Shown here: piece by piece, positions 1 to 64,000 of the stretch | Numbering within the stretch: position 1 is the first letter of the stretch | Layout: each line of letters opens with the position of its first letter | Assembly: GCF_036250695.1 (NCBI RefSeq) | Contig: NZ_CP109427.1 | Coordinates: 7,068,001 to 7,132,000, forward strand | From: Streptomyces sp. NBC_01497 | Lineage (GTDB): Bacteria > Actinomycetota > Actinomycetes > Streptomycetales > Streptomycetaceae | DNA length: 64,000 bases | Direction of reading: 5' to 3' | Position numbers and translations under genes: made by a program | Notes under the pieces: model-generated | What the model saw: the letters and a program-made list of their open reading frames with translations, nothing else | Told to the model about the DNA's origin: nothing | The model's database searches: none

Positions 1-749
1 AGGCCCTCGGGGGCCTGCCCGCCGAAGTCGTCCCCCTCGATGTCGTACGGGGGCCCGGACTGGCGGCGCGGCTCGCCGCGTTGACCGGGCGGGGCCTCGC
101 CCCGCTGTGCGACGCGGAGACCGCCGCCGACCTCGACGCGGTCGCGGCCGCCGCGCGCGCGTGCGGCCCCGGCGTACGGCTCCTGGGTACGGCCGGACTC
201 GGCGCCGCCGTGGGCCGGATGCTCGCGCCCTCGCACCCGGCTCCGGCGTCCGCGCCGCTTCCCGGCCCCGGCGCACGGCCGTTGCTCGTGGTGGTCGGTA
301 CGGCCGAGCCCGCCGCGGCTGAGCAGATCGCGGCGCTCGTCGCCCTCGGCGCCCGCCATGTCGCGCTGACCACGGCCGCGTTGACCTCGCAGGAGGCGCT
401 CGTCCCCGCTCCGGGGACCGGCGGGATCACCGTGGTGAGCATCGACGCCCGCACCGGCGTTGTCCCGGGCGCCGCACGGGCGCTCGTCGCCGGACTGGCG
501 CGGGCCGTCGCCGCCGTACCCGTCCCCGCCGACCTGGTGCTGACCGGCGGCGAGACCGCGCGTCGCGTGCTCGACGCGCTCGGCGTGGCCGAACTCGCCC
601 CGCACGGCCAGATCCACCACGGCGCCGTCCTCGCCACCGCGCCGGACGGACGGGCCGTCGTCACCCGCCCCGGCAGCTACGGCGGCGTCGACTCCCTGCT
701 CACCATCGCCCGCGCACTGCGTCCCGCACCGAGTGGAGAAGCCCTGTGA
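1..749 (+). CDS. Four-carbon acid sugar kinase (DUF1537), C-terminal part
   Basis: The reading frame is open from base 3, so the gene begins upstream of the window; about 248 residues are visible. Family knowledge: DUF1537 proteins phosphorylate four-carbon acid sugars such as D-threonate or erythronate, and the C-terminal half carries the nucleotide-binding domain. Visible support is the TGGETARRVLDALGV stretch near visible residue 180 and a C-terminal GSYGGVDSLL segment resembling the family's GGFG-type ending. The stop overlaps the next start by four bases (GTGA), so it is translationally coupled to a PdxA-like dehydrogenase, the pairing known from four-carbon acid catabolism. The substrate cannot be read from the sequence. 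Confidence 0.85.
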   Translation, partial: ALGGLPAEVVPLDVVRGPGLAARLAALTGRGLAPLCDAETAADLDAVAAAARACGPGVRLLGTAGLGAAVGRMLAPSHPAPASAPLPGPGARPLLVVVGTAEPAAAEQIAALVALGARHVALTTAALTSQEALVPAPGTGGITVVSIDARTGVVPGAARALVAGLARAVAAVPVPADLVLTGGETARRVLDALGVAELAPHGQIHHGAVLATAPDGRAVVTRPGSYGGVDSLLTIARALRPAPSGEAL

Positions 750-1756
750 CCGCATCCCTGCCCGTCATCGCCGTGACCATGGGGGACGGCGCGGGCGTCG
801 GACCCGAGGTGACCGTGGCCGCCCTGCTCGACGCGGCCACGCGGGAGCGCTGCCGCCCGGTCGTCGTGGGGGACGCGGAGCGCCTGCGGCAGGCCGCGCG
901 CATCCTCGGCGCCAGCTGCGTGATCCGGGAGGTGGACGACGTGGGCGACGCGCGTTTCGCGCCCGGCGAGATCGACGTGATCGACCTCGGACTGCTCCCC
1001 GCCGACCTGCCGTGGGGGAAGGTGTCGGCGGTCGCGGGCGACGCCGCGTACCACTACGTACGGGTCGCGGCGGGCCTCGCACTGAGCGGCGAGGCCGACG
1101 CCCTGTGCACGGCGCCGCTCAACAAGGCCGCGCTGCACGCCGGCGGCCACCACTACCCCGGCCACACCGAACTCCTGGCCGAACTCGCGGGCGTGGACGA
1201 GGTGTCGCTGATGCTGTCCACACCGAAGGTGAAGGTCATTCACGTCACCGCGCACATCGGCCTGGTGGACGCCGTGCACCGGATCGAACCCGGTCTGGTG
1301 GAGCGGACCGTGCGCCGGGGCCACCGGGCGATGGTCCGGGCCGGCGTAGCGGCGCCGGTTCTCGGTGTGTGCGGGATCAATCCGCACGCCGGCGAGAACG
1401 GACTGTTCGGGAACGGGGAGGAGGACGAGAAGATCCAGCCCGCGCTCGACGCGGTGCGGGCGGACGGCATCGACGCGCGCGGTCCGCTCCCGGCGGACGC
1501 CGCCTTCTACCTCGCCTCGCGCGGCGACCTGGACCTGGTCGTGGCCATGTACCACGACCAGGGGCACGGGCCGGTGAAGGTGCTCGGCATCGAGACCGGC
1601 GTGAACCTCACCGTGGGGCTGCCGGTGATCCGCACATCGGTGGACCACGGCACGGCGTTCGACATCGCGGGCACCGGGACGGCGGACGCCCGCAGCATGA
1701 TCGAAGCGCTGCGGCAGGCCGCGCTGATGTCCCGGGCGGCGGCGGCCGGAGCCTGA
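746..1756 (+). CDS. pdxA2: PdxA-family 4-phospho-acid dehydrogenase (likely PdxA2)
   Basis: A 336-residue protein starting at GTG 746, which overlaps the upstream stop; a GGAG lies about 8 bases before it. It is a member of the PdxA family of metal- and NAD-dependent oxidative decarboxylases. The three expected metal-ligand histidines are present: H140 (HYPGHTE), H214 (INPHAGE) and H270 (MYHDQGH). PdxA proper acts in vitamin B6 synthesis. The coupling to a DUF1537 kinase points instead to the PdxA2 branch, which oxidises 4-phospho-D-threonate or 4-phosphoerythronate to dihydroxyacetone phosphate. Family assignment is firm; the catabolic role is inferred from context. Confidence 0.88.
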   Translation: MTASLPVIAVTMGDGAGVGPEVTVAALLDAATRERCRPVVVGDAERLRQAARILGASCVIREVDDVGDARFAPGEIDVIDLGLLPADLPWGKVSAVAGDAAYHYVRVAAGLALSGEADALCTAPLNKAALHAGGHHYPGHTELLAELAGVDEVSLMLSTPKVKVIHVTAHIGLVDAVHRIEPGLVERTVRRGHRAMVRAGVAAPVLGVCGINPHAGENGLFGNGEEDEKIQPALDAVRADGIDARGPLPADAAFYLASRGDLDLVVAMYHDQGHGPVKVLGIETGVNLTVGLPVIRTSVDHGTAFDIAGTGTADARSMIEALRQAALMSRAAAAGA

Positions 1757-2120
1757 CCCGGCGCCCTGCCGTCCGGGCAGTCCACGGCGGGCCTGCGAAA
1801 CGCGGCGGTCCGCAGGAGAGGCCGTCCGCGCGTGGCCGTGCCGCTCAGGGGCCCAAGGCCGCGGCTGTGCGGGGGCCCGGCGTCCTGTGTCCGTCACGGG
1901 TGCGGCCGGACAGCAGGAAGCCGCACTCCTGCGACGCCGCAGGGCACTGACACCCGCAGGGCAGTGACACAACGTCACGTCCGGTCCGCCGCCTCACGTC
2001 CGGTCCCCCCGCCTCGACCCGGGCCCGGCGGATTCGGGCCCTGGCGCCCCGGCTCCCGTCTTCTCACCCCGGTCCCGGTCCCGCCCGCGGAGCACGCGGC
2101 CCCGGCGCCGGGCGGCGCGA
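1757..2120. other. Intergenic region without a recognisable gene
   Basis: 364 bases between two convergent genes. I see no conserved protein, RNA gene or convincing terminator. The short open frames read as arginine/proline-rich translations typical of non-coding high-GC DNA. Confidence 0.6.
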
Positions 2121-2528
2121 TCAGCGCAGGGCCGGGATCTCGATGGCGGGGCAGCGGTCCATCACCATGTCGAGGCCCGCGGCACGCGTGCGCGCGTACG
2201 CCGCCTCGTCCACCACGCCGAGCTGGAACCAGACCGCCTTCGCCTCCTTCGCCACCGCCTCGTCCGCGACCGCGCCCGCCAGGTCGCTGTTGACGAAGAC
2301 GTCCACCACGTCCACGTCGAAGGGGATGGCTTCGAGCGAGGCGTACCCCTGCTCGCCGAGGACCGTCTCCGCCTTGGGATGCACCGGCACCACCCGCTTG
2401 CCGAACCGCTGGAGCACCCCCGCCACGCCGTATGCCGCCCGTGCCCTGTTGTTGGACAGCCCCACCACCGCCCAGGTGTCGCCGGTCTCGGTGAGGATCC
2501 TGTGAATGGTCTCGTCGTCTGCGTACAT
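2121..2528 (-). CDS. CoA-binding domain protein (YccU type)
   Basis: A 135-residue single-domain protein with the Rossmann-like CoA_binding fold. It opens with the WAVVGLSNNRARAAYGVAG motif (residues 18-36), continues with VVPVHP, and ends with a VMDRCPAIE segment typical of the small YccU-like family, whose C-terminal Cys is conserved. The exact function is unknown; homologues bind CoA. The ATG at 2528 is chosen because it gives the family's usual N-terminus; no good ribosome binding site precedes it, so the mRNA may be leaderless. It is divergent from the YigZ gene, with 76 bases between them. Confidence 0.85.
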   Translation of the reverse strand: MYADDETIHRILTETGDTWAVVGLSNNRARAAYGVAGVLQRFGKRVVPVHPKAETVLGEQGYASLEAIPFDVDVVDVFVNSDLAGAVADEAVAKEAKAVWFQLGVVDEAAYARTRAAGLDMVMDRCPAIEIPALR

Positions 2529-2604
2529 ACCAGGGAAAACGGCCGCGCACCGGCCCGGCATTCCCGCCCGCGCCCGGCCGGGGGCACCCGCATAGGGTGG
2601 GGTG

Positions 2605-3231
2605 ATGCCCGAGCAGTACCTGACCGTCGCCCGCGAGGGCGTGCACGAGAGCGAGATCAACCGGTCGCGCTTCCTGTGCAGCCTCGCGCCCTGCGCCACC
2701 GAGCAGGAGGCGCAGGAGTTCGTCGCGCGCGTACGCGGCGACCACCCGGCGGCGAGTCACAACTGCTTCGCGTACGTCATCGGCGCCGACGCCTGTGTAC
2801 AGAGGGCGAGCGACGACGGGGAGCCCGGCGGTACGGCCGGTGTCCCGATGCTCCAGATGCTGCTGCGCAGGGAGGTGCGGTACGCGGCCGCCGTCGTCAC
2901 CCGCTACTACGGCGGCGTGAAACTCGGCGCCGGTGGGCTGATCCGGGCCTACGGCGGCGTCGTGGGGGAGGCGCTCGACGCGGTCGGCACCCGTACCAGG
3001 AAGCGGTTCCGGCTGGCCACCGTGACCGTCGACCACCAACGCGCGGGAAAGCTGGAGAACGACCTGCGCACCACCGGGCGCACCGTGCGAGGAGTGCGCT
3101 ACGCCGAGGCGGTGGTGCTCGACATCGCGGTGCCGGACGCCGAAGTGGAGGCCTTCCGCGGCTGGCTCGCGGACGCCACCGCGGGCTCGGCGCTCCTGGA
3201 GCTCGGCGACGAGGCGTACGGGGACGCGTGA
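2605..3231 (+). CDS. YigZ/IMPACT family protein
   Basis: A 208-residue protein. Residues 1-120 form the UPF0029/IMPACT domain with the hallmark DGEPGGTAG (71-79) and YYGGVKLGAGGL (101-112) motifs; the remainder fits the DUF1949 C-terminal domain. Bacterial YigZ proteins have no settled biochemical role; the eukaryotic relative IMPACT modulates Gcn2. A GTG directly before the ATG (2602) is an alternative start adding one residue. The gene stands alone, divergent from the CoA-binding protein and 142 bases before sbcD. Confidence 0.9.
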   Translation: MPEQYLTVAREGVHESEINRSRFLCSLAPCATEQEAQEFVARVRGDHPAASHNCFAYVIGADACVQRASDDGEPGGTAGVPMLQMLLRREVRYAAAVVTRYYGGVKLGAGGLIRAYGGVVGEALDAVGTRTRKRFRLATVTVDHQRAGKLENDLRTTGRTVRGVRYAEAVVLDIAVPDAEVEAFRGWLADATAGSALLELGDEAYGDA

Positions 3232-3373
3232 GGCCGCCGGGACAGATGCGGCCGCCGGCACCGATGCGGCCGCCGGGACATGTGAGGCGGCCGGGACGGG
3301 CACGGCGGCCGGAGCGGACCGCTCCGCCGGGGCCGGCACGGGCTGTCGTACCCCACCGATACGCTCAGGGATC

Positions 3374-4540
3374 ATGAGATTCCTGCACACGTCGGACTGG
3401 CACCTGGGGCGGTCGTTCCACCGGGTCAGCCTGCTCGACGCCCAGGCCGCGTTCCTCGACCACCTGGTGGCGACGGTGCGCGAGCGCGACGTGGACGCGG
3501 TCCTGGTCGCGGGTGACGTGTACGACCGCGCGGTGCCGCCGCTTGCCGCCGTCGAGTTGTTCGACCGCGCGCTGCACCGGCTGGCCGGGGCCGGAGTGCC
3601 CACAGTGATGATCTCCGGCAACCACGACTCGGCGCGCAGGCTCGGCGTCGGCGCGGGACTCATCGAGCGCGCGGGGATCCACCTGCGGACCGACCCGGCC
3701 GGCTGCGCCACTCCGGTGCTGCTGTCCGACGCGCACGGCGACGTCGCCTGCTACGGCCTGCCGTATCTCGAACCGGCCCTGGTCCGTGACGAGTTCCGGG
3801 TGGACAAGGCGCGGCACGAGACGGTGCTCGGTGCCGCCATGGACCGGGTCCGCGCGGACCTCGCCACCCGGGCCGAGGGCACCAGGTCCGTCGTGCTCGC
3901 CCACGCCTTCGTCACGGGGGGCGCGCCCAGCGACAGCGAGCGGGACATCACCGTCGGCGGGGTGGCGTCCGTCCCCGCCGGTGTCTTCGACGGCGTCGAC
4001 TACGTGGCGCTCGGCCACCTCCACGGTGCCCAGCGCCTCACCGACCGCGTCCGCTACTCGGGTTCGCCCCTCACCTACTCCTTCTCGGAGGCGGCGCACC
4101 GCAAGTCGATGTGGCTGGTCGAGCTCGGGCCCGCGGGGGAGGTCGCAGCGGAGCGGCTCGACTGCCCGGTGCCCCGGCCCCTCGCGCGCGTCAGGGGCCG
4201 GCTGGAGGAGATGCTGGACGATCCGGCACTGACCCCGCACGAGGAGGCCTGGGTGGAAGCGACGCTCACGGACGCGGTCCGCCCGAAGGACCCCATGGCG
4301 CGGCTGGCGGCCCGCTTCCCCCACACGCTCAGCCTGCTGTTCGAGCCCGAGCGCACCGGGGATGATCCCGGGGCGTCCTATGCCAGGCGCCTGGAGGGCC
4401 GCAGCGACCAGCAGGTGGCCGAGGACTTCGTGGCCCATGTGCGCGGGGGCTCGGGCCCCGACGCGGGGGAGCGCACCGTGCTGCGCGACGCGATCGAGGA
4501 CGTACGGGTGGACGACGCGGTGCGCGAGGTGGCCCCGTGA
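3374..4540 (+). CDS. sbcD: Exonuclease SbcCD, nuclease subunit D
   Basis: A 388-residue metallophosphoesterase of the Mre11/SbcD family, the nuclease half of the SbcCD complex that opens hairpins and trims blocked double-strand ends. Metal-binding motifs are in order: TSDWHLG (6-12), GDVYDR (47-52), GNHD (82-85), the later SVVLAHAFV segment and ALGHLHG. The rest is the capping domain. The stop overlaps the sbcC start by four bases (GTGA), the usual coupled arrangement for a complex with fixed stoichiometry. Confidence 0.96.
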   Translation: MRFLHTSDWHLGRSFHRVSLLDAQAAFLDHLVATVRERDVDAVLVAGDVYDRAVPPLAAVELFDRALHRLAGAGVPTVMISGNHDSARRLGVGAGLIERAGIHLRTDPAGCATPVLLSDAHGDVACYGLPYLEPALVRDEFRVDKARHETVLGAAMDRVRADLATRAEGTRSVVLAHAFVTGGAPSDSERDITVGGVASVPAGVFDGVDYVALGHLHGAQRLTDRVRYSGSPLTYSFSEAAHRKSMWLVELGPAGEVAAERLDCPVPRPLARVRGRLEEMLDDPALTPHEEAWVEATLTDAVRPKDPMARLAARFPHTLSLLFEPERTGDDPGASYARRLEGRSDQQVAEDFVAHVRGGSGPDAGERTVLRDAIEDVRVDDAVREVAP

Positions 4541-7539
4541 GACTGCACCGGCTGACGGTCACCGCGTTCGGTCCCTTCGCGGGCACCCAGGAGATCGACT
4601 TCGACGCCCTCGCGAGCGCGGGTGTCTTCCTGCTGCGCGGACAGACGGGCGCGGGCAAGACGTCCCTGCTCGACGCCGTCTGCTTCGCCCTGTACGGCGG
4701 GGTGCCCGGCGCCCGCCAGAAACCAGGAGTCGTGCTGCGCAGCGACCACGCTGCGCCGGGCACGCTCACCGAGGTGACACTCGACCTCACCGTCGCGGGC
4801 CGCCGCGTCGAGGTCACCCGCAGTCCCGCACAGCAGCGGCCGAAGAAGGGCCGCGCCGGATTCACCACGGTCAAGGCCGCGAGCACCCTGAGGGAGTACG
4901 ACGCGGCGGCGGGCGCCTGGCGGGCGCTCAGCCGCACGCATCAGGAGATCGGCAAGGAGATCACCGAGCTGCTCGGCATGAGCCGCGAGCAGTTCTGCCA
5001 GGTGGTCCTCCTGCCGCAGGGCGACTTCGCGCAGTTCCTCCAGGCGGACGCGGAACAGCGCGCCAAGCTGCTCGGCCGGCTGTTCGACACGCGCAGGTTC
5101 GCCGCCGTCGAGGAGCGGCTCGCCGAACTCCGGCGTGGCGCGGAAGCGCGGGTGCGGGCGGGTGACGAGCGGCTGTGCGCGACGGCACAGCGCATCGCGC
5201 AGGCCGCGGGCCCCGGGGGCGCGCCGCCGTTGCCCGAGGCGGGGCCGGGCGATCCCGGCCTGGCGCCGGACATCCTCGCCTGGGCCGCCATGGCGCGCTC
5301 CCTCGCGCGGGAGCGGTGCGACATCGCGCAGGGCGCGCAGGACGCGGCGGCGGCCCGGCAGGCCGAGGCCCGCGCCGACCTGGACCGGCAGGGTGAACTG
5401 GCCCGGCTGCAGCAGCGGTTCACCGAGACCCGGGAGCGCGCCGCGGCGGTCGAGAAGTCCCGCGCGCGGAGGGACGAAGCACAGGAGGCACTGGACGCGG
5501 ACCGCAGGGCCGAACGCGTCCAGGAGGCGCTGACGCACCGCGACGTCGCGGTGCGGGAGCACGAAGAGGCCCTTGCCGCCCACGCGTCCGTCCGCCGTCC
5601 GCTGCCCGGGGACCTGGCCGACGCGGGTGCCGAACAGCTCACCTCGGTGGAGCGCACCGTACGGCAGGAACTCGGGGAGCTCGCCTCGGCGCGCGTGGCG
5701 GAAGCGCGGGTCCTGGAGATCCACCGTGAACGGGCCGAACTGGAACGCCAGTTGCAGGCCGACGAGGACGCCGTACGCGAAGCGGGGGCGTGGCTCGCCG
5801 GATGGGACGACCGGCAGGCCGGCCTGCGGGAGGCGATCGAGGAGGCCCAGCAGGCCGCCACCCGGGCGGAACGCTTCGCGGGCCTGCTCGACCCGGCCGT
5901 CCGGCGGCTCGAAGCGGCCCGTGAACGGGACGCGGCGGAGCGGGCGGAGGCCCTGGCCGGGGCCCGTGCGACGCGCGCCCGCGAGACGGCGGCCGCGGCC
6001 CACGAGAAGTGGCTCGACCTGCGCGAGCGGCGCCTCGACGGCATGGCGGCCGAACTCGCCGCGGGCCTCAGGACCGGCGAGCCGTGCGCGGTCTGCGGCG
6101 CCGTCGAGCACCCGGCACGCGCGCGCCCCGCCGACGGCCAGGTCGACGCGGCGGCCGAGGACGCGGCACAGGCCGCCCACCGGTTCGCGGAGGAGGAGCG
6201 CCGCACGGCCGACGACGCGCACACGCGGGTACGGGAGACGTACGCTGCGGCGCGCGCCGCCTCGGGCGACACCCCGGTGGTCGAACTCGCAGAAGAAGCA
6301 GCCCGGTTGACCCGGGAACACGACACCGCGCGGACAGCGGCCGCCCGCGCGCACCCCGCGCGCGAAGCGCTCGCCACGGCGGAGCGCGAACACCGCGACC
6401 GGCAGGCGGCCCGGCAGCGGTCCGAACGCGCCGTCGCCGCGCTCACCTCCCAGCGCGAGGCGCTCGACCGCGAACAGGGATCCCTCTCCGAGGAACTGAC
6501 GCGGGTGCGGGGCGCCGCGTCCGGGATCGCCCAGCGCGCCGCCGAACTGGAGCGTCGCGCGGACCTGCTCGCCGCGGCGGCCGACGCCGTGCGGGGCGTG
6601 GAGATCACGGCACGCCGGCTCAAGGACGCCGACGCGCGTGTCTCGGACGCGGCGTTCCGGGCCGGGTTCGACACGCCCGCCGCAGCGGGTGCCGCGCTGC
6701 TGGACGGCCCCGCGAGGCGAGAGCTCCAGCACCGGATCGACGCCTGGCAGCGCGAGGCGGCGATCGTCGCCGAGCGACTCGCGGAGCGGGACGCCCATGA
6801 CGCGGGCGCGCGTTCGCCGGCGGCCCCCGGCGCGGCCCGCTCCGCGCACGACGCGGCCGAACGCGCGCTGCGCGACGCCTCGACCGCCCTCGCCGCCGCG
6901 CGGGAGCGTCGCACGGAACTCGGCGACCTGTCAGCACGTGCCGAGGCGGAGGTCCGGTCCCTCGGCCCCCTGCGCGGGGACTACGACCGGGTGGCCGGGC
7001 TCGCGACCCTCACCGCGGGCACCTCAGCCGACAACGAGCGGCGCATGCGCCTGGAGTCGTACGTGCTGGCGGCGCGCCTCGAACAGGTGGCGGCGGCCGC
7101 GACGGTCCGCCTCCAGCAGATGTCGTCGGGGCGGTACGTGCTCGTGCACACCGACGCCCGGGTCGGCCAGCGGCGTTCGGGCCTCGGCCTGCAGGTCGTT
7201 GACGCCTGGACGGGCAGCGCCCGCGACACGGCGACCTTGTCGGGCGGCGAGACGTTCTTCGTCTCCCTGGCCCTCGCACTCGGCCTCGCCGACGTCGTCA
7301 GTGACGAGGCGGGCGGCGTGCGCCTCGACACCCTCTTCATCGACGAGGGCTTCGGAACCCTGGACGATCAGACGCTCGACGAGGTCCTGGACGTGCTGGA
7401 CGGACTGCGTGAGCGGGATCGCAGTGTCGGCATCGTCAGCCATGTCGCGGATCTGCGCCGCCGGATCCCGGTCCAGCTGGAGGTGGTCAAGGAGCGCCAC
7501 GGCTCGGCGGTTCGGCTGCGTACGGCGCCCCTGGACTGA
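4537..7539 (+). CDS. sbcC: Exonuclease SbcCD, SMC-like ATPase subunit C
   Basis: A 1000-residue Rad50/SbcC ATPase. Walker A is GQTGAGKT at 35-42. Long Ala/Glu/Arg-rich coiled coils flank a zinc hook with Cys517 and Cys520 (EPCAVCG). The ABC signature LSGGET is near 901-906, followed by a Walker B region (LFIDEGFGTLD) near 930. The length is normal for the family. ATP binding by the paired heads controls the SbcD nuclease, and the hook dimerises the coils. It is translated from a GTG overlapping the sbcD stop. Confidence 0.96.
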   Translation: MRLHRLTVTAFGPFAGTQEIDFDALASAGVFLLRGQTGAGKTSLLDAVCFALYGGVPGARQKPGVVLRSDHAAPGTLTEVTLDLTVAGRRVEVTRSPAQQRPKKGRAGFTTVKAASTLREYDAAAGAWRALSRTHQEIGKEITELLGMSREQFCQVVLLPQGDFAQFLQADAEQRAKLLGRLFDTRRFAAVEERLAELRRGAEARVRAGDERLCATAQRIAQAAGPGGAPPLPEAGPGDPGLAPDILAWAAMARSLARERCDIAQGAQDAAAARQAEARADLDRQGELARLQQRFTETRERAAAVEKSRARRDEAQEALDADRRAERVQEALTHRDVAVREHEEALAAHASVRRPLPGDLADAGAEQLTSVERTVRQELGELASARVAEARVLEIHRERAELERQLQADEDAVREAGAWLAGWDDRQAGLREAIEEAQQAATRAERFAGLLDPAVRRLEAARERDAAERAEALAGARATRARETAAAAHEKWLDLRERRLDGMAAELAAGLRTGEPCAVCGAVEHPARARPADGQVDAAAEDAAQAAHRFAEEERRTADDAHTRVRETYAAARAASGDTPVVELAEEAARLTREHDTARTAAARAHPAREALATAEREHRDRQAARQRSERAVAALTSQREALDREQGSLSEELTRVRGAASGIAQRAAELERRADLLAAAADAVRGVEITARRLKDADARVSDAAFRAGFDTPAAAGAALLDGPARRELQHRIDAWQREAAIVAERLAERDAHDAGARSPAAPGAARSAHDAAERALRDASTALAAARERRTELGDLSARAEAEVRSLGPLRGDYDRVAGLATLTAGTSADNERRMRLESYVLAARLEQVAAAATVRLQQMSSGRYVLVHTDARVGQRRSGLGLQVVDAWTGSARDTATLSGGETFFVSLALALGLADVVSDEAGGVRLDTLFIDEGFGTLDDQTLDEVLDVLDGLRERDRSVGIVSHVADLRRRIPVQLEVVKERHGSAVRLRTAPLD

Positions 7540-7717
7540 CCCGCCAGGAGCGCCGCAGGCGCGCACGGCTGCCGGGCGTGGCAGGCCGCGGCCCGGCAGG
7601 TGTCCGCGGCGGTGGGCGACAGCCGCCGGGCGCGGTGCGGGGCCGTGCGGGAGGTGAAGTGACGACCGGATTCGTGCCTTTGGGCAGCCGGCGGACGGGA
7701 TCGCCCCCGGGGTCCGG

Positions 7718-8164
7718 TCAGTGTCCGAGCGGCCTGCGCGGCAGCGGCGAGGAGTACACGACACTCGTCGTCACGGAGCCGAGCCCGCCGATACGGCCCG
7801 ACACCTCCTCCAGGTGACGCATCGACCGTGCGGCGACCTTCAGTACGAAGCAGTCGTCCCCGGTGACATGATGCGCCTCCAGGATCTCCGGCATCGCCTC
7901 GACGAGATCGTGGAACGGCTTGTAGTTGCCGTGCGGATAGCGCAGCCGGACGAAGGCGAGGACCGGCAGGCCCACCCGCTCGGGCTCGACCACGGCCGCG
8001 TACCCGGCGATCACGCCGGCCTCCTCAAGCCGCCTGACGCGCTCCGTCACCGCGCTCGCCGACATGGAGACCGACCGCGCCAACTCGGCGAAACTGGCCC
8101 GCCCGTCGCGTTGGAGGACGTCCAGGATCCGCCAGTCGGTGGCGTCCGGGGAATACGCGGTCAT
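7718..8164 (-). CDS. Lrp/AsnC family transcriptional regulator
   Basis: A 148-residue feast/famine regulator. An N-terminal winged HTH (about residues 8-58, with a SVSMSASAVTERVRRLEE recognition region) is followed by the AsnC/RAM ligand-binding domain (about 70-140, HHVTGDDCFVLKV). Such proteins usually sense amino acids and regulate neighbouring genes and themselves. The ATG at 8164 is preceded by a good promoter ending six bases before it, so the transcript is probably leaderless. It is divergent from the rhodanese gene, its most likely local target. Confidence 0.93.
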   Translation of the reverse strand: MTAYSPDATDWRILDVLQRDGRASFAELARSVSMSASAVTERVRRLEEAGVIAGYAAVVEPERVGLPVLAFVRLRYPHGNYKPFHDLVEAMPEILEAHHVTGDDCFVLKVAARSMRHLEEVSGRIGGLGSVTTSVVYSSPLPRRPLGH

Positions 8165-8170
8165 GACCGA

Positions 8171-8200
8171 TGAATAGCAGGGGAATCGGCGCCCGATCAA
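8171..8200 (-). promoter_or_regulatory. Probable leaderless promoter of the Lrp gene
   Basis: On the minus strand TTGATC (8195-8200) and TATTCA (8171-8176) are separated by 18 bases, and the -10 lies six bases before the ATG. That spacing predicts transcription starting at or next to the start codon. This is a consensus reading only. Confidence 0.55.
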
Positions 8201-8258
8201 CCGGGAGGCCGGGAATCGTCTCTTCATGGAGCCGCCGGACGACCGTAGATTTCCCGCC

Positions 8259-8789
8259 ATGACCAGATACACCGCACCCGGCGAACCGTTTCCCGTCCCC
8301 GTCCCCGTCCCCGTCCCGGTCCCCGTCGCGGCGGGCGCGGTACTGCGCGTGCCGCCGGCCGCACCCGCCGAGGCGGTGGCGTACTTCCAGGCGGGTCTCG
8401 CCTTCCACACCGACGTCTCCGACGTCGCGGCGGCGCTCGCGGCCGGCACCGACCCCGGATTCGTCCTCCTCGACGCGCGATCCGAGGAGTCCTGGCACCA
8501 GGGGCACATCCCCGGCGCCGTCCACCTGCCCACCGCGCGGATCGCCGAGGAGGCGGGGCACCTGCTGGACCGGCGCGCACCGGTGGTGACGTACTGCTGG
8601 GGCCCGGGCTGCGACGGCGCCGCGCGGGCAGCTCTGGAACTCGCCAGGCTCGGCTTCGCGGTCAAGGAGATGCTCGGCGGTATCGAGTACTGGATCCGCG
8701 AGGGCTTCGAGACCGAGACGGCCGACGGCCGTACACGCCGGATCCCCGACCCGCTGACCGCGCCCGTGTCGGCGGCGTGCGGCTGCTGA
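8259..8789 (+). CDS. Rhodanese-like sulfurtransferase
   Basis: A 176-residue protein with one rhodanese domain (about 55-160). The VLLDARSEESWHQGHIPGA segment (69-87) is the classic DxR...HIPGA motif, and the active-site loop has Cys113 in YCWGPGC. The loop has two cysteines (C113, C118), so it could carry a persulfide or form a disulfide. The N-terminus contains a Pro-Val repeat (residues 12-23) encoded by a tandem hexamer. ATG 8259 is chosen; an in-frame ATG at 8226 would add 11 residues. Neither start has a Shine-Dalgarno, but a TAGATT at 8246 would suit a leaderless message. Divergent to the Lrp gene. Confidence 0.88.
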   Translation: MTRYTAPGEPFPVPVPVPVPVPVAAGAVLRVPPAAPAEAVAYFQAGLAFHTDVSDVAAALAAGTDPGFVLLDARSEESWHQGHIPGAVHLPTARIAEEAGHLLDRRAPVVTYCWGPGCDGAARAALELARLGFAVKEMLGGIEYWIREGFETETADGRTRRIPDPLTAPVSAACGC

Positions 8790-9008
8790 TCCCCCTATTC
8801 CGCCTGCCACCCGCGACCTGCGGCCCGCAGCCCGCCCGGGGTCCGGTTCCGTCGGGGCCGGACCTCAGAACCCGGGTGTCTCCCGGTCACCGGATCCGCC
8901 CGCAGGCGGGCGCCGCCACCCGGAGACGACCGGAGCAATCGGCGAGCAGGGCTCAACGGGTCCGGCCCAGGAGGCGGGCTCCGCTCCGGCGGATCCCGCG
9001 AGCAGAGC

Positions 9009-9884
9009 TCAGTGGGGTCCGGCAGGGCCCGCCGCCAGCGCCGCGAAGAGCGCCGACGCGTCCGCCGACGGCGGCAGGCCGGACACCTGCCCGTCACCCA
9101 CTTCGACCACTCTCCACCTGCCGTCCCGCCGCAGCGCCAGATCCGTGGTGACGAACCGGCAGGCGAGCCCCCGGACGGCCGCCGCCACGGCGTCGAGTTC
9201 CGGCGCCGGCAGGTCGTCGGGCGTGTCCGGGTGAGCTGTCGTCAGGACCGGATCGCCGTCCACCCACCACACCCGAGCCTCGCCGCCCGGCGTGAACGGC
9301 TCGTGGCACCGCACGACCAGCCCGCCCGTCAACGCCTCGTCCTGCAGGGCGAACATCCGGGCCACCACCCGCGACAGCGACGTCGCGTCGGCGAGGGAGG
9401 ACACGTAGCACGCCTCAGTCCACTCGTGCTTGCGTGACTTCACGTAGTCCTTCACCACGGCGGCCCCCGGCCCGAGCGGGGACACCAGCGCCACGAGGTC
9501 ACGCCGGTCCGGTGGTGCGCCCGGGGCGCACGGACGCCAGACGCTGCGCGGCGTGAGTCCCTCGAATGCCTCGTACCAGCCCGGCAGTTCGTGCGCGCGC
9601 CGGTACGCGGCGGCGTCGGTGAGAAGCCGGCAGCCGCGCTCCGCCAGGCCGCCTCCCAGCGCCGCGTACGTGCCCGGCGGCATCATCCACCCCCGGTACC
9701 AGTACGGACCCGACCCGCGCGGCACGCGCCGCAGCGCGCCCTCGGCATCACCTGCCGCGAGCGCGTCGTGGTCCAGCAGGGCGACGCCGGCACCCGCCGA
9801 CGCCGCGCTCCACGCCTCCTCGGAGAACACCGGATCGACCCGGCCGGGGCGCAACGGGTCGGAGCAGTACAGAAAATCCGCCAT
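9009..9884 (-). CDS. ATP-grasp domain protein (R2K/DUF4343-like)
   Basis: A 291-residue protein I assign to the ATP-grasp superfamily, R2K-type clade, from VVKDYVKSRKHEW (about 150-162), the REACH-like CHEPFTPGGEARVWWVDG region and a late VTTDLALRRDGRWRVVEVGDGQ metal-site segment. ATP-grasp enzymes ligate a carboxylate to an amine or thiol through an acyl phosphate; the substrate here is unknown. ATG 9884 is chosen because a strong GGAGG lies 11 bases upstream. A longer frame would translate the heptamer repeat at 9921-9976 and is unlikely to be real. Confidence 0.78.
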   Translation of the reverse strand: MADFLYCSDPLRPGRVDPVFSEEAWSAASAGAGVALLDHDALAAGDAEGALRRVPRGSGPYWYRGWMMPPGTYAALGGGLAERGCRLLTDAAAYRRAHELPGWYEAFEGLTPRSVWRPCAPGAPPDRRDLVALVSPLGPGAAVVKDYVKSRKHEWTEACYVSSLADATSLSRVVARMFALQDEALTGGLVVRCHEPFTPGGEARVWWVDGDPVLTTAHPDTPDDLPAPELDAVAAAVRGLACRFVTTDLALRRDGRWRVVEVGDGQVSGLPPSADASALFAALAAGPAGPH

Positions 9885-9920
9885 GTTGCTGAAATCCTCC
9901 GCCCCGGCCGGCGCTTGCCC

Positions 9921-9976
9921 GATGCCCGATGCCCGATGCCCGATGCCCGATGCCCGATGCCCGGAGCCCGGAGCCC
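9921..9976. repeat. Heptamer tandem repeat (GATGCCC)
   Basis: Six exact copies of GATGCCC (9921-9962) followed by two variants GGAGCCC (9963-9976). It lies about 40-90 bases upstream of the ATP-grasp start, so slippage could change the leader or promoter spacing. Confidence 0.9.
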
Positions 9977-10027
9977 GGTGCCTGGGTGGCACCGGGGCCG
10001 TGACCGTCCTTGCGCGCGCCGCTCTGC

Positions 10028-10059
10028 CGGTCGGTCGGTCGGTCGGTCGGTCGGTCGGT
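10028..10059. repeat. Tetranucleotide tandem repeat (CGGT)8
   Basis: Eight exact copies of CGGT, whose last base is the first base of the minus-strand DUF885 stop triplet. Loss or gain of a unit would act on the sequence just after the stop codon. Confidence 0.9.
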
Positions 10060-11741
10060 CAGAGCTTCGACAGCACGTCGACCAGATCGTCCAGTCCCAG
10101 CGAGCCCTGCGAGAGCGCCGCCATGTGCCAGGTCTTGAGGTCGAAGGCGTCACCCTGCCGCGCGCGGGCCTTCTCCCGGCCCAGCAGCCAGGCGCGTTCG
10201 CCGAGCTTGTAGCCGATGGCCTGCCCCGGCATCGACAGGTAACGGACCAGTTCGCTCTCCACGAAGTCCGCCGGCCGGCCGCTGTGCATGCCGAAGAACT
10301 CCTGCGCGAGAGCAGGCGTCCACCGTTCGCCCGGGTGGAACGGCGACTCGGCCGGGATCTCCAGCTCCAGGTGCATGCCGATGTCGACGATGACCCGGCA
10401 CGCACGCATCATCTGCGCGTCCAGGTAACCGAGCCTGCGCTCCGCGTCCGGCAGGAAACCCAGCTCGTCCATCAGCCGTTCCGCGTACAGCGCCCAGCCC
10501 TCCGCGTTGGCGCTGACCATGCCGACGGTCGCCTGGTAGCGCGAGAGCCGGCCCGCGATGTGCGTCCACTGCGCGAGCTGGAGGTGGTGGCCCGGCACGC
10601 CCTCGTGGTACCAGGTCGACACCAGGTCGTACACGGGGAAACGGGTCTCGCCCATCGTCGGCAGCCAGGTGCGGCCGGGGCGGGAGAAGTCCTCCGAGGG
10701 CGCCGTGTAGTAAGGGGCCGCCGCACCGCCGGCGGGCGCGATCATCGCCTCCACCTTCCGTACGCGGGGCGCGAGTTCGAAGTGGGTGCCGTCGAGCGCG
10801 TCGATGGCCTCGTCCATCAGGCCCTGCAGCCACTCACGGACCTCGGTCACGCCCTCGATGTGCTTGCCGTGCTCGTCTAGGTGGGCGAGCGCTTCCCATG
10901 GCGTCGCCCCCGGCAGGATTTTCGCCGCCTCGGCCGTCATCTCCGCGTGCAGCCGGTGGTATTCGGACCAGCCGTACGCGTACGCCTCGTTCAGGTCCAG
11001 GTCCGTGCCGTTGAAGTAGCGCGACCAGCGCGCGTAGCGCTCCGCACCGACGGTGTCGGGCGCTCCCGCGACGGCCGGCGCGTACACGTCCCGCATCCAG
11101 TCGCGCAGGTCCCGCACCGCGTCCGTGGCCGTCCGCGCGGCCGTCGTCAGTTCCTTGCTGAGTGGTTCCGGCGCCTGCGCGACGAACTCCTCGAACCAGC
11201 CGTGCTCCTCGCCCGCCCAGTCCGTTAGCTGTTCCACGAAGGTCGCGGTGGGTCGCGGTCCGCCCTTGAGTCCGCGCTCCAGACCGAGGCCGAGCGAGGC
11301 GCGGTACCCCTCGAACGCGGCCGGGACCGCGCCGAGACGGGCGAGCACGGCGGCCCAGTCCTCGTCGGACCCGGTCGGCATCAGCGTGAAGACTTCGCGG
11401 ACGCTGTGCGCGGGTGAATGGATATTGCTCACCGCGCGCAGGTGCTCGTCGGCCTCGTACACCGCCAGTGCGGCTGTCAGCCGCTCCCGCAGCAGTCGCC
11501 CGCACAGCCGCTCGGCGTCGCCGTCCGCCCCGGGCTGCCGCTCGGCCTCGTCCAGCCGCGCGAGGGTCGCGCGGTCGAGTTCGGCCTGCGCCGCGCTTCC
11601 GGCGGGTGAGAAGTCGGGAAGACGGCCGTTGCTCTCCTTCACACCGAGGTAGGTGCCGGTGATGGGGTCGAGTTCGATGAGTGCGTCGACGTAGGCGTCG
11701 GCGACCTGACGGGGCAGCGCGCTGCCGGCTGTGTCTGACAT
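10059..11741 (-). CDS. DUF885 family protein, putative metallo-hydrolase
   Basis: A 560-residue DUF885 protein. The family is thought to be metal-dependent and distantly peptidase-like. The diagnostic WYHEGVPGHHLQL motif is at 378-390, with H379/E380 and H385/H386 as likely metal/catalytic residues, and a downstream NAEGWALYAE segment (412-421) supplies further acids. No signal peptide is visible, so it is probably cytoplasmic. The start at 11741 is supported by a GGAGAGGA about 7 bases upstream. The substrate is unknown. Confidence 0.85.
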   Translation of the reverse strand: MSDTAGSALPRQVADAYVDALIELDPITGTYLGVKESNGRLPDFSPAGSAAQAELDRATLARLDEAERQPGADGDAERLCGRLLRERLTAALAVYEADEHLRAVSNIHSPAHSVREVFTLMPTGSDEDWAAVLARLGAVPAAFEGYRASLGLGLERGLKGGPRPTATFVEQLTDWAGEEHGWFEEFVAQAPEPLSKELTTAARTATDAVRDLRDWMRDVYAPAVAGAPDTVGAERYARWSRYFNGTDLDLNEAYAYGWSEYHRLHAEMTAEAAKILPGATPWEALAHLDEHGKHIEGVTEVREWLQGLMDEAIDALDGTHFELAPRVRKVEAMIAPAGGAAAPYYTAPSEDFSRPGRTWLPTMGETRFPVYDLVSTWYHEGVPGHHLQLAQWTHIAGRLSRYQATVGMVSANAEGWALYAERLMDELGFLPDAERRLGYLDAQMMRACRVIVDIGMHLELEIPAESPFHPGERWTPALAQEFFGMHSGRPADFVESELVRYLSMPGQAIGYKLGERAWLLGREKARARQGDAFDLKTWHMAALSQGSLGLDDLVDVLSKL

Positions 11742-11901
11742 GTGGACATCCTCTCCGACGGGAGGCCGTCCGTCACACCCCCTTTCCCCGGGGACTCCCT
11801 TGTCACGCCGCGACCGCCGTCGTCCCCCGCCTGTGAGCGGCCCCTTCCCGGGTGCCGGCCACGCGTGCGGCCCGGCGCGGGACGCACGGCGTCCGCGCGG
11901 G

Positions 11902-13134
11902 TCAGCGCTCCGGCCGGCCCGCCTCGAACAGGCCGGGTTCCCCGTCGGGGGCGAAGGCGCGCACGGCCTCGTGGTCCAGCGTCGCCGTGATCACGACCGT
12001 GGTCTCCTCGACCTGGTAGTCGAGCGGCAGTCCGAGCTCCCGCATCGCCGCCACCATGCCCTTGTTGCTCTTCTGCGTCACCGCGTACACGTGGGCGCAG
12101 CCCTCGCGCACGGCCAGCACGGTGAGCCGGCTGAGCAGCGCGGAGCCGATACCCCGCCGCTGCCACGCGTCCTCGACGAGCAGGGCGACCTCCGCCTCTT
12201 CGCCGTCCCACAGGAGATGGCCGAGGCCCACCAGCCGGCCGGAGGCCGTGTACGCGCCGAGGGTGCGGCCGAACCGGGGGCTGAGCAGGTGGCTGAGGTA
12301 GCCGTCCGCGTTACCCATCGGGCCGTGGTAGCGCAGGCGCAGCGTGCGTTCGGAGCAACGGTCGTGCAGGGCGACGGCCTCCGTGTGGGCCCCCTCGCCG
12401 ATCCTGCGCATCGTGACGCCCCCGCCCACCGGGGGAGTGACGCTCTCCTGCCCGTACGGCTGCCGGGGGCCGAGGCTCGCGTCGAGGGCGACCAGGGCCC
12501 GCGCCCTGGCGAACTCGCTGGGGGTGAAGGGGAGCGACGGCCGCTCCACGACCACCGTGCCGCCGGTGCCGTCCCGCAGCCGCATCGCCGTCCCGTCCAA
12601 CGCCCCTTCCACGGGCACGCTTTCGGGCGACGGCACACCCGTCGGCGAGTACGCGGGCACGGAGCGAACCGAGCACCGGCCGAGCAGCGACCGCAGGGCG
12701 AGCGGCAGTTCGGCCGGATCGAGCGCCGTGCAGGTCGCCAGCGCGAGGGCGCGGGCCGGTGCGTCGACCAGGTCGTGCGCGTCGGCCCGCTCCACCCAGA
12801 TGTCCGTGCCGCCGCCCCTCCGCACCGCACCGAGCAGGTCGTCGGCGAGGAGCGGCGCGGGCGCGCGGAGCAGGAACTCGTCGACCGTGCCTGCCGTGAG
12901 CGGATGGGTCTGAAGGGTGAGGATGTCGATCCGGCACTTCGCGAGTGCGGCACAGAGCCGGGCGAGACTGCCCGGCCTGTCCTTGACGGTGGCCCGCATC
13001 CGCCACAGCGATGTGCCGTCCGCGGTGTCGGCGGTGGACGCGTCGGCTGTCCTGGAGAGGTGCAGGAAGTCGGTGATGCGGCGGGGCCATGGGTGGGGGC
13101 CCCGCGCGCTCGTGCCGGTCGTCGGATCACTCAT
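11902..13134 (-). CDS. GNAT acetyltransferase with N-terminal ACT-like domain
   Basis: A 410-residue two-domain protein. Residues about 42-115 look like an ACT domain (VKDRPGSLARLCAALAKCRI and a following beta strand). The C-terminal region (about 255-400) is a GNAT acetyltransferase with an acetyl-CoA loop near QRRGIGSALL. The fusion suggests amino-acid-regulated acetylation, perhaps of a protein; this is inference. ATG 13134 is chosen since it leaves a normal Streptomyces-like N-terminus. A perfect 14-bp palindrome lies 25 bases upstream. Confidence 0.85.
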   Translation of the reverse strand: MSDPTTGTSARGPHPWPRRITDFLHLSRTADASTADTADGTSLWRMRATVKDRPGSLARLCAALAKCRIDILTLQTHPLTAGTVDEFLLRAPAPLLADDLLGAVRRGGGTDIWVERADAHDLVDAPARALALATCTALDPAELPLALRSLLGRCSVRSVPAYSPTGVPSPESVPVEGALDGTAMRLRDGTGGTVVVERPSLPFTPSEFARARALVALDASLGPRQPYGQESVTPPVGGGVTMRRIGEGAHTEAVALHDRCSERTLRLRYHGPMGNADGYLSHLLSPRFGRTLGAYTASGRLVGLGHLLWDGEEAEVALLVEDAWQRRGIGSALLSRLTVLAVREGCAHVYAVTQKSNKGMVAAMRELGLPLDYQVEETTVVITATLDHEAVRAFAPDGEPGLFEAGRPER

Positions 13135-13158
13135 GGGACCACTGTGGCCCGTTGGTGT

Positions 13159-13172
13159 TTCGTGATCACGAA
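13159..13172. promoter_or_regulatory. Perfect 14-bp palindrome upstream of the ACT-GNAT gene
   Basis: TTCGTGATCACGAA is its own reverse complement and sits in an unusually AT-rich patch (about 13150-13235) between the ACT-GNAT start and the end of the DUF6493 gene. Position and symmetry fit an operator; the regulator is unknown. Confidence 0.5.
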
Positions 13173-13253
13173 CAGAGTATGTCTGAGAGGTTAAGGCTGG
13201 TTTTGATTGCCTTTGGGTCATTTTAGGCCGTTCTTGGCATGGGACTGTCGGTC

Positions 13254-16200
13254 TCAGGGACGCAAAGCGGTCAGGAGGCGGTTCGCCTGCGTTTTCAACT
13301 GGGAAGTCCCTTGCCGCTCCCGCACCTGCGCGAGACCGGCCACTTCCCCTTGTGCACCGCACCGCTCGACACAGTCGGCGGCCACGGACAGTATCTCCCC
13401 CGCTCGCGGGAGTGACGAGACGTCGGTGAGAACTACCGGGAGCACACCGGTGAGCACGGTCCACACCGTGGCGTACGCGCCGGTGCGCGCCGTCGTACGC
13501 AGCGCGTCCGCCAGGCGATTGAGCTTCACCACGCCCTCCACCACCAGTGGCCCCAGCTCCGTGCCGACCGAGCGGCCGTCGAGCAGGCCACGGGCCGCCA
13601 GCATCAGCAGTGCGTCGATCGCCGCCAGCCGGTCCTCGGGATGCCGGGAGCCGAGTCCGTGGGCCAGGGCGCGGTGCACCGAAGGGCCTGGCGTGCCGCC
13701 CTTCTCGGCCAGCAGCGGCAGCCACCACGCCGAGCCGCGCGGTGCGGCGTCGCCGGGCCGGCCGTCGTAGCGGGGCATGGGCAGCAGCGCGGACCGCAGC
13801 AGACCCGCCGTGCTCTCCATGTCCTGAGGCAGTACCGCGAGGAGCGCGGGGTCCTCCGCCGTTCCGTACGAGGCTGCCGTGGGCGCCGATATCTCGTACG
13901 TGTCCAGCCAGCGGAACGCAGGCGGCCAGGACGAAGCATCCCCTACGGGCTCGCCTGGCCGCACCGCCGCTCGCCCCGCGCCGGTCGCCACCCCGGCCGT
14001 GGCGTCCCGGGACACCGCACCCGATCCGGCGCCGGCACGGGGCACGAGCACCGAAGGCGCGGTGGGCACCTCGCTATCAGAGGCCTCCGCCGGGCTGACG
14101 CGCACGAGTCGCGCGTGGAGGACGGCCCGCCCGTCTCCTGTGTGCCCGGCGTCCACCGCGTCGCTCGCGGCCGCGAGCGAATCGCCCCCTCCCGCCGTCC
14201 CTTCCGACGCCGTGCCGGCCGGACGCTCCCTCGCGCGATCCGAAGCGCCGCCCGCGGCCGGACCGGTGTCCGCGTCGGCCGGGGGCCGCGCCGCCGGCGG
14301 AATCCGCATACCGGTGCCCCCCGTGGTCGCCACGAACGGGACCGCGGGCGTCTCGGGCTCCGGCGTCATCACGTGCGTCCTGGTCAGAGTCAACGGAGCG
14401 CCCAGACCCGGGACCGCTGCCTTGTCGTCGGCGCCCGCCTGGGCCGGCACCCAGTGCACGGGGGCCTGCCGCACCGGCCGCCGCACGGCCCTCATGTCCG
14501 GCTCCAGTCGGCTCGGGACGACCAGGGCGGGCAGAGGCGCTTCCCCGGCGGACAGCCAGTCCGCGAGGCGATCGCCCTCCGGGGTGCCCAGCGCCCGCGC
14601 CGACGCGACCGTCGCCGGGGCCCCGGCCCGGGCGACCCGCAACAGCGCCTGTGCGAGGTCGAGAGGTGCGGGAACCGTGCCCAGCCCCGCAAACTGACGC
14701 AGACGCTCCACCAGCACAGCTGCGTCCAGTGATCCCGAGGTATCGGTCGGGGTGGCGAGGAGGAACGGCAGCGTTCTGGTGCGCACCCGGTGGGCCACCT
14801 CCCACGCCCGGTGCCGCAGCACCGTGGCCAGCCGCTGTGACGGCGCGTGCACCGTTTCCGGCACGCTCTCCAGCATCCCGGACAGCGCCTGGGTGCCGAC
14901 CCGGCCCAGCAGGGAGCCCGCCACGACCTGGATGGGCGGCGCACTGTGCAGGAGTTGGTGCGTGTGGAAAACCCGGTGCAGTTCGTCGTCCACCAGCCAG
15001 GTGCCCGCGAGGGATTCGGCCAGTGCCATGCGCAGTGCGTCCGGATCCCGGTACGCGTGCCGCACCAGCCCGTCGAGGAGCCGTTCGGCGCTCAGGCCGT
15101 CACCGTCGGGTCCGCGTGCCGGGGCTCCCACGGCCGTCGCCACCTCGGCCGCCAACTCCCGTACGTCCCACGGCGGATCCGGCAGTGGCCCGGGTGTGAA
15201 CGGCACCGGAAGGACCTCCTCGTACGGCTCCGCGTCATCGTCGTCGGGCCGCCGGCCGAAGAGGGCCGCCGCCGCCCTCCGGTGAACCGGAGCGAGCTCG
15301 CCGGCCTGGACGGCGATCCGCTCGCGTACCTCCTCGTCCACGTCGGCCAGATGGCGGCCCACCAACGCCAGCGCACGCTCCTGGAGCCCCGTGTCGGTGT
15401 GGCCGAACAGGCTCTCCGCGAGCACGGGCAGCAGCACGGCCGCTGTCGAGCGGTCCGCCACCAGCACCCGTCGCACGAGGGTCAGCTGCGATCTGACCAG
15501 CTTCTTCTCCGGCCGGAAGAACACCGCCGCCGACAGGTCCGCCAGCAGCGTCGGCGGCAGATCGCCGGACCCCGCGAGCCCGGCGAGCACCGTCTGCGCC
15601 ATCGCGGCCACCGGGCCCGCCGCGTCTGACGCCATGCCCATCCAGTCGGTGATCCGCGCCGCCCGCTCGTCGCCGTCCGGCGCGAGCGCCGAAAGCACGG
15701 CGAGGAAGAACGCCTGCTCGTTCGGCCGCCCGCCGCGCAACAGCCGGGCCACGCACGCGTCCAGGACCTCCCCCCGGGGCACGGTCCCCCCGGCCGCGAG
15801 CGCGGCCAGGGCGGCGGGCCAGTCGTGCGGGGAATCGGCGCGCAGCGGCAGTTGCTCCGTCACGAACAGCAGGGGAACCATCGCGGCCGCCTCCGGATCC
15901 CGGAGCAGGCCTTCGAGCAGGGGGCGCCGCTCGGACATGTGCCACATCGCCCAGCCGCGCACGGTCCCGTCGCTGACCGGCAGCCTGCGGCCCGCCGCCC
16001 GGCACAGTTCGAGGATCAGCGGGAAGTCCTCCTGCGCTGTCGACGTCCTGACCGCGAGGCGACCGGCGACATCGCCCAGCCACTCCGGTTCCCGGTGGCG
16101 GAGCACCCTCAGCAGGGTGCCCACCGGTGCCCCGCGCCACTGCCGCAGGTCCCGCCCGCCGATCCAGGCAGCGGCGGCGGCCGCACCCGTGTGGCAGCCG

Positions 16201-16394
16201 GCCCCGGCGACCAGCAGGGCGGAGCGGATGCCCTCCCGCTCGCGCCAGCGGTCCCACTGCCACGACCTGACCTCGGCGCGCAGCGCCTTGAGCGCGGCGA
16301 GTTCCGTCTTGCGTCCGGCGGGGTCCAGCCGTTCCAGCAGGTCCGCGACCTCCGGTACGCGCCCTTCCCGCACCGCTTCGAGCAGTTCCGTCAT
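13254..16394 (-). CDS. DUF6493 family protein
   Basis: A 1046-residue protein without catalytic motifs I can name. I recognise it as the large partner of actinobacterial SWIM zinc-finger proteins (DUF6493). It starts MTELLEAVREGRVPEVADLL and is rich in Leu/Ala helices resembling HEAT-like repeats through much of its length. A low-complexity linker (about residues 640-860) precedes the C-terminal domain. The ATG at 16394 overlaps the SWIM stop as ATGA, with GGGAGG four bases upstream, so the two are translated together. Function unknown; a scaffold or substrate-binding role is only a guess. Confidence 0.8.
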   Translation of the reverse strand: MTELLEAVREGRVPEVADLLERLDPAGRKTELAALKALRAEVRSWQWDRWREREGIRSALLVAGAGCHTGAAAAAAWIGGRDLRQWRGAPVGTLLRVLRHREPEWLGDVAGRLAVRTSTAQEDFPLILELCRAAGRRLPVSDGTVRGWAMWHMSERRPLLEGLLRDPEAAAMVPLLFVTEQLPLRADSPHDWPAALAALAAGGTVPRGEVLDACVARLLRGGRPNEQAFFLAVLSALAPDGDERAARITDWMGMASDAAGPVAAMAQTVLAGLAGSGDLPPTLLADLSAAVFFRPEKKLVRSQLTLVRRVLVADRSTAAVLLPVLAESLFGHTDTGLQERALALVGRHLADVDEEVRERIAVQAGELAPVHRRAAAALFGRRPDDDDAEPYEEVLPVPFTPGPLPDPPWDVRELAAEVATAVGAPARGPDGDGLSAERLLDGLVRHAYRDPDALRMALAESLAGTWLVDDELHRVFHTHQLLHSAPPIQVVAGSLLGRVGTQALSGMLESVPETVHAPSQRLATVLRHRAWEVAHRVRTRTLPFLLATPTDTSGSLDAAVLVERLRQFAGLGTVPAPLDLAQALLRVARAGAPATVASARALGTPEGDRLADWLSAGEAPLPALVVPSRLEPDMRAVRRPVRQAPVHWVPAQAGADDKAAVPGLGAPLTLTRTHVMTPEPETPAVPFVATTGGTGMRIPPAARPPADADTGPAAGGASDRARERPAGTASEGTAGGGDSLAAASDAVDAGHTGDGRAVLHARLVRVSPAEASDSEVPTAPSVLVPRAGAGSGAVSRDATAGVATGAGRAAVRPGEPVGDASSWPPAFRWLDTYEISAPTAASYGTAEDPALLAVLPQDMESTAGLLRSALLPMPRYDGRPGDAAPRGSAWWLPLLAEKGGTPGPSVHRALAHGLGSRHPEDRLAAIDALLMLAARGLLDGRSVGTELGPLVVEGVVKLNRLADALRTTARTGAYATVWTVLTGVLPVVLTDVSSLPRAGEILSVAADCVERCGAQGEVAGLAQVRERQGTSQLKTQANRLLTALRP

Positions 16395-17767
16395 CGCGCG
16401 CCTCCCGTGATCGCGGCGGCCGAGCGGCGGGCCATGCGAGTCGCCAGCGCGTGCTTGCACGGGCCCCTGCCGCCCCGGTGATCCGTCCACCACTGGCACG
16501 TACAGCTCAGACTTCCGCCCGACTCGCGGACCCGGTACACGCGTTCGCCGGACGACACCGCCGCGTACGACGCGTCCTCCAGCCGCACGGCGCCGGTGGC
16601 GAGCAGCGCCCGCGCGGCGGCCAGGCGCGGGTTGTGCTTCTCGGCGCCGTCCCCGCTGTATGGCAGTTCGCGATGGAAGTAGGCAGCGTCCGCCAGGTCG
16701 TAACCGACGCGGCCCGCCGTACCGAGCCGGACGAGCGCCGCGCGCACCCGCTCGGGCGGAAGTCCGGACTGATCGGCGAGGTCCGCCACGTCGATCCGCG
16801 GCTCCCAGGCCAGCAGTACGGACAGCAACTCCGCGTCCGCCGCCGCCTCCTCGGTCGCGAGGGCCTCAAGCACACCGCCCTCTCCGGAGAAACCCCGCGA
16901 CGCGTCCGGCGAGAGCGTCAGTGTCAGCCGCATCCCCGGCAGATCCACCTCCCACGCGCTCGCCGTGGGCGCACCGTCCGGTACCGGGCCGTACACCCGC
17001 AGGGCCACGGCCTCCCGCAGCACCCTGCCCAGCGCCGCGAGACGCTCCGGCCCCGGCAGACAGACGGCTCCCTGCACAGGACGGGATGTCGGCCGCAGTG
17101 TGGGCCCCGAAGGGACGACCCACATCGCGCCTCCGGGCCGCCCGCCGCCCTGAGGGAGCGCTCGGAGGAATCGCACCGCCTCGGCCGCGGACAGTTCGGC
17201 CCGCAGATCGAACCCCGCACACGCGACCTGGGCCTCGGCGAATCCGCGCAGCCACCGGTCGGGGAGAGGGACTTTCTTCTCCACCACCGCGCCGTGCACC
17301 GTGCTCACCGTCAACGCGTCCGGGCCGACGCGCAGATGGAGCGGATCCTGCCCCGTCAGCCGTGAGAGTGCCTCTCGCAGAGGGTTGTTGACGTCCACGT
17401 TGGTCGTGCCGTGTCCGCACTCCGTCCCTCCGAGGCCCTGCTCCAGCACGTCCAGGCGTGCGTACACACCACAGCAGCCGGAGAAGGACTCGAAACGCAA
17501 CCGGTCGCCGTTGCCCGTCACCACCGGATCGAGTGAGGCGCGCAGCCTCGGCCGGAAGTAGCGCGCCGCCGCCACGTCGGCGACGGCGAGCAGAGCGCCG
17601 GCTGCCGCCTTCGGCGAGGTCAGGAAGCCGGAGAAGAAGCGGGGATGGGCCTCGGTGCCCCTGGGCGTGAGACCTGACGATGTCTCAAGTCCGAGTAGTG
17701 GGCCGCCCGGTGTGTTCTCCAGTGCGGACATGCGGGAATAAGCGAGAACCTGCGCGGATCGCGTCAT
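16391..17767 (-). CDS. SWIM zinc-finger protein
   Basis: A 458-residue protein whose C-terminus carries the SWIM metal site CxC...CxH: Cys422, Cys424, Cys437 and His439 (CTCQWW ... GPCKH). The N-terminal two thirds is the conserved actinobacterial part (AYSRMSALE at the start, then TPRGTEAHPRFFSGFL). SWIM domains bind nucleic acid or protein. ATG 17767 is chosen by similarity to remembered family N-termini; it lacks a clear ribosome binding site, and ATG 17731 is an alternative. First gene of a two-gene operon with DUF6493. In other genomes such proteins accompany MoxR/VWA genes, which are absent here. Confidence 0.85.
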   Translation of the reverse strand: MTRSAQVLAYSRMSALENTPGGPLLGLETSSGLTPRGTEAHPRFFSGFLTSPKAAAGALLAVADVAAARYFRPRLRASLDPVVTGNGDRLRFESFSGCCGVYARLDVLEQGLGGTECGHGTTNVDVNNPLREALSRLTGQDPLHLRVGPDALTVSTVHGAVVEKKVPLPDRWLRGFAEAQVACAGFDLRAELSAAEAVRFLRALPQGGGRPGGAMWVVPSGPTLRPTSRPVQGAVCLPGPERLAALGRVLREAVALRVYGPVPDGAPTASAWEVDLPGMRLTLTLSPDASRGFSGEGGVLEALATEEAAADAELLSVLLAWEPRIDVADLADQSGLPPERVRAALVRLGTAGRVGYDLADAAYFHRELPYSGDGAEKHNPRLAAARALLATGAVRLEDASYAAVSSGERVYRVRESGGSLSCTCQWWTDHRGGRGPCKHALATRMARRSAAAITGGAR

Positions 17768-17939
17768 GGGGAAAACGCTAGAGGCCACCACTGACAATCG
17801 GTCGCGGGACCGAGGACCAACGGACGATCGCCCCGGGCCGCATCGGTGCCTACGGTGTGATCACGGCCGGTCGACCCGCCCGGTCCGGATTCGTCCCGGC
17901 CGTGGCGCGGGCACCGGATCCCGACGAGAAAGGACTCCC

Positions 17940-18350
17940 GTGCCGATCAGCGGCCAGGCCCACATCAGGATCGCCCGCCCCTCCCGCGACCTCGAAAGCG
18001 CGGAACGGTTCTGGAAGGACGGACTCGGACTCTCCGTCATCTACCGTGACGAGGGGAGTCGGGAGCCCGGCGAGCACGCACTGCTGATGCTGGGGCACCC
18101 GGACGCCGGCTGGCACCTCGAACTGGTCCATGAGGCGGCGGCGCCCGTCGAGCCCCGGCCCACGGATGAGGACCTGCTGGTCGTCTACCTCGCGGGGGAG
18201 GTGCCCGCCGCGCTCGTGAGCCGCCTTGAGGAGTGCGGCGGCAGGCGTGTGGAATCCCCGAACCCCTACTGGAACCGCTGGGGGATCACGATCGAGGACC
18301 CCGACGGCTACCGCCTGGTCCTGTCCGTGCGCGACTGGTCCAACAGCTGA
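17940..18350 (+). CDS. VOC/glyoxalase-like family protein
   Basis: A 136-residue vicinal-oxygen-chelate fold protein with two beta-alpha-beta-beta-beta units: HIRIARPSRDLESAERFWKD at residues 6-25 and WGITIEDPDGYRLVLS near the end. The family includes glyoxalases, dioxygenases and resistance proteins; the reaction cannot be specified. GTG 17940 is supported by AAAGGA six bases upstream. It is divergent from the SWIM operon and ends before a strong hairpin. Confidence 0.85.
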   Translation: MPISGQAHIRIARPSRDLESAERFWKDGLGLSVIYRDEGSREPGEHALLMLGHPDAGWHLELVHEAAAPVEPRPTDEDLLVVYLAGEVPAALVSRLEECGGRRVESPNPYWNRWGITIEDPDGYRLVLSVRDWSNS

Positions 18351-18464
18351 CGGCCCCGGGGCGGGGCGGGGCCGGGACGGGACGCGTTCTCAGTGGCGTG
18401 CCCCGACGGGCAGCGGCGCAGGTCCGTCCCCCGGGCCTCCTCGAAACGGTGCTCCCGCGCCGTC

Positions 18465-18508
18465 GAGCCCCGGCGCCCCCGCCCCGTGAGCGGGGGACGC
18501 CGGGGCTC
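18465..18508. terminator. Strong hairpin terminator after the VOC gene
   Basis: An 18-base left arm (18465-18482) pairs with a 19-base right arm (18490-18508) around a 7-base loop, with one bulged A. The GC stem is long and there is no U-tract, as usual for Streptomyces terminators. Confidence 0.75.
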
Positions 18509-18558
18509 GCGTCATGACGGGGTGCCCGGCGGCGGAGGAAGGGCCGTCGAGTGAGCTT

Positions 18559-18572
18559 TGGGAACGCTCCCA
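18559..18572. promoter_or_regulatory. CebR-box-like LacI-family operator
   Basis: TGGGAACGCTCCCA differs at one base from TGGGAGCGCTCCCA, the published CebR box of Streptomyces cellulose/cellobiose control. It lies 17 bases upstream of the -35 of the GntR promoter. Other LacI-type sugar repressors use similar GGGA-TCCC cores, so the regulator is not certain. Confidence 0.55.
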
Positions 18573-18583
18573 TTTCCAGGGCA

Positions 18584-18618
18584 TTGGTCTTGACCAAGTC
18601 CCCCGGGCGTCCTATGGT
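18584..18618 (+). promoter_or_regulatory. GntR-gene promoter overlapped by a dre-like operator
   Basis: TTGACC (18590-18595) and TATGGT (18613-18618) are spaced by 17 bases, close to sigma-70 consensus. The palindrome TTGGTC-TT-GACCAA (18584-18597) covers the -35 and matches the GGTC-GACC core of DasR/HutC-type operators (TGGTCTAGACCA). This suggests that the GntR product, or DasR itself, represses here. Confidence 0.6.
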
Positions 18619-18690
18619 CCTTTTAGTGCAGGAACCTTTAATAAATAAGGGCATGGAATCCTGCGGACATGGCGATCGCGGAGGCGCAGG

Positions 18691-19452
18691 GTGGGGACCA
18701 CGCAGCTGGAGACAGTGCCGGAGCCGAAGTACTGGCACCTCAAGAACGTGCTCGGTGAAGCCCTCGACTCCGAGTTCGCCGTCGGGGAGATCCTGCCCAA
18801 TGAGCGCGACCTCGCGGCGCGCTTCGGTGTCGCCCGGGCGACACTCCGGCAGGCGCTGGAACAGCTGGAGCTGGAGGGCAGGCTGCAGCGCCGGCGCGGC
18901 GTCGGTACGACGGTGGCCCCGCCCCGTCTCGGTGTCGACGTCTCGACCTCGAACGCGAACGGCCCCGGCGCGTCCGACGACACGTGGCAGCCGCTCGACT
19001 GCGTGGTCGCCACGCCGCCGGCCGCCGCCGCGCGCCTGCTGGAGAGGGGCGGCGCCGAAGAAGTGCACACCGTCCGCCGCGTCCGCTCCGCGCACGGCCA
19101 GTGTGTGGCGGCCGAGCTGCTGTACGTGCCGGCCGGGTCCGTACCCGATCTGTCCGCCATAGACGCACCGTCCGGTCCCGCCCGCGCCCGCAGCGTGCTG
19201 CGCGAGCTGGAGCGTTTCGGCATCGAAGGACAGGACAGGTCCGTCGAGCTCGGTTCGGCGCGCGCCGACGACGCCAAGGAGCTGGACCGCCTGCCCGGCG
19301 CGCCGGTCCTCGTCGTCACGACGCGCTACCTCGCGGGCGGTCGTACCGTGGCCGTATCGCTGGCCACCTACCGTGCCGACACGTGCCGGCTGACCTTCGG
19401 GGACGCCGGCGAGGTCGAGATCAGCGACGAGCCCGAGCGCCGCGCCTCCTGA
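18691..19452 (+). CDS. GntR-family regulator (HutC/DasR subfamily)
   Basis: A 253-residue regulator. The N-terminal winged HTH (about 10-75) includes LPNERDLAARFGVARATLRQALEQLELEG, and the C-terminal UTRA-type ligand domain spans about 100-240. HutC/DasR members bind TGGTC-type palindromes and respond to small ligands such as phosphosugars. GTG 18691 has GGAGG six bases upstream. The dre-like site on its promoter suggests autorepression, and the CebR-like site adds a possible sugar-responsive input. Convergent with a ROK regulator. The ligand is unknown. Confidence 0.88.
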   Translation: MGTTQLETVPEPKYWHLKNVLGEALDSEFAVGEILPNERDLAARFGVARATLRQALEQLELEGRLQRRRGVGTTVAPPRLGVDVSTSNANGPGASDDTWQPLDCVVATPPAAAARLLERGGAEEVHTVRRVRSAHGQCVAAELLYVPAGSVPDLSAIDAPSGPARARSVLRELERFGIEGQDRSVELGSARADDAKELDRLPGAPVLVVTTRYLAGGRTVAVSLATYRADTCRLTFGDAGEVEISDEPERRAS

Positions 19453-19626
19453 TGTCCTGACCCGTCACCGCGGACGGGCAGGGGCGGGCCGGCCGCGATG
19501 TCTGCCAAGGCCGCACGGCGGTTCGATCACACGGGCCGCCCCTGCGAGGCCGGCCGCCCGCGCGATCGTGCGTTCCGTGTACCCGAGCGCCGCCGGTCCC
19601 GGCGCCCGTAGCGCACCGGATCATGA

Positions 19627-19653
19627 ACGGCCCGCCGCTCAGCGGCGGGCCGT
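19627..19653 (-). terminator. Hairpin across the ROK stop codon
   Basis: Perfect 12-base arms (19627-19638 and 19642-19653) flank a three-base loop that is exactly the ROK stop triplet (19639-19641). It probably terminates the ROK transcript and may also serve the convergent GntR transcript. Confidence 0.6.
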
Positions 19654-20796
19654 CACCGTACGCTCCACCGCGAACAGTTCCTCCTCGACGTGGTCGAGCG
19701 CGAGCCGCAGCGCCCCGGTCGCCACCGCCGCCTCGCCGAGCATCGACAGCTCGACCCGCGGCGCCCGCAGGCAGAACCGTGACAGTTCGCGGCGCAACGG
19801 CTCCAACACCCCGTCGAGCCCCGCGGCCCAGCCGCCGATCACCACCAGTTCGGGATCGAGCGCGAGCGAGAGTGCCGCCACGTCGTGCACCAGTCGCCGG
19901 GTGAACCGCTGCATCGCCTCCACCGCCCGTTCGTCGCCTTCCCTGGCGAGGGCGAAGACCTTCGTCACGGCCTGCTCGTCCAGCGGGTGGAGTGGCTCGT
20001 CCGTCGTCGACAGCAGGGTCTCCGGCGTGGCCTCGCGCCCCAGCAGGTGGAGCGCGCCGATCTCGCCGGCCGCGCCGCCGAACCCGCGGTGCAGCCTTCC
20101 GCCGATCAGCGCTCCCGCCCCGGGACTCAACCCCGCCAGGACGAACACCACGTCGTCGGACTCCGTGGCGACGCCCTTCCACTGCTCCGCCACGGCGGCC
20201 GCGTTGGCGTCGTTCTCCACCACCACCGGGCACTTGAACGACCGGCGCAGCCGCTCTCCCAGTGGCAGCCCCGTCCAGCCGGGCAGCGCCGTACCGAGCC
20301 GCACCGTGCCGTCGGCCTCGACGATCCCGGGGCTGCCGACGCCGACCGCTCGCAGTGATCCCCGGGCGACGCCGGTACGGCGCAGGACGTCCGCGACCAC
20401 CTGACGTACCCGGTCGAGGCGTTCGTCCGCGTCCGCCTCCTCCGACACGTCGCGCCGGCCCGCACCGATGATGCGTCCGTCGAGCGCGGAGAGCAGTGCG
20501 GAGACCCGGTGGGGCCCGATCTCGATGCCCAGCAGATGCCCCGCCTCCACCCGGAAGCGGAACTTGCGGGCCGGACGTCCCTGCTTGCGTGCCTCACCGT
20601 CGTCCGGCGGGGCCTCCACGACGAGCCCGCCCTCCATCAGACCGTCCACCACACCCTCGACCGTCGGTCGGGACAATCCGGTGATTCTGCTCAGATCCGT
20701 CAAGGTGAGCGGGGCGCTGTCCCGCAGGGCGTGCAGGACGACAGCGGAGTTGATCCGCCGTAGCAGTGAAGGGTCTCCGCCGGTCAACCGCCCCAC
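19639..20796 (-). CDS. ROK-family transcriptional regulator
   Basis: A 385-residue protein with an N-terminal winged HTH (about 10-75, LSRITGLSRPTVEGVVDGL) and a C-terminal ROK sugar-kinase-like domain (GIEIGPHRVSALL near 90, VVENDANAAAVAEQW near 195, GGAAGEIGALHLLG near 250). The domain lacks the CxCGxxGCxE zinc motif and the GH dyad usual in ROK proteins; the equivalent region reads GEIGALHLLGREATPE. It is therefore probably a regulator without kinase activity, possibly with altered sugar binding. GTG 20796 has a GGGAGGG upstream. Confidence 0.88.
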   Translation of the reverse strand: MGRLTGGDPSLLRRINSAVVLHALRDSAPLTLTDLSRITGLSRPTVEGVVDGLMEGGLVVEAPPDDGEARKQGRPARKFRFRVEAGHLLGIEIGPHRVSALLSALDGRIIGAGRRDVSEEADADERLDRVRQVVADVLRRTGVARGSLRAVGVGSPGIVEADGTVRLGTALPGWTGLPLGERLRRSFKCPVVVENDANAAAVAEQWKGVATESDDVVFVLAGLSPGAGALIGGRLHRGFGGAAGEIGALHLLGREATPETLLSTTDEPLHPLDEQAVTKVFALAREGDERAVEAMQRFTRRLVHDVAALSLALDPELVVIGGWAAGLDGVLEPLRRELSRFCLRAPRVELSMLGEAAVATGALRLALDHVEEELFAVERTVTARR

Positions 20797-20912
20797 GATG
20801 CCCTCCCTGCCCGTACGCGTGTGTCCGGGATGCTACTCGCTGGTTGCGTACCGGGCGAGTGCAGGTGAAGGCTGGGCGGGTACCGATCAGAGATCGATCC
20901 GGAGGAACGACG

Positions 20913-21353
20913 ATGGCGGAACACGACGACGCGGTGATCAGCCCGACGGGCTGGGTGGCCGAACAGGCGAAGGAATATGCGGAGTCCGGCGGCACCCGGG
21001 GTACCGATGTCAACGGCTCACCCTGCCTCCTGCTCGACTACCGGGGCCGCACCTCAGGCGTGTGGCGCCGCACCGTCCTCATCTACGGACGGGACGGTGA
21101 GGACTACCTGGTCGTCGCGTCCAAGGGTGGCGCCGACGAACACCCGCTCTGGTACCTCAACCTGGTGGCGGAGCCCGACGTCCGCGTGCAGGTCGGGCCC
21201 GAGCGGTTCGCCGCGCGTGCCGAGACCCTCTCCACCGGCCAGAAGGCTCGCGTGTGGCCCGGACTGCTCGATGTCTACGCGCCCTACGCCGATTACCAGG
21301 CGAAGACGGAACGCGACATCCCCGTGGTCCGCCTTCGCCGCGCCCAGGGCTGA
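20913..21353 (+). CDS. Deazaflavin (F420)-dependent nitroreductase-family protein
   Basis: A 146-residue DUF385/Ddn-like split-beta-barrel protein. The pattern PCLLLDYRGRTSGVWRRTVL, then LVVASKGGADEHPLWYLNL, then DVRVQVG is characteristic of this family, whose studied members use F420H2 to reduce quinones or nitro compounds. ATG 20913 has GGAGGA seven bases upstream. It is divergent from the ROK gene; 115 bases separate the starts. The natural substrate is unknown. Confidence 0.9.
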   Translation: MAEHDDAVISPTGWVAEQAKEYAESGGTRGTDVNGSPCLLLDYRGRTSGVWRRTVLIYGRDGEDYLVVASKGGADEHPLWYLNLVAEPDVRVQVGPERFAARAETLSTGQKARVWPGLLDVYAPYADYQAKTERDIPVVRLRRAQG

Positions 21354-21396
21354 GCCTCTTCGCGGACCGCCACCTTTCGCGGCCGAGCGCTACCGG

Positions 21397-21514
21397 GTGG
21401 ACCTGGGTGGACACGTGTGGACCCGCGTGGACCCGGTGCACGGCGGGCGGTTCCGGGTTGACTGTTGCGAACGGCCCAACGGCCCAAGGCCCAACGGCCC
21501 AACGGCCGAACGGC
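21397..21514. repeat. Short direct repeats between DUF385 and LuxR genes
   Basis: GTGGAC occurs four times at exact 10-base intervals (21397, 21407, 21417, 21427). From about 21472 to 21514, GGCCCAAC-type 8-mers are repeated imperfectly. Neither block lies within a gene. Confidence 0.8.
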
Positions 21515-21624
21515 AAAACAGCCGGGCGGCTCCTCGCCGGTCCGCCGCAGTCCGAGACGGCCCACCGCCGACATCCCCCGCATACGCGGGCGGGGCCACC
21601 CGGGCGGGGAACATGGGAGCACCC

Positions 21625-22278
21625 TCAGTTCGGCGCCACGAAGCCGGACTCGTACGCCGCGATGACCGCCTGCGTGCGATCCCGTGCTCCCAACTTGGCC
21701 AGCACACCGCTGACATGAGACTTCACCGTCTCCGGGGAGACTACGAGCCGCGCCGCGATCTCGGCGTTCGTCAGTCCCCTCGCCATCAGCCGGAGCACCT
21801 CCGACTCGCGATCCGTCAGCCCCGCCCTCTCCAGGCCCTTGCGCGCCTGCGCGTTGCCGTACTCCGCCGCCAACGAGCGGAGCGCGGCGGGAAAGAGCAG
21901 CGAGTCGCCCGCGGCGATCAGCCGTACAGCGTTCACGATCTCGGCGGGCCTCGCGCGCTTGAGCAGGAAGCCGTCCGCACCGGCACGCAGCGCCTCGTAC
22001 ACGTACTCGTCGTTCTCGAACGTCGTGATCACCAGGATCTTCGGTGGGTCCTCCGGGAACGCGCGCAGCACCGCGCGGGTCGCGTCGATCCCGTCCAGCA
22101 GCGGCATCCGTACATCCATCGCCACCACGTCCGGGCGCAGTCGGCGCACGAGGGGAACCACCGAGGCGCCGTCGGCGGCCTCGCCGACCACGTCGATGTC
22201 GGGCTGCGCCTCCAGTAACACCCGAAGCCCCGCACGGACCAACGGCTCGTCATCGACGAGGAGAACACTGACTGGCAT
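21625..22278 (-). CDS. NarL/LuxR-type response regulator
   Basis: A 217-residue response regulator. The receiver domain occupies about 3-118 with acidic pocket D9/D10, phospho-acceptor D55 (VVAMDVRMP), T85/T86 and K107. The LuxR HTH covers about 150-212 (LTDRESEVLRLMARGLTNAEIA). It is encoded 29 bases downstream of the histidine kinase on the same strand, so the two form a cognate pair. The likely target is the divergent ABC exporter at 23620-25308. Confidence 0.94.
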   Translation of the reverse strand: MPVSVLLVDDEPLVRAGLRVLLEAQPDIDVVGEAADGASVVPLVRRLRPDVVAMDVRMPLLDGIDATRAVLRAFPEDPPKILVITTFENDEYVYEALRAGADGFLLKRARPAEIVNAVRLIAAGDSLLFPAALRSLAAEYGNAQARKGLERAGLTDRESEVLRLMARGLTNAEIAARLVVSPETVKSHVSGVLAKLGARDRTQAVIAAYESGFVAPN

Positions 22279-22307
22279 ACGGCCAGGCTATCGGCGAGCG
22301 ACGACAC

Positions 22308-23513
22308 TCACCGGAATCCGTCGAGCGGCAGGCGCGCGCTCACCCGCCACTCCCCGTCACGGGGGCCCGCCACCGCCTCCCCGCCGAGCAGCGCGGCCCG
22401 CTCCTCCATCCCGCGCAACCCTCCGCCCCCGCCCCCGGCCGGGCCCCTGTCCGCGCCCGGCGCCGCCCCCGCGACGGCGGGCAGCGGATTGCTCACCCGC
22501 AGGTCGAGCGAGCACTCCGTCACATCGATGTGCACGCGCACCGGCACGGGGCCCGAATGGCGCAGCACGTTGGTCAACGCCTCCTGCAGGATGCGGTAAC
22601 CCTCGCGGGAAAACGCCCCCGGCACCTGCTCCACCGGCCCCGACACCTTCACCTCCACCGCGGCCCCCGAGGCACGCGCCGAGTCCAGCAGACGGTCGGC
22701 GTCCGCCAGTGTCGGGCGCCGTGAGACGCCCTGGGGCGCTTCCCGCAGGACCAGGAGCACGCGTTCCAGGTCCTGGAGGGCGACCCGGCCGGTCTCCTCG
22801 ATCGCGGCGAGCGCGCGGTCCGTGAACGCCGCGTCGCCGGCTGTCCGCGCCGCGCCCGCCTGGACCACGGCCAGGGTCAGCGCGTGTCCTATCGAGTCGT
22901 GCAGTTCGTGGGCGATGCGTGTGCGCTCCAGCAACTGTTCCGTACGTGCCTCCAGGGAGGCGACCCGCTCGCCCCGCGACGGACCGAGGAGACGCCGCGC
23001 GACATACGCCTCCAGTGAGCCGACGCCGACCGACGAGGCGACGGCCGCCGCCAGGAACAGAACGGAGCACGGCCCCCACCACCAATGCGGGCTCAGACCG
23101 GACATGAGCACGAGGTCCCCGGGGGTGCCGCCGATCGCCCCGGCCATCAGGGCGACCGCGATCATCGGCAGGTACACGAACGTCACGAGGAAGAGCAGCG
23201 ACATCAGCAGGCGGGCCTGCAGCCACAGAGCAGTGCGCCAGCGGTCCGTCCAGGTCGCGGCCGGGGCCACCGACACGGCCTGCGCATGGCCCGCCCGCTC
23301 GTGCGGTTCCAGCAGCAACTGCGCCTGGAGCGCCTCGGCGTGGCGCATCCAGCGCAGCAGCCCGAACGGCACGAGCGCGAGGGCGGGCATCCACAGCCCG
23401 CCCAGCCCCGGCACGATGTACGACCACACGGCGAAGAACGCCATCGGCACGGCCAGGTGCAGCCAGCGCGTGAACGTCACCGGGCTGGCCAGAGGGCGCA
23501 GGAATCGGACCAT
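22308..23513 (-). CDS. Sensor histidine kinase (NarL-type, HisKA_3)
   Basis: A 401-residue membrane kinase. Hydrophobic segments at about 18-52, 102-128 and 146-168 suggest four to five transmembrane helices and little extracytoplasmic domain. The HisKA_3 dimerisation helix carries the phosphorylated His205 (AHELHDSIGHAL). The ATPase domain shows an N-box (ILQEALTNVLRHSG) and a Gly-rich G-box (GGGGGLRGMEERAALLGG). The ATG at 23513 has no clear ribosome binding site. Such kinases often sense cell-envelope or antibiotic stress through the membrane; that is inference. Confidence 0.92.
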   Translation of the reverse strand: MVRFLRPLASPVTFTRWLHLAVPMAFFAVWSYIVPGLGGLWMPALALVPFGLLRWMRHAEALQAQLLLEPHERAGHAQAVSVAPAATWTDRWRTALWLQARLLMSLLFLVTFVYLPMIAVALMAGAIGGTPGDLVLMSGLSPHWWWGPCSVLFLAAAVASSVGVGSLEAYVARRLLGPSRGERVASLEARTEQLLERTRIAHELHDSIGHALTLAVVQAGAARTAGDAAFTDRALAAIEETGRVALQDLERVLLVLREAPQGVSRRPTLADADRLLDSARASGAAVEVKVSGPVEQVPGAFSREGYRILQEALTNVLRHSGPVPVRVHIDVTECSLDLRVSNPLPAVAGAAPGADRGPAGGGGGGLRGMEERAALLGGEAVAGPRDGEWRVSARLPLDGFR

Positions 23514-23619
23514 GCGGTCATCGTGCCAGCGCGCGCTCCCCGGCGATTCCCCCGTGCGGGGGAGAAGGACCGCTCTCGCGGGGGAGGGGGGCGAGCCGGC
23601 GCGAGGCCACAGTGGAGCC

Positions 23620-24552
23620 ATGACCAGCATCGACGTGCACGATCTCAGCAAGGTGTACGGCCGGACCCACGCCGTGGACGGCCTCACGTTCAGCGTGCGC
23701 CCGGGTCGGGTCACCGGGTTCCTCGGCCCCAACGGCGCCGGCAAGTCCACGACCATGCGTCTCGTGCTCGGCCTCGACCGACCCTCGTCCGGCACCGCGA
23801 CGGTGGGCGGCCGGCCCTACGCCGGGTACGCGCAGCCGATGCGGGAAGTGGGCGCCATGCTCGACGCGGGAGCCGTCCACGGCTCCCGCACCGCGCGCAA
23901 CCACCTTCGCGCGCTCGCGGCGAGCAATGGCATCGCCGAGCGCCGGGTGGAGGAGGTGCTGGAGCAAGCGGGCATCGCGAGCGTCGCGGGCCGCCGGATC
24001 AGGACGTTCTCGCTGGGGATGCGGCAGCGGCTCGGCGTGGCGGCGGCTCTGCTCGGTGACCCGGCGGTGCTGATGCTGGACGAGCCGTCCAACGGCCTGG
24101 ACCCCGAAGGCATCGTCTGGATCAGGGGACTGCTGCGCGGCCTTGCGGGGGAAGGTCGCACGGTCCTCGTGTCGAGCCATCTGATGAGCGAGACCTCCGT
24201 GCTCGCGGACCATCTCGTGGTGCTCGGAAGGGGCAGGCTCCTCGCGGACGTCTCCTTGCGGGAGTTCGTTGCCGCGCGGGGCGGACCCAGGGTCAGGTTG
24301 CGCACCACCGACGACACCCGGTTGAGGAGCCTCCTGCGGGACCAGGGCCTCAGCGCCGTACGGGAGGAGGACGGGCGCTGGATCGTGGAGGGTGCGCCCC
24401 TCGCCGAACTCGGGGCCCTCGCCGCGGGCGAGGCCATCCCCCTTCTCGAACTGTCCGACGACGCCGCCACGCTGGAGCAGGCGTACCTGGACCTCACCGC
24501 GGAGGCGACCGAGTACGCGTCGGCGGCTCCTCATCAGCCCCGAGGGGTATGA
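23620..24552 (+). CDS. ABC transporter ATP-binding protein
   Basis: A 310-residue ATPase of the DrrA/CcmA-type export family: Walker A GPNGAGKST (36-44), signature SLGMRQ (131-136), Walker B LMLDEP (151-156), and a C-terminal extension of about 90 residues typical of the antibiotic/lantibiotic exporter group. It pairs with the permease starting three bases after its stop and is divergent from a two-component system that probably controls it. The GGAG is only two bases from the ATG, so initiation may be weak. The substrate is unknown. Confidence 0.93.
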   Translation: MTSIDVHDLSKVYGRTHAVDGLTFSVRPGRVTGFLGPNGAGKSTTMRLVLGLDRPSSGTATVGGRPYAGYAQPMREVGAMLDAGAVHGSRTARNHLRALAASNGIAERRVEEVLEQAGIASVAGRRIRTFSLGMRQRLGVAAALLGDPAVLMLDEPSNGLDPEGIVWIRGLLRGLAGEGRTVLVSSHLMSETSVLADHLVVLGRGRLLADVSLREFVAARGGPRVRLRTTDDTRLRSLLRDQGLSAVREEDGRWIVEGAPLAELGALAAGEAIPLLELSDDAATLEQAYLDLTAEATEYASAAPHQPRGV

Positions 24553-24555
24553 ACC

Positions 24556-25308
24556 ATGACACTGTCCACCGCTGCCCATGCCGAATGGATCAAGATCCGC
24601 TCGACCCGTTCCCTGGTCTGGTCCCTGATCGTCGTCCTCGCCAGCACGGCGGGCGTGACGGCCCAGACGTGTGCCACGCTCGGGACGAGTCTCAAGGAGC
24701 CCGGCTTCGATCCGCTGTTCTCCTCCTACAGCGGCCTCAACTTCGGCCAGCTCGCGGCAAGCGTGTTCGCCGCGCTCGCGGTGGCCGGCGAATACCGGAG
24801 CGGAGCCATCCATACCTCCCTCGTGGCGGTGCCGCGACGTGGGATGTTCTACAGCGCGAAGCTCGGCGTGGTCGCCGGGCTCGCGCTCCTTGTCGGGCTG
24901 ATCACCAGCCTGGCGTCGTTCCTTGCCGGGCAGGCATTCATCAGACACGAGAACGGCGCCCTCGCGTTGGGCCTCGGCGACCCGGGAGCGTTGCGCGCGG
25001 TGTTCGGCTGCGCCGTGTACTTCGCACTCGTCGCCGTGTTCTCCGCCGGGCTCGCCGCGCTGCTGCGGAGCGTTGTAGGAGCACTGTGCGTGCTCGTGCC
25101 GCTGTACCTGCTCGTCCCGTTCATCTTCTCGCAGACGGCGGACGGACCGGCGGTGGCGGACTTCCTGCCCGATCACGCCGGCCGGCAGATCCTGCTCCAG
25201 GATCCGACGGGCCCAGGCGGGGCGTGGGGCGGCACGGCGATACTCGCGGCGTGGTCGGCGGCAGCGGCCCTCGCGGGATGGCTGGCCCTCAGAAGCAGAG
25301 ACGCATGA
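24556..25308 (+). CDS. ABC-2 type transporter permease
   Basis: A 250-residue integral membrane protein with about six hydrophobic segments, near residues 18-36, 62-80, 100-128, 146-170, 172-190 and 225-245. The EWIKIRSTRSLVW N-terminus and AVAGEYRSGAIHTSL segment are typical of ABC-2 permeases paired with DrrA-like ATPases. It is read three bases after the ATPase stop and forms the channel half of the exporter. I cannot tell whether it exports a drug, a lipid or a peptide. Confidence 0.9.
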   Translation: MTLSTAAHAEWIKIRSTRSLVWSLIVVLASTAGVTAQTCATLGTSLKEPGFDPLFSSYSGLNFGQLAASVFAALAVAGEYRSGAIHTSLVAVPRRGMFYSAKLGVVAGLALLVGLITSLASFLAGQAFIRHENGALALGLGDPGALRAVFGCAVYFALVAVFSAGLAALLRSVVGALCVLVPLYLLVPFIFSQTADGPAVADFLPDHAGRQILLQDPTGPGGAWGGTAILAAWSAAAALAGWLALRSRDA

Positions 25309-25364
25309 CACCTCGGTGCTGACGGGAGGCCGACGTTGTCGGCGGGGGCGGGTTTACTGGAGGC

Positions 25365-25814
25365 ATGACCTTCAGTGTCCCAGCCGCCGATCGCGCCGCC
25401 GCCGTCGAGCAGTTGCGCACACGCGCCTTTCCCGCCCGTCCGGAAAGGGCGGGAGCGGTTCTGAGCGGACCTGCCTACCACTGGGCGGATCTGGCCAGAA
25501 CACCAGTGTGGGACGGGGACATTGCCGACAGAGAGGATGAAAAGGGCCGTCAAGAGCTTGCGTGCTGCGCGCTCGTGGAGACGCTCACACGGATGTGGGG
25601 GAGCGCGCCGCAGACGTTCAGTCTCATGAGCCTGTTGCTGCGGGAGGCCGGGGGCGAGGAACTGCCCGAGCCATGGGATCTGCTAGGCAGAGGAGTGCCG
25701 GAGCTCAATCTGTGGCGGGTGGACGGACGCTGGATAGCGATAGGCGTATCGGGTCAGCAGGAGGATCACGAGCGAACGCTTGTCGTGGTCGTCACCGTGA
25801 CCGATCCGCCCTGA
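25365..25814 (+). CDS. Conserved-looking hypothetical protein
   Basis: A 149-residue soluble protein that I do not recognise. It is coding-like: a good GGAGG lies two bases before the ATG, codon bias is consistent, and the composition is balanced with ordered segments (LACCALVETLTRMWG, PELNLWRVDGRWIAIGVSG). No signal peptide, membrane segment or catalytic motif is visible. It starts 56 bases after the ABC permease on the same strand, so it could belong to that transcript. Confidence 0.65.
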   Translation: MTFSVPAADRAAAVEQLRTRAFPARPERAGAVLSGPAYHWADLARTPVWDGDIADREDEKGRQELACCALVETLTRMWGSAPQTFSLMSLLLREAGGEELPEPWDLLGRGVPELNLWRVDGRWIAIGVSGQQEDHERTLVVVVTVTDPP

Positions 25815-26236
25815 GTATCGGGTTCGGCCGAGTGCATCAGGTCGCGCCGACCGCCTGATCTGCCGGCTCGCCGTCCGTCCACGTCCGCAGCTCCCTGAGC
25901 GGCGCGATGCGGAGCGAGCGGGCGCGCACGGGGATCGGAGCGGCCCCGCACCACCGCTCGGGAAGCCGCATCACCTTGCATCACCGCATCACCGCATCGC
26001 CGAGACCCGCCACGCAACCGAACGGAACCGACGCGTCAGAAGTGAACCGACGCGCCCGAACTGAACCCGTCCACCTGACGCAAGCGAACCTGACGCAAGC
26101 GAATCGACCCCACGTACCCGACCCGCCCGAGGCGCTCGGTTCCCGATATGTCGACTGGTCGGCACAGTCCGACGGGACGGGACGGGACGGGAGATACGCG
26201 GCAAGGGCGAAGCGGCGACGCGGCAGGCCCGACGCG
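25815..26236. other. Intergenic region with small repeats
   Basis: 422 bases between convergent genes. It holds GCATCACC-type repeats around 25965-26000, an exact tandem pair of a 15-mer (ACCTGACGCAAGCGA, 26073-26102) and a GACGG tetrad near 26171-26190. No gene is visible. Confidence 0.6.
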
Positions 26237-26839
26237 TCAGTGGGGGCCGTGCGTGTTCGCGCCGGTCTCGGTCTCCGTCGCGACACGGAGCCGGGCGAAC
26301 TCCTCGGCCATGGCCCCCACCGTCCAACGGGCGTTCAGGCCGCTCGGGTTGGGGAGGGCCCAGATGCCGGTCCCGGCGATGGTCCGCTCTTGCCGGCCGA
26401 TCTGTGCCCCCTTGTCGTGGAAGGCGGTGCGGTAGGCCGTGATGCCCGCGACGGCGAGCCAACGGGGCTTCAGCCGCTCGACCCTGGCCTGCAGCGACAC
26501 GCCGCCGTCGCGCAGCTCCTGGTCGGTGAGCTCGTCCGCCCGCGCCGACGCCCGTGGGACCACGTTCGTGATGCCGAGACCGTAGGTGAGTAGATCGTCC
26601 TGCTCGTCGGGGCGCAGCAGGCGTGATGTGAAACCGGACAGGTGCAGCACCGGCCAGAAACGGTTGCCGGGCCGCGCGAAGTGCCGGCCGAGAGCGGCCG
26701 ACAGCAGTCCCGGGTTGATGCCGCAGAACAGCACCCGGAGGCCTGGCGCCGCCACGTCGGGGACGAGGCGGTCGCGCGCGGCATCGAGTTCCGCGGGGGT
26801 GACGCGGGGTGCGTACGGGGAGCGGGGCGGGCGGGCCAT
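26237..26839 (-). CDS. mug: G/U mismatch-specific DNA glycosylase
   Basis: A 200-residue Mug/TDG-family uracil-DNA glycosylase that removes U or ethenocytosine opposite G. Motif 1 is GINPG (40-44), with Asn42 at the catalytic position, and the second motif is NPSGLN (164-169). It lies five bases after purB on the same strand, so it is probably the last gene of that transcript. An alternative start would be the GTG encoding V13, but the ATG 26839 gives a normal length. Confidence 0.93.
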   Translation of the reverse strand: MARPPRSPYAPRVTPAELDAARDRLVPDVAAPGLRVLFCGINPGLLSAALGRHFARPGNRFWPVLHLSGFTSRLLRPDEQDDLLTYGLGITNVVPRASARADELTDQELRDGGVSLQARVERLKPRWLAVAGITAYRTAFHDKGAQIGRQERTIAGTGIWALPNPSGLNARWTVGAMAEEFARLRVATETETGANTHGPH

Positions 26840-26844
26840 CCGGG

Positions 26845-28284
26845 TCAGAGGATCGAGCCCGGCGTGTACGCGGCGGCGTCCGGGTGCTGCTTCACGATCT
26901 CCTCGATCCGCGCGACGACCGTGGCGATCTGGGCCTCGGCGGCGCCGGTGAACGACAGCTTGTCCGCCATCAGGGCGTCCAGTCCCGCCCGGTCGAGCGG
27001 CATCCGGTCATCGGCCGCGAGGCGGTCGAGGAGTTCGTTGCGCCCGGCGCCCTGCTCGCGCATCGCCAGCGCCGACGCCACGGCGTGTTCCTTGATGACC
27101 TCGTGCGCGGCCTCCCGGCCGACCCCCGCGCGTACGGCCGCCATCAGGACCTTGGTCGTGGCCAGGAAGGGCAGGTAGCGGTCGAGTTCCCGTGCCACCA
27201 CGGCGGGGAACGCGCCGAACTCGTCCAAGACCGTCAGGAAGGTCTCCAGCAGACCGTCGAACGCGAAGAACGCGTCCGGCAGCGCCACCCGGCGTACCAC
27301 GGAGCAGGACACGTCGCCCTCGTTCCACTGGTCGCCCGCCAGTTCGCCGGTCATGGACGCGTAGCCGCGCAGGATGACCATCAGGCCGTTGACGCGCTCG
27401 CAGGAGCGGGTGTTCATCTTGTGCGGCATCGCGGACGAGCCGACCTGCCCCGGCTTGAAGCCCTCGGTGACCAGCTCGTGCCCCGCCATCAGGCGGATCG
27501 TCTTCGCCAGCGAGGAGGGCGCGGCGGCCAGCTGGACCAGTGCCGAGACGACGTCGTAGTCGAGGGAGCGGGGGTAGACCTGACCGACCGAGGTGAACTC
27601 GCGGGCGAAGCCGAGGTGCCCGGCGATCCTGCGCTCCAGGTCCGCCAGCTTCGCCGCGTCCCCGCCCAGCAGGTCCAGCATGTCCTGGGACGTACCCACC
27701 GGGCCCTTGACGCCGCGCAGGGGGTAGCGCTCCAGGAGGTTCTCCAGCCGCCCGTACGCGACCAGCAGTTCGTCCGCGGTGGTGGCGAAGCGCTTGCCGA
27801 GGGTGATGGTCTGCGCCGCCACGTTGTGGGAGCGGCCTGCCATGACCAGCTCGGCGTGTTCGGAGGCGAGCGTGCCGAGCCGGGACAGCACCGCGACCGT
27901 ACGGTCCCGCATCAGCTCCAGCGAGACCCGGATCTGCAGCTGTTCGACGTTCTCCGTGAGGTCGCGCGAGGTCATGCCCTTGTGGATCTGCTCGTGCCCG
28001 GCGAGGGCGTTGAACTCCTCGATCCGCGCCTTCACATCGTGCCGGGTGACCTTCTCCCGCTCGGCGATCGACGTCAGGTCGACCTCGTCGAGCACCCGCT
28101 CGTAGTCCGCCACCGCCGACGCGGGGACCTCGATGCCGAGGTCCTGCTGCGCCCGCAGCACGGCGAGCCACAGCTGTCGCTCCAGCTTGACCTTGTGCTC
28201 GGGGGACCAGACGACGGCCAGCTGCGTGGAGGCGTAGCGGCCGGCAAGGACATTGGGGATGCGTGGCTTCGCGGAGACTGTCAC
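26845..28284 (-). CDS. purB: Adenylosuccinate lyase
   Basis: A 479-residue fumarase/aspartase-superfamily enzyme. It catalyses two steps of purine synthesis: SAICAR to AICAR, and adenylosuccinate to AMP, each releasing fumarate. The superfamily signature GSSAMPHKMN is at 282-291, His153 (GRSHNVAAQT) is the expected acid/base region, and TSRDLTEN at 105-112 lines the active site. GTG 28284 is preceded by TAAAAT seven bases away and no Shine-Dalgarno, so it may be leaderless. Length is normal. Confidence 0.95.
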   Translation of the reverse strand: MTVSAKPRIPNVLAGRYASTQLAVVWSPEHKVKLERQLWLAVLRAQQDLGIEVPASAVADYERVLDEVDLTSIAEREKVTRHDVKARIEEFNALAGHEQIHKGMTSRDLTENVEQLQIRVSLELMRDRTVAVLSRLGTLASEHAELVMAGRSHNVAAQTITLGKRFATTADELLVAYGRLENLLERYPLRGVKGPVGTSQDMLDLLGGDAAKLADLERRIAGHLGFAREFTSVGQVYPRSLDYDVVSALVQLAAAPSSLAKTIRLMAGHELVTEGFKPGQVGSSAMPHKMNTRSCERVNGLMVILRGYASMTGELAGDQWNEGDVSCSVVRRVALPDAFFAFDGLLETFLTVLDEFGAFPAVVARELDRYLPFLATTKVLMAAVRAGVGREAAHEVIKEHAVASALAMREQGAGRNELLDRLAADDRMPLDRAGLDALMADKLSFTGAAEAQIATVVARIEEIVKQHPDAAAYTPGSIL

Positions 28285-28381
28285 ATTGACGATTTTACTG
28301 TCACGTCCGCGCGACTCCTGCCCCCGGCCTCGCCCGGCCGTGGGGTGGGGCGTGGCGGGGGGAGCGCGTCGCCCCGGAGGT

Positions 28382-28434
28382 GCCGCACCGGGCCCGTACC
28401 GAGGGCGCGCCGGGGCCGCACCGGGCCCGTACCG
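28382..28434. repeat. Direct repeat of a 20-mer upstream of purB
   Basis: GCCGCACCGGGCCCGTACCG occurs at 28382-28401 and again at 28415-28434 (period 33). It lies between the end of the SGNH gene and the purB start, so it may affect purB leader structure; each unit contains the palindrome CGGGCCCG. Confidence 0.85.
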
Positions 28435-28456
28435 GGGGCACATCGGGACGACCGGA

Positions 28457-29230
28457 TCAGGACGGTTCGTACGGCAGCAGTTCGGGGCGCTTGGGCGGCA
28501 GCCCGTCGCCCGACGAGCGGCCGGTCGCGCGGCGGACGATCCACGGCCAGAGGTATTCCTTCGCGAAGCGGAGGTCACTGCCGCGCCGCAGCAGCCATCG
28601 CGGCGGTACGTGCGGCGGCAGGGCGGCCCGCCAGTCGTGCTGCGCCTCGTTGCCGAGCGCCTCCCACACGGCCTCGGCGATGCGCTGGTGCCCCTCGGCC
28701 GTGGGATGGAGCCGGTCCACGCCCCAGAGCCGCTGGTCGGCGAGGACCGGCGACTCGTACAGGTCCACGACGAGCGCGCCGTGCCGTGCCGCCAAGCCGT
28801 CGATGTGTTCGAACAGCTCCTCCATCCGGGGACGCACCCGCTCCATCACGGGGCCGTTGCGGCCGGGGCTGCGCATCAGGACGAGCTGCCCGCAGGCCGG
28901 GCTCAGCCGCTCGACCGCCTCGTCGAGCAGGCCTTGCACCCGTCCCATGTCGACCTTGGGGCGCAGGACGTCGTTGAGCCCGCCGACCAGGGTGATCAGG
29001 TCGGGTGTCATCGCGGCGGCCGCTTCCACCTGCTCGTCGACGATCTGGCCGATCAGTTTGCCGCGCACCGCGAGGTTCGCGTAACGGAACCCGGGCGTCC
29101 GGGTGGCGAAGCGTGCCGCCAGCAGATCCGCCCAGCCGCGGTAGGAGCCGTCGGGCAGCTGGTCGGCCATGCCCTCCGTGAAGGAGTCCCCGACCGCCAC
29201 AAAGCTCGTGTACTCGTCCATCGTCTCCAT
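28457..29230 (-). CDS. SGNH/GDSL-family hydrolase
   Basis: A 257-residue esterase/lipase-fold enzyme. Block I holds the nucleophile Ser16 (VAVGDSFTEGM), block III the GGLND Asn86, and block V the Asp172/His175 pair in VDRLHPTAEGH. No signal peptide is visible, so it is probably cytoplasmic. Three in-frame ATGs (29239, 29230, 29221) compete; 29230 is chosen for spacing to a TAGGA upstream, with modest certainty. It begins 34 bases after the CBS-protein stop, on the same strand. Substrate unknown. Confidence 0.88.
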   Translation of the reverse strand: METMDEYTSFVAVGDSFTEGMADQLPDGSYRGWADLLAARFATRTPGFRYANLAVRGKLIGQIVDEQVEAAAAMTPDLITLVGGLNDVLRPKVDMGRVQGLLDEAVERLSPACGQLVLMRSPGRNGPVMERVRPRMEELFEHIDGLAARHGALVVDLYESPVLADQRLWGVDRLHPTAEGHQRIAEAVWEALGNEAQHDWRAALPPHVPPRWLLRRGSDLRFAKEYLWPWIVRRATGRSSGDGLPPKRPELLPYEPS

Positions 29231-29263
29231 GACGCGCATGATCCTACCGTGCGGTAGCAACCG

Positions 29264-30277
29264 TCAGGCGTGCCGCCCGACCAGTTCCCGCAACACGTCC
29301 TCCATGGTGACGAGGCCCTCCAGCTTGCCGTCCTCGTCGAGCACCGCCGCCAGATGGGTGCGGCTGCGGCGCAGCGCCGTCAGCACGTCGTCCATCGGCG
29401 TCGAGTCGCTGACACGGGCGATCTGCCGCATGTCGGCGACGGCGAACGGCCGGTCGCGGTCGACCGCGTCCAGCGCGTCCTTCACATGCAGGTACCCGAG
29501 GATCCGCCGGGACGAGTCCACGACGGGGAACCGCGAGAAGCCCGAGTCCGCGGACAGCCGCTCCAGTTCGTCCGGGCTCACCCCGAGGTGCGCGGAGACC
29601 ACACGCTCCAGGGGCAGCACCACGTCCCGCACCGGGCGCCTGCCGAGTTCCAGAGCGTCGTGCAGCCGTTCGGACGAGCGGTCGTCGAGCAGTCCGGCAT
29701 GGCTGGTCTCGGTGACCAGGCGGCCCAGTTCGTCGTCCGAGAAGGCGGCGGCGACCTCGCTCTTCGTGTCGACCCGGAGCATCCGCAGCAGGAGGTTGGC
29801 GAAGGCGTTGATCGTGAAGATGACGGGCTTCAGCGCGCGGGCGAGTCCCACGAGCGGTGGCCCGAGCAGCCGCGCGGTCCGTGCCGGTTCCGCGAGGGCG
29901 ACGTTCTTGGGCACCATCTCGCCGAGCAGCATGTGCAGGTAAGTCGCCACGACGAGTGAGATCACGAACGAGAGGGTGTGTCCGGCGCCGCTCGGCAGCC
30001 CCACCGCGTGGAAGAGGGGCTCCAGGATGTGCTCGATCGCGGGCTCGGCGACGATGCCGAGTACCAGCGTGCACAGGGTGATGCCGAGCTGCGCGGCGGC
30101 GAGCAGCGCCGAGACGTGTTCGAGCCCCCAGATCACGCTGCGGGCGCGCTTGTCGCCCTCCTCGGCCAGCGGCTCGATCTGGCTGCGGCGCACGGACACG
30201 AGGGAGAACTCGGCCCCGACGAAGAAAGCGTTCACGACGATGGTCAGCAGGCCGATGATCAGCTGCACGGCGGTCAT
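29264..30277 (-). CDS. CorC/HlyC-type membrane protein (DUF21 + CBS)
   Basis: A 337-residue protein. The DUF21 (CNNM) domain occupies about 1-190 with hydrophobic helices at 5-25, 55-80 and 98-130. A tandem CBS (Bateman) domain follows at about 205-330. Homologues are implicated in Mg/Co efflux and membrane integrity. It lacks the C-terminal CorC_HlyC domain of its upstream partner. Its ATG overlaps that partner's stop (ATGA), so the two are co-translated and may form a heteromer. Confidence 0.92.
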   Translation of the reverse strand: MTAVQLIIGLLTIVVNAFFVGAEFSLVSVRRSQIEPLAEEGDKRARSVIWGLEHVSALLAAAQLGITLCTLVLGIVAEPAIEHILEPLFHAVGLPSGAGHTLSFVISLVVATYLHMLLGEMVPKNVALAEPARTARLLGPPLVGLARALKPVIFTINAFANLLLRMLRVDTKSEVAAAFSDDELGRLVTETSHAGLLDDRSSERLHDALELGRRPVRDVVLPLERVVSAHLGVSPDELERLSADSGFSRFPVVDSSRRILGYLHVKDALDAVDRDRPFAVADMRQIARVSDSTPMDDVLTALRRSRTHLAAVLDEDGKLEGLVTMEDVLRELVGRHA

Positions 30278-31782
30278 GCCCCGGTCCCCTCTCCGGCGCC
30301 GGTACCGGAGCCGTCGCCCGGGTCTGTCCCGCCGTCCCGTTGGACCCCGCGGCCACGAGAGTCCCCGCCGTCGGGTGAGTCTTCGCCATCGCGAGAGTTC
30401 CCGCCGCCACGGCGGCGGTGACCACGACCGTCGCGTCCGCTCCCGTCGCCGTCGCCGTCGCCGTCGCCGGGATCCGGCCGCGGGGCCCGCAGGGTCACCC
30501 GGGCCGCCCTCCTGCCGCGTGCGTCCGACACCTCCACGCGCCACCCGTCCCCGGTATCGACCGTGTCGCCCTCGGCGGGGATGCGTCCGAGCTCGGCGGC
30601 GACGAACCCGGCGAGTGTCTCGTACGGCCCTTCCGGCACGCGCAGTCCGATGGTCGCCAGCTGGTCGGCTCGTACGGCACCGTCCACGGACCACAGCGCG
30701 CGCCCCGCCGCGTCCTGGCCGACCCGGGCCAGGTCGGGGGTCTCGTGCGGGTCGTGTTCGTCGCGCACCTCGCCGACGACCTCTTCGACGATGTCCTCCA
30801 GCGTCACCACACCGGCCGTCCCGCCGTACTCGTCGATGACCACGGCCATCGTGCGGCGGCCGGTCAGGCGGTCGAGCAGCCGGTCGACGGTCAGGGTCTC
30901 CGGCACGAGCAGGGGTTCGCGCATGAGGGAGGTGACCGAGCGGCGGGGCCGTTCCTCGGCGGGCACCGCGACCACGTCCTTGATGTGAACCGTGCCGACG
31001 ACGGTGTCCAGCCCGCCGCGGTGGACGGGGAACCGGGACAGCCCGGTGGCCCGGGTGGCGTTCGCGACGTCCTCGGCGGTGGCCTGCACCTCCAGCGCGA
31101 CCACCTGGACGCGCGGTGTCATGACGTTCTCCGCCGTCAGCTCCGCCAGGCTGAGGGTCCTCACGAACAGTTCGGCCGTGTCCGGCTCCAGCGCGCCCTC
31201 CTTCACGGAGTGCCGGGCGAGCGCCACCAGCTCCTGCGGGGAGCGCGCGGAGGCCAGTTCCTCGGTGGGTTCAAGGCCGAGGCGCCGCACGGTGCGGTTG
31301 GCCATGCTGTTGAGGTGGCTGATGAAGGGCCTGAAGACTCTCGTGAAGTACGACTGCGGCGTCGCGACCACCTTGGCCATGGCGACGGGGGAGGAGATCG
31401 CCCAGTTCTTCGGCACCAGTTCGCCGACGACCATCAGGAAGACGGTCGACAGGGCCGTGCCGATCACCAGGGCGACCGAGGAGGAGGTCGACGCGGACAG
31501 GCCCGTGGCCTCGACCGGACCGCGGATGAGCCGGGAGACGGACGGCTCGGCGAGCATGCCGACGACCAGGTTGGTCACGGTGATGCCCAGTTGGGCGCCG
31601 GAGAGCTGGAAGGTCAGGCTGCGCACGGCGCGCAGTGCGCCGGCCGCACCGCGTTCGCCGCGTTCCGCGGCCCGCTCCAGATCGCTGCGCTCCACGGTGG
31701 TCAGGGAGAACTCCGCCGCGACGAAGCCGCCGCAGAGCAGGGAGAGCAGTACCGCCACGGCGAGCAGGAGGATCTCGATCAT
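30274..31782 (-). CDS. CorC/HlyC-type membrane protein (DUF21 + CBS + CorC_HlyC)
   Basis: A 502-residue protein with DUF21 helices (about 1-190, with the KNWAISSP segment), two CBS motifs (about 205-330) and a CorC_HlyC domain (about 345-425). It ends in a charged, low-complexity tail rich in Asp, Gly and Arg (from about 435), including a DGDGDGDG run. The tail is longer than usual and probably disordered. The start is well supported by GGAGGTGA upstream. It is first in a likely run with the second DUF21 gene, the SGNH hydrolase, purB and mug. Confidence 0.92.
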   Translation of the reverse strand: MIEILLLAVAVLLSLLCGGFVAAEFSLTTVERSDLERAAERGERGAAGALRAVRSLTFQLSGAQLGITVTNLVVGMLAEPSVSRLIRGPVEATGLSASTSSSVALVIGTALSTVFLMVVGELVPKNWAISSPVAMAKVVATPQSYFTRVFRPFISHLNSMANRTVRRLGLEPTEELASARSPQELVALARHSVKEGALEPDTAELFVRTLSLAELTAENVMTPRVQVVALEVQATAEDVANATRATGLSRFPVHRGGLDTVVGTVHIKDVVAVPAEERPRRSVTSLMREPLLVPETLTVDRLLDRLTGRRTMAVVIDEYGGTAGVVTLEDIVEEVVGEVRDEHDPHETPDLARVGQDAAGRALWSVDGAVRADQLATIGLRVPEGPYETLAGFVAAELGRIPAEGDTVDTGDGWRVEVSDARGRRAARVTLRAPRPDPGDGDGDGDGSGRDGRGHRRRGGGNSRDGEDSPDGGDSRGRGVQRDGGTDPGDGSGTGAGEGTGA

Positions 31783-32274
31783 CGGTTCACCTCCGTCCCA
31801 TGATCGGTCAGGGGGCGGCGGAGCGCTCGATGCCGCTCCGTCCGCGCGCGCGGGGACCGCTGACTGCTACGGGGAGGCTCGCCCATGGGCGGACGCTCAC
31901 ACCTTCCGGTGATCGGGGCCTGACGGCACGGGGGACGGGGCGGTACGACGACCGAACGAGCTGATCGTATGACCTGGGACGGATGCCCCTTCATGGCAAA
32001 GGAACAGCAAAGTGCGGTCCGCTGTCGGTCGGCGGGGCGGCCTCGGCTCCACCGGTCGCGAACCCGAAGGCGGCGGCCCGGGTGCCGGGGACCCGTGCGC
32101 CGGAGGCGGGGGCGGTTGGTGGATGCCCGCCCCACCATGACGTTGCCTGCCCGCCCATGGTGACACTGAGTGAGGTCGCGAGCCGAGTTCGGGAACGTAG
32201 ACTCGTCACATGTTCGCCGTGCGACCGGTTCGCCCCCAGGGCCCCGCGCACCGGAGAGCGGTGATCCGCACCCG
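31783..32274. other. Divergent promoter region between CorC-type and PP2C genes
   Basis: 492 bases between divergent starts. The region around 31955-32015 is less GC-rich and is the likely promoter zone. A GGAAC at 32192 with GTT 16 bases later resembles an ECF-sigma element but is weak. No gene or RNA was recognised. Confidence 0.5.
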
Positions 32275-33456
32275 GTGAGCAGGGACCCGCGCGTCTCGGC
32301 GCGCCCCGCCTCCGGGCCCCGGCGCCGCGGGGGCCCGGCGGGTCGGCCGTGGTGGTCCTTCCTCACTCACAGCTACGGTCCGCTCGTCGTGGCACTCGCG
32401 ATGCTCGCGGCGATCCTGGCCGCGGGGTACGCGCTGCCGACGTCCCAGCACCTCGGCTCCCTCATGGTCATCGTCCCCGCGACGACAGCGGCACTCGCCG
32501 GTACGCGGATGACGGCGCTGATCGCCGTCCTCTCCTGCCTCTGCGCCCTCGCGCTGGACGCGTACGACGGCCTGCTCAACAGCTCCATCTTCGCGGTGCA
32601 CCTGCTGGCGATCCTCCTCGTCTCCGGCTTCGTGATCGCTTTCCGCGGCCTCCGGGAGAAGAGCAGCAGAGAACTCTCCGCGGTGCGCACGGTCTCCGAG
32701 ACGGTCCAGCGGGTCCTGCTGCGCCCTCTGCCGCCGCGGGTCGGCAACGTGCGGATCGCCGCCGTCTATCACGCCTCGCACCCGCACGCCCTGGTCGGCG
32801 GCGATCTGTACGCGGCGGCCAGGAGCGCCGACGGGCTGCGCGTCGTCATCGGGGACGTCAAGGGCAAGGGGCTGCCCGCGGTGGACGACGCGGCGGCGCT
32901 GCTCGGCGCGTTCCGGGGGGCGCCGCACAAGGCGCTCTCGCTCCAGCAGCTCGTGGCGGACCTGGAGGGCAGCATGCGGACGCATTTCGAGGGGTCGTCG
33001 CTCACCGACGGCGACGCGGCCGAACGCTTCATCACGATGCTGGTGCTGGAGATCCCCGACGGGGAGGGTGTCATCAGCATGATCAACTGCGGTCATCCGC
33101 CGCCCTACCTGATCGCCCCGGAGGGCGCGAGGCTCGTTCCTCCGGAGCGGCCGTCGCCCCCGATCGGCCTCAACAGCGTCGAGGCAGAGGACTATTCGGT
33201 CGACACGTTCCCCCTCCAGGCGGACGGCACGGTCCTTCTCTACACCGACGGGGCCTACGAGGCCCGTGACCCGGAGGGCCGCTTCTACGACCTGGGCGCC
33301 CGGGTCGCCACCTGGCCGGCGGGGGAGTCGGACGACCTGCTCCAGTACGTGCTGGACGGCCTCACCGATCACGTGGGCGGCGAGATGCGCCTCGACGACG
33401 ACGTCGCCCTGGTGGCGCTTACCTGTGACCCGGCCGATGCGAGCGTCGAGCCCTGA
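32275..33456 (+). CDS. Membrane-anchored PP2C (SpoIIE-type) phosphatase
   Basis: A 393-residue protein. Residues about 30-125 hold three to four transmembrane helices; the C-terminal 165-385 is a SpoIIE/RsbU-like PP2C domain with metal-binding acidic motifs (ALVGGDLYAAARSADGLRV, VIGDVKGKGL, LLYTDGAYEARD). Such phosphatases dephosphorylate anti-anti-sigma factors in partner-switching systems. No sensor domain other than the membrane part is visible. The GTG at 32275 lacks a well-placed ribosome site; GTG 32170 is an upstream alternative. An RsbW-like kinase is encoded 6.3 kb away. Confidence 0.88.
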   Translation: MSRDPRVSARPASGPRRRGGPAGRPWWSFLTHSYGPLVVALAMLAAILAAGYALPTSQHLGSLMVIVPATTAALAGTRMTALIAVLSCLCALALDAYDGLLNSSIFAVHLLAILLVSGFVIAFRGLREKSSRELSAVRTVSETVQRVLLRPLPPRVGNVRIAAVYHASHPHALVGGDLYAAARSADGLRVVIGDVKGKGLPAVDDAAALLGAFRGAPHKALSLQQLVADLEGSMRTHFEGSSLTDGDAAERFITMLVLEIPDGEGVISMINCGHPPPYLIAPEGARLVPPERPSPPIGLNSVEAEDYSVDTFPLQADGTVLLYTDGAYEARDPEGRFYDLGARVATWPAGESDDLLQYVLDGLTDHVGGEMRLDDDVALVALTCDPADASVEP

Positions 33457-33653
33457 TCCTCTCGGACCCGGGATCGCGGAGCGCTGGCGGCCGTATCGCC
33501 GCACCAGGCGCCCTCTGGTCCCGGCTCCGGCCGGGCGTTCGGTTTCCGTGGCGCCGCACCGGGCTCCCTCTCGTCCCGCGTCCGGCCCGGGCCCTCGGGT
33601 TCCGGGGCGCCGCTGCTCCCCCGAGGTGCGTGATGTCCGAGCCACCGCCGGAC

Positions 33654-33683
33654 TTGTCGGCGCTAGCAGGTGCGCGCTAGCGT
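33654..33683 (+). promoter_or_regulatory. Leaderless promoter with GCTAGC operator repeats
   Basis: TTGTCG (33654-33659) and TAGCGT (33678-33683) are spaced by 18 bases, and the -10 ends six bases before the GTG at 33690. CGCTAGC (33661-33667) and GCTAGCG (33676-33682) form an inverted repeat between the elements, well placed for binding by the RHH antitoxin. Confidence 0.6.
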
Positions 33684-33689
33684 AGTGGT

Positions 33690-33917
33690 GTGGCCAAGAC
33701 CCAGTTGAACGTCAGGGTGGACGAGTCCACCGCCGAGGCCGCCAGACGGCAGGCCTCACAGCGTGGTGTCAGCGTGAACCGGTACATAGAGGAACTGGTC
33801 CAGCGGGACACAGGTGAGGCGGGCAGGGCGTTCGTCGAGTCCGCCGCCGACTTCATGAAGCAGTACGAATCCGTATTCGTCGAGGAGTTCGGCGCGGAAC
33901 GCGAAGGCAAGCGTTGA
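33690..33917 (+). CDS. Ribbon-helix-helix antitoxin
   Basis: A 75-residue protein with an N-terminal ribbon-helix-helix (Arc/HicB-like) DNA-binding domain: LNVRVDESTAEAARRQASQR, then GVSVNRYIEELV. It has an acidic/aromatic C-terminal tail (about 45-75) suited to masking a toxin. GTG 33690 is directly downstream of a leaderless promoter. The stop overlaps the next start by four bases (TTGA). It is predicted to autorepress through the GCTAGC repeats. Confidence 0.85.
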   Translation: MAKTQLNVRVDESTAEAARRQASQRGVSVNRYIEELVQRDTGEAGRAFVESAADFMKQYESVFVEEFGAEREGKR

Positions 33918-34285
33918 CCCTGAAGATCGATCTTCCCTGGTTGCTGATGGTCGCCGAACACCACACACCTGGTGACCCGCATGTGGCGGATTACGGCGCG
34001 CTGGTCGCCGCCGTGAGTCGGCACGACGCGGAGATATTCGGTGTGCCGGTCTACAGCGACCCGTGCTCGCGGGCTGCCTCGCTGCTCCAGCTGCTCCTGC
34101 ACGTCCCGGCGCTGGAGCGGTCCAACGCGATGTTCGCGTCGGCGGTCGCATACGGCTACCTCGTCGCCGACGGGCAGAAGGTCGTGACCTCCCCCGAGGG
34201 GGTACGGGACCTGGCGAAGCTGGTCAGGGACGGCACGGCGGACATGCCCGCCATCGTGGAGGAGCTGCGCGGCTGGTGCCTCTGA
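33914..34285 (+). CDS. Fic/Doc-family toxin-like protein with degenerate motif
   Basis: A 123-residue protein with the overall Doc layout (DYGALVAAVSRHDAEIFGVPVY, then LLQLLLHVPALERSNAMFASAVAYGYL, then VTSPEGVRDLAKLV). In canonical Fic/Doc proteins the motif is HxFx(D/N)(A/G)N(G/K)R. Here it is HVPALERSN, so His is kept but Phe, Asn and the Lys/Arg positions are changed. AMPylation or Doc-type phosphorylation is therefore doubtful. TTG start overlaps the antitoxin stop. It could be an inactivated toxin, a folded partner, or a divergent enzyme. Confidence 0.8.
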   Translation: MTLKIDLPWLLMVAEHHTPGDPHVADYGALVAAVSRHDAEIFGVPVYSDPCSRAASLLQLLLHVPALERSNAMFASAVAYGYLVADGQKVVTSPEGVRDLAKLVRDGTADMPAIVEELRGWCL

Positions 34286-34319
34286 GCGCGTCGGCGGGGC
34301 GGTCCGCCGACGCGCTCAG
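34282..34319 (+). terminator. Hairpin terminator at the Fic stop codon
   Basis: Perfect 16-base arms (34282-34297 and 34304-34319) enclose a 6-base loop. The left arm contains the toxin stop TGA, so the module ends in its own insulator. Confidence 0.75.
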
Positions 34320-34459
34320 CAGCGCGCCACGGGCCGGTGGAGCGGCGAGGACCGGCGCCCCGCCGGGCGGGGAGAAGGGCGGGACGGGCGCCCTGCCGGC
34401 TGGCCGGGCCGCGCGCGGCGGGCTCCCTGTCGGGCGCATGGCGGGAGCCGGGAGTCCCG

Positions 34460-34804
34460 TCAGCCACTGACGAAGCAGAACTCGTTGCCCTCGGGGTCCT
34501 GCAGGACCTGGAACCGCCCGTAGGTGTCGCTCACCGGTTCGCCGAGAGCCACCGCGCCGAGCGCGACGGCCTCCGCGGTCGCGGCCGGGATGTCGCCCGC
34601 CGCGAAGTCCAGATGCAGCCGGTTCTTGACGGCCTTCGGTTCCGGCACCCGCTGGAAGGCGAGCCGCGGCAGGTCCGGCGGATCGACGTAGGACCAGTGC
34701 GGTTCGCGATCCACGGGCTCCGCCCCCAGCAGGGCGCCCCAGAACCGGGCGAGCGTCGCGGGGTCGGCACAGTCGAAGACGATCTCGTCGAGTCGGGCGC
34801 GCAT
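34460..34804 (-). CDS. VOC/glyoxalase-like family protein
   Basis: A 114-residue single-unit VOC-fold protein: VFDCADPATLARFWGALLG at residues 9-27, NRLHLDFAAGDI in the middle, and VLQDPEGNEFCFVSG at the end. This is the common actinobacterial glyoxalase-like family. Reaction unknown. It is on the same strand and 122 bases downstream of bioD, so it may sit at the end of the biotin transcript, though nothing suggests a biotin function. Confidence 0.88.
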   Translation of the reverse strand: MRARLDEIVFDCADPATLARFWGALLGAEPVDREPHWSYVDPPDLPRLAFQRVPEPKAVKNRLHLDFAAGDIPAATAEAVALGAVALGEPVSDTYGRFQVLQDPEGNEFCFVSG

Positions 34805-34926
34805 GCGGCCAGTCTACGAGGCGTCCGGCGGTGCGGGGGAGCATCCGGCGGCGCCGGGGCATCCGCCCGCGCCGCCGAGTGGGCCCCGCTCGCACCCACC
34901 GCCTCCTCGGAGCCCGCCGTTTCCCC

Positions 34927-35664
34927 TCAGGGGCGGCGCGGCCCGCCCGGCGGCGCGTACCGGGCGCCGAACGCGTCCGCGTCGAAGTCGCCGCCCAGCG
35001 CCGGGGCCAGCCAACGGCCCGCCGCCGCACGGAAGTCCGCCGGGCCGAGCGCGCCCGCGCCGTGCGGCACCGCGCCGAGCAGCGGCACTCCCGCGACCTC
35101 CGGGAGGTCCGCCAGGTTGCACCGCTCGGCCAGGTCCGGCGCGGCGGGCCAGCTGCCGATGACCGTACCGAGCGCACTGACGCCCCGGTGCCGCAGCGCC
35201 TCGGCCGTGAGCGCCGTGGTGTTGAGCGTGCCGAGTCCGGCGCGTACGACCACCAGGACCGGGGCGTCGATGAGCCGCGCCGCGTCGGCGACCGTGCCGC
35301 CCTCGTCGTCGAACCGTACGAGCAGTCCGCCCGCGCCCTCGACGAGCACCAGGTCGTGCTCCGCGGCGAGCTTCTCCGCGGCCTCCGCGACGTCGGCGGG
35401 TCGCACCGGCGCCATCCCGGCCCGCCGCGCGGCGGTCCCGGGTGCCAACGGCTCAGGGAAGCGCCCCAGTTCCACCGTCGTGACCACTCCCGCGAGCCGC
35501 CCGGCCAGCGCGACGTCGCCCTCCTCGCCGGGGGCCAGCCCGGTCTGCGCAGGCTTGAGCAGGGCGACAGAACGCCCCGCCGCCACCGCGGTCGCCGCGA
35601 CGGCCGCCGTCACCATCGTCTTGCCGATCTCCGTGTCCGTACCGGAGACCACCACTACCGGCAT
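34927..35664 (-). CDS. bioD: Dethiobiotin synthase
   Basis: A 245-residue P-loop enzyme that closes the ureido ring of dethiobiotin from 7,8-diaminopelargonate, CO2 and ATP. The modified Walker A GTDTEIGKT is at 8-16, KPAQTG follows at 37-42, and VEGAGGLLV marks the third motif. It starts one base after the bioA stop codon and is the third gene of bioBAD. Confidence 0.95.
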   Translation of the reverse strand: MPVVVVSGTDTEIGKTMVTAAVAATAVAAGRSVALLKPAQTGLAPGEEGDVALAGRLAGVVTTVELGRFPEPLAPGTAARRAGMAPVRPADVAEAAEKLAAEHDLVLVEGAGGLLVRFDDEGGTVADAARLIDAPVLVVVRAGLGTLNTTALTAEALRHRGVSALGTVIGSWPAAPDLAERCNLADLPEVAGVPLLGAVPHGAGALGPADFRAAAGRWLAPALGGDFDADAFGARYAPPGGPRRP

Positions 35665-35665
35665 G

Positions 35666-37036
35666 TCATCCCTTCCGTGCCGCGGCGGTCACCGCGCGGC
35701 AGATCGTCGCGACGTCGTCGTCGCCTGTCACATAGGGCGGCATCGTGTACACGAGATCACGGAAGGGACGCAGCCAGACGCCCTCCCGTACGGCCGCTGC
35801 CGTGGCCGCAGCCATGTCGACCTCGTGGTCGAGTTGTACGACGCCGATCGCGCCGAGCACCCGCACCTCCCGCACGCCCGGCAGCTCCGCGGCTGCCGCC
35901 AGACCCGTCCCGAGCCCCGTCTCGACGCGCTTGACCTCGGCCGCCCAGTCCTGGCCGAGCAGCAGGTCGAGCGACGCGCAGGCGACGGCGGCGGCCAGGG
36001 GGTTGCCCATGAACGTGGGGCCGTGGGCGAGGACCGGCACCTCGCCGCGCCCGATGCCGTCGGCCACCCGCTCCGTGCACAGTGTCGCCGCCATCGTCAG
36101 GTAGCCGCCCGTCAGGGCCTTGCCCACACACATCACGTCCGGGGCGAGCGCTGCCTGGTCGGCCGCGAACAGCGTGCCCGTACGCCCGAATCCGGTGGCG
36201 ATCTCGTCGAACACCAGGAGGACGCCGTGCTCGTCGCACGCCTCGCGCAGGACCCGGAGGTAGGCGGGGGAGTGGAAGCGCATGCCGCCCGCGCCCTGCA
36301 CCACGGGCTCCACGATCACGGCCGCCGTCTCGTGCGCGTGGCGCGCGATCAGCTCGCGCAGCCCGTCGGCGTACGTCTCGTCATACGCGGCGGGCGGCGC
36401 CTCCGCGAAGATCTGCCGGGGCAGCACGCCGGACCACAACTCGTGCATCCCGCCCTCGGGATCGCACACCGACATCGGCTGCCAGGTGTCGCCGTGGTAG
36501 CCGCCGCGCCAGGTCAGCAGCCGGTGTTTCTCGGGCCGGCCCAGGGAACGCCAGTACTGCAGGCACATCTTGAGCGCGACCTCGACGGAGACGGACCCGG
36601 AGTCGGCGAGGAAGACGTGGCGCAGCGGCTCCGGGGTGATCTCGACGAGTTTCGCCGCGAGCCGCACCGCGGGCTCGTGGGTGAGCCCGCCGAACATCAC
36701 ATGGCTCATCCTGCCGAGCTGCCGGTGTGCGGCCTCGTTGAGCGCCGGGTGGTTGTAGCCGTGGATGGCGGACCACCACGACGACATGCCGTCGATGAGT
36801 TCGTCCTGCCCGAAGGCGGGTTCCGCGAGCCGTAGCCGCACCCCGGCCGCGGACTCCACGACCAGGGGTTGCGTACGGCCCGGCATCGGACCGTACGGAT
36901 GCCACACATGGTCCCGGTCCAGCGCGAGCAGCCGGGCGGTGGACAGCCCGTCGCCGAGGGTGCCATGGCCCGCGGAGCCGGCGGCGGGCCCTGGGCCGAG
37001 AGGCCCGCCGTCGGCGGGTGCGAGCGGGTCAGGCAT
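35666..37036 (-). CDS. bioA: Adenosylmethionine-8-amino-7-oxononanoate aminotransferase
   Basis: A 456-residue PLP aminotransferase that makes 7,8-diaminopelargonate using S-adenosylmethionine as amino donor. The PLP lysine is K306 ([10 protein letters not shown]), the cofactor Asp is D277 ([13 protein letters not shown]), and WHPYGPM (45-51) is a conserved N-terminal BioA feature. The ATG at 37036 lies inside the end of bioB (8-base overlap). A longer upstream frame is only the bioB shadow. Confidence 0.95.
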
Positions 37037-38255
37037 TCGGGGCCAGGTCCGTCCCCGCGCCCCTGCGCCGCACCGCGACCAGGTCCGTGCGGGCCGCGCC
37101 CGCCACGGCGGCGTCCGCCACCTGGCCGGCCGGCGCGTGGGAACCGCAGGGGGAGCCGGCGGCCGAGCCGCAGCCCCCCGCGGTCCGGCTGTCGCCTGAC
37201 GCGCTCCCGCAGGCGTCCTCCGATCCGCAGGCACCCGGGGATCCCGCGTCCGTGCGGTGCCCGGGCAGCGTCGTCTCGTCCGCTCCCTCCACCACGAACC
37301 CCGCGTCGGCGATCATCTCCAGGTCCTTCTTGCCCTCCTGGCCCTCACTCGTGAGGTAGTCCCCGAGGAAGATCGAGTTGACCAGGTGCAGCGCCAGCGG
37401 CTGGAGGGTCCGCAGGTGGACCTCGCGCCCGCCCGCGAGCCTGACCTCCACGTCCGGGCAGACGAACCGTGTCATGGCGAGGATCCGCAGGCACCGCTGC
37501 GGCGTCAGGTTCCACTCCTTCGCGAGCGGGGTGCCCTCGAACGGGATCAGGAAGTTGACCGGCACGGAGTCCGGGTCCAGCTCGCGCAGCGAGAACACCA
37601 CGTCCACCAGGTCGGCGTCGCTCTCACCCATGCCCGCGATCAGTCCGGAGCAGGCCGACAGGCCCGCCGACTGGGCGTGCCGCACCGTCTCCACCCGGTC
37701 CGCGAACGTATGGGTGGTCGTGATGTCCCCGTACGTCCCTTCCGACGTGTTCAAGTTGTGGTTGTACGCGTCCGCGCCCGCGGACTTGAGCCGCTCGCCC
37801 TGCCCGGCGGAGAGCAGGCCGAGGCAGGCGCACACCTCGACGCCCTCGTTCTCGTCCTTGATCGCCTCGATGGTCCGCGACACCCGGTCGATGTCGCGGT
37901 CCGTCGGTCCGCGGCCACTGGCCACCAGGCAGACCCGCTTCGCGCCGCCGGCGACCCCCGCCGCGGCGGCCTTGGACGCCTCCTCGGCCCCCAGCCACGT
38001 GTACTTGAGGATCCCCGCGGTCGACCCCAGCCGCTGCGAGCAGTACGAGCAGTCCTCGGGACACAGGCCGGACTTGAGGTTGACCAGATAGTTGAGCTTC
38101 ACCCGTCGCCCGAACCACTGGCGGCGGACCTTCCCGGCCGCGGCCACCACGTCGAGCAGTTCGTCGTCGGACGTCGCGAGCACGGCGAGGGCTTCCTCCC
38201 GCGTCGGCAGCTCGCGCCGCAAGCCCTTGTCCACCAGCGTCTTCAGCAGATCCAT
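37029..38255 (-). CDS. bioB: Biotin synthase
   Basis: A 408-residue radical SAM enzyme that inserts sulfur into dethiobiotin. The [4Fe-4S] ligands are C65, C69 and C72 ([10 protein letters not shown]); [10 protein letters not shown] and the further conserved Cys residues for the [2Fe-2S] donor cluster follow. Compared with about 320-350 residues in E. coli-type enzymes there is a C-terminal extension from about residue 330 with four CGS units. ATG 38255 matches the usual MDLLxTLVDKGL start; a GTG at 38273 would add six residues. First gene of bioBAD. Confidence 0.95.
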
Positions 38256-38322
38256 GGACCGATCTTCGCTCACCGCCGCACCTGGATGCCAGGGCGGAAG
38301 TCACCAACTCGACCGGGTCGAA

Positions 38323-38362
38323 GTGTGGACATGGCCACACCTGCGGACGGTTTGCAGACCGT
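38323..38362. promoter_or_regulatory. Palindromes in the bioB/bioF divergent control region
   Basis: GTGTGGACATGGCCACAC (38323-38340) is palindromic at 16 of 18 positions. ACGGT-N6-ACCGT (38347-38362) follows six bases later. They sit between the divergent bioB and bioF starts, where a biotin repressor operator is expected. I cannot match either to a named repressor site. Confidence 0.5.
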
Positions 38363-38400
38363 TAGTGTCTGTGCACTGCCTACAAAAAGGACCGGACGTC

Positions 38401-39561
38401 ATGGCTCACGACCCCTTTGCCTGGACCGACGAGGCCGCACGCGCCCGGGAGGCCTCGGGACTCGTCCGTACGCTGCGTCCGCGCTCCGCGCAAGGGGATG
38501 TGCTCGATCTCGCGAGCAACGACTACCTGGGTCTGGCCCGCCATCCGGAGATCACCCGCGCCGCTGCCGACGCCGCGCTGCGGTGGGGTGCGGGCGCGAC
38601 CGGTTCGCGCCTGGTCACGGGCAGCACGCGGCTGCACGCGGAACTGGAGCGCGAACTCGCCGGACACTGCGGCTTCGAGGCGGCACTCGTCCTGTCCTCC
38701 GGGTACGCGGCCAACCTCGCGGCACTGACCGCACTGACCGCGCGCGGCTCGCTGCTGTTGTCCGACGCGGGCAACCACGCCTCGATCGTGGACGGTTGCC
38801 GCCTCTCGCGCGCCGAGACCGTCGTCGTGCCGCACGCGGACCCGGAAACGGTGGGCAAGACCCTGGACGCGCGCGGCAACGACCGGGCGCTCGTCGTCAC
38901 CGACGCGGTCTTCTCCGTCGACGGGGACGCGGCTCCGCTGCGCGCTCTCGCCGACGTCTGCCGCACCCGGGGGGCGGCCCTGCTCGTCGACGAGGCGCAC
39001 GGCCTCGGGGTGCTCGGCCCCGGCGGGAGCGGCGCCCTGCACGCGGCCGGACTCGCGGACGGGGAGGGGCGGGTGGCGGACGGGGTGGTCGCCACGGTGA
39101 CCCTGTCCAAGTCGCTGGGCAGCCAGGGTGGCGCGGTCCTCGGCCCGGCGCGGGTCGTCGAGCACCTGGTCAACACCGCGCGCACGTTCATCTTCGACAC
39201 GGGTCTGGCCCCGGCCGCGGCCGGCGCGGCTCTCGCCGCGCTGCGGCATCTGCGCGCGCGGCCCACGCTCGCGGACCGGGCCCGCGGGGTCGCCAGGGAA
39301 CTGCACTCGTCCCTGACCGCGGCGGGCCTCGAAGCCGTACGCCCCGACGCCGCCGTCGTCTCGGTCCGTGCGCCGTCGCCGGGCGCGGCCCTGGCGTGGG
39401 CCGCCGACTGCCGGCGCGCGGGTCTCGCTGTCGGGTGCTTCCGGCCGCCGTCGGTCCCGGACGGGATCTCCCGTATCCGCCTGACCGCGCGCGCCGACCT
39501 CACCGACGACGCCGTCGAGCGGGCCGTCCGTACGATCGTCGAAACCGCGCCCGAGCGCTGA
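38401..39561 (+). CDS. bioF: 8-amino-7-oxononanoate synthase
   Basis: A 386-residue PLP enzyme of the alpha-oxoamine synthase family that condenses pimeloyl-thioester with alanine. The Schiff-base lysine is K237 (TLSKSLGSQGG), and LLVDEAHGLGVLG at 194-206 supplies the cofactor Asp and His; SNDYLGLA (39-46) is the family start signature. Divergent from bioBAD across a 145-base control region. No bioC/bioH-type pimelate genes are in the window. Confidence 0.95.
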   Translation: MAHDPFAWTDEAARAREASGLVRTLRPRSAQGDVLDLASNDYLGLARHPEITRAAADAALRWGAGATGSRLVTGSTRLHAELERELAGHCGFEAALVLSSGYAANLAALTALTARGSLLLSDAGNHASIVDGCRLSRAETVVVPHADPETVGKTLDARGNDRALVVTDAVFSVDGDAAPLRALADVCRTRGAALLVDEAHGLGVLGPGGSGALHAAGLADGEGRVADGVVATVTLSKSLGSQGGAVLGPARVVEHLVNTARTFIFDTGLAPAAAGAALAALRHLRARPTLADRARGVARELHSSLTAAGLEAVRPDAAVVSVRAPSPGAALAWAADCRRAGLAVGCFRPPSVPDGISRIRLTARADLTDDAVERAVRTIVETAPER

Positions 39562-39801
39562 GCCCGCGCACGGGGGACCGGGTACGGCCCCAAAACCGGC
39601 TGGCTGTCGAACAGTTCACTGCTTCGGGCGACAGATGCCTGCATATCGCGGCGAATGGGCCCTTCCGGCGGCACGATGGACCCCACGCCGACACGGGATA
39701 CCCAATCGCCGCCGACTCGTCCACGCCCCGTGTCGCGCCGTCGACCTCGTGCCCGCACTCGTGCCCGGACTCTTGCCCGGTGGAAAAGGGACAGCCGCGC
39801 C

Positions 39802-40227
39802 ATGGCAGACCATCAGGAAGCATCCGTCACCCTGCCGAGTGAGCCGGCCTCGGTCCCCGTGGCCCGAAGATACGTCGCCGACATCCTGACGGAATGGGGC
39901 CTTCCGGTAGGTGCGGAGACTGCGGAAACGGTCCGCCTGGTGGTCTCGGAGCTCACGACGAACGCCGTCCTGCACACCTTCGGCCGCTCGCCGACCTTCA
40001 CCGTGGACATCGCGCTCGACCGCCACGAACACCTCAGGATCGGCGTCACGGACAGCCACCCCGGCCGGCCCCAGCGGCTGCCCGCGGCCGTCCGGCAGGA
40101 CAACGGGCGCGGCATGGTGATCATCCGCTGGCTGGCCGCCGAGTGCGGCGGGCAGATGTCCGTCACCCCGACAGCGGAGGGCGGCAAGACGGTCTGGATC
40201 ACCCTGCCGTGGACGGCGGCGGTGTGA
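39802..40227 (+). CDS. RsbW-like ATP-binding protein
   Basis: A 141-residue GHKL ATPase without a histidine phosphorylation domain: N-box ELTTNAVLH (50-58), G1 region DSHPGRP (about 83-89) and G2 NGRGMVII (about 99-106). Streptomyces have dozens of these, acting as anti-sigma factor kinases or as parts of conservon-like systems. No sigma or anti-anti-sigma gene is adjacent. ATG 39802 is chosen over upstream in-frame starts that would add an arginine-rich tail from repeat DNA. Confidence 0.85.
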   Translation: MADHQEASVTLPSEPASVPVARRYVADILTEWGLPVGAETAETVRLVVSELTTNAVLHTFGRSPTFTVDIALDRHEHLRIGVTDSHPGRPQRLPAAVRQDNGRGMVIIRWLAAECGGQMSVTPTAEGGKTVWITLPWTAAV

Positions 40228-40290
40228 GGCTCGCGTTCCGCCGCCGCCACCACCGCCACCGTCCTCGACCCACGATCGGCTGACGCGGGG

Positions 40291-40767
40291 TCAGGCCACG
40301 CGTCCGTACCAGACGTCCTTGGTCCAGATGTGTTCGAGCCGCACCGAGGAGCCGGTCTTCGGCGCGTGCCAGATCCGGTTGTGGCCCGCGTAGATGCCCA
40401 CGTGGTACACGTACCCGCCGCTGTGGAAGAAGACCAGGTCGCCCCTGCGCCTGGTGCGGGCGGAGACGTGTCTGGTGCGGTTGTACTGCTGCTGTGTGGT
40501 GCGGGGCAGCGACTTGCCCGCCTTCTTGTACGAGAACGCGGCGAGGCCCGAGCAGTCGAAACTGCGGGGACCCGTCGCGCCCCATCGGTACGGAGCCCCG
40601 GCCTTGGAGGCCGCGATGTGCACCGCCCGGGTGGCCAGGGGCGAGGCGGCGTGCGCGTCGGGCGTCGCGCCCGGGGCGACCAGGGTGCCCCCGACGGCGA
40701 CGAGCGTGAGGGCCGAGACGGTGCCGGCGCGCGAGAACAGGGACGGGACATGAACCTGCGCAGTCAT
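40291..40767 (-). CDS. Secreted NlpC/P60 peptidoglycan hydrolase
   Basis: A 158-residue enzyme: a Sec signal peptide (1-40, hydrophobic core SALTLVAVGGTLV, AHA-A cleavage region) followed by a single NlpC/P60 domain with catalytic C72 (FDCSGL), H122 (YHVGIYAG) and H134 (WHAPKTG). These cysteine peptidases cut peptide stems of peptidoglycan. No SH3 or coiled-coil targeting domain is present. The ribosome site GAAGGG (40774-40779) abuts a c-di-AMP riboswitch, so expression should respond to c-di-AMP. Confidence 0.93.
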   Translation of the reverse strand: MTAQVHVPSLFSRAGTVSALTLVAVGGTLVAPGATPDAHAASPLATRAVHIAASKAGAPYRWGATGPRSFDCSGLAAFSYKKAGKSLPRTTQQQYNRTRHVSARTRRRGDLVFFHSGGYVYHVGIYAGHNRIWHAPKTGSSVRLEHIWTKDVWYGRVA

Positions 40768-40781
40768 GCGCAACCCTTCGT

Positions 40782-40948
40782 CAGCCGCCTGTGAAGGATG
40801 ACCTGTCGGGTTCGGGCCAACGAAGGTGCCCGGCCGCCTGAGCGGCTTCACCCCGAGGAACGGTCGCGTCGCCGCGCCGGTCCGTAACGCTCGGGTCCTC
40901 CACTCCTGCCGATCCACTCGTGTTCGCACGAAATCCGGTACGGCGGCA
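40782..40948 (-). ncRNA. c-di-AMP (ydaO/yuaA-type) riboswitch
   Basis: On the minus strand, 5' to 3', the segment has GCCGCC (40942-40947), GGACCCGAGCG (40888-40898), GGGGTGAAG (40846-40854), CCCGAACCCGACAG (40803-40816) and closing GGCGGC (40784-40789). The first and last form P1. The order and wording of these blocks are those of actinobacterial ydaO-type leaders, as I recall them from rpfA. The aptamer ends about 4 bases before the GAAGGG ribosome site of the NlpC/P60 gene, so control may be at translation. The fold was not computed. Confidence 0.85.
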
Positions 40949-41053
40949 GGACTCGGCGTCCGCCCGGACCGCCTCACCAGGTGGCGAGGGCTTGCGAGCT
41001 GTCGCAGGGATCTTGACTCGCAGAGCGGCGATTTCCGAGTCGAAACGACGATA

Positions 41054-41069
41054 TGTGAATCTCGTCACA
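41054..41069. promoter_or_regulatory. CRP-type palindrome upstream of the riboswitch
   Basis: TGTGA-N6-TCACA is a perfect match to the CRP consensus half-sites. It lies in an AT-richer patch about 105 bases upstream of the riboswitch 5' end. Crp is known to regulate cell-wall hydrolase genes during Streptomyces germination. No convincing -10/-35 pair was found. Confidence 0.6.
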
Positions 41070-41277
41070 CTTGAGCCATTCGTGATGATATGAGGCGATC
41101 TGGGTGCGGTCCGGACCCCCTCCCGGCCCCCGCACCTGCGGGACTGTCCTCACGCGCGGCGAGCGCCCGGACGCCTCGCGCAACCCGGAAGCCCTCCGTG
41201 CGGCCGGTGCCTCCTAGGCCGAACGAGGAGGCGCCGGCGTCCCGGCTGGGCCATCCGTGGATGCCTCCGAGCGGACG

Positions 41278-41586
41278 TCAGCCGGCCGGGCCCGGCGGCA
41301 GCGCCACGCGGCCCGCCCGCCGCTCGCCGTCGAGTACCCGCAGGGCCCGGGCGAGCGTGCCCGTGTGCAGTTCCGACTCGCCCCGGCCGTGCATGCGGGT
41401 GAGTGCGTCGCGCAGTTCCAGGACGCGTGCCGGCAGCGCCTGCGCCGCCCGCAGCGCGGTGTACGTATCGGATTCGCGGGCCGGATTGATCCGGGCGATC
41501 AGGTCCACGACGGCCAGATAGCCGTCCACCACGTCGCACTCGGCCCGCGTCAGCGCGGGCAGCGGCGGCAGTTCCGGCGGGAGCAC
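41278..41586 (-). CDS. Hypothetical protein downstream of the ClpP paralogue
   Basis: About 102 residues from GTG 41586. A helical, charged protein (TRAECDVVDGYLAVVDLIARI, LPARVLELRDALTRMHGRGE, TGTLARALRVLDGERRAG) with no membrane segment or known motif. GTG 41586 follows the clpP stop by seven bases with a GGTGA nearby. An ATG at 41634 would overlap clpP by 41 bases and add 16 Pro/Ala-rich residues. It reads as coding and is probably co-transcribed with the ClpP gene. Function unknown. Confidence 0.6.
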   Translation of the reverse strand: MLPPELPPLPALTRAECDVVDGYLAVVDLIARINPARESDTYTALRAAQALPARVLELRDALTRMHGRGESELHTGTLARALRVLDGERRAGRVALPPGPAG

Positions 41587-41593
41587 CGGGGGC

Positions 41594-42241
41594 TCACCGC
41601 CCCGCGCGGGTGATGCCGGGGCCGGACCCGGCATCCCGGCGGTCCACCACGTGGTCGACGAGGCCGAACTCCCGTGCGGCGTCGGCGTCCAGCACGGTGT
41701 CGCGGTCGAGGCTCTCCGCGATCGCGGCGGCGTCGCGGCCGGTGTGCAGGGCCAGCGTCCGCGTCAGGAACTCGCGCTGCCTGACGAGTTCCTCCGCGTG
41801 GATGAGCAGGTCGGACGGCTGCCCCTGGACCGGTTCCGTGAGCGACGGCTGCTGGAGCACGACGCGCGCGCCGGGCAGTGCCATCCGCTTGCCCGGTGCG
41901 CCGGCGGCCAGCAGGACGGCCGCCACCGAGGCGACCTGGCCGAGGCAGGTGGTGCTCACGTCGCACGAGATGACCCGCATCGTGTCGTAGATCGAGGTCA
42001 TGGCGGTGAGGGAGCCGCCGGGGGAGTTGATGTACAGCGAGATGTCCTGGTCGGCCGCCGCGTACTCCAGATGCAGGAGTTGTGCGATCACGTCGTTGGC
42101 GGCCGTCTCGTCGACGGGTGTGCCGAGGAAGACGATCCGGCCTTCCATCAGCTTCGAGTACGGGTCGAGCGTCCGGGTCCCGTAGCTGGTCCGCTCGGTG
42201 AACTCCGGCAGGACGTACCGGGCCGACGGTGGCTGCTGCAT
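41594..42241 (-). CDS. ClpP-family paralogue with catalytic His replaced by Gln
   Basis: A 215-residue ClpP-fold protein of the Streptomyces ClpP3/P5-like type ([23 protein letters not shown] at 8-30). Ser105 is present (GQVASVAA; usual form GQAAS). The His of the conserved IHQP segment is Gln130 (VVLQQPS). The third-residue Asp is likely D181 (DRDTVLD). With Ser but no His it should be proteolytically dead or very weak. It may act as a structural subunit in mixed ClpP rings, like ClpR. It is divergent from a YefM antitoxin and shares its upstream palindrome. Confidence 0.92.
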
Positions 42242-42262
42242 GGGCTGCCCCTCACTGAAGAA

Positions 42263-42287
42263 TGTACAGGACGTACAGAACTATGAT
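42263..42287. promoter_or_regulatory. YefM-type operator and -10 between ClpP paralogue and antitoxin
   Basis: TGTAC-AGGAC-GTACA (42263-42277) is an inverted repeat containing TGTACA, the core reported for YefM operators. A TATGAT at 42282-42287 ends seven bases before the antitoxin ATG, implying a leaderless transcript. The site is only 22 bases from the ClpP start, so it may control both genes. Confidence 0.6.
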
Positions 42288-42294
42288 GGGGACT

Positions 42295-42576
42295 ATGGCT
42301 CACGAGATTCCGGTGACGCAAGCCCGTGCCGAGTTCGCCGAACTGATCAACCGCGTCGTCTACGGCAACGAGCGCGTGGTCGTCACCCGGCACGGAAAGC
42401 CCCTGGTCGCCCTGGTCTCAGCGGCTGACCTGGAGTTCCTCGAAAGCACCGAGGAGGCGGTCGACGAGCAGGCCGTCCGTTCCGTCTCCAGCGTCCGTGA
42501 GGTGCCGTCCGCTCCCGGCGAACGGCCGCGGTTCGGCATCGCCGCCCACTACACCGGCGAGCACCGCGACAGCTAG
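42295..42576 (+). CDS. Phd/YefM-family antitoxin without adjacent toxin
   Basis: A 93-residue protein with the Phd/YefM fold: IPVTQARAEFAELINRVVYG (residues 5-24) and ERVVVTRHGKPLVALVSAADL (26-46). A longer acidic/disordered tail follows. YefM binds DNA and normally neutralises a YoeB-type RNase encoded next to it. Here nothing toxin-like follows for over 500 bases. ATG 42295 is chosen because the -10 lies seven bases upstream; an ATG at 42262 would overlap the operator. Confidence 0.88.
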   Translation: MAHEIPVTQARAEFAELINRVVYGNERVVVTRHGKPLVALVSAADLEFLESTEEAVDEQAVRSVSSVREVPSAPGERPRFGIAAHYTGEHRDS

Positions 42577-43107
42577 ACCTGCCCACGGGACGTGCGATCG
42601 CCCGGCCTCAGGGACGCCGGCCGGGGGAACGGTGCGCGGCGAGGCCGGGGCGTCGGACACCAGCGCGGGCGGGGCCGTCCCGTCCGGGAAGGCCTCTGAA
42701 TCGCTTCGCCGTTCGCCGTTCGCCGTTCGCCGTTCGCCGTTCGCCGGACGGACCCCGGGCGCGGACCGTCAGCGGCGCGACCCCGGAGCCGGGATTCCGC
42801 GCGGGGTGCGCGGTGGCCATGGCATCGGTGCGTGCGGCCTTCGTGCTGAAGCCGCGCTCCCGCGGTTCGAATCCGGCTTCGTCGGGGGACGCCGTACGTG
42901 GTGGTCCTGGAGCCGGGTCACGCACAGGGAACGACGAGGACGCAGGGACCCCTCGAAACCGTGGGGCGCCGGACCGGTGGCCGCGGCGCCCACCGGTCCC
43001 GTACGGCTGGGGCGGCCGTCGGCCCTCAGGGGCCTGGGCGTTGGGGACGCGGGGGACACGGGGTTCGGCTCCGGGGCCGTTATGGCGGGGAGGGGGACGC
43101 CCACCGC
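42577..43107. other. Intergenic region with a heptamer repeat
   Basis: 531 bases. It contains six exact TTCGCCG copies (42705-42746). GGTTCGAATCC near 42868-42878 resembles a tRNA T-loop but lacks a foldable tRNA around it. No gene was seen. Confidence 0.6.
42705..42746. repeat. Heptamer tandem repeat (TTCGCCG)6
   Basis: Six contiguous exact copies, the second 7-bp repeat tract of the window. It lies outside any gene. Confidence 0.9.
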
Positions 43108-44154
43108 TCAGTGCGCCGCCAGCCACGCGTCCTCGGCCGCGTAGTCGAACAGGCCGACCCCGTACGACCGTGCCATGGCGGGGAACGCGTCCCGCCAGTC
43201 ACCGTGCTCGCCGAGCCGTGCGCTGAGGTAGTCGACCGTCGCCGGCAGCGACGCCGCGTAGTCCGTCACCGGCCGGTAGCCGAGTTCCCGTGCCGCCGCC
43301 GACATGTCCATCACCAGCGGGTACGGCATCGACCATGGCGTCTCCCCGACACCGCCGGCCGGGGGCGCCCCCTGCACCAGGACCGTCTCCGTGTCCGCCC
43401 CCATCAGCCCGTCGATCCCCGCGGCGATCTCGGAGATGGCCGGAGCGTCCGGGTCCGCCGCGTTCAGCACGCGCGAGCCCGGCCTGGCCGCGGCCAGCCT
43501 GACCAGCTCCGCGAGGTTCGACACGTGCACCGGATGGAAACGGCAGGTACCGCCGTACGCGAGGACGCGGCGCCGCCGGCCGTCGAGGATCCGCTTGACG
43601 AAGTACAGCTCGCGGGGCGTGCGGCAGTGCACACCATGGACCGCGCCCGCCCGCAACACCGTGGCGGGCAGCACCTCCCCGGCAGCCGCCAGCCGTTGTT
43701 CGAGCCGCACCTTGCGGGCGCTGTAGGAATCGCCGACCGGCGCCACCGTCCGCTGCGACTCCGGCATCGGCACCGGGAAGCGGGGAGAACCGTCGGGCTC
43801 GGCCTGCGTGTCGAAGCCCCTGCCCCGGTCGTCCTCGTACACCGCCGCGCTGGAGACGACCACCGCCGACCCGACCCGGCCGGCCGCCGCAAGGGCGGCC
43901 AACTGGTCGGCGTGCTCCGCGTCGTACGCCACCAGGTCCACCACGACATCGCAGCCGTCGCCCACCACCGCGGCGAGCGCCGCGTCGTCCGCACGGTCCA
44001 GTCGTACGGTCCGCACGTGCGCGGGCCACGCCGCGTCGCTGCCGCCGCCGCGCGAGGCGGCCGTCACCTCCCAGCCGTCCTCGGCGAGCGCGCCGACGGC
44101 GGCACGCCCGATCTGTCCACTCGCACCGATCACTACCACGTTTCCCTTGGCCAT
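43108..44154 (-). CDS. NAD-dependent epimerase/reductase family protein
   Basis: A 348-residue extended SDR protein. The Rossmann motif is GASGQIG (10-16) and VVVDLVAYDAEH marks the second strand region. It has a YSARK active-site-like segment (Tyr and Lys of the SDR pair) after PVGDSYSARK. It may act on a nucleotide sugar or other alcohol; this is not resolvable here. ATG 44154 is preceded by TAGCGT seven bases upstream and no Shine-Dalgarno, again compatible with a leaderless start. Confidence 0.85.
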   Translation of the reverse strand: MAKGNVVVIGASGQIGRAAVGALAEDGWEVTAASRGGGSDAAWPAHVRTVRLDRADDAALAAVVGDGCDVVVDLVAYDAEHADQLAALAAAGRVGSAVVVSSAAVYEDDRGRGFDTQAEPDGSPRFPVPMPESQRTVAPVGDSYSARKVRLEQRLAAAGEVLPATVLRAGAVHGVHCRTPRELYFVKRILDGRRRRVLAYGGTCRFHPVHVSNLAELVRLAAARPGSRVLNAADPDAPAISEIAAGIDGLMGADTETVLVQGAPPAGGVGETPWSMPYPLVMDMSAAARELGYRPVTDYAASLPATVDYLSARLGEHGDWRDAFPAMARSYGVGLFDYAAEDAWLAAH

Positions 44155-44216
44155 GACCGGCACGCTAGAGCCCCCGCGGCTGCCGTCACCAGCGGTGTTC
44201 GCCGTGCGCGGATACG

Positions 44217-44936
44217 CTAACGGCGGCGCAGCTTCGGGAACCTGGAGCGCTGCTCGGCCTGCCGCGCCCGCACGTCCGCCGCGTATTGGTCGACGTACTC
44301 CTGACCCGAGAGGTTCAGGATCGCGTACATGATCTCGTCCGTGACCGCGCGGATCGCGGCCTTCTCCCCGTCGAGCCCCGCGTACCGTGAGAAGTCCAGC
44401 GGCTCCCCGAAGCGGATGGTGACCCTCCCCGCACCGATCCGGGGTACCTTCCGCCCCGTCGGCTGGAGTTCGAACGTGCCGAGCATCGCGCAGGGCACCA
44501 CGGGCACGCCGGCCCGGATCGCCATCACCGCGACGCCCACCTTTCCCTTGTACAGGCGGCCGTCGTGCGAACGGGTGCCCTCCGGGTAGATGCCGAGCAA
44601 CTCGCCCCGGGAGAGCACCCCCAGGCCCTCGGTGATCGCCGTCCTTCCGGCCTCGCGGCCCGACCTGTCCACCGGGATCTGACCGGCACTGCGGAAGAAG
44701 AATGCGGTCAGGCGTCCCTTGGGGCCACGCCCGGTGAAGTACTCCGCCTTGGCCAGGAAGGTGATGCGCCGCTTGAGGATCGCGGGCATCAGCAGGTGGT
44801 CGGAGAACGACAGGTGATTGCCCGCCACGATCGCGGCGCCGCGTGCGGGCACGTGGCGCAGCCCCTCGATCCGGGGCCGGAACAGCACACGCAGCAGCGG
44901 GCCGAGCAGTACGTACTTGAGGACGTAGTAGAACAC
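44217..44936 (-). CDS. 1-acyl-sn-glycerol-3-phosphate acyltransferase (PlsC family)
   Basis: A 239-residue membrane-associated acyltransferase. The HX4D motif is H41-D46 (NHLSFSDH), the glycerol-phosphate motif is YPEGTRS (117-123), and a hydrophobic N-terminus (VLKYVLLGPLLRVLF) anchors it. It acylates lysophosphatidic acid in phospholipid synthesis or a related acceptor. GTG 44936 is preferred because GAGGGGAAGG lies just upstream; an ATG at 44990 would add 18 residues. Confidence 0.92.
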   Translation of the reverse strand: MFYYVLKYVLLGPLLRVLFRPRIEGLRHVPARGAAIVAGNHLSFSDHLLMPAILKRRITFLAKAEYFTGRGPKGRLTAFFFRSAGQIPVDRSGREAGRTAITEGLGVLSRGELLGIYPEGTRSHDGRLYKGKVGVAVMAIRAGVPVVPCAMLGTFELQPTGRKVPRIGAGRVTIRFGEPLDFSRYAGLDGEKAAIRAVTDEIMYAILNLSGQEYVDQYAADVRARQAEQRSRFPKLRRR

Positions 44937-45210
44937 GGCCTTCCCCTCACTCTGCCGGACCGGCTCCGCGCCCGCGTGCTGCCAGGTCATGGGGCGCGGG
45001 CCCGTGATCCGTCGATCCGCTTCCACGATCGACACGGCCAGGTCTGATCGCACTCGTACCGACGTCCCGTGCCGGCTTCCCGTTGACCGGCTTGATGCGG
45101 CGTCAGCCCGACCGTCGGGCGGGAAGGTCCTTCCCCGTCGACCGCGGCCCGACACCCGGGGAGCCCCCTCACCGTCCCTCGACTGCCCTCGCGGCGTGCG
45201 CCGCCGCGCC

Positions 45211-46110
45211 TCAGGACAGCGGCGGCGAGGGCCGGCCCGTGGATCGAGCGCCGCGCTGAGGCCCGTTCGTAGCGGACCAGTTGGCGAGCAGCTTCAGGCT
45301 GTCCTCGGCCGCGCTTCCGGGGGGCGCGCTGTAGACGATCACGCTCAGGCCGCTCTCGTCCGGCAGGGACATGGTCTCCTGGTCGAGTTCCAGGTCGCCG
45401 ACGAGCGGATGGTTGAGCCGTTTCGTGGTGTCGCGGAAGACGTGCACGTCCTGCGAGCCCCACATCACACGGAACGCGTCGCTGCGGGTGGAGAGTTCAC
45501 CGATCAGGTTCGTCAGTTTGCGGTCGTGGGGGCTCTTTCCCGCCTCGATGCGCAGGGCGCCCACGGCGAAGCGGGCCATGCGCTCCCAGTCGGTGTAGAA
45601 CCGCCTGGCCCCGGGGTTGAAGAACGCGAACCGGGCGACGTTCGTCCCGCAGATCGGGTCGGCGAACATCTCCGAGTACAGGGCCCGGCCCAGGGGGTTG
45701 GCGGCCAGTGTGTCGAGGCGGTTGTTCATCACGTACGCCGGCAGCTCCGGCATCCCCTCGACGATGCGCGTCACACTCGGGCGCACCGCCTGGCGCGCGG
45801 CCCGCTGGCGGGCCCGCGTCCCGGGCGGCGGTCCGGCGGCGCGGGCGAGGTCGCGCAGGTACATGCGCTCGGTGTCGTCGAGCCGCAGGGCCTGGGCGAG
45901 GGCGTCCAGCACGCTGTCGGAGACCCCTTTGAGGTTGCCGCGTTCCAGCCGCGTGTAGTACTCGACGCTCACCCCCGCGAGGGTGGCGACCTCCCCCCTG
46001 CGCAGTCCGGAGACCCGGCGCTGCCCGTACGTCGGCAGTCCCGCCTGCTCCGGGGTGATCTTGTCGCGTCGGGAGCGGAGGAAGGCACTGACGGCGTCCC
46101 GGTTGTCCAT
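45211..46110 (-). CDS. XRE-family regulator with MmyB-like ligand domain
   Basis: A 299-residue protein: an N-terminal XRE HTH (about 10-85, RRVSGLRRGEVATLAGVSVEYYTRLERG) followed by an MmyB-like ligand-binding domain (about 110-280, GMPELPAYVMNNRLDTLAANPLG). This family is abundant in Streptomyces and typically represses a divergent enzyme gene and itself. The divergent neighbour is the SnoaL-like gene, with 217 bases between starts. The ligand is unknown; MmyB-type pockets are thought to bind fatty-acid-like molecules. Confidence 0.92.
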   Translation of the reverse strand: MDNRDAVSAFLRSRRDKITPEQAGLPTYGQRRVSGLRRGEVATLAGVSVEYYTRLERGNLKGVSDSVLDALAQALRLDDTERMYLRDLARAAGPPPGTRARQRAARQAVRPSVTRIVEGMPELPAYVMNNRLDTLAANPLGRALYSEMFADPICGTNVARFAFFNPGARRFYTDWERMARFAVGALRIEAGKSPHDRKLTNLIGELSTRSDAFRVMWGSQDVHVFRDTTKRLNHPLVGDLELDQETMSLPDESGLSVIVYSAPPGSAAEDSLKLLANWSATNGPQRGARSTGRPSPPLS

Positions 46111-46327
46111 GAGGACAGGGTAGGCAGGCCGCGCGACGGCTGGGGGACCCTGCCAGTACCTCTCACAGCGGGGACTCACCGGGCGCGCCCGTCTGCCGTT
46201 GCATGGTGCGTGCCCCGGTTCTTCCGGGGCCCGGCCGGTGCGAGGACGTACGCGCCTCGGCCGGCCCTTCCCGTACCGGGCCGCCACGAAGGCTCGCGTA
46301 CCAGTGCGGAAATGAGAGGCACCCACG

Positions 46328-46762
46328 ATGAGCAACGGGACCGAGACGACGACGGAACGCCCCGCGGAGATCGTGCGAGGGCTGTACGCCGCACTGAGCA
46401 CGGGCGATGTGCCGGGCGTCCTCGCGAGGCTGGCGCCCGACGTGATCGTCGACGAGCCGCGCCTGCTGCCCTACGGCGGCGTGCACCGGGGCCGCGAGGC
46501 GTTCGTGCAGTCGGTCCTCGGCGCCATGACGGGCCACGCCGATGTCGCCATCACCGGCGCCGAGGTCTTCGAGGGCCCGGCCGGCGTCGTCGGCACGCTC
46601 ACCGGAGCACTCACGGCCCACACCACCGGTGAGGAGTTCCCCCTGACGATGGTCGAGATCCATCAGGTCGAGGGCGGCGCGGTACGCACGATCGACGTGT
46701 ACATCAAGAATCCCGACGAGCTCGCCGCCTTCTACGCGCGGGCCGAGGCCGGCAGCCGCTGA
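46328..46762 (+). CDS. SnoaL-like polyketide cyclase/NTF2-fold protein
   Basis: A 144-residue NTF2-like alpha+beta barrel protein (AEIVRGLYAALSTGDVPGVLARLAPDV, RGREAF, MVEIHQVEGGAVRTIDVYIKN). SnoaL-like proteins are cyclases, isomerases or binding proteins; without polyketide genes nearby no role in polyketide synthesis can be claimed. ATG 46328 has GAGAGG upstream. The divergent XRE/MmyB regulator is its likely controller. Confidence 0.85.
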   Translation: MSNGTETTTERPAEIVRGLYAALSTGDVPGVLARLAPDVIVDEPRLLPYGGVHRGREAFVQSVLGAMTGHADVAITGAEVFEGPAGVVGTLTGALTAHTTGEEFPLTMVEIHQVEGGAVRTIDVYIKNPDELAAFYARAEAGSR

Positions 46763-47041
46763 CGATGCGGCCTCCCGGAGTCCCGATACCCACGCCCACG
46801 CCCACTCCCGTGGCCGTGCCTGTGCCTGTGCCTGTGCCCGAGGGTGGGCTGCCGCCCCGGCGCGGGCACCCGCTGGCGGACCGGGACCGGGACCGAGACT
46901 GGGGCTGGGACCGAGACCGGGAGTGGGACCGGGACCCGGACCGCGGAAGGTCGGTGGTGTGTTCCGGGATGAGCGGAACGACCGGCCGGTCCGGCCCGGA
47001 CGCGACGCGTTTGCGGCACTCTGACGCGGGTCGGGTGGTGC

Positions 47042-48025
47042 TCACGTCCCCGGGTGGCCGGCGGCCGGTGGCGCCGGCTGCGGCGGCAGCAGTTGGCGCC
47101 TCGCCAATGCCACGCAGGTGCGGACGAGCATCCCGCCGACCAGCAGGGTCACGGCGGCCAGGACGAGGTAGGTGTACACCAGGTGGCCCGCGGGGCGCCC
47201 GTACTCGATCCAACGGAGCGTCACCGTGGCGACCGCCGCCCAGGAGAACGTGAACGCCCAGAGGCCGGGTGCGAACGACAGCCGCACGAAGAGCGGCATC
47301 AGCCGCAGTTGCGCCACCACCATCAGAAGTCCGTAGCCCGCGAACGCGGCGGCGATCCCGTCGATGTGGTCGCCGTTGATGGCGAGGTAGCCGAGGGTGG
47401 CCACCGGCGCGGGGGCCACCTCGATCGCGAGCGTGGGCTGCAGTGCCGGAGGCGGCAGCGGCCGGGCGAACAGCCGGGCCAGGATGACCGAACCGATCAT
47501 CACCCAGCAGATCACCCCGAGCCCGAGCATGATCTCCCCCAGCCGCACCTGGCCCACGTCGGCCGCCGAGGCCGCGGCGATCAGGCCGCCGGCGGCCGTG
47601 GGCAGGAAGTACCCGGGATGCACCGTGTCGAAGTTCATCTCGCCGTAGATCCACTGGCCGGTCAGCCAGCCACCGAGCACCAGGGTCAGGACGAGGAAGA
47701 CGTCGACGACGACGGTGGCGCCCCCGGCCCAGAAGAGCCGCAGCCCCTGGGCGCCGAACACCATCGGGGTGATGACCGCGAGGGACGCGAACGGGCTCAG
47801 CGCCGTGTCCCGCAGGTCCGCGGCGAAGGCGCCCCTGGTGGTGAACACGTAGCGTCCGTACGCGGCGACGACGAGCACCCACGCGAGCGCGGACAGGGCG
47901 AGCAGTGCACGCCCCACCGTGTCGGGCACATGACCGGCCCGGGCGGCGGCGGCCCAGCTGCCGCTCAGTCCCGCGAGTCCGAAGGCCACGCCGAAGAGAT
48001 TGAGAGGGATCCGCCGAGCGGCCAC
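47042..48025 (-). CDS. TDT/SLAC1-type membrane transporter
   Basis: A 327-residue polytopic protein with about ten hydrophobic helices, matching the tellurite-resistance/dicarboxylate transporter (TDT) and SLAC1 anion channel family. The segments MNFDTVHPGYFLPTAAGGLIAA and WAFTFSWAAVATVTLRW are characteristic. Substrates in the family include sulfite, chloride and dicarboxylates. GTG 48025 has AAAGG six bases upstream. It stands alone. Confidence 0.88.
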   Translation of the reverse strand: MAARRIPLNLFGVAFGLAGLSGSWAAAARAGHVPDTVGRALLALSALAWVLVVAAYGRYVFTTRGAFAADLRDTALSPFASLAVITPMVFGAQGLRLFWAGGATVVVDVFLVLTLVLGGWLTGQWIYGEMNFDTVHPGYFLPTAAGGLIAAASAADVGQVRLGEIMLGLGVICWVMIGSVILARLFARPLPPPALQPTLAIEVAPAPVATLGYLAINGDHIDGIAAAFAGYGLLMVVAQLRLMPLFVRLSFAPGLWAFTFSWAAVATVTLRWIEYGRPAGHLVYTYLVLAAVTLLVGGMLVRTCVALARRQLLPPQPAPPAAGHPGT

Positions 48026-48177
48026 AGGCTGCCTTTCGCTGGTCTTCCGGACATCGCTTCGTCAGGTCGTCGTGCCGTCGCGTCGTCGGGCTCTCGTGCC
48101 GTCGGGGGCGAAGCCGCGCCGGTGTCCGCGAAAGCCCGGGCGGGGCCCATCGGACACGGCGTCGCGGCCGGGTGTCC

Positions 48178-48816
48178 CTACTCGGGCCAGGCCGAGTTCT
48201 GGATGACGTCCACGAAGTCCGTGTGCCGGAAGCCGGGGACGAAGTGCTCCAGGACGTCGGCGTTGACCGTCCCGAACGTGGTGTCGGGGCGGTGCTTGAA
48301 GCCGTCGGTGAAGGCCTGGAGGATCTGCCGCTTGAAGTCGGGCCGGGGGTGCGCGGCCGTCACGGCGGCGATCTCCGCCTCGGTCAGATTGCCCAGGCGC
48401 ATGCCCAGGACGTCGGTCTCGACACCCGCCGTGGTCGCGGCGATCTCCGGGGCCATCTTGTAGGGCACCTCGGGCGTGGTGTGCAGCGCGATGGCCGTCC
48501 ACACGGTGGCGGCGTCCGCCTCGGAGAAGCCGTGCGTCAGCAGGAAGGCCCGGGCCTGGTCGGCCCCGTCCAGTTCGAAGCGCTGGTCGTCACTGCGGTA
48601 CGGGGGCACGAGGCCCGTGTCGTGGAAGAGGGCGGCCACGTACAGCAGCTCCGGGTCGGGACTGATGCCCAGGGCGCGCGCCTGGAGGCTGCCGAAGAGG
48701 AACACCCGGCGGGAGTGGTTGAAGATCAGTGGTGTGGTGGTTTCCCGGATGAGTCCGGTCGCGTCCCGGGCCAGGGTGCTGTCGGGGATCGCGATGTCGG
48801 CGATGGTGTCGGTCAT
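48178..48816 (-). CDS. HD-domain phosphohydrolase-like protein
   Basis: A 212-residue HD-superfamily protein with H34 (IFNHSRRVF), H65-D66 (ALFHDTG), H112 (ALHTTPEVP) and D174-equivalent region (PRPDFKRQ). The pattern matches cyanamide hydratase-like and related small HD hydrolases; the LHTTPEVP and FNHSRR segments are typical of that subgroup. The physiological reaction is unknown. ATG 48816 has GAAGAGG upstream. Confidence 0.88.
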   Translation of the reverse strand: MTDTIADIAIPDSTLARDATGLIRETTTPLIFNHSRRVFLFGSLQARALGISPDPELLYVAALFHDTGLVPPYRSDDQRFELDGADQARAFLLTHGFSEADAATVWTAIALHTTPEVPYKMAPEIAATTAGVETDVLGMRLGNLTEAEIAAVTAAHPRPDFKRQILQAFTDGFKHRPDTTFGTVNADVLEHFVPGFRHTDFVDVIQNSAWPE

Positions 48817-49389
48817 GGGGGCCTCTTCGGCTCGTCGCGGTTGTTGTGTGTTTCTCACGATGCGCCCGGGAGCGTCGCCGCTTCCGCTACCGGATGGCCA
48901 ACAGGCCCTCGATTCCGGACACGGGCCGGGCGCGTAGGAGTGGGACGGAGCGGGGACGGGGCGGTAAGCGGGAGTCGGACGGAACGGGGGAGTGGGACGG
49001 AGCCGGGAACCGAACGGGGCGAAACGGAACGGGGGCGCGGCCGGCGGCTCGCCGTCGAGGGCCGCCGGTGGTCCGGGACGAAGGATCCGGTACCCGCCCG
49101 CTGCCGGGCGTCGGCGTCCCGGGGCGAGGGGGTTGGTGCCGGGCCAGCGGGTGCATGCCCGCGACGGCCCCTGGTCCGCGCCGGCGTCCCGGCGAGGCGG
49201 GCGTCCCGGTCGCGCGAGGCACCGGACCGGGTGCTCCCGGCTGCGTGGGGCGTGTGCCCGGACGGGACCGGACACCCGGGTGTGGGTGTCCCCGCACGTG
49301 TGCCGGCGTCCAGCGGGGCGGCGCTCGCCCGGGCCGTCGCACGCGTACCGGCCGGTGACGGCTCTCTCCGTACGCCTGCCGGCTCTCCG
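48817..49389. other. Intergenic region, GGGACGG-rich
   Basis: 573 bases upstream of the HD gene. Purine-rich GGGACGGA/GGAACGGGG blocks recur from about 48935 to 49040. I found no gene, RNA or mobile-element trace; the long open frames are low-complexity arginine/proline/glycine translations. Confidence 0.6.
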
Positions 49390-50238
49390 TCAGGACGGCG
49401 GCCCTGCCCGCTCCCACCAGTCCGCGACCAGAGCGGCGTAGGCGTCCGGCTTCTCCTCCCAGCAGAAGTGCCCGGCACCCTCGATGAGGTCGACCCGGCT
49501 GTTGGGCAGACGTTCGTGCAGGAAGAGCCCGTTGACGGGCGGGACCACCTGGTCCTGGGCGCCCGCCACGATGCGGACGGGGGTTTCGATCCCGGCGAGG
49601 AGTTCCGCCAGCTGAGGAAGCTGCTCGCCGTAGGCGCGGGCGTACTTCATGGACTCCACGAAGCGGTCGCCGGCATAGGACTTCAGATAATCCGCTCGGA
49701 TCTCCTCGGAGGGCGTGTACCCGTCGATCGTGCTCAGTGCGGCGTTGACGATCGCGGCCGAGTCCATCTGCCGGTACGGCTCCAGGTCGGGGGCCTCCAC
49801 CCATTCCTTCAGCACGCCGGTCAGCTCCAGGGGTACGGCCGCGCCGCCGCTTCCGACGACGATGCTGCGGAAGCGTCCCGGCTGCGCCGCAGCGGCGAAC
49901 AGTGCCGAGGAGGTGCCGATGTCCGGGCCGACGACATGCGGATGGTCCAGGCCGAGGGTATCGGCGACGCGGAGGATGAACGCTCCCGTCGCCTTCGGGG
50001 ACATGAGGTTGTCACGCCGCTGCGATCCGCCGAACCCGGGCGGATCCAGCGCCACCAGGCGGGCTCGTTCGGCCAGTTGCGGCCAGCACTGCTCGTAGGC
50101 GAAGACGCTCTCCGGCCAGGGGCTCAGCAAAAGGGCCTCCGGACGATCGCTTTGCGCCTCGCTCTGCGCGTAACGGATGGTCAGGCCGTCGACGACCGTC
50201 GTCCGGGTGGTGATGGGTGAAGGACTCACGACGCTCAC
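49390..50238 (-). CDS. Alpha/beta-hydrolase of the epoxide hydrolase/dehalogenase type
   Basis: A 282-residue alpha/beta hydrolase. The oxyanion region is SPWPESVFAYEQC (39-51), the nucleophile is an Asp, D106 in VVGPDIGTS, rather than Ser, the acid lies near AGAQDQVVPP, and the His in GAGHFCWEEKPD. An Asp nucleophile with a WPES motif points to epoxide hydrolases or haloalkane dehalogenases. GTG 50238 is chosen; GTG 50229 is equally possible. Confidence 0.85.
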   Translation of the reverse strand: MSVVSPSPITTRTTVVDGLTIRYAQSEAQSDRPEALLLSPWPESVFAYEQCWPQLAERARLVALDPPGFGGSQRRDNLMSPKATGAFILRVADTLGLDHPHVVGPDIGTSSALFAAAAQPGRFRSIVVGSGGAAVPLELTGVLKEWVEAPDLEPYRQMDSAAIVNAALSTIDGYTPSEEIRADYLKSYAGDRFVESMKYARAYGEQLPQLAELLAGIETPVRIVAGAQDQVVPPVNGLFLHERLPNSRVDLIEGAGHFCWEEKPDAYAALVADWWERAGPPS

Positions 50239-50526
50239 TCTCGTCTCGGTGTACGGCGATCGGCACGGGTCGGGCTCTGTCCTGGTACCGGGCGACGGCG
50301 GCCCCCCCCGGCGTGGTCGAGGAGGTGACCCCCGATTCATCACTCAAATCAGCACGTGTGAGGCCACGACACCGGCACACGGCCGCCGTGATTCACCCTT
50401 GCGGTGGGATGCGGGCGGCCGTTTCCCGCGGTCGGCCCGTCGCGTGCCGCCGCGCGCCGTCCGTCCTCGCGCTCGGGGCGCCGTCGCGCTGCCGCCCGGT
50501 GTCCTCGCGGTCGGACCGGTGTCCGC

Positions 50527-51507
50527 TCAGGCCCTGGACGGCGTCCGGCGGGCCGTGGTGGTGAACCGTCGCTGGTAGTGCGTCGGGGAGATCCCGAGGT
50601 GCCGGGCGAAGGCGCGCCGCAGGGTCTCGTAGCTCGGGAAGCCGGACAGGGCTGCTGCCTCGGTCGCGTTGTGGCCGGAATCGAGGAGCGCCTTGGCGAT
50701 GTCGAACCGGATCAGTTCCACGTATTTCAGTGGGGTGGTCCCCAGTTCCGCGCGGAACAGCCGCGTCAGGTGCCGGGGGCTCACCCGTACGTGTGCGGCC
50801 AGCGAGTCCAGGCTGTGGTCCGCCGCGGGGTCCGCCTGCACCGCGTCCAGCACCAGACGCAGCACCGGCGTCCGGGGCGGCGCCCCCTGCAGCGGCGCGG
50901 AGAACTGCGACTGCCCGCCCGAACGCTGCATGTAGACCACCAGTGAACGCGCCACGCTCCTCGCCAGATCGGGCCCGTGGTCCTCCTCCACCAGGGCGAG
51001 AGCCAGGTCGATGCCCGCGGTGACCCCGGCCGAGGTGTACGTCGTACCGTCCTTGACGTAGATGGCGTCCGGCTCCACGCGCGTGTGCGGATGGCTGCGG
51101 GCGAGCAGCGCCGTGTGCCGCCAGTGCGTGGTGACCCGCTTGCCGTCCAGCAGGCCGGCCGCCGCGAGGATGAACGCGCCGGTGCAGATCGAGGCGACCC
51201 GTCCCGCGGCCGCCGCGAGCGCGGCGGCCGCCGAGACCAGTTCCCGGTCGATGGCCGAACCCGGCAAGGCGTCGCCCCCCGACACCAGGAGGGTGTCGAA
51301 CGGCGCGGCGCCCGCGGTGTCCGTGTCGACCGGCAGGGTGAGGCCGATGGACGAGCGCACCGGCGAACCGCCCACGGAGATGAGGCTGAGCCGGTACGCG
51401 GCGCCGTTCAGATTGGCCTCGCTGAACACCTCGGCGGGCCCGGAGACGTCGAGCATCTTCATACCGTCGAACACCAGGATGCCGACACTGTGCACGGGAG
51501 TGGCCAT
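50527..51507 (-). CDS. GlxA-family transcriptional regulator (DJ-1/PfpI + AraC)
   Basis: A 326-residue fusion: an N-terminal DJ-1/PfpI class I amidotransferase-like domain (about 5-175, with the nucleophile-elbow Cys108 in ASICTGAF) and a C-terminal AraC HTH (about 225-318, with SLDSLAAHVRVSPRHLTRLFRAELG). GlxA-type regulators sense small molecules and control catabolic or conjugation functions. The decayed TetR locus follows immediately upstream. ATG 51507 leaves a standard N-terminus. Confidence 0.93.
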   Translation of the reverse strand: MATPVHSVGILVFDGMKMLDVSGPAEVFSEANLNGAAYRLSLISVGGSPVRSSIGLTLPVDTDTAGAAPFDTLLVSGGDALPGSAIDRELVSAAAALAAAAGRVASICTGAFILAAAGLLDGKRVTTHWRHTALLARSHPHTRVEPDAIYVKDGTTYTSAGVTAGIDLALALVEEDHGPDLARSVARSLVVYMQRSGGQSQFSAPLQGAPPRTPVLRLVLDAVQADPAADHSLDSLAAHVRVSPRHLTRLFRAELGTTPLKYVELIRFDIAKALLDSGHNATEAAALSGFPSYETLRRAFARHLGISPTHYQRRFTTTARRTPSRA

Positions 51508-51553
51508 GGTTCTCTCTGTCGTATCCGCGTGGGGGTGGTATCCGTGGGGAGGG

Positions 51554-52206
51554 TCAGCGCCCGGGACGGGCCGGGCCGCCACCGGCCTCGTCCCGTACGG
51601 GGCCGATCGCCGTGTCCGGGAGCTTCCCGAGGGGGCGGCGCCCCGCCCGGCCGGTCCACTCGGTGGTGGCGACGTCCAGGCACGCCAGGGAAGACGGGAC
51701 GATCGGGTGGGCACACAGGGCACGGGTCTTCCCGGCCCGCCGAGCCGGTCGGCGGCGTCGGGGACGAGGAGTGGCTGCCACCGCGGGTGCCTGTTCGGCG
51801 TCGCCGCCCGCAGCGAGGGCGTCCCGGCGAGCCGGGTCGCCCTGCGCGGGCCGTACGTCCTCCGCCGGCGGTGCGGCACACACCTGAAGGCCAGGGCGGA
51901 GCGCGGTCCGCGGCGGCTCCCGCACCGGCCGGGTCCGAAGGCCTCGGCGACCTCGTGGCCGCGTTCGATCAGGTCGCCGGCGACCCTGTCCTCCTCGGTG
52001 TCGAGGTACCGGAAGACACCTCCGGTGGCCATCCCGACCTCCTGGGCGATCCGGTCGACGTGGTTCCCATCGACGGGTGTCCGGTCGGATCCCTGGGCCA
52101 CGAACAGCTCCAGGGGCCCTGCGGAGACCTCGGTCCGCGCGGCCCCGCGAGTCACTTCCCGAGGTCCCGTTCGTCCTGGCCGCCGGGCGTTCTCCCGCGT
52201 GCGCAT
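51554..52206 (-). pseudogene. TetR-family regulator pseudogene with several frameshifts
   Basis: Starting at ATG 52206 one frame reads a recognisable TetR N-terminus (LELFVAQGSDRTPVD, VDRIAQEVGMATGGVFRYLD, DRVAGDLIERGHEVAEAFG). The protein then continues in another frame (LRPGLQVCAAPPAEDVRPAQ), returns to the first (GTPSLRAATPNRHPRWQPLL) and ends in the second (LACLDVATTEWTGRAGRRPLG, stop 51554). At least three shifts are needed. A GTCGA-N-GTCGAC duplication adds residues in the HTH loop. The whole is about the normal TetR length, so the gene seems decayed in place. Confidence 0.8.
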
Positions 52207-52316
52207 ACTGGAGCGTAGCCCGCCGGGGACGGCATGGTCCGACACCTTCGAGGCGGCCCGTACCTGCGCGGGGCGGCCGCGTCGGAGCCGGTGGCGGGCA
52301 GCCCCCGGGCGTCACG

Positions 52317-53057
52317 TCAGTGGGCCTGCCGGAGCCAGTCCCGGTAGTGGGTGGGTGCCAGGCGCGCGTCCGGCCCGGGGACGAGTACGTCGCCCGAGAC
52401 CGCCGCGAACATGCCGGCCGTGTCGTCGACGACGACGCTCCGGTCGTCCCCGTGGGCGGCGAGGGTGAGTCTGCCGAGTTCGTCGAGGGGGAAGACGTCG
52501 GGGCCGCCGAAGTTCCGGATCCCTCGGAGCGGTGCGCCGCCGGCGACCTCCGCGACCGCGTCGGCGACGTCCGCGGCGGCCATCGGCCGCAGCGGCGTCG
52601 CGGGCAGCCGCACGGTGCTCGCGTCGGAGGTCCAGGACAGGACGGCGTCCATGAACTCGAAGAACTGGGTGACGCGCACGATGGAGTAGGGCGTGGGCCC
52701 CTGCCGCAGCAACTCCTCCTGGAGTGCCTTCGCCCGGTAGTAGTCCAGTTCGGGGACCTGGTCCACCCCGACGATCGAGAGGACGACCTGGTGCCGGGCA
52801 CCGGCCCTGTCCCCCGCGGCGAGCAGGTTGTCCATGGATGTGCGGAAGAAGTCCAGGGAGGCGGTGTCGAAGGTCGGTGAGTTCGCCAGGTTGACCACGG
52901 TCTCGGCGCCGTCCAGGGCCTGGTCGAGGCCCTGGCCCGTGAGCAGGTCGACGCCCGTGGACAGCGCGGCGGGAACGGCCTGATGTCCCGCGGCTGTCAG
53001 CTTCTTGACCACCTGTGAGCCGATCAGCCCGGTACCGCCGATGACTGTGACCTTCAT
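52317..53057 (-). CDS. NAD(P)-binding NmrA-like reductase family protein
   Basis: A 246-residue atypical SDR/NmrA-like protein with GGTGLIG (7-13) as dinucleotide motif, no classical SDR YxxxK, and a long middle region (LDYYRAKALQEELLRQ) like NAD(P)H:quinone reductases or redox sensors. ATG 53057 has AAAGGTGAG upstream. It is divergent from an Rrf2 regulator across tandem operators, so it is probably its target and may serve redox homeostasis. Confidence 0.88.
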   Translation of the reverse strand: MKVTVIGGTGLIGSQVVKKLTAAGHQAVPAALSTGVDLLTGQGLDQALDGAETVVNLANSPTFDTASLDFFRTSMDNLLAAGDRAGARHQVVLSIVGVDQVPELDYYRAKALQEELLRQGPTPYSIVRVTQFFEFMDAVLSWTSDASTVRLPATPLRPMAAADVADAVAEVAGGAPLRGIRNFGGPDVFPLDELGRLTLAAHGDDRSVVVDDTAGMFAAVSGDVLVPGPDARLAPTHYRDWLRQAH

Positions 53058-53112
53058 GGCTCTCACCTTTCGCGGCGTGCCGTGGGCATGCCGGGGTTCG
53101 TGGAGGACGCGT

Positions 53113-53172
53113 CCTCAACTCGGATACTTCTTGTCCGGGATAATAGTCGGATAGTCTTTGTCCGAGTTGAGG
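53113..53172. promoter_or_regulatory. Tandem operators between the reductase and Rrf2 genes
   Basis: CGGATACTTCTTGTCCG (53121-53137) and CGGATAGTCTTTGTCCG (53148-53164) agree at 14 of 17 bases and each has CGGA-TA/TGTCCG inverted ends. A perfect 12-base inverted repeat, CCTCAACTCGGA and TCCGAGTTGAGG, brackets the whole region. The central part (GATAATAG) is AT-rich, as for a promoter. Confidence 0.7.
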
Positions 53173-53190
53173 GAACGGGGAGGCACGGGC

Positions 53191-53700
53191 GTGAAATTGT
53201 CCGGCGGGGTCGAATGGGCTCTGCACTGCTGTGTCGTCCTGACCGAGGCCACGGCCCCGGTTCCCGCGGCGCGCCTCGCGGAGTTGCACGACGTGTCAGG
53301 GACCTACCTCGCCAAGCAACTCCAGGCACTCTCGCGCGCGGGCCTGGTCGGTTCCGTCCAGGGCAAGGCAGGCGGATACGTCCTGACCCGGGCACCCGAA
53401 CTCATCACCGTCCTCGACGTCGTCGTGGCGCTCGACGGCCCCCGGCCCGCCTTCGTGTGCACGGAGATACGTCAGAGGGGCCCGCTGGCGACACCGCGGG
53501 AGGACTGCACCCGGCCCTGTGCCATCGCCCGCGCGATGGCGGGCGCGGACGCCGCATGGCGGGCGGCACTGCGGGGGACATCCGTCGCGGACCTCGCCAG
53601 GAACGTCGAAGAGGACTCAGGACCCACCGCGCCCGCCGGCGTCCGCGCCTGGCTGACCGGACCGGACGGTGGCGCTCCCCGGAGCCTCCCGTACGAGTGA
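53191..53700 (+). CDS. Rrf2-family transcriptional regulator
   Basis: A 169-residue regulator with an N-terminal winged HTH (about 5-65; LAELHDVSGTYLAKQLQALSRAGLV) and three cysteines in the Rrf2 pattern, C-x15-C-x3-C (CTEIR ... DCTRPC, near 90-110). These often hold an Fe-S cluster or sense thiols/NO. GTG 53191 has GGGGAGG seven bases upstream. Divergent to the NmrA-like gene and probably autoregulated through the tandem sites. Confidence 0.9.
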   Translation: MKLSGGVEWALHCCVVLTEATAPVPAARLAELHDVSGTYLAKQLQALSRAGLVGSVQGKAGGYVLTRAPELITVLDVVVALDGPRPAFVCTEIRQRGPLATPREDCTRPCAIARAMAGADAAWRAALRGTSVADLARNVEEDSGPTAPAGVRAWLTGPDGGAPRSLPYE

Positions 53701-54307
53701 GCGCCGAGGCCGTCGCGCGACCGCGACAGTCACGCTTCCGGCACACGCGCGGCATCCCGCGCCGTGCCGCCCGGCCCGATCCGCGGTGATTCCGCCCTGT
53801 GCCCGGTCCGTGATGCCGCCCTCGGGGTCCACACCGCGTGCGCCCCGGTCCGTCGTGCCGCGGAAGCCACCCGGGGAAGGGGCCCGCGGACACCGGCGTG
53901 ATCCCGCTCGGAGCCTCATGTCTGATTCTCGGCACCCGGGCCCATGACCGCGTGCACCGCGGCCCTGGACGGCAGCGGCCCGCCGCGCGACGGGGAACGC
54001 TGCACCACGGCCGGCACCGTGACCGGACGGCGGTGCGCCACCGGCGTCGTACGGCACGACACGGGGCCTTCGCGCCCAGCGGAGCGGTCGTCGCGGCCAG
54101 GCCTCGCGCCTCGCATGCCCGGCCGACGCTCTCCTCGGCTCGGCGGGCTGTCGACGAGTACGGCCGGTGGCGTGGCGCGTTGGCGAAGGCCATGGCGACC
54201 GGGCCGAACGGCTTCACACTCGGCGCCGCACCGAACCACCGCTCACCCGCGGCCGGTGGGGCCGGCCGTCGGCACCGCCGCCCGGGAGGCGGGAGAGCCG
54301 GATCGGG
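53701..54307. other. Long intergenic region without a gene
   Basis: 607 bases between convergent genes. Long open frames exist on both strands but are arginine/proline-rich with no motif. No RNA, repeat of note or terminator was identified. Confidence 0.55.
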
Positions 54308-55321
54308 TCAGGCGTGCTGGCGCAACCGGTCCAGGCCCTCCACCGACCGTGCGTCCCCCTCCAGGCCCGCCCGCAGCCGCAGTGCGATGCCCTCGCGCAG
54401 TCCCCAGGGGCACACGGGCAGTTCGGCGATGCCCGCCGAGTCCATCAGTGCCTCCGCGAGCAGCGCGCCCGCCAGGATGTGCGGCGCACGCGCCCGGGAG
54501 ACCCCCGGCCGCTCCGCGCGCTCCTGCCAGGTCATGGCCGCGAGGTCCGGCAGGACCGCGCGCAGCCGTCCGAGATCGAGCGTGGGCGGCCCGGACAGGT
54601 CCGCCGTGCTGACGGCGGCGGCCGGGGTGTCGCCGCCCGCAGGCCGCTCGATGTCCGCCGTGACCGTCGCGAGCTGGGCGAAGACCCTGGACGCTCCGAC
54701 GCATCCGATGTCCTCGGGCAGCCGTCCGAGGGCCTTCAGGAGTACGGGGACCTCACGCGCCAGGTACCGGCGCAGCCGGGCCACGTCGTGCGGGCTCGGC
54801 GGGTCGCCCGGCAGGGCCGCGAGCGTCAGTCGCCGTGCCCCGAGCGGCGAGGACACGAAGCTCCCGGCCCGGGAGCCCGTGCCGAGGGCCAGTTCGAACG
54901 TTCCGCCACCGATGTCCGCGACGAGCAGGGGCTCGTCGCGGCCGGGTCTTCTCCACGCCCGCGCGCCCTCGTACGTCAGTCTCGCCTCCTGGCGGGGCGT
55001 CAGCACCCCCAGCCGTACGCCGCTGGCCGCCGCCACCCGGGCCAGGACCGCGTCCCGGTTGGGCGCGTCGCGTACCACCGAGGTCGCGAAGGCGACCATC
55101 TCCTCGGCGCCGTGCAGCGCCGCCGTGTCGGCCGCGCGGCCCACCGCCCGCACCAGCCGGGCCATCGACTTCTCCCGGATACGCCCGTCGGGACCCACGT
55201 CGCGGGAGAGCGTCACCTTGTGCTTCACCGTCACCGACTGCCGCGGCGGCTGCTTCTTGCGCAACTCGACCACATCCACATGCGCCGACGTCGAACCCAC
55301 ATCAACCACCGCGACACGCAT
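54308..55321 (-). CDS. Exopolyphosphatase (Ppx/GppA family)
   Basis: A 337-residue actin-like ATPase-fold phosphatase. The phosphate-1 loop reads VVDVGSTSAHVDVVE (5-19) and the second loop LLVADIGGGTFELALG (near 145-160). Family members cleave polyphosphate or pppGpp. The protein is near the 300-residue size of short actinobacterial Ppx proteins and lacks the HD-like C-terminal domain of E. coli Ppx. ATG 55321 has GGAGGGGG nine bases upstream. Confidence 0.92.
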   Translation of the reverse strand: MRVAVVDVGSTSAHVDVVELRKKQPPRQSVTVKHKVTLSRDVGPDGRIREKSMARLVRAVGRAADTAALHGAEEMVAFATSVVRDAPNRDAVLARVAAASGVRLGVLTPRQEARLTYEGARAWRRPGRDEPLLVADIGGGTFELALGTGSRAGSFVSSPLGARRLTLAALPGDPPSPHDVARLRRYLAREVPVLLKALGRLPEDIGCVGASRVFAQLATVTADIERPAGGDTPAAAVSTADLSGPPTLDLGRLRAVLPDLAAMTWQERAERPGVSRARAPHILAGALLAEALMDSAGIAELPVCPWGLREGIALRLRAGLEGDARSVEGLDRLRQHA

Positions 55322-55640
55322 CACGCCGCACCCCCTCCGGAACCGAAACGAACCATTATGCCGTTCGCACAGCTGCGTGTACCCGGAGATCGCCTGTCCG
55401 GACGTCCGCAAGCATGCGATCTTCGACACAGCAGGGCGTGCCCGACCGGCCGGTTCCGCCCTTGCGCACCTCGCGGGTGGGCTCCCCGCACGCAAGCCGG
55501 GGCAGGCACGAGAGGCCGCGCCACCGGATCGCGCCGGACGTCGGGCCCGGCGATACTGGCCTCGCCGGCGTACGGGCGCCGGCACCCGTACGCGGTCCGC
55601 CGGGCACGGGGACCCCCGTCCGTCCCAGAGGGAGCGCACC

Positions 55641-55955
55641 ATGACCACCCTGCCGGCCGACCCCGTCGTCGCCTCGTTCGTGACCGCGCTCAACGCGGGG
55701 GACCGGGACGCGTTCCGCGCCGTGCTGACGGACGACGCGACGATGTCCGACGACGGCAGTGAGCGCGACCTGGCTGCCTGGACCGACCGGGAGATCTTTT
55801 CCTCGTCCGGACACCTGGAGGTCGAATCCCAGTCGGACGACGGTCTCTCGCTCGTCGCGGACTACTCCAACGCGACGTACGGCCACATGCGGACCCGGTG
55901 GTCCTTCACCGTCCGGGGCGAGAGGATCAGCCGCTTCGAGACCGGCCAGGCCTGA
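55641..55955 (+). CDS. SnoaL/NTF2-like small protein
   Basis: A 104-residue NTF2-fold protein with the typical first helix VVASFVTALNAGDRDAFRAVL and DDATMSDDGSE loop, then strands ending in RWSFTVRGERISRFETGQA. ATG 55641 has GGGAG upstream. No catalytic role can be assigned. It is divergent from the Ppx gene, 319 bases away, with only low-complexity intergenic DNA between. Confidence 0.78.
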   Translation: MTTLPADPVVASFVTALNAGDRDAFRAVLTDDATMSDDGSERDLAAWTDREIFSSSGHLEVESQSDDGLSLVADYSNATYGHMRTRWSFTVRGERISRFETGQA

Positions 55956-56073
55956 CGCGTTCCGGCCCCGGCTTGTCCGGGCGTATCCCGGCGCGTCCCG
56001 GCGACGGCGCTGCCCCGGCGCGATGTCGGCGCCACCCGGCCCCCGGCCCGCCGGCCCGGCGAACGGACAGTGT

Positions 56074-56742
56074 TCACGCGGTCGTCGGTGTCCGCAGCGA
56101 CGCCAGCGCCTGCGCGTACAGCGTCTCCTTGATCCGGCCCCGCACCGGCACGGACTTCACCGCGAGCGGCCGTGCCAGTTCCACCGCCGTCGCGAGGACC
56201 TGGCCGGCGTCCGCCACGGCGTCCACGATCGCGAGTTCCCGCGCGGCCCGGCCACCGTAGCGGCGTCCCGTGGTCATCGCCTCGTGCGCGACGGCGGGGG
56301 TCAGCCGCGCGCGCAGCAGGTCGGACATGCCCGGTTGGAAGGGCAGACCCAGGTCCACCTCGGGCAGACAGAAGTAACCGCGGTCCGCGCGCATCACCCG
56401 TAGGTCGTGGGCGAGCGCCCACATCGCCCCGGCGGCGAACGTGTGCCCGTTCAGCGCGGCGACCGTGACCACCGGCGAGGCGAGCGTGCGGGCGAGCAGC
56501 CCCTGCACCCGGTCGAGGTAGGCGGCCTGCTGGTCGCCGTGGGCCAGCAGCCAGTCCAGGTCGAGACCGTTCGAGAAGAACTTGCCGCTGCCGGCCGTCA
56601 CCAGTGCCTTCGGGCCTTCGGCCGCGTCCACCGCGTCCAGGGCGGCCTCCCACGCGGTCAGCCGGTCGGGGTGGAAGCGGTTCTCGTCGTCCGGGTCCAG
56701 GTGGAGGACGAAGACCTCGCCGTCCCGTTCGAGCTCGGGCAT
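56074..56742 (-). CDS. Enoyl-CoA hydratase/isomerase family protein
   Basis: A 222-residue crotonase-superfamily protein, shorter than the usual 255-260. Oxyanion-hole segments are AGSGKFFSNGLDLDWL (50-65) and ALNGHTFAAGAMWALAHDLRVM (95-116). The YFCLPEVDLGLPFQPGM segment has E at the position of one of the catalytic acids. Substrate is an acyl-CoA of unknown type, perhaps with isomerase activity. ATG 56742 has AGGAG nine bases upstream. Confidence 0.9.
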   Translation of the reverse strand: MPELERDGEVFVLHLDPDDENRFHPDRLTAWEAALDAVDAAEGPKALVTAGSGKFFSNGLDLDWLLAHGDQQAAYLDRVQGLLARTLASPVVTVAALNGHTFAAGAMWALAHDLRVMRADRGYFCLPEVDLGLPFQPGMSDLLRARLTPAVAHEAMTTGRRYGGRAARELAIVDAVADAGQVLATAVELARPLAVKSVPVRGRIKETLYAQALASLRTPTTA

Positions 56743-57232
56743 GGTGGCGCTCCTGTCGCAGAGGGGGAGGGCGCCCCGTGGCGAGCGCCCGACCGAAGCC
56801 TGCCGCGCCGCACGCCCCCGGCGCACCCCCCCAAGGACGGTGGTGGTTGCGAGATCGATCACTCCGGCGCGGTGCCGCCGCCGGCTCCCGGCGGCACCCG
56901 GTGGGTCCAACAGTCGACCGGGACCTGCGGTGTTGTGGCCCCGGCCGCCGGCTCCCGTCGAGCGTCGAGCGTCGCGGGGGGCGGGGGCGGGGGCGGGGGG
57001 CGGGGCACACGCGACCCTGGCCGCCCCCGCCCCGCCCGCGACCAGGGGGAGTGCGCCGTGGTGTCGCGCGCCCCCATGCGTCGGCATCCGCACCGGCACC
57101 ACGTACGACGTAGCCCGGACGGCCCCGTCCGCTGGCCCGGGGGACGGACGCGGGTTCCACTGGTGGCGACAAGCACGTCCCGGGCTGCCCACCGGCGTCC
57201 AGGCGGACGTCCCCCAGGACCCCGGAGTCACC
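56743..57232. other. Intergenic region containing a G-quadruplex-like tract
   Basis: 490 bases between the divergent hydratase and cupredoxin genes. Five runs of four to six G separated by single C (56976-57005) could form a G-quadruplex on the plus strand. No gene was seen. Confidence 0.55.
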
Positions 57233-57673
57233 ATGTCGCTCTCGCTCCGCACCGGCCGGCCACGGTTCGCCCTGGCCGCCCTCGCCCTGACCGCCCTCGC
57301 CCTCGCGGGCTGCTCGGACAGCAACAGCGGCGGGAGCAGCAGCAGCAGCTCCAAGCCCACGTCCGCACCCGCCTCGGCGTCCGCGGCCACCTCCGCCGCA
57401 AGCTCCGCGCCGGCCACGGGCAAGACCACGATCACCATCAACAACTTCAAGTTCATGCCGTCGAAGCTGACGGTGAAGGCCGGTGCCAAGGTCACGGTCA
57501 CCAACAAGGACACGACCGCCCACACGGTCACCGGCACGGGCAGCGGAAAGTTCAACACCGGGCACATCCAGCCCGGCAAGACGACGACGTTCACGGCGCC
57601 GAACAAGGCGGGCTCCTACCCGTTCGACTGTTCCATCCATCCCTTCATGAAGGGCACACTCACAGTCAGCTGA
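57233..57673 (+). CDS. Cupredoxin (plastocyanin-like) lipoprotein
   Basis: A 146-residue exported protein: a type II signal peptide with lipobox LALAGC (C27), a Ser/Ala/Thr-rich linker (28-62) and a cupredoxin domain (65-146). The blue-copper ligands are visible: H97, C133, H136 and M139 (FDCSIHPFM). It probably carries electrons or copper at the outer face of the membrane. ATG 57233 has GGAG upstream. A small membrane protein gene follows after nine bases. Confidence 0.9.
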   Translation: MSLSLRTGRPRFALAALALTALALAGCSDSNSGGSSSSSSKPTSAPASASAATSAASSAPATGKTTITINNFKFMPSKLTVKAGAKVTVTNKDTTAHTVTGTGSGKFNTGHIQPGKTTTFTAPNKAGSYPFDCSIHPFMKGTLTVS

Positions 57674-57682
57674 GGAGCCGCC

Positions 57683-58138
57683 ATGACAAGCGAGACACAA
57701 GCGGGACGCTTCCCGCGGGGCATCGCACGGTTGCTGGCAGCGGCCGGCCTGGTCGTCGACGCCTACCTGCACGCCCACCTGGCCGGACGGTACGACGCCG
57801 TCAGCGACAGCATCAGCCAGGGCACGCTCTTTCGCATCGAGTCCGCGATCGCCGGGGTCGCCGCCCTGCTCGTGCTGTTCTGGCGGCGCGTACCGGGTGA
57901 CCTGTTCGCCTGGGCCACCGCGGCGGGCGGGCTCGCGCTGCTGCTGATCTACCGCTACGACGACGTCGGATCGTTCGGCCCGTTCCCCGACATGTACGAG
58001 CCGATCTGGTACAGCGACAAGACCATCACGGTCATCGCGCAGGCCGTGACGATCGTCGCGACGGTGTTCCTGCTCCTGTACCGGCCCGGCAGGATGCGGG
58101 CCGCGCGCGGGACGCACGGCAGGCACGCCTCGTACTGA
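57683..58138 (+). CDS. Hypothetical four-helix membrane protein
   Basis: A 151-residue protein with hydrophobic segments at about 17-34, 54-68, 78-90 and 115-132. Conserved-looking polar positions include DAYLHAHLAGRYD and FPDMYEPIWYSDKT. It starts nine bases after the cupredoxin stop, with GAGGAG six bases upstream of its ATG, so the two are co-transcribed and might act together in copper or electron transfer. I do not recognise a named family. Confidence 0.75.
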   Translation: MTSETQAGRFPRGIARLLAAAGLVVDAYLHAHLAGRYDAVSDSISQGTLFRIESAIAGVAALLVLFWRRVPGDLFAWATAAGGLALLLIYRYDDVGSFGPFPDMYEPIWYSDKTITVIAQAVTIVATVFLLLYRPGRMRAARGTHGRHASY

Positions 58139-58397
58139 CCGTCCGAACCCGGCCGGGTCACCCCGGCTCGTACGGCCGGCGCGACCCCGGCGGCACGGTC
58201 GCGCCACCCGCTCCCGTACGACCGGCGTGACCCACAGACCTCACCGACCCCACAGACCTCACCGACCCGACCGGCGCGACCGGTCGGGTCGGCCGGGTTT
58301 CGGGACCGCCGCGCCGGGCACGGCTACGGGTGCCCAGGTGATCGCACGGCACCCCCGGCAGGGATCACCGCGTCTCCCGCAGAAGGAGCCCGCCGCC

Positions 58398-59273
58398 GTG
58401 CGCATCGGCATCGCCCTCCCGAACACCACCACCGGCACCAGCGCCCCCGTGATGCGGGCCTGGGCGAAGCGCGCCGAGGAGCGCGGCTTCGCCTTCGTCT
58501 CCACCATCGGCCGCGTCCCGTACCCGTCGTACGACTCGCTGACCGCCCTCGCCGTCGTCGCCGGTGCCACGTCGCACATCGGGCTCACCACCAACGCGGT
58601 GCTCGCTCCGACCTACCCCGACGCGGTCCTCGCGAAGATCACCGGCACGCTGGCGCAGCTCAGCGGGGACCGCCTCACCCTCGGCCTCGGCGTCGGCGCC
58701 CGCGCGTCCGACTACCTCCCGGCGGAACGGGACTTCGCGGGCCGGGGCGCCGCGTTCGACCGGCAGCTGGAGTACCTGCACGCCGCCTGGCGCGGCGAGG
58801 CCGTCGAGGACGGTGACTTCCCCGGCGAACGCCGCGCGGTCGTGCCCGGCGGGGGTACGGTGCCGGTCCTCATCGGCGGTCACGGCGCGCGTGCCGTCCG
58901 CCGCACCGCGCGGTGGGGTGCGGGCTGGACGGGCGCGGGCGGCGGCCCGCGCAGGGCCGAGCCGATGGTCGGCCGGGTACGCGAGGCGTGGAGCGCGGCC
59001 GGTCGCGCCGGGGAGCCCCGGCTGCTGGGTCTCGCGTACTTCTGCGCGGCCGGGGACGCCGCGAGCGCCGAGGCTTCCGACCGCTACGTGCGCGGCTACT
59101 ACGCCTACGCGGGCGAGCACGCCGACACCATCGCGGACGGTGTCGTACGCACGCCGCGGCGCATCCGCGGGATCGTCGACGAGTTCGCCGCGATCGGCGT
59201 CAACGAGCTGACGTTCACTCCCACGATCGCGCGTCCCGACGAGGTCGACCGGCTGGCGGATCTGGTCCTGTGA
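58398..59273 (+). CDS. LLM-class F420/FMN-dependent oxidoreductase
   Basis: A 291-residue luciferase-like TIM-barrel monooxygenase. The conserved GIALPNTTTG start, LTLGLGVGAR, PAERDFAGRGAAFDRQLEYL and VPVLIGGHGARAVRRTARWGAGW segments identify the actinobacterial F420-dependent subgroup. The substrate is unknown. GTG 58398 has AAGGAG nine bases upstream. It is separated from neighbours by repeat-containing DNA. Confidence 0.9.
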   Translation: MRIGIALPNTTTGTSAPVMRAWAKRAEERGFAFVSTIGRVPYPSYDSLTALAVVAGATSHIGLTTNAVLAPTYPDAVLAKITGTLAQLSGDRLTLGLGVGARASDYLPAERDFAGRGAAFDRQLEYLHAAWRGEAVEDGDFPGERRAVVPGGGTVPVLIGGHGARAVRRTARWGAGWTGAGGGPRRAEPMVGRVREAWSAAGRAGEPRLLGLAYFCAAGDAASAEASDRYVRGYYAYAGEHADTIADGVVRTPRRIRGIVDEFAAIGVNELTFTPTIARPDEVDRLADLVL

Positions 59274-59418
59274 GACGGGCGTTCCGTTCCCGTTCGGTAA
59301 CGTCCCCGGGACAGTCCCGAAGGCACCACGCGGAGTAGTGTGAAGAGGTCGGCGGCAGGGGGTCGCCGAACATCTCCGGTCCCGGCCGGACGGGTGGGTG
59401 GAGGTGGGACAACGGTCG

Positions 59419-59640
59419 ATGTCCGAGACAGATGACTCGTCGGCCAGCCCCGTGGGGGCGATCGGCCGGATCACGGTTCCGATCCCGCAGGACGGCTTCG
59501 GCGAAGTGCTGGTCGCCGTACGGGGCGGCTCCGAGGCGTACGCCGCCTGGGCGGAGCAGCCGATCGGCAGACACATCCGGGTGATGGTCACCGAGTGCAT
59601 TTCGGCACGTTCCGTGATCGTGGAGCCCCTTCCCTCCTGA
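59419..59640 (+). CDS. NfeD-like OB-fold protein
   Basis: A 73-residue protein resembling the soluble C-terminal OB-fold of NfeD: GAIGRITVPIPQDGFGEVLVAVRGG and IGRHIRVMVTECISARSVIVEPL. It has no membrane segment of its own. It lies 36 bases before a flotillin-family gene, the classical nfeD-flotillin pairing of membrane-microdomain scaffolds. ATG 59419 follows a GGAGG ten bases upstream; a GTG at 59398 would add seven residues. Confidence 0.7.
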   Translation: MSETDDSSASPVGAIGRITVPIPQDGFGEVLVAVRGGSEAYAAWAEQPIGRHIRVMVTECISARSVIVEPLPS

Positions 59641-59676
59641 CCACCATCCAACGCGTTTTGCGACAGGAGTCTTCTC

Positions 59677-60924
59677 ATGTTGTTCTGGCGTGTTCCCGCG
59701 CCCAACGAGGCGATGCTCATCTCTGGTTCGAAGCGGCGGCGGGAGGACACGCAGTTCCGCATCGTCACCGGACACGGCAGTTTCGTCCTCCCCGTCAAAC
59801 AGCGGGCGCGCATGCTCTCGCTCGCGCTGCGCGAGGCGGAGATCGCCGAAGAGTGCGTCACCCAGCAGGGCATCCGGCTGACCGTTCGCGCGGTCGCCGT
59901 CTTCAAGGTGGGCGACGACGCGGTGTCGATCGCCAACGCCGCCCGCAGGTTCCTCACCGAGCAGCACCGCATGGAGGAACTGGTCGGCCGGATCTTCTCC
60001 GGTCACCTGCGGTCCATCATCGGCGGTCTCACCGTCGAGCAGATCATCCGGGAGCGTGACCGCGTCTCCCAGGAGGTCAAGGCAGGCAGCCACAGCGAGA
60101 TGGAGAAGCTGGGCATCGTCGTCGACGCCCTGCAGATCCAAGAGATCATGGACAGCACCGGCTACGTCGACAACCTGGCGGCGCCGCACGCGGCGGCGGT
60201 CGCGAGCCAGGCGCGCATCGCGGCGGCCCGTGCCGACCAGCAGGCGGCGGAGCGCGAGCAGGAGGCCGCGGCGCTGAAGGCCGCGTACGAGAGGGACACG
60301 GCGATCAAGCGCGCCGGGTTCCAGGCCGAGACCGAGCAGGCCGCGTCCCGCGCGAGCCAGGCCGGACCGCTCGCGGAGGCCGAGGCGTCGCACGAGGTCA
60401 TCGAGGCCCAGACGGTCCTCGCGGAGCGGCAGGCACGGCTGGCCGCCCAGCGGCTGGAGGCCGAGGTCAGGCGTCCGGCGGACGCCGAGGCGTACCGGCA
60501 GCGGACCCTCGCCGAGGCGAACCGCGACCGGGCGAAGGCCGAGGCGGACGGCAAGGCGTACGCCGAGCGGACGCTCGCGCAGGCCGAGGCGGACGCGAAC
60601 GCGGCGCGCGCCGAGTCCCTGAAGAACGGCAACCAGGAACTCATCGCGGCCAACCGCGTCGTCGAGGTGCTGCCCGAGCTGGCTGAGGCGGCGTCCCGGG
60701 GTCTGCAGGGTGCCAACCTGACCGTGCTTAACGGTACGGACGGGCTCAACGAGATGGTCGCGGGCCTGGTCAGCCAGGGCATGGCCATCCTGAACACGCT
60801 GCGTGCGGGGACCGGCAACGGCCAGGGCGGCAGCGTACCGACGCCCGGTACCTCGGTCGACACCAGGGACCAGGGGCAGAGCGCCAACGGCGCGACCCCG
60901 GCCCGACGGGGCGACACCGGCTGA
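59677..60924 (+). CDS. Flotillin-family SPFH protein
   Basis: A 415-residue flotillin-like scaffold. It lacks a clear N-terminal transmembrane helix; the opening LFWRVPAPNEAMLISG resembles flotillin membrane-facing starts. The SPFH domain occupies about 5-175; a long Ala/Glu/Gln/Arg coiled coil (about 180-330, AARADQQAAEREQEAAALK) forms the flotillin domain; the tail is low-complexity. It organises membrane microdomains. ATG 59677 has CAGGAG upstream. It ends before a strong hairpin. Confidence 0.88.
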   Translation: MLFWRVPAPNEAMLISGSKRRREDTQFRIVTGHGSFVLPVKQRARMLSLALREAEIAEECVTQQGIRLTVRAVAVFKVGDDAVSIANAARRFLTEQHRMEELVGRIFSGHLRSIIGGLTVEQIIRERDRVSQEVKAGSHSEMEKLGIVVDALQIQEIMDSTGYVDNLAAPHAAAVASQARIAAARADQQAAEREQEAAALKAAYERDTAIKRAGFQAETEQAASRASQAGPLAEAEASHEVIEAQTVLAERQARLAAQRLEAEVRRPADAEAYRQRTLAEANRDRAKAEADGKAYAERTLAQAEADANAARAESLKNGNQELIAANRVVEVLPELAEAASRGLQGANLTVLNGTDGLNEMVAGLVSQGMAILNTLRAGTGNGQGGSVPTPGTSVDTRDQGQSANGATPARRGDTG

Positions 60925-61042
60925 ATCGGCACCGTCCACGGCAAGGACCGCACGGTCGGAGCCGTAGCGGCAGCTGAAGCAGTGAGAGCAGTGCAAGCAG
61001 TCCGGACATGCGAGCAGTCCGGGCACTGCACGCACGTGGCGA

Positions 61043-61082
61043 AAGGCGAAGGCCCGGTGCGCGAGCACCGGGCCTTCGCCTT
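61043..61082. terminator. Strong hairpin after the flotillin gene
   Basis: Perfect 18-base arms (61043-61060 and 61065-61082) with a GCGA tetraloop. It lies between convergent genes and can end transcripts from both directions. Confidence 0.85.
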
Positions 61083-61141
61083 CATCCACGCTCCTGGCGG
61101 CCCCGCGTACCGGCCCTGACCGGGTCGCGGCCGGGCCCCGC

Positions 61142-61303
61142 TCAGTCGCTCCGGCTGGTCGCGATCATTCCCAGCGTCACCAGCCCGAGGACGACCCAGC
61201 CGAACCAGAGCCAGCCGCTGCTGCCGAGCGCCACGGTGTAGGCGGTGATCACCACCAGCGCGATCACCGTGATGATGCCCATGCTCTTCGTGGATCCGGA
61301 CAT
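61142..61303 (-). CDS. Small two-helix membrane protein
   Basis: A 53-residue protein: MSGSTKSMGIITVIALVVI begins it, with hydrophobic helices at about 9-24 and 28-45 and a charged SRSD end. ATG 61303 is preceded by GGAGGAGG, an excellent ribosome site. It follows ctaG by 59 bases on the same strand and is probably co-transcribed. Small two-helix proteins of this kind often accompany oxidase assembly or respiratory complexes; function unknown. Confidence 0.7.
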   Translation of the reverse strand: MSGSTKSMGIITVIALVVITAYTVALGSSGWLWFGWVVLGLVTLGMIATSRSD

Positions 61304-61362
61304 CTGTGTCCTCCTCCCGGCCCGACGGTGAGGCCATCCTCACCCGAACCGGGGTCCCCGCG

Positions 61363-62313
61363 CTACTGCCCGCGAGCCTGCAGCGACGCGAGATAGGCGT
61401 TGTACGCGGCGAGCTCCTTGTCCCCGTCCCGGTCCGCGGCGCGGTCGATGCGCGTCGCCTGGCGCTGGTCGGAGCGGTACCACTGGAAGACCAGGGCGAT
61501 CAGGACCAGCACGGAGGGAACTTCGCTGAAGCCCCACGCGATCCCGCCGGCGGCCGTCTGGTCGGACAGCGCGTCGATCCCGAGCGAGGCCGCCGGGTGC
61601 TGGTACGCCTTGATCATCGGCTGGCTCGCCATCATCAGCGCGATGCCGAAGAACGCGTGGAACGGCATCCCCGCGAACAGCTCCAGCATCCGCATCAGGT
61701 AGCCGGAGCGGTGCGGGCCCGGGTCGACGCCCATGATCGGCCAGAAGAACAGCAGACCCACGGCGAGGAAGTGCACCATCATCACGATGTGCCCGGTTCC
61801 GGACCCCATCAGGTAGTCGAAGATCGGCGTGAAGTAGAAGCCGTAGAGGCTCGCGATGAACACGGGGATGGTGAACGCCGGGTGGGAGATCACCCGGACG
61901 AACCGGCTGTGCAGGAGCATCAGCAGCAGCTCGCGGGGGCCCTTGCGGCCCCGCCCCAGCACCGGCAGTGCCCGCAGCGCGAGGGTCACCGGGGCACCGA
62001 GCAGCAGCAGGATCGGCGCGACCATGCTGATGATCATGTGCTGCACCATGTGCACACTGAACATGACCATGCCGTAGTCGTTCAGTCCGGTGCACATCGT
62101 CACGCCCACCAGCAGGACGCCCAGCACGAACGCGATGCTCCGGCCCGGGGACCACGCGTCGCCCCGGCGCCACAGCCGCAGCACGCCCCATCCGTACAGG
62201 GCGATACCCAGGGCGCAGGAGACGAGGAAGAACGGGTCGGACGAGTAGACGAACGCCCGGCCCAGCGTGAACGGCGGCAAATCCATCATCATGCCGTGCA
62301 TGCTGTGATCCAT
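61363..62313 (-). CDS. ctaG: Cytochrome c oxidase assembly protein CtaG (Caa3_CtaG)
   Basis: A 316-residue polytopic protein with about seven helices and the conserved HMVQHMI, HPAFTIPVFI and MVHFLAVGLLFFWPIMGVDP segments of the Caa3_CtaG family, which supports copper-centre assembly of terminal oxidases. The N-terminus MDHSMHGMMMD is Met/His-rich and could bind copper. It may relate to the cupredoxin gene 4 kb away. It is on the minus strand with the small membrane protein downstream. Confidence 0.93.
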   Translation of the reverse strand: MDHSMHGMMMDLPPFTLGRAFVYSSDPFFLVSCALGIALYGWGVLRLWRRGDAWSPGRSIAFVLGVLLVGVTMCTGLNDYGMVMFSVHMVQHMIISMVAPILLLLGAPVTLALRALPVLGRGRKGPRELLLMLLHSRFVRVISHPAFTIPVFIASLYGFYFTPIFDYLMGSGTGHIVMMVHFLAVGLLFFWPIMGVDPGPHRSGYLMRMLELFAGMPFHAFFGIALMMASQPMIKAYQHPAASLGIDALSDQTAAGGIAWGFSEVPSVLVLIALVFQWYRSDQRQATRIDRAADRDGDKELAAYNAYLASLQARGQ

Positions 62314-62474
62314 CCGCGTACTCCTGTGGGGGCGTGATTCGTACCTGATGTCCGGGACCAGACTAGAACCGCCCCCGGCCGCGACTGCGGGCGGGGGCGG
62401 ATGTCCATCACCTGGCGCGGGGCGCCGGACCGTCCGTCCGGGAGGGGCACCGACACACCGTCAGGAACGCGTGG

Positions 62475-63500
62475 TCACAGGACGCACTCGGCTTCGGCGT
62501 ACCGCTCGGCCGGGACCGTCTTGAGGGTCTCGACGGCCTCCGTGAGCGGCACCATCTCGATGTCGGTGCCGTGCAGCGCCGTCATCATGCCGAATTCGCC
62601 CCGGTGCGCCGCCTCGACGGCGTGCCAGCCGAAACGGGTCGCGAGCACCCTGTCGTACGCGGTCGGGGTGCCACCGCGCTGGACATGGCCCAGGATGACG
62701 GGCCGTGCCTCCTTGCCGAGACGCTGCTCCAGCTCGACGGCGAGCTGACCCGCGACCCCGGCGAAGCGCTCGTGGCCGTACATGTCGGTGCCGCCCTCGT
62801 CGAACTTCATCGAGCCCTCGCGGGGCTTGGCGCCCTCGGCGACCACCACGATCGCGAACCGCTTGCCCGCCGAGAACCGCTTGCCGACCAGTTCGGTCAG
62901 CTCGCCGATGTCGAAGGGCCGCTCCGGTACGACGACGGCGTGCGCGCCCGCGGCCATGCCCGAGTGCAGCGCGATCCACCCCGTGTGCCGGCCCATGACC
63001 TCCACGATCAGCACGCGCTGGTGCGACTCGGCGGTGGTCTTCAGCCGGTCCAGGGCCTCCGTCGCGACGCCGACGGCCGTGTCGAAGCCGAACGTCACGT
63101 CCGTGGAGGCGATGTCGTTGTCGATGGTCTTCGGAACGCCGACGATCGGCAGGCCCGCCTCGGACAGCAGGTTCGCCGCCTTGAGGGTGCCCTCGCCGCC
63201 GATCGGGATGATCACATCGAGGCCCAGGTCGGCCACGTGGCCGCGGGCGCGTTCCACGCCGCCGCGCAGGTGCGCGGGCTGCACGCGGGACGAGCCGAGG
63301 ATGGTGCCGCCGCGGGCCAGGATGCCGCCGACGGCGTCAAGGTCGAGCTTGCGGTAGTCGCACTCCAGAAGGCCTTTCCAGCCGTCGTGGAACCCGATGA
63401 CCTCGTCGCCGTGGTCGACGACGGCCCGGTGCACGACGGACCTGATCACCGCGTTCAGGCCGGGGCAGTCACCGCCGGAGGTGAGGACACCAATACGCAT
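62475..63500 (-). CDS. pfkA: ATP-dependent 6-phosphofructokinase
   Basis: A 341-residue PFK. Glycolysis: fructose 6-phosphate to fructose 1,6-bisphosphate. The nucleotide loop TSGGDCPGLNAVIR (7-20) and active-site GVPKTIDNDIA are intact. The residue distinguishing donors is Gly in PIGGEGTLKAAN, as in ATP-type enzymes (PPi-types have Asp). Lys in the PKTIDND motif is shared with PPi-type and actinobacterial ATP-PFKs. ATG 63500 is the natural start. Length is normal. Confidence 0.95.
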   Translation of the reverse strand: MRIGVLTSGGDCPGLNAVIRSVVHRAVVDHGDEVIGFHDGWKGLLECDYRKLDLDAVGGILARGGTILGSSRVQPAHLRGGVERARGHVADLGLDVIIPIGGEGTLKAANLLSEAGLPIVGVPKTIDNDIASTDVTFGFDTAVGVATEALDRLKTTAESHQRVLIVEVMGRHTGWIALHSGMAAGAHAVVVPERPFDIGELTELVGKRFSAGKRFAIVVVAEGAKPREGSMKFDEGGTDMYGHERFAGVAGQLAVELEQRLGKEARPVILGHVQRGGTPTAYDRVLATRFGWHAVEAAHRGEFGMMTALHGTDIEMVPLTEAVETLKTVPAERYAEAECVL

Positions 63501-63725
63501 GGCCCGGACAACCTTTGCAACGTGTGGGGCGATGGCCGGACCCCGTCGTCCGGTCTGATCGCCGCCACCCTACCGGCGAGGGGCACCGGCGCCGAACCCG
63601 GCGTCCGCCTGCTGGACAGGCGGGCGCCGGATCGCCGGTCGCGGTCGCTCAGATGGTGAAGACGCTGCTCAGGAGGGGTGCGAACGGTGCGCGGAACGGA
63701 CCGCTCAGCTGTGCGGCGGCGCCGC

Positions 63726-64000
63726 TCAGGCGGGCTGGACCGCCGCGTTGATCCGCTCGTTGCGCAGGGCGTCGAACCACCGGTCGTCGACCGGAGGCAG
63801 AGCGTTCACATCGAGGGCCAGCTTCAGCAGCAGATCCGCGATGTGCGGGTTGCGCGCCATCACGGGACCGTGCATGTACGTGCCGAAGACGGTGTCGTTG
63901 AACGCGCCCTCCGTGCCGTCCCCGGTGCCGTTGCCCCGGCCCAGCCTGACCCGCGCGAAGGGCCGGGCCATCGGGCCGAGGTGCGTGATGCCCTGGTGGT
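63726..64000 (-). CDS. gatD: GatD-like glutamine amidotransferase, C-terminal part
   Basis: The reading frame continues to the window edge, so the N-terminus lies beyond it; about 90 residues are visible. The segments HQGITHLGPMARPFARV, GAFNDTVFGTYMHGPVMARNP with the catalytic His in YMHGP, and HIADLLLKLAL match GatD, the amidotransferase subunit that with MurT amidates lipid II D-glutamate. CobB/CobQ-like relatives are alternatives. The nucleophile Cys lies outside the window. Confidence 0.82.
   Translation of the reverse strand, partial: HQGITHLGPMARPFARVRLGRGNGTGDGTEGAFNDTVFGTYMHGPVMARNPHIADLLLKLALDVNALPPVDDRWFDALRNERINAAVQPA

Follow-up and report, generated by a model that had tools for sequence, protein, structure and literature searches.

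An NlpC/P60 hydrolase gene of Streptomyces preceded by a Crp-type palindrome and a predicted ydaO-type riboswitch whose pseudoknot overlaps the ribosome-binding site

Double control of a muralytic gene by cAMP and c-di-AMP is already described for Streptomyces rpfA and Corynebacterium glutamicum nlpC. RpfA is described as being under Crp regulation (citing St-Onge 2015; PMC5693915), and for the Streptomyces rpfA gene, c-di-AMP is reported to induce premature transcription termination (PMC10117811). As to the S. coelicolor riboswitch, one source notes that it lacks a canonical terminator and is Rho-independent (PMC9960051), and another states that it seems to be translational, acting by ribosome-site blocking (citing Haiser 2009 and Block 2010; PMC8079986). 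The C. glutamicum nlpC gene (cg2402) carries a cAMP-dependent GlxR site and a ydaO-type riboswitch without a canonical terminator, which is described as probably translational, with a proposed pairing of CTCC with GGAG of the ribosome site (PMC9960051). The reports on rpfA and on C. glutamicum nlpC differ on whether actinobacterial c-di-AMP riboswitches act on transcription or translation.

Riboswitches of the ydaO type are described as off-switches (PMC11481543), ydaO is named among those in which the ligand-bound aptamer blocks the ribosome site (PMC10907184), and the crystallised ydaO RNA has a loop and a tail (CUCCUUCG and CGAAGGAG) of the kind seen in the leader studied here (PMC5393176). 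S. lividans TK24 is listed with six ydaO leaders (PMC8079986), and S. venezuelae with six hydrolase genes that carry the riboswitch (PMC11481543); according to these sources, the leaders precede genes of secreted or wall hydrolases, including one NlpC/P60 endopeptidase and several peptidases, and the gene described below may already be among them. Among the titles and abstract openings covered, mostly of freely available literature, no report on Crp plus c-di-AMP control of a Streptomyces NlpC/P60 gene was found.

The gene lies in a 64,000-nt stretch of the Streptomyces sp. NBC_01497 chromosome (hereafter, the window), on the minus strand at 40767–40291, and encodes a 158-aa NlpC/P60 peptidoglycan hydrolase (NLPC_P60, PF00877, 90.4 bits, cut-off 23). 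Among solved structures, 39 distinct PDB sequences matched the protein at E ≤ 0.001, with CD1368 and Tn916-like hydrolases at the top, and its N-terminus, judged by eye, resembles a secretion signal, so that the protein reads as a putatively secreted one. The minus-strand order is a Crp-type palindrome, CAAGAT, a leader hairpin (H0), the c-di-AMP aptamer, GAAGGG, the ATG and the NlpC/P60 reading frame, the ATG being preceded by GAAGGG plus six bases; a further minus-strand frame terminates upstream at 41278. Farther off, a small frame (42262–42576) beside a ClpP-like frame resembles a Phd/YefM-type antitoxin by eye. On the protein side, the diadenylate cyclase domain was matched once in the genome, and a Crp-type HTH scored 67.9 bits.

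The locus thus resembles the S. coelicolor rpfA leader, a muralytic enzyme gene of the same genus under Crp and a c-di-AMP riboswitch, and differs from it in encoding an NlpC/P60 protein rather than an Rpf transglycosylase and in that the mechanism reported for rpfA is transcription termination. It also resembles C. glutamicum nlpC in enzyme family and in both control elements; that gene, however, is the first of a seven-gene operon and has additional MtrA and EsrR sites (PMC9960051). With the ydaO/yuaA class (RF00379), the leader shares the core helices and their sequences, and its loop is complementary to the 3′ tail as in the crystallised RNA; but in this leader, and in many actinobacterial members, the ribosome site shares bases with the 3′ strand of the pseudoknot, and in this leader a hairpin around the start codon comes after it.

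Orthologues were collected by a search of 121 Streptomyces genomes for NlpC/P60 matches, all of which had some match at E ≤ 1e-20. The best match was below 1e-57 in 98 genomes (own included), about 1e-42 to 1e-50 in 6, and 3e-31 or weaker in 17; since these 17 have weak matches only, the close family is not universal in Streptomyces. A first set held 30 orthologous loci (the window's own gene, L005, and 29 others) and a second the best 80 among the matches listed, together 110 leaders which include repeats, 99 being distinct. For structure, 47 leaders were aligned, namely the window's and 46 of the best-80 set picked by eye for spread.

The initial annotation had placed a ydaO-type riboswitch in the leader of the NlpC/P60 gene, with an Rfam covariance scan as its check. 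cmscan returned RF00379 at 40950–40771 (minus strand) with 42.6 bits against a gathering cut-off of 38 (E 1.4e-6), the sole match at gathering level within the window, which confirmed the assignment. RF00379 also matched in 30 of 30 orthologous loci (own included), all with E < 5e-4 and with a partial match in L031; 20 of them scored at or above 38 bits and the other 10 at 33.0–37.7. The alignment of 47 leaders showed that the Rfam alignment is shifted at its 5′ end and that P1 and P2 truly start with GACGCC-GAGUCCUGCCG, which gives corrected aptamer boundaries of 40958–40786, with P1 at 40958–40955/40789–40786 and P2 at 40951–40944/40911–40904. Relative to these positions, the Rfam model sets the 5′ strand of P1 some 18 bases downstream in the window's leader. 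This misplacement probably lowers the leader's score, and it may cause some other Streptomyces members to score below the cut-off or to escape detection. From its class, the ligand of this copy would be c-di-AMP.

In the 47 leaders, P1, P2, PA, Pj, P4 and P5 were paired in 100% of cases, P3 in 97.1% and P2b in only 67.6%, and the pseudoknot helix as drawn in 78.7%. Over the whole drawn structure, H0 and the start-codon hairpin included, 94.7% of cells were paired, compared with 38–48% when the partners were slid and 94.1% when letters were shuffled among sequences. Five pairs had changes on both sides, whereas shuffling gave 2.8 (and 5 or more in 8 of 500 shuffles); they fall in H0, P3 and the extension of P2. 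Most of the core pairs are invariant and are therefore neutral evidence on the fold. H0 itself (40989–40972, minus strand, upstream of P1) has 7 pairs, with 99.0% of cells paired and 2 pairs changed on both sides; it is conserved and covarying. The ligand-free minimum-energy fold had a weak z of −1.15 (25 of 200 shuffles as good) and did not recover the aptamer, so it was left out of the evidence for the fold.

The P5 loop strand CCUUCGU (40826–40820) can form 7 bp with the 3′ strand ACGAAGG (40781–40775), and the latter overlaps the ribosome-binding site GAAGGG (40779–40774). Complementary strands for the pseudoknot expected of such a riboswitch are present in this leader, and its 5-bp core in all 47. 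The riboswitch had been described as ending four bases before GAAGGG; the adjacency holds, but the separation does not, since the ribosome site overlaps the pseudoknot strand. The core, CUUCG/CGAAG, was identical in 47 of 47 leaders, and the two outer pairs were absent in most; in the 110 leaders listed, loop and tail paired over 5 bp in 95, more in 9 and 4 bp in 1, and 5 were not readable by script. Because the five core pairs are invariant among the orthologues, they provide no test within the NlpC/P60 family.

The pairing was therefore compared across families, in 92 non-redundant riboswitches taken from Streptomyces and further actinobacterial genera. They remained from 127 after removal of repeats, of L169 (30.4 bits) and of L221, in which the core appeared to be wrongly located; one part of the underlying actinobacterial search took in 98 genomes, 81 of them with a match. 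Other matching pairs of loop and tail were seen in other families, such as CCUUCCU/AGGAAGG, CCUUCCG/CGGAAGG, UCUCC/GGAGA and CUCAC/GUGAG. The longest perfect pairing of loop and tail averaged 5.36 bp, compared with 4.68 (sd 0.09) when partners were permuted (0 of 10,000 as high), and when each distinct paired motif was represented once (n = 45), the values were 5.18 vs. 4.39 bp, above all permutations. These statistics ignore shared ancestry, and some best pairings lie outside the loop (in L002, GGCAT with ATGCC), so the test is not restricted to the loop. The paired tail segment ended 4–22 nt before the start codon in 76 of the 89 riboswitches for which a start was found, and contained the purine core of the ribosome site in 67 of the 89, the other 22 not. 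Specific pairing between aptamer and ribosome site, as occlusion of that site would call for, was thus found across the 92 riboswitches. It backs one part of the earlier proposal that the riboswitch gates ribosome access; the gating itself stays a deduction from this pairing.

A different reading of the same pairing is that the riboswitch acts on transcription, the ligand causing premature termination without a canonical hairpin, and that the loop/ribosome-site complementarity is no more than the aptamer pseudoknot, ending at that place by coincidence. It accords with the termination reported for Streptomyces rpfA (PMC10117811), with the description of the S. coelicolor riboswitch as free of a canonical terminator and Rho independent (PMC9960051), and with the crystallised ydaO RNA, whose loop and tail share the complementarity, which therefore need not have evolved for translation (PMC5393176). 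Against it, a simple scan of 40200–41300 gave no terminator-like site on the minus strand and one on the plus strand, within the gene, in agreement with the earlier remark that no terminator hairpin is visible; the paired tail contains the ribosome-site core in most actinobacterial members with a start found (the 67 vs. 22 above); and the data on C. glutamicum nlpC favour translation (PMC9960051). We consider action on transcription rather unlikely here, and action on translation, turned off by the ligand, more likely.

The opposite direction of switching would require that, without ligand, CCUUC of the PA helix (40797–40793) pairs with GAAGG of the ribosome site, so that the ligand turns the gene on. 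This 5-bp complementarity is present in the window's leader, but across the 92 riboswitches it was unspecific, 2580 of 10,000 permutations being as high, and an anti-ribosome-site hairpin formed by the PA 3′ strand was rejected as a candidate; ydaO riboswitches are, moreover, described as off-acting (PMC11481543). An on-switch is thus highly improbable. In the minimum-energy fold without ligand, the ribosome site is already buried in a nested helix that uses the P5 loop strand, so the computation does not set the direction of switching.

Immediately downstream, the start codon lies in a hairpin, GCGC-AUGACU-GCGC (drawn wider, UGCGCA-UGAC-UGCGCA; 40772–40757, core 40771–40758, minus strand), with 99.5% of cells paired and, by the commonest-pair rule, no pair changed on both sides in the 47 leaders. 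Codon 2 in the 110 loci listed was ACT in 82, AGT in 12, ACC in 7, AAT in 4, TCT in 3, CCC in 1 and TCC in 1, and its third base was T in 101 of these 110, compared with 5.4% in the rest of the gene (best-80 set); codon 3 was GCG in 108 of 110 loci among the matches listed. The amino acid at codon 2 changes, yet the third base stays T and codon 3 is nearly fixed, more constraint than the protein seems to require, which points to selection on the RNA in the start-codon region, by a count that repeats and shared ancestry weaken. In L132, the one leader altered in both arms, C-to-T changes would leave G-U pairs, and the best predicted fold there is not the start-codon hairpin.

When start contexts were permuted, the observed value was reached in 0 of 5000 permutations over all 101 contexts and in 1 of 5000 over the 45 Streptomyces contexts. 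As 581 of 5000 reached it over the 56 contexts outside Streptomyces, the hairpin was rejected as a general actinobacterial feature and is claimed for the NlpC/P60 family alone. A CGCC...GGCG arrangement ahead of GUG/AUG-GCG starts was also seen in other families; outside Streptomyces it was not beyond permutation. In the NlpC/P60 family the hairpin may take part in repression.

The perfect TGTGA-N6-TCACA that had been described upstream of the riboswitch is present at 41069–41054 (minus-strand reading TGTGACGAGATTCACA, 0 mismatches) and is predicted to be a Crp-type operator. The perfect pattern occurs at 8 sites in the 9.08-Mb genome, compared with 1 for the pattern read backwards, and is thus enriched. 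Of the seven further perfect copies, judged by eye, four (L171, L172, L170 and L177) comprise two at the 5′ ends of nuoA- and cydA-like frames and two directly behind the same sigma-factor-like frame, which occurs near both chromosome ends; a fifth is internal to an open frame, and two remained unassigned. Loose matches are not in excess in the window, with 9 at ≤2 mismatches compared with 10.4 expected by chance.

At the orthologous place, a Crp-like site (≤2 mismatches) was found in 103 of 110 loci among the matches listed, or 92 of the 99 distinct leaders among these matches. Counted at −365 to −240 of the ATG, it was found in 74 of 80 loci (best-80 set) and 29 of 30 (30-locus set), compared with 17 of 2240 in the controls, which were 125-nt stretches running from each locus's first base up to 3400. 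This control rate is slightly too high, as L086, L110 and L126 have short upstream DNA and their controls include the gene's own promoter. The loci without the site were L026, L074, L083, L099, L121, L134 and L139, L083 having one at −430, off the conserved place, which was left uncounted. Perfect palindromes were present in 5 of the 110 loci listed (3 in the best-80 set and 2 in the 30-locus set). In 60-base bins around the best-80 genes, the sites (≤2 mismatches) peaked at the same place, in bins with 49 and 27 loci, the highest other bin being about 3.5 kb downstream (11 of 75 loci). The strong S. coelicolor Crp motif, GTG-N6-GNCAC (as quoted in PMC10033298), was fitted by the window's own site on the plus strand and by only 37 of the 110 listed loci on either strand. 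Conservation of the flank GAACGG came close to that of the half-sites, so that additional factors may be bound there as well.

The palindrome also keeps a fixed distance from a −10-like hexamer, CAAGAT (41010–41015, minus strand). From the start of the Crp-like site to AAGATC, 54–56 nt were counted in 89 of the 97 loci with both elements among the matches listed (56 in 79, 55 in 8 and 54 in 2; 55 in the window's own gene), and the distance from the −10 end to the ATG varied from 237 to 295. The exceptions were 8 loci with 31, 38 or 43 nt, some of which are probably chance GATC matches, and 7 further loci had no −10 match. Because the spacing is fixed despite the variable leader, the palindrome looks like part of one promoter. 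No sigma-70 consensus promoter was found in a simple scan of 40200–41300. A transcript start near 41003, 7 bases past the hexamer, would put the centre of the Crp site at about −59, not far from −61.5, where class I Crp sites classically lie. A conserved palindrome in promoter position was therefore found, the position resting on the −10-like element, and Crp would be its likely binder and an activator.

The palindrome may instead bind another Crp/Fnr-family protein or be a repressor site. The genome has 16 HTH_Crp_2 matches, 5 of them above the cut-off, and several in vitro attempts to show binding of Streptomyces Crp to predicted sites are reported to have failed (PMC10033298); the palindrome, however, is perfect and of the Crp/GlxR type, copies of it stand at the 5′ ends of the nuoA- and cydA-like frames mentioned above, and a centre near −59, given the predicted transcript start, fits an activator. 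Another binder or a repressor site is accordingly improbable, and activation by Crp is preferred.

The distribution of Crp-like sites over other hydrolase genes with the riboswitch was surveyed in five genomes (own and four others; 32 riboswitches without L169), with families drawn by eye. Pfam was used to check one member per named hydrolase family; the L001 and L163 proteins, cut by the locus end, gave no match. A Crp-like site (≤2 mismatches) was present in 5 of 5 NlpC/P60 and 8 of 8 LysM-SLT leaders, in the latter about 218–241 bases before the aptamer (L002, L154, L157, L158, L159, L161, L164 and L165). In the Rpf-LysM family, a palindrome was found in 3 of 5, all TGAGA-N6-TCTCA without GTG/CAC half-sites. 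Within 350 nt before the aptamer, neither a palindrome (≤2 mismatches) that has GTG/CAC half-sites nor, on either strand, a GTG-N6-GNCAC was found in the five Rpf-type leaders (one Pfam-checked, the others grouped by eye). Two further groups, one with an M23 peptidase, had a Crp-like site in 2 of 14.

The elements of the leader are real, conserved and probably functional. The reading we favour, with a probability of roughly 0.7, is that Crp-cAMP switches transcription of the NlpC/P60 gene on and c-di-AMP closes its ribosome site. Crp-cAMP at 41069–41054, about 59 bases before the predicted start, would activate RNA polymerase at the CAAGAT −10 element, and the leader of about 236 bases would fold into the c-di-AMP aptamer. 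With c-di-AMP in place, the loop of P5 (CCUUCGU) would dock on ACGAAGG, which overlaps the ribosome site, and keep the ribosome off, and the AUG hairpin would add to this exclusion, so that the gene would be on when cAMP is high and c-di-AMP low. For the convergence of the two messengers on one muralytic enzyme, as put forward in the initial annotation, the motif, its conservation and its fixed spacing to the −10-like element were found; the convergence as such is deduced from them.

The CTCC/GGAG proposal and the statement on ydaO occlusion are already published, so the pairing idea is not new and the comparative test is; what is added here is a start-codon hairpin apparently under RNA selection and comparative support for docking on the ribosome site. 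With the pseudoknot strand lying over the ribosome site in this gene and many relatives and a specific match of loop and tail, the question of transcription or translation becomes testable, and the bases to change are named. Worth following are this test of the ribosome-site pseudoknot, the start-codon hairpin, and the Crp-like sites that precede only some of the c-di-AMP-controlled hydrolases. The conservation suggests that joint control of a wall hydrolase by cAMP and c-di-AMP is old and stable in Streptomyces rather than the quirk of a single promoter. A wider model, which we offer tentatively and hold to be somewhat doubtful, is that a Crp promoter precedes the c-di-AMP leaders of at least two Streptomyces hydrolase families (NlpC/P60 and LysM-SLT) and not of others, combined with a translational platform of two locks, in which the P5 loop is brought onto the ribosome site by c-di-AMP and the RNA-selected hairpin holds the AUG. 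If this is true, cAMP and c-di-AMP would converge on a distinct group among the wall hydrolases.
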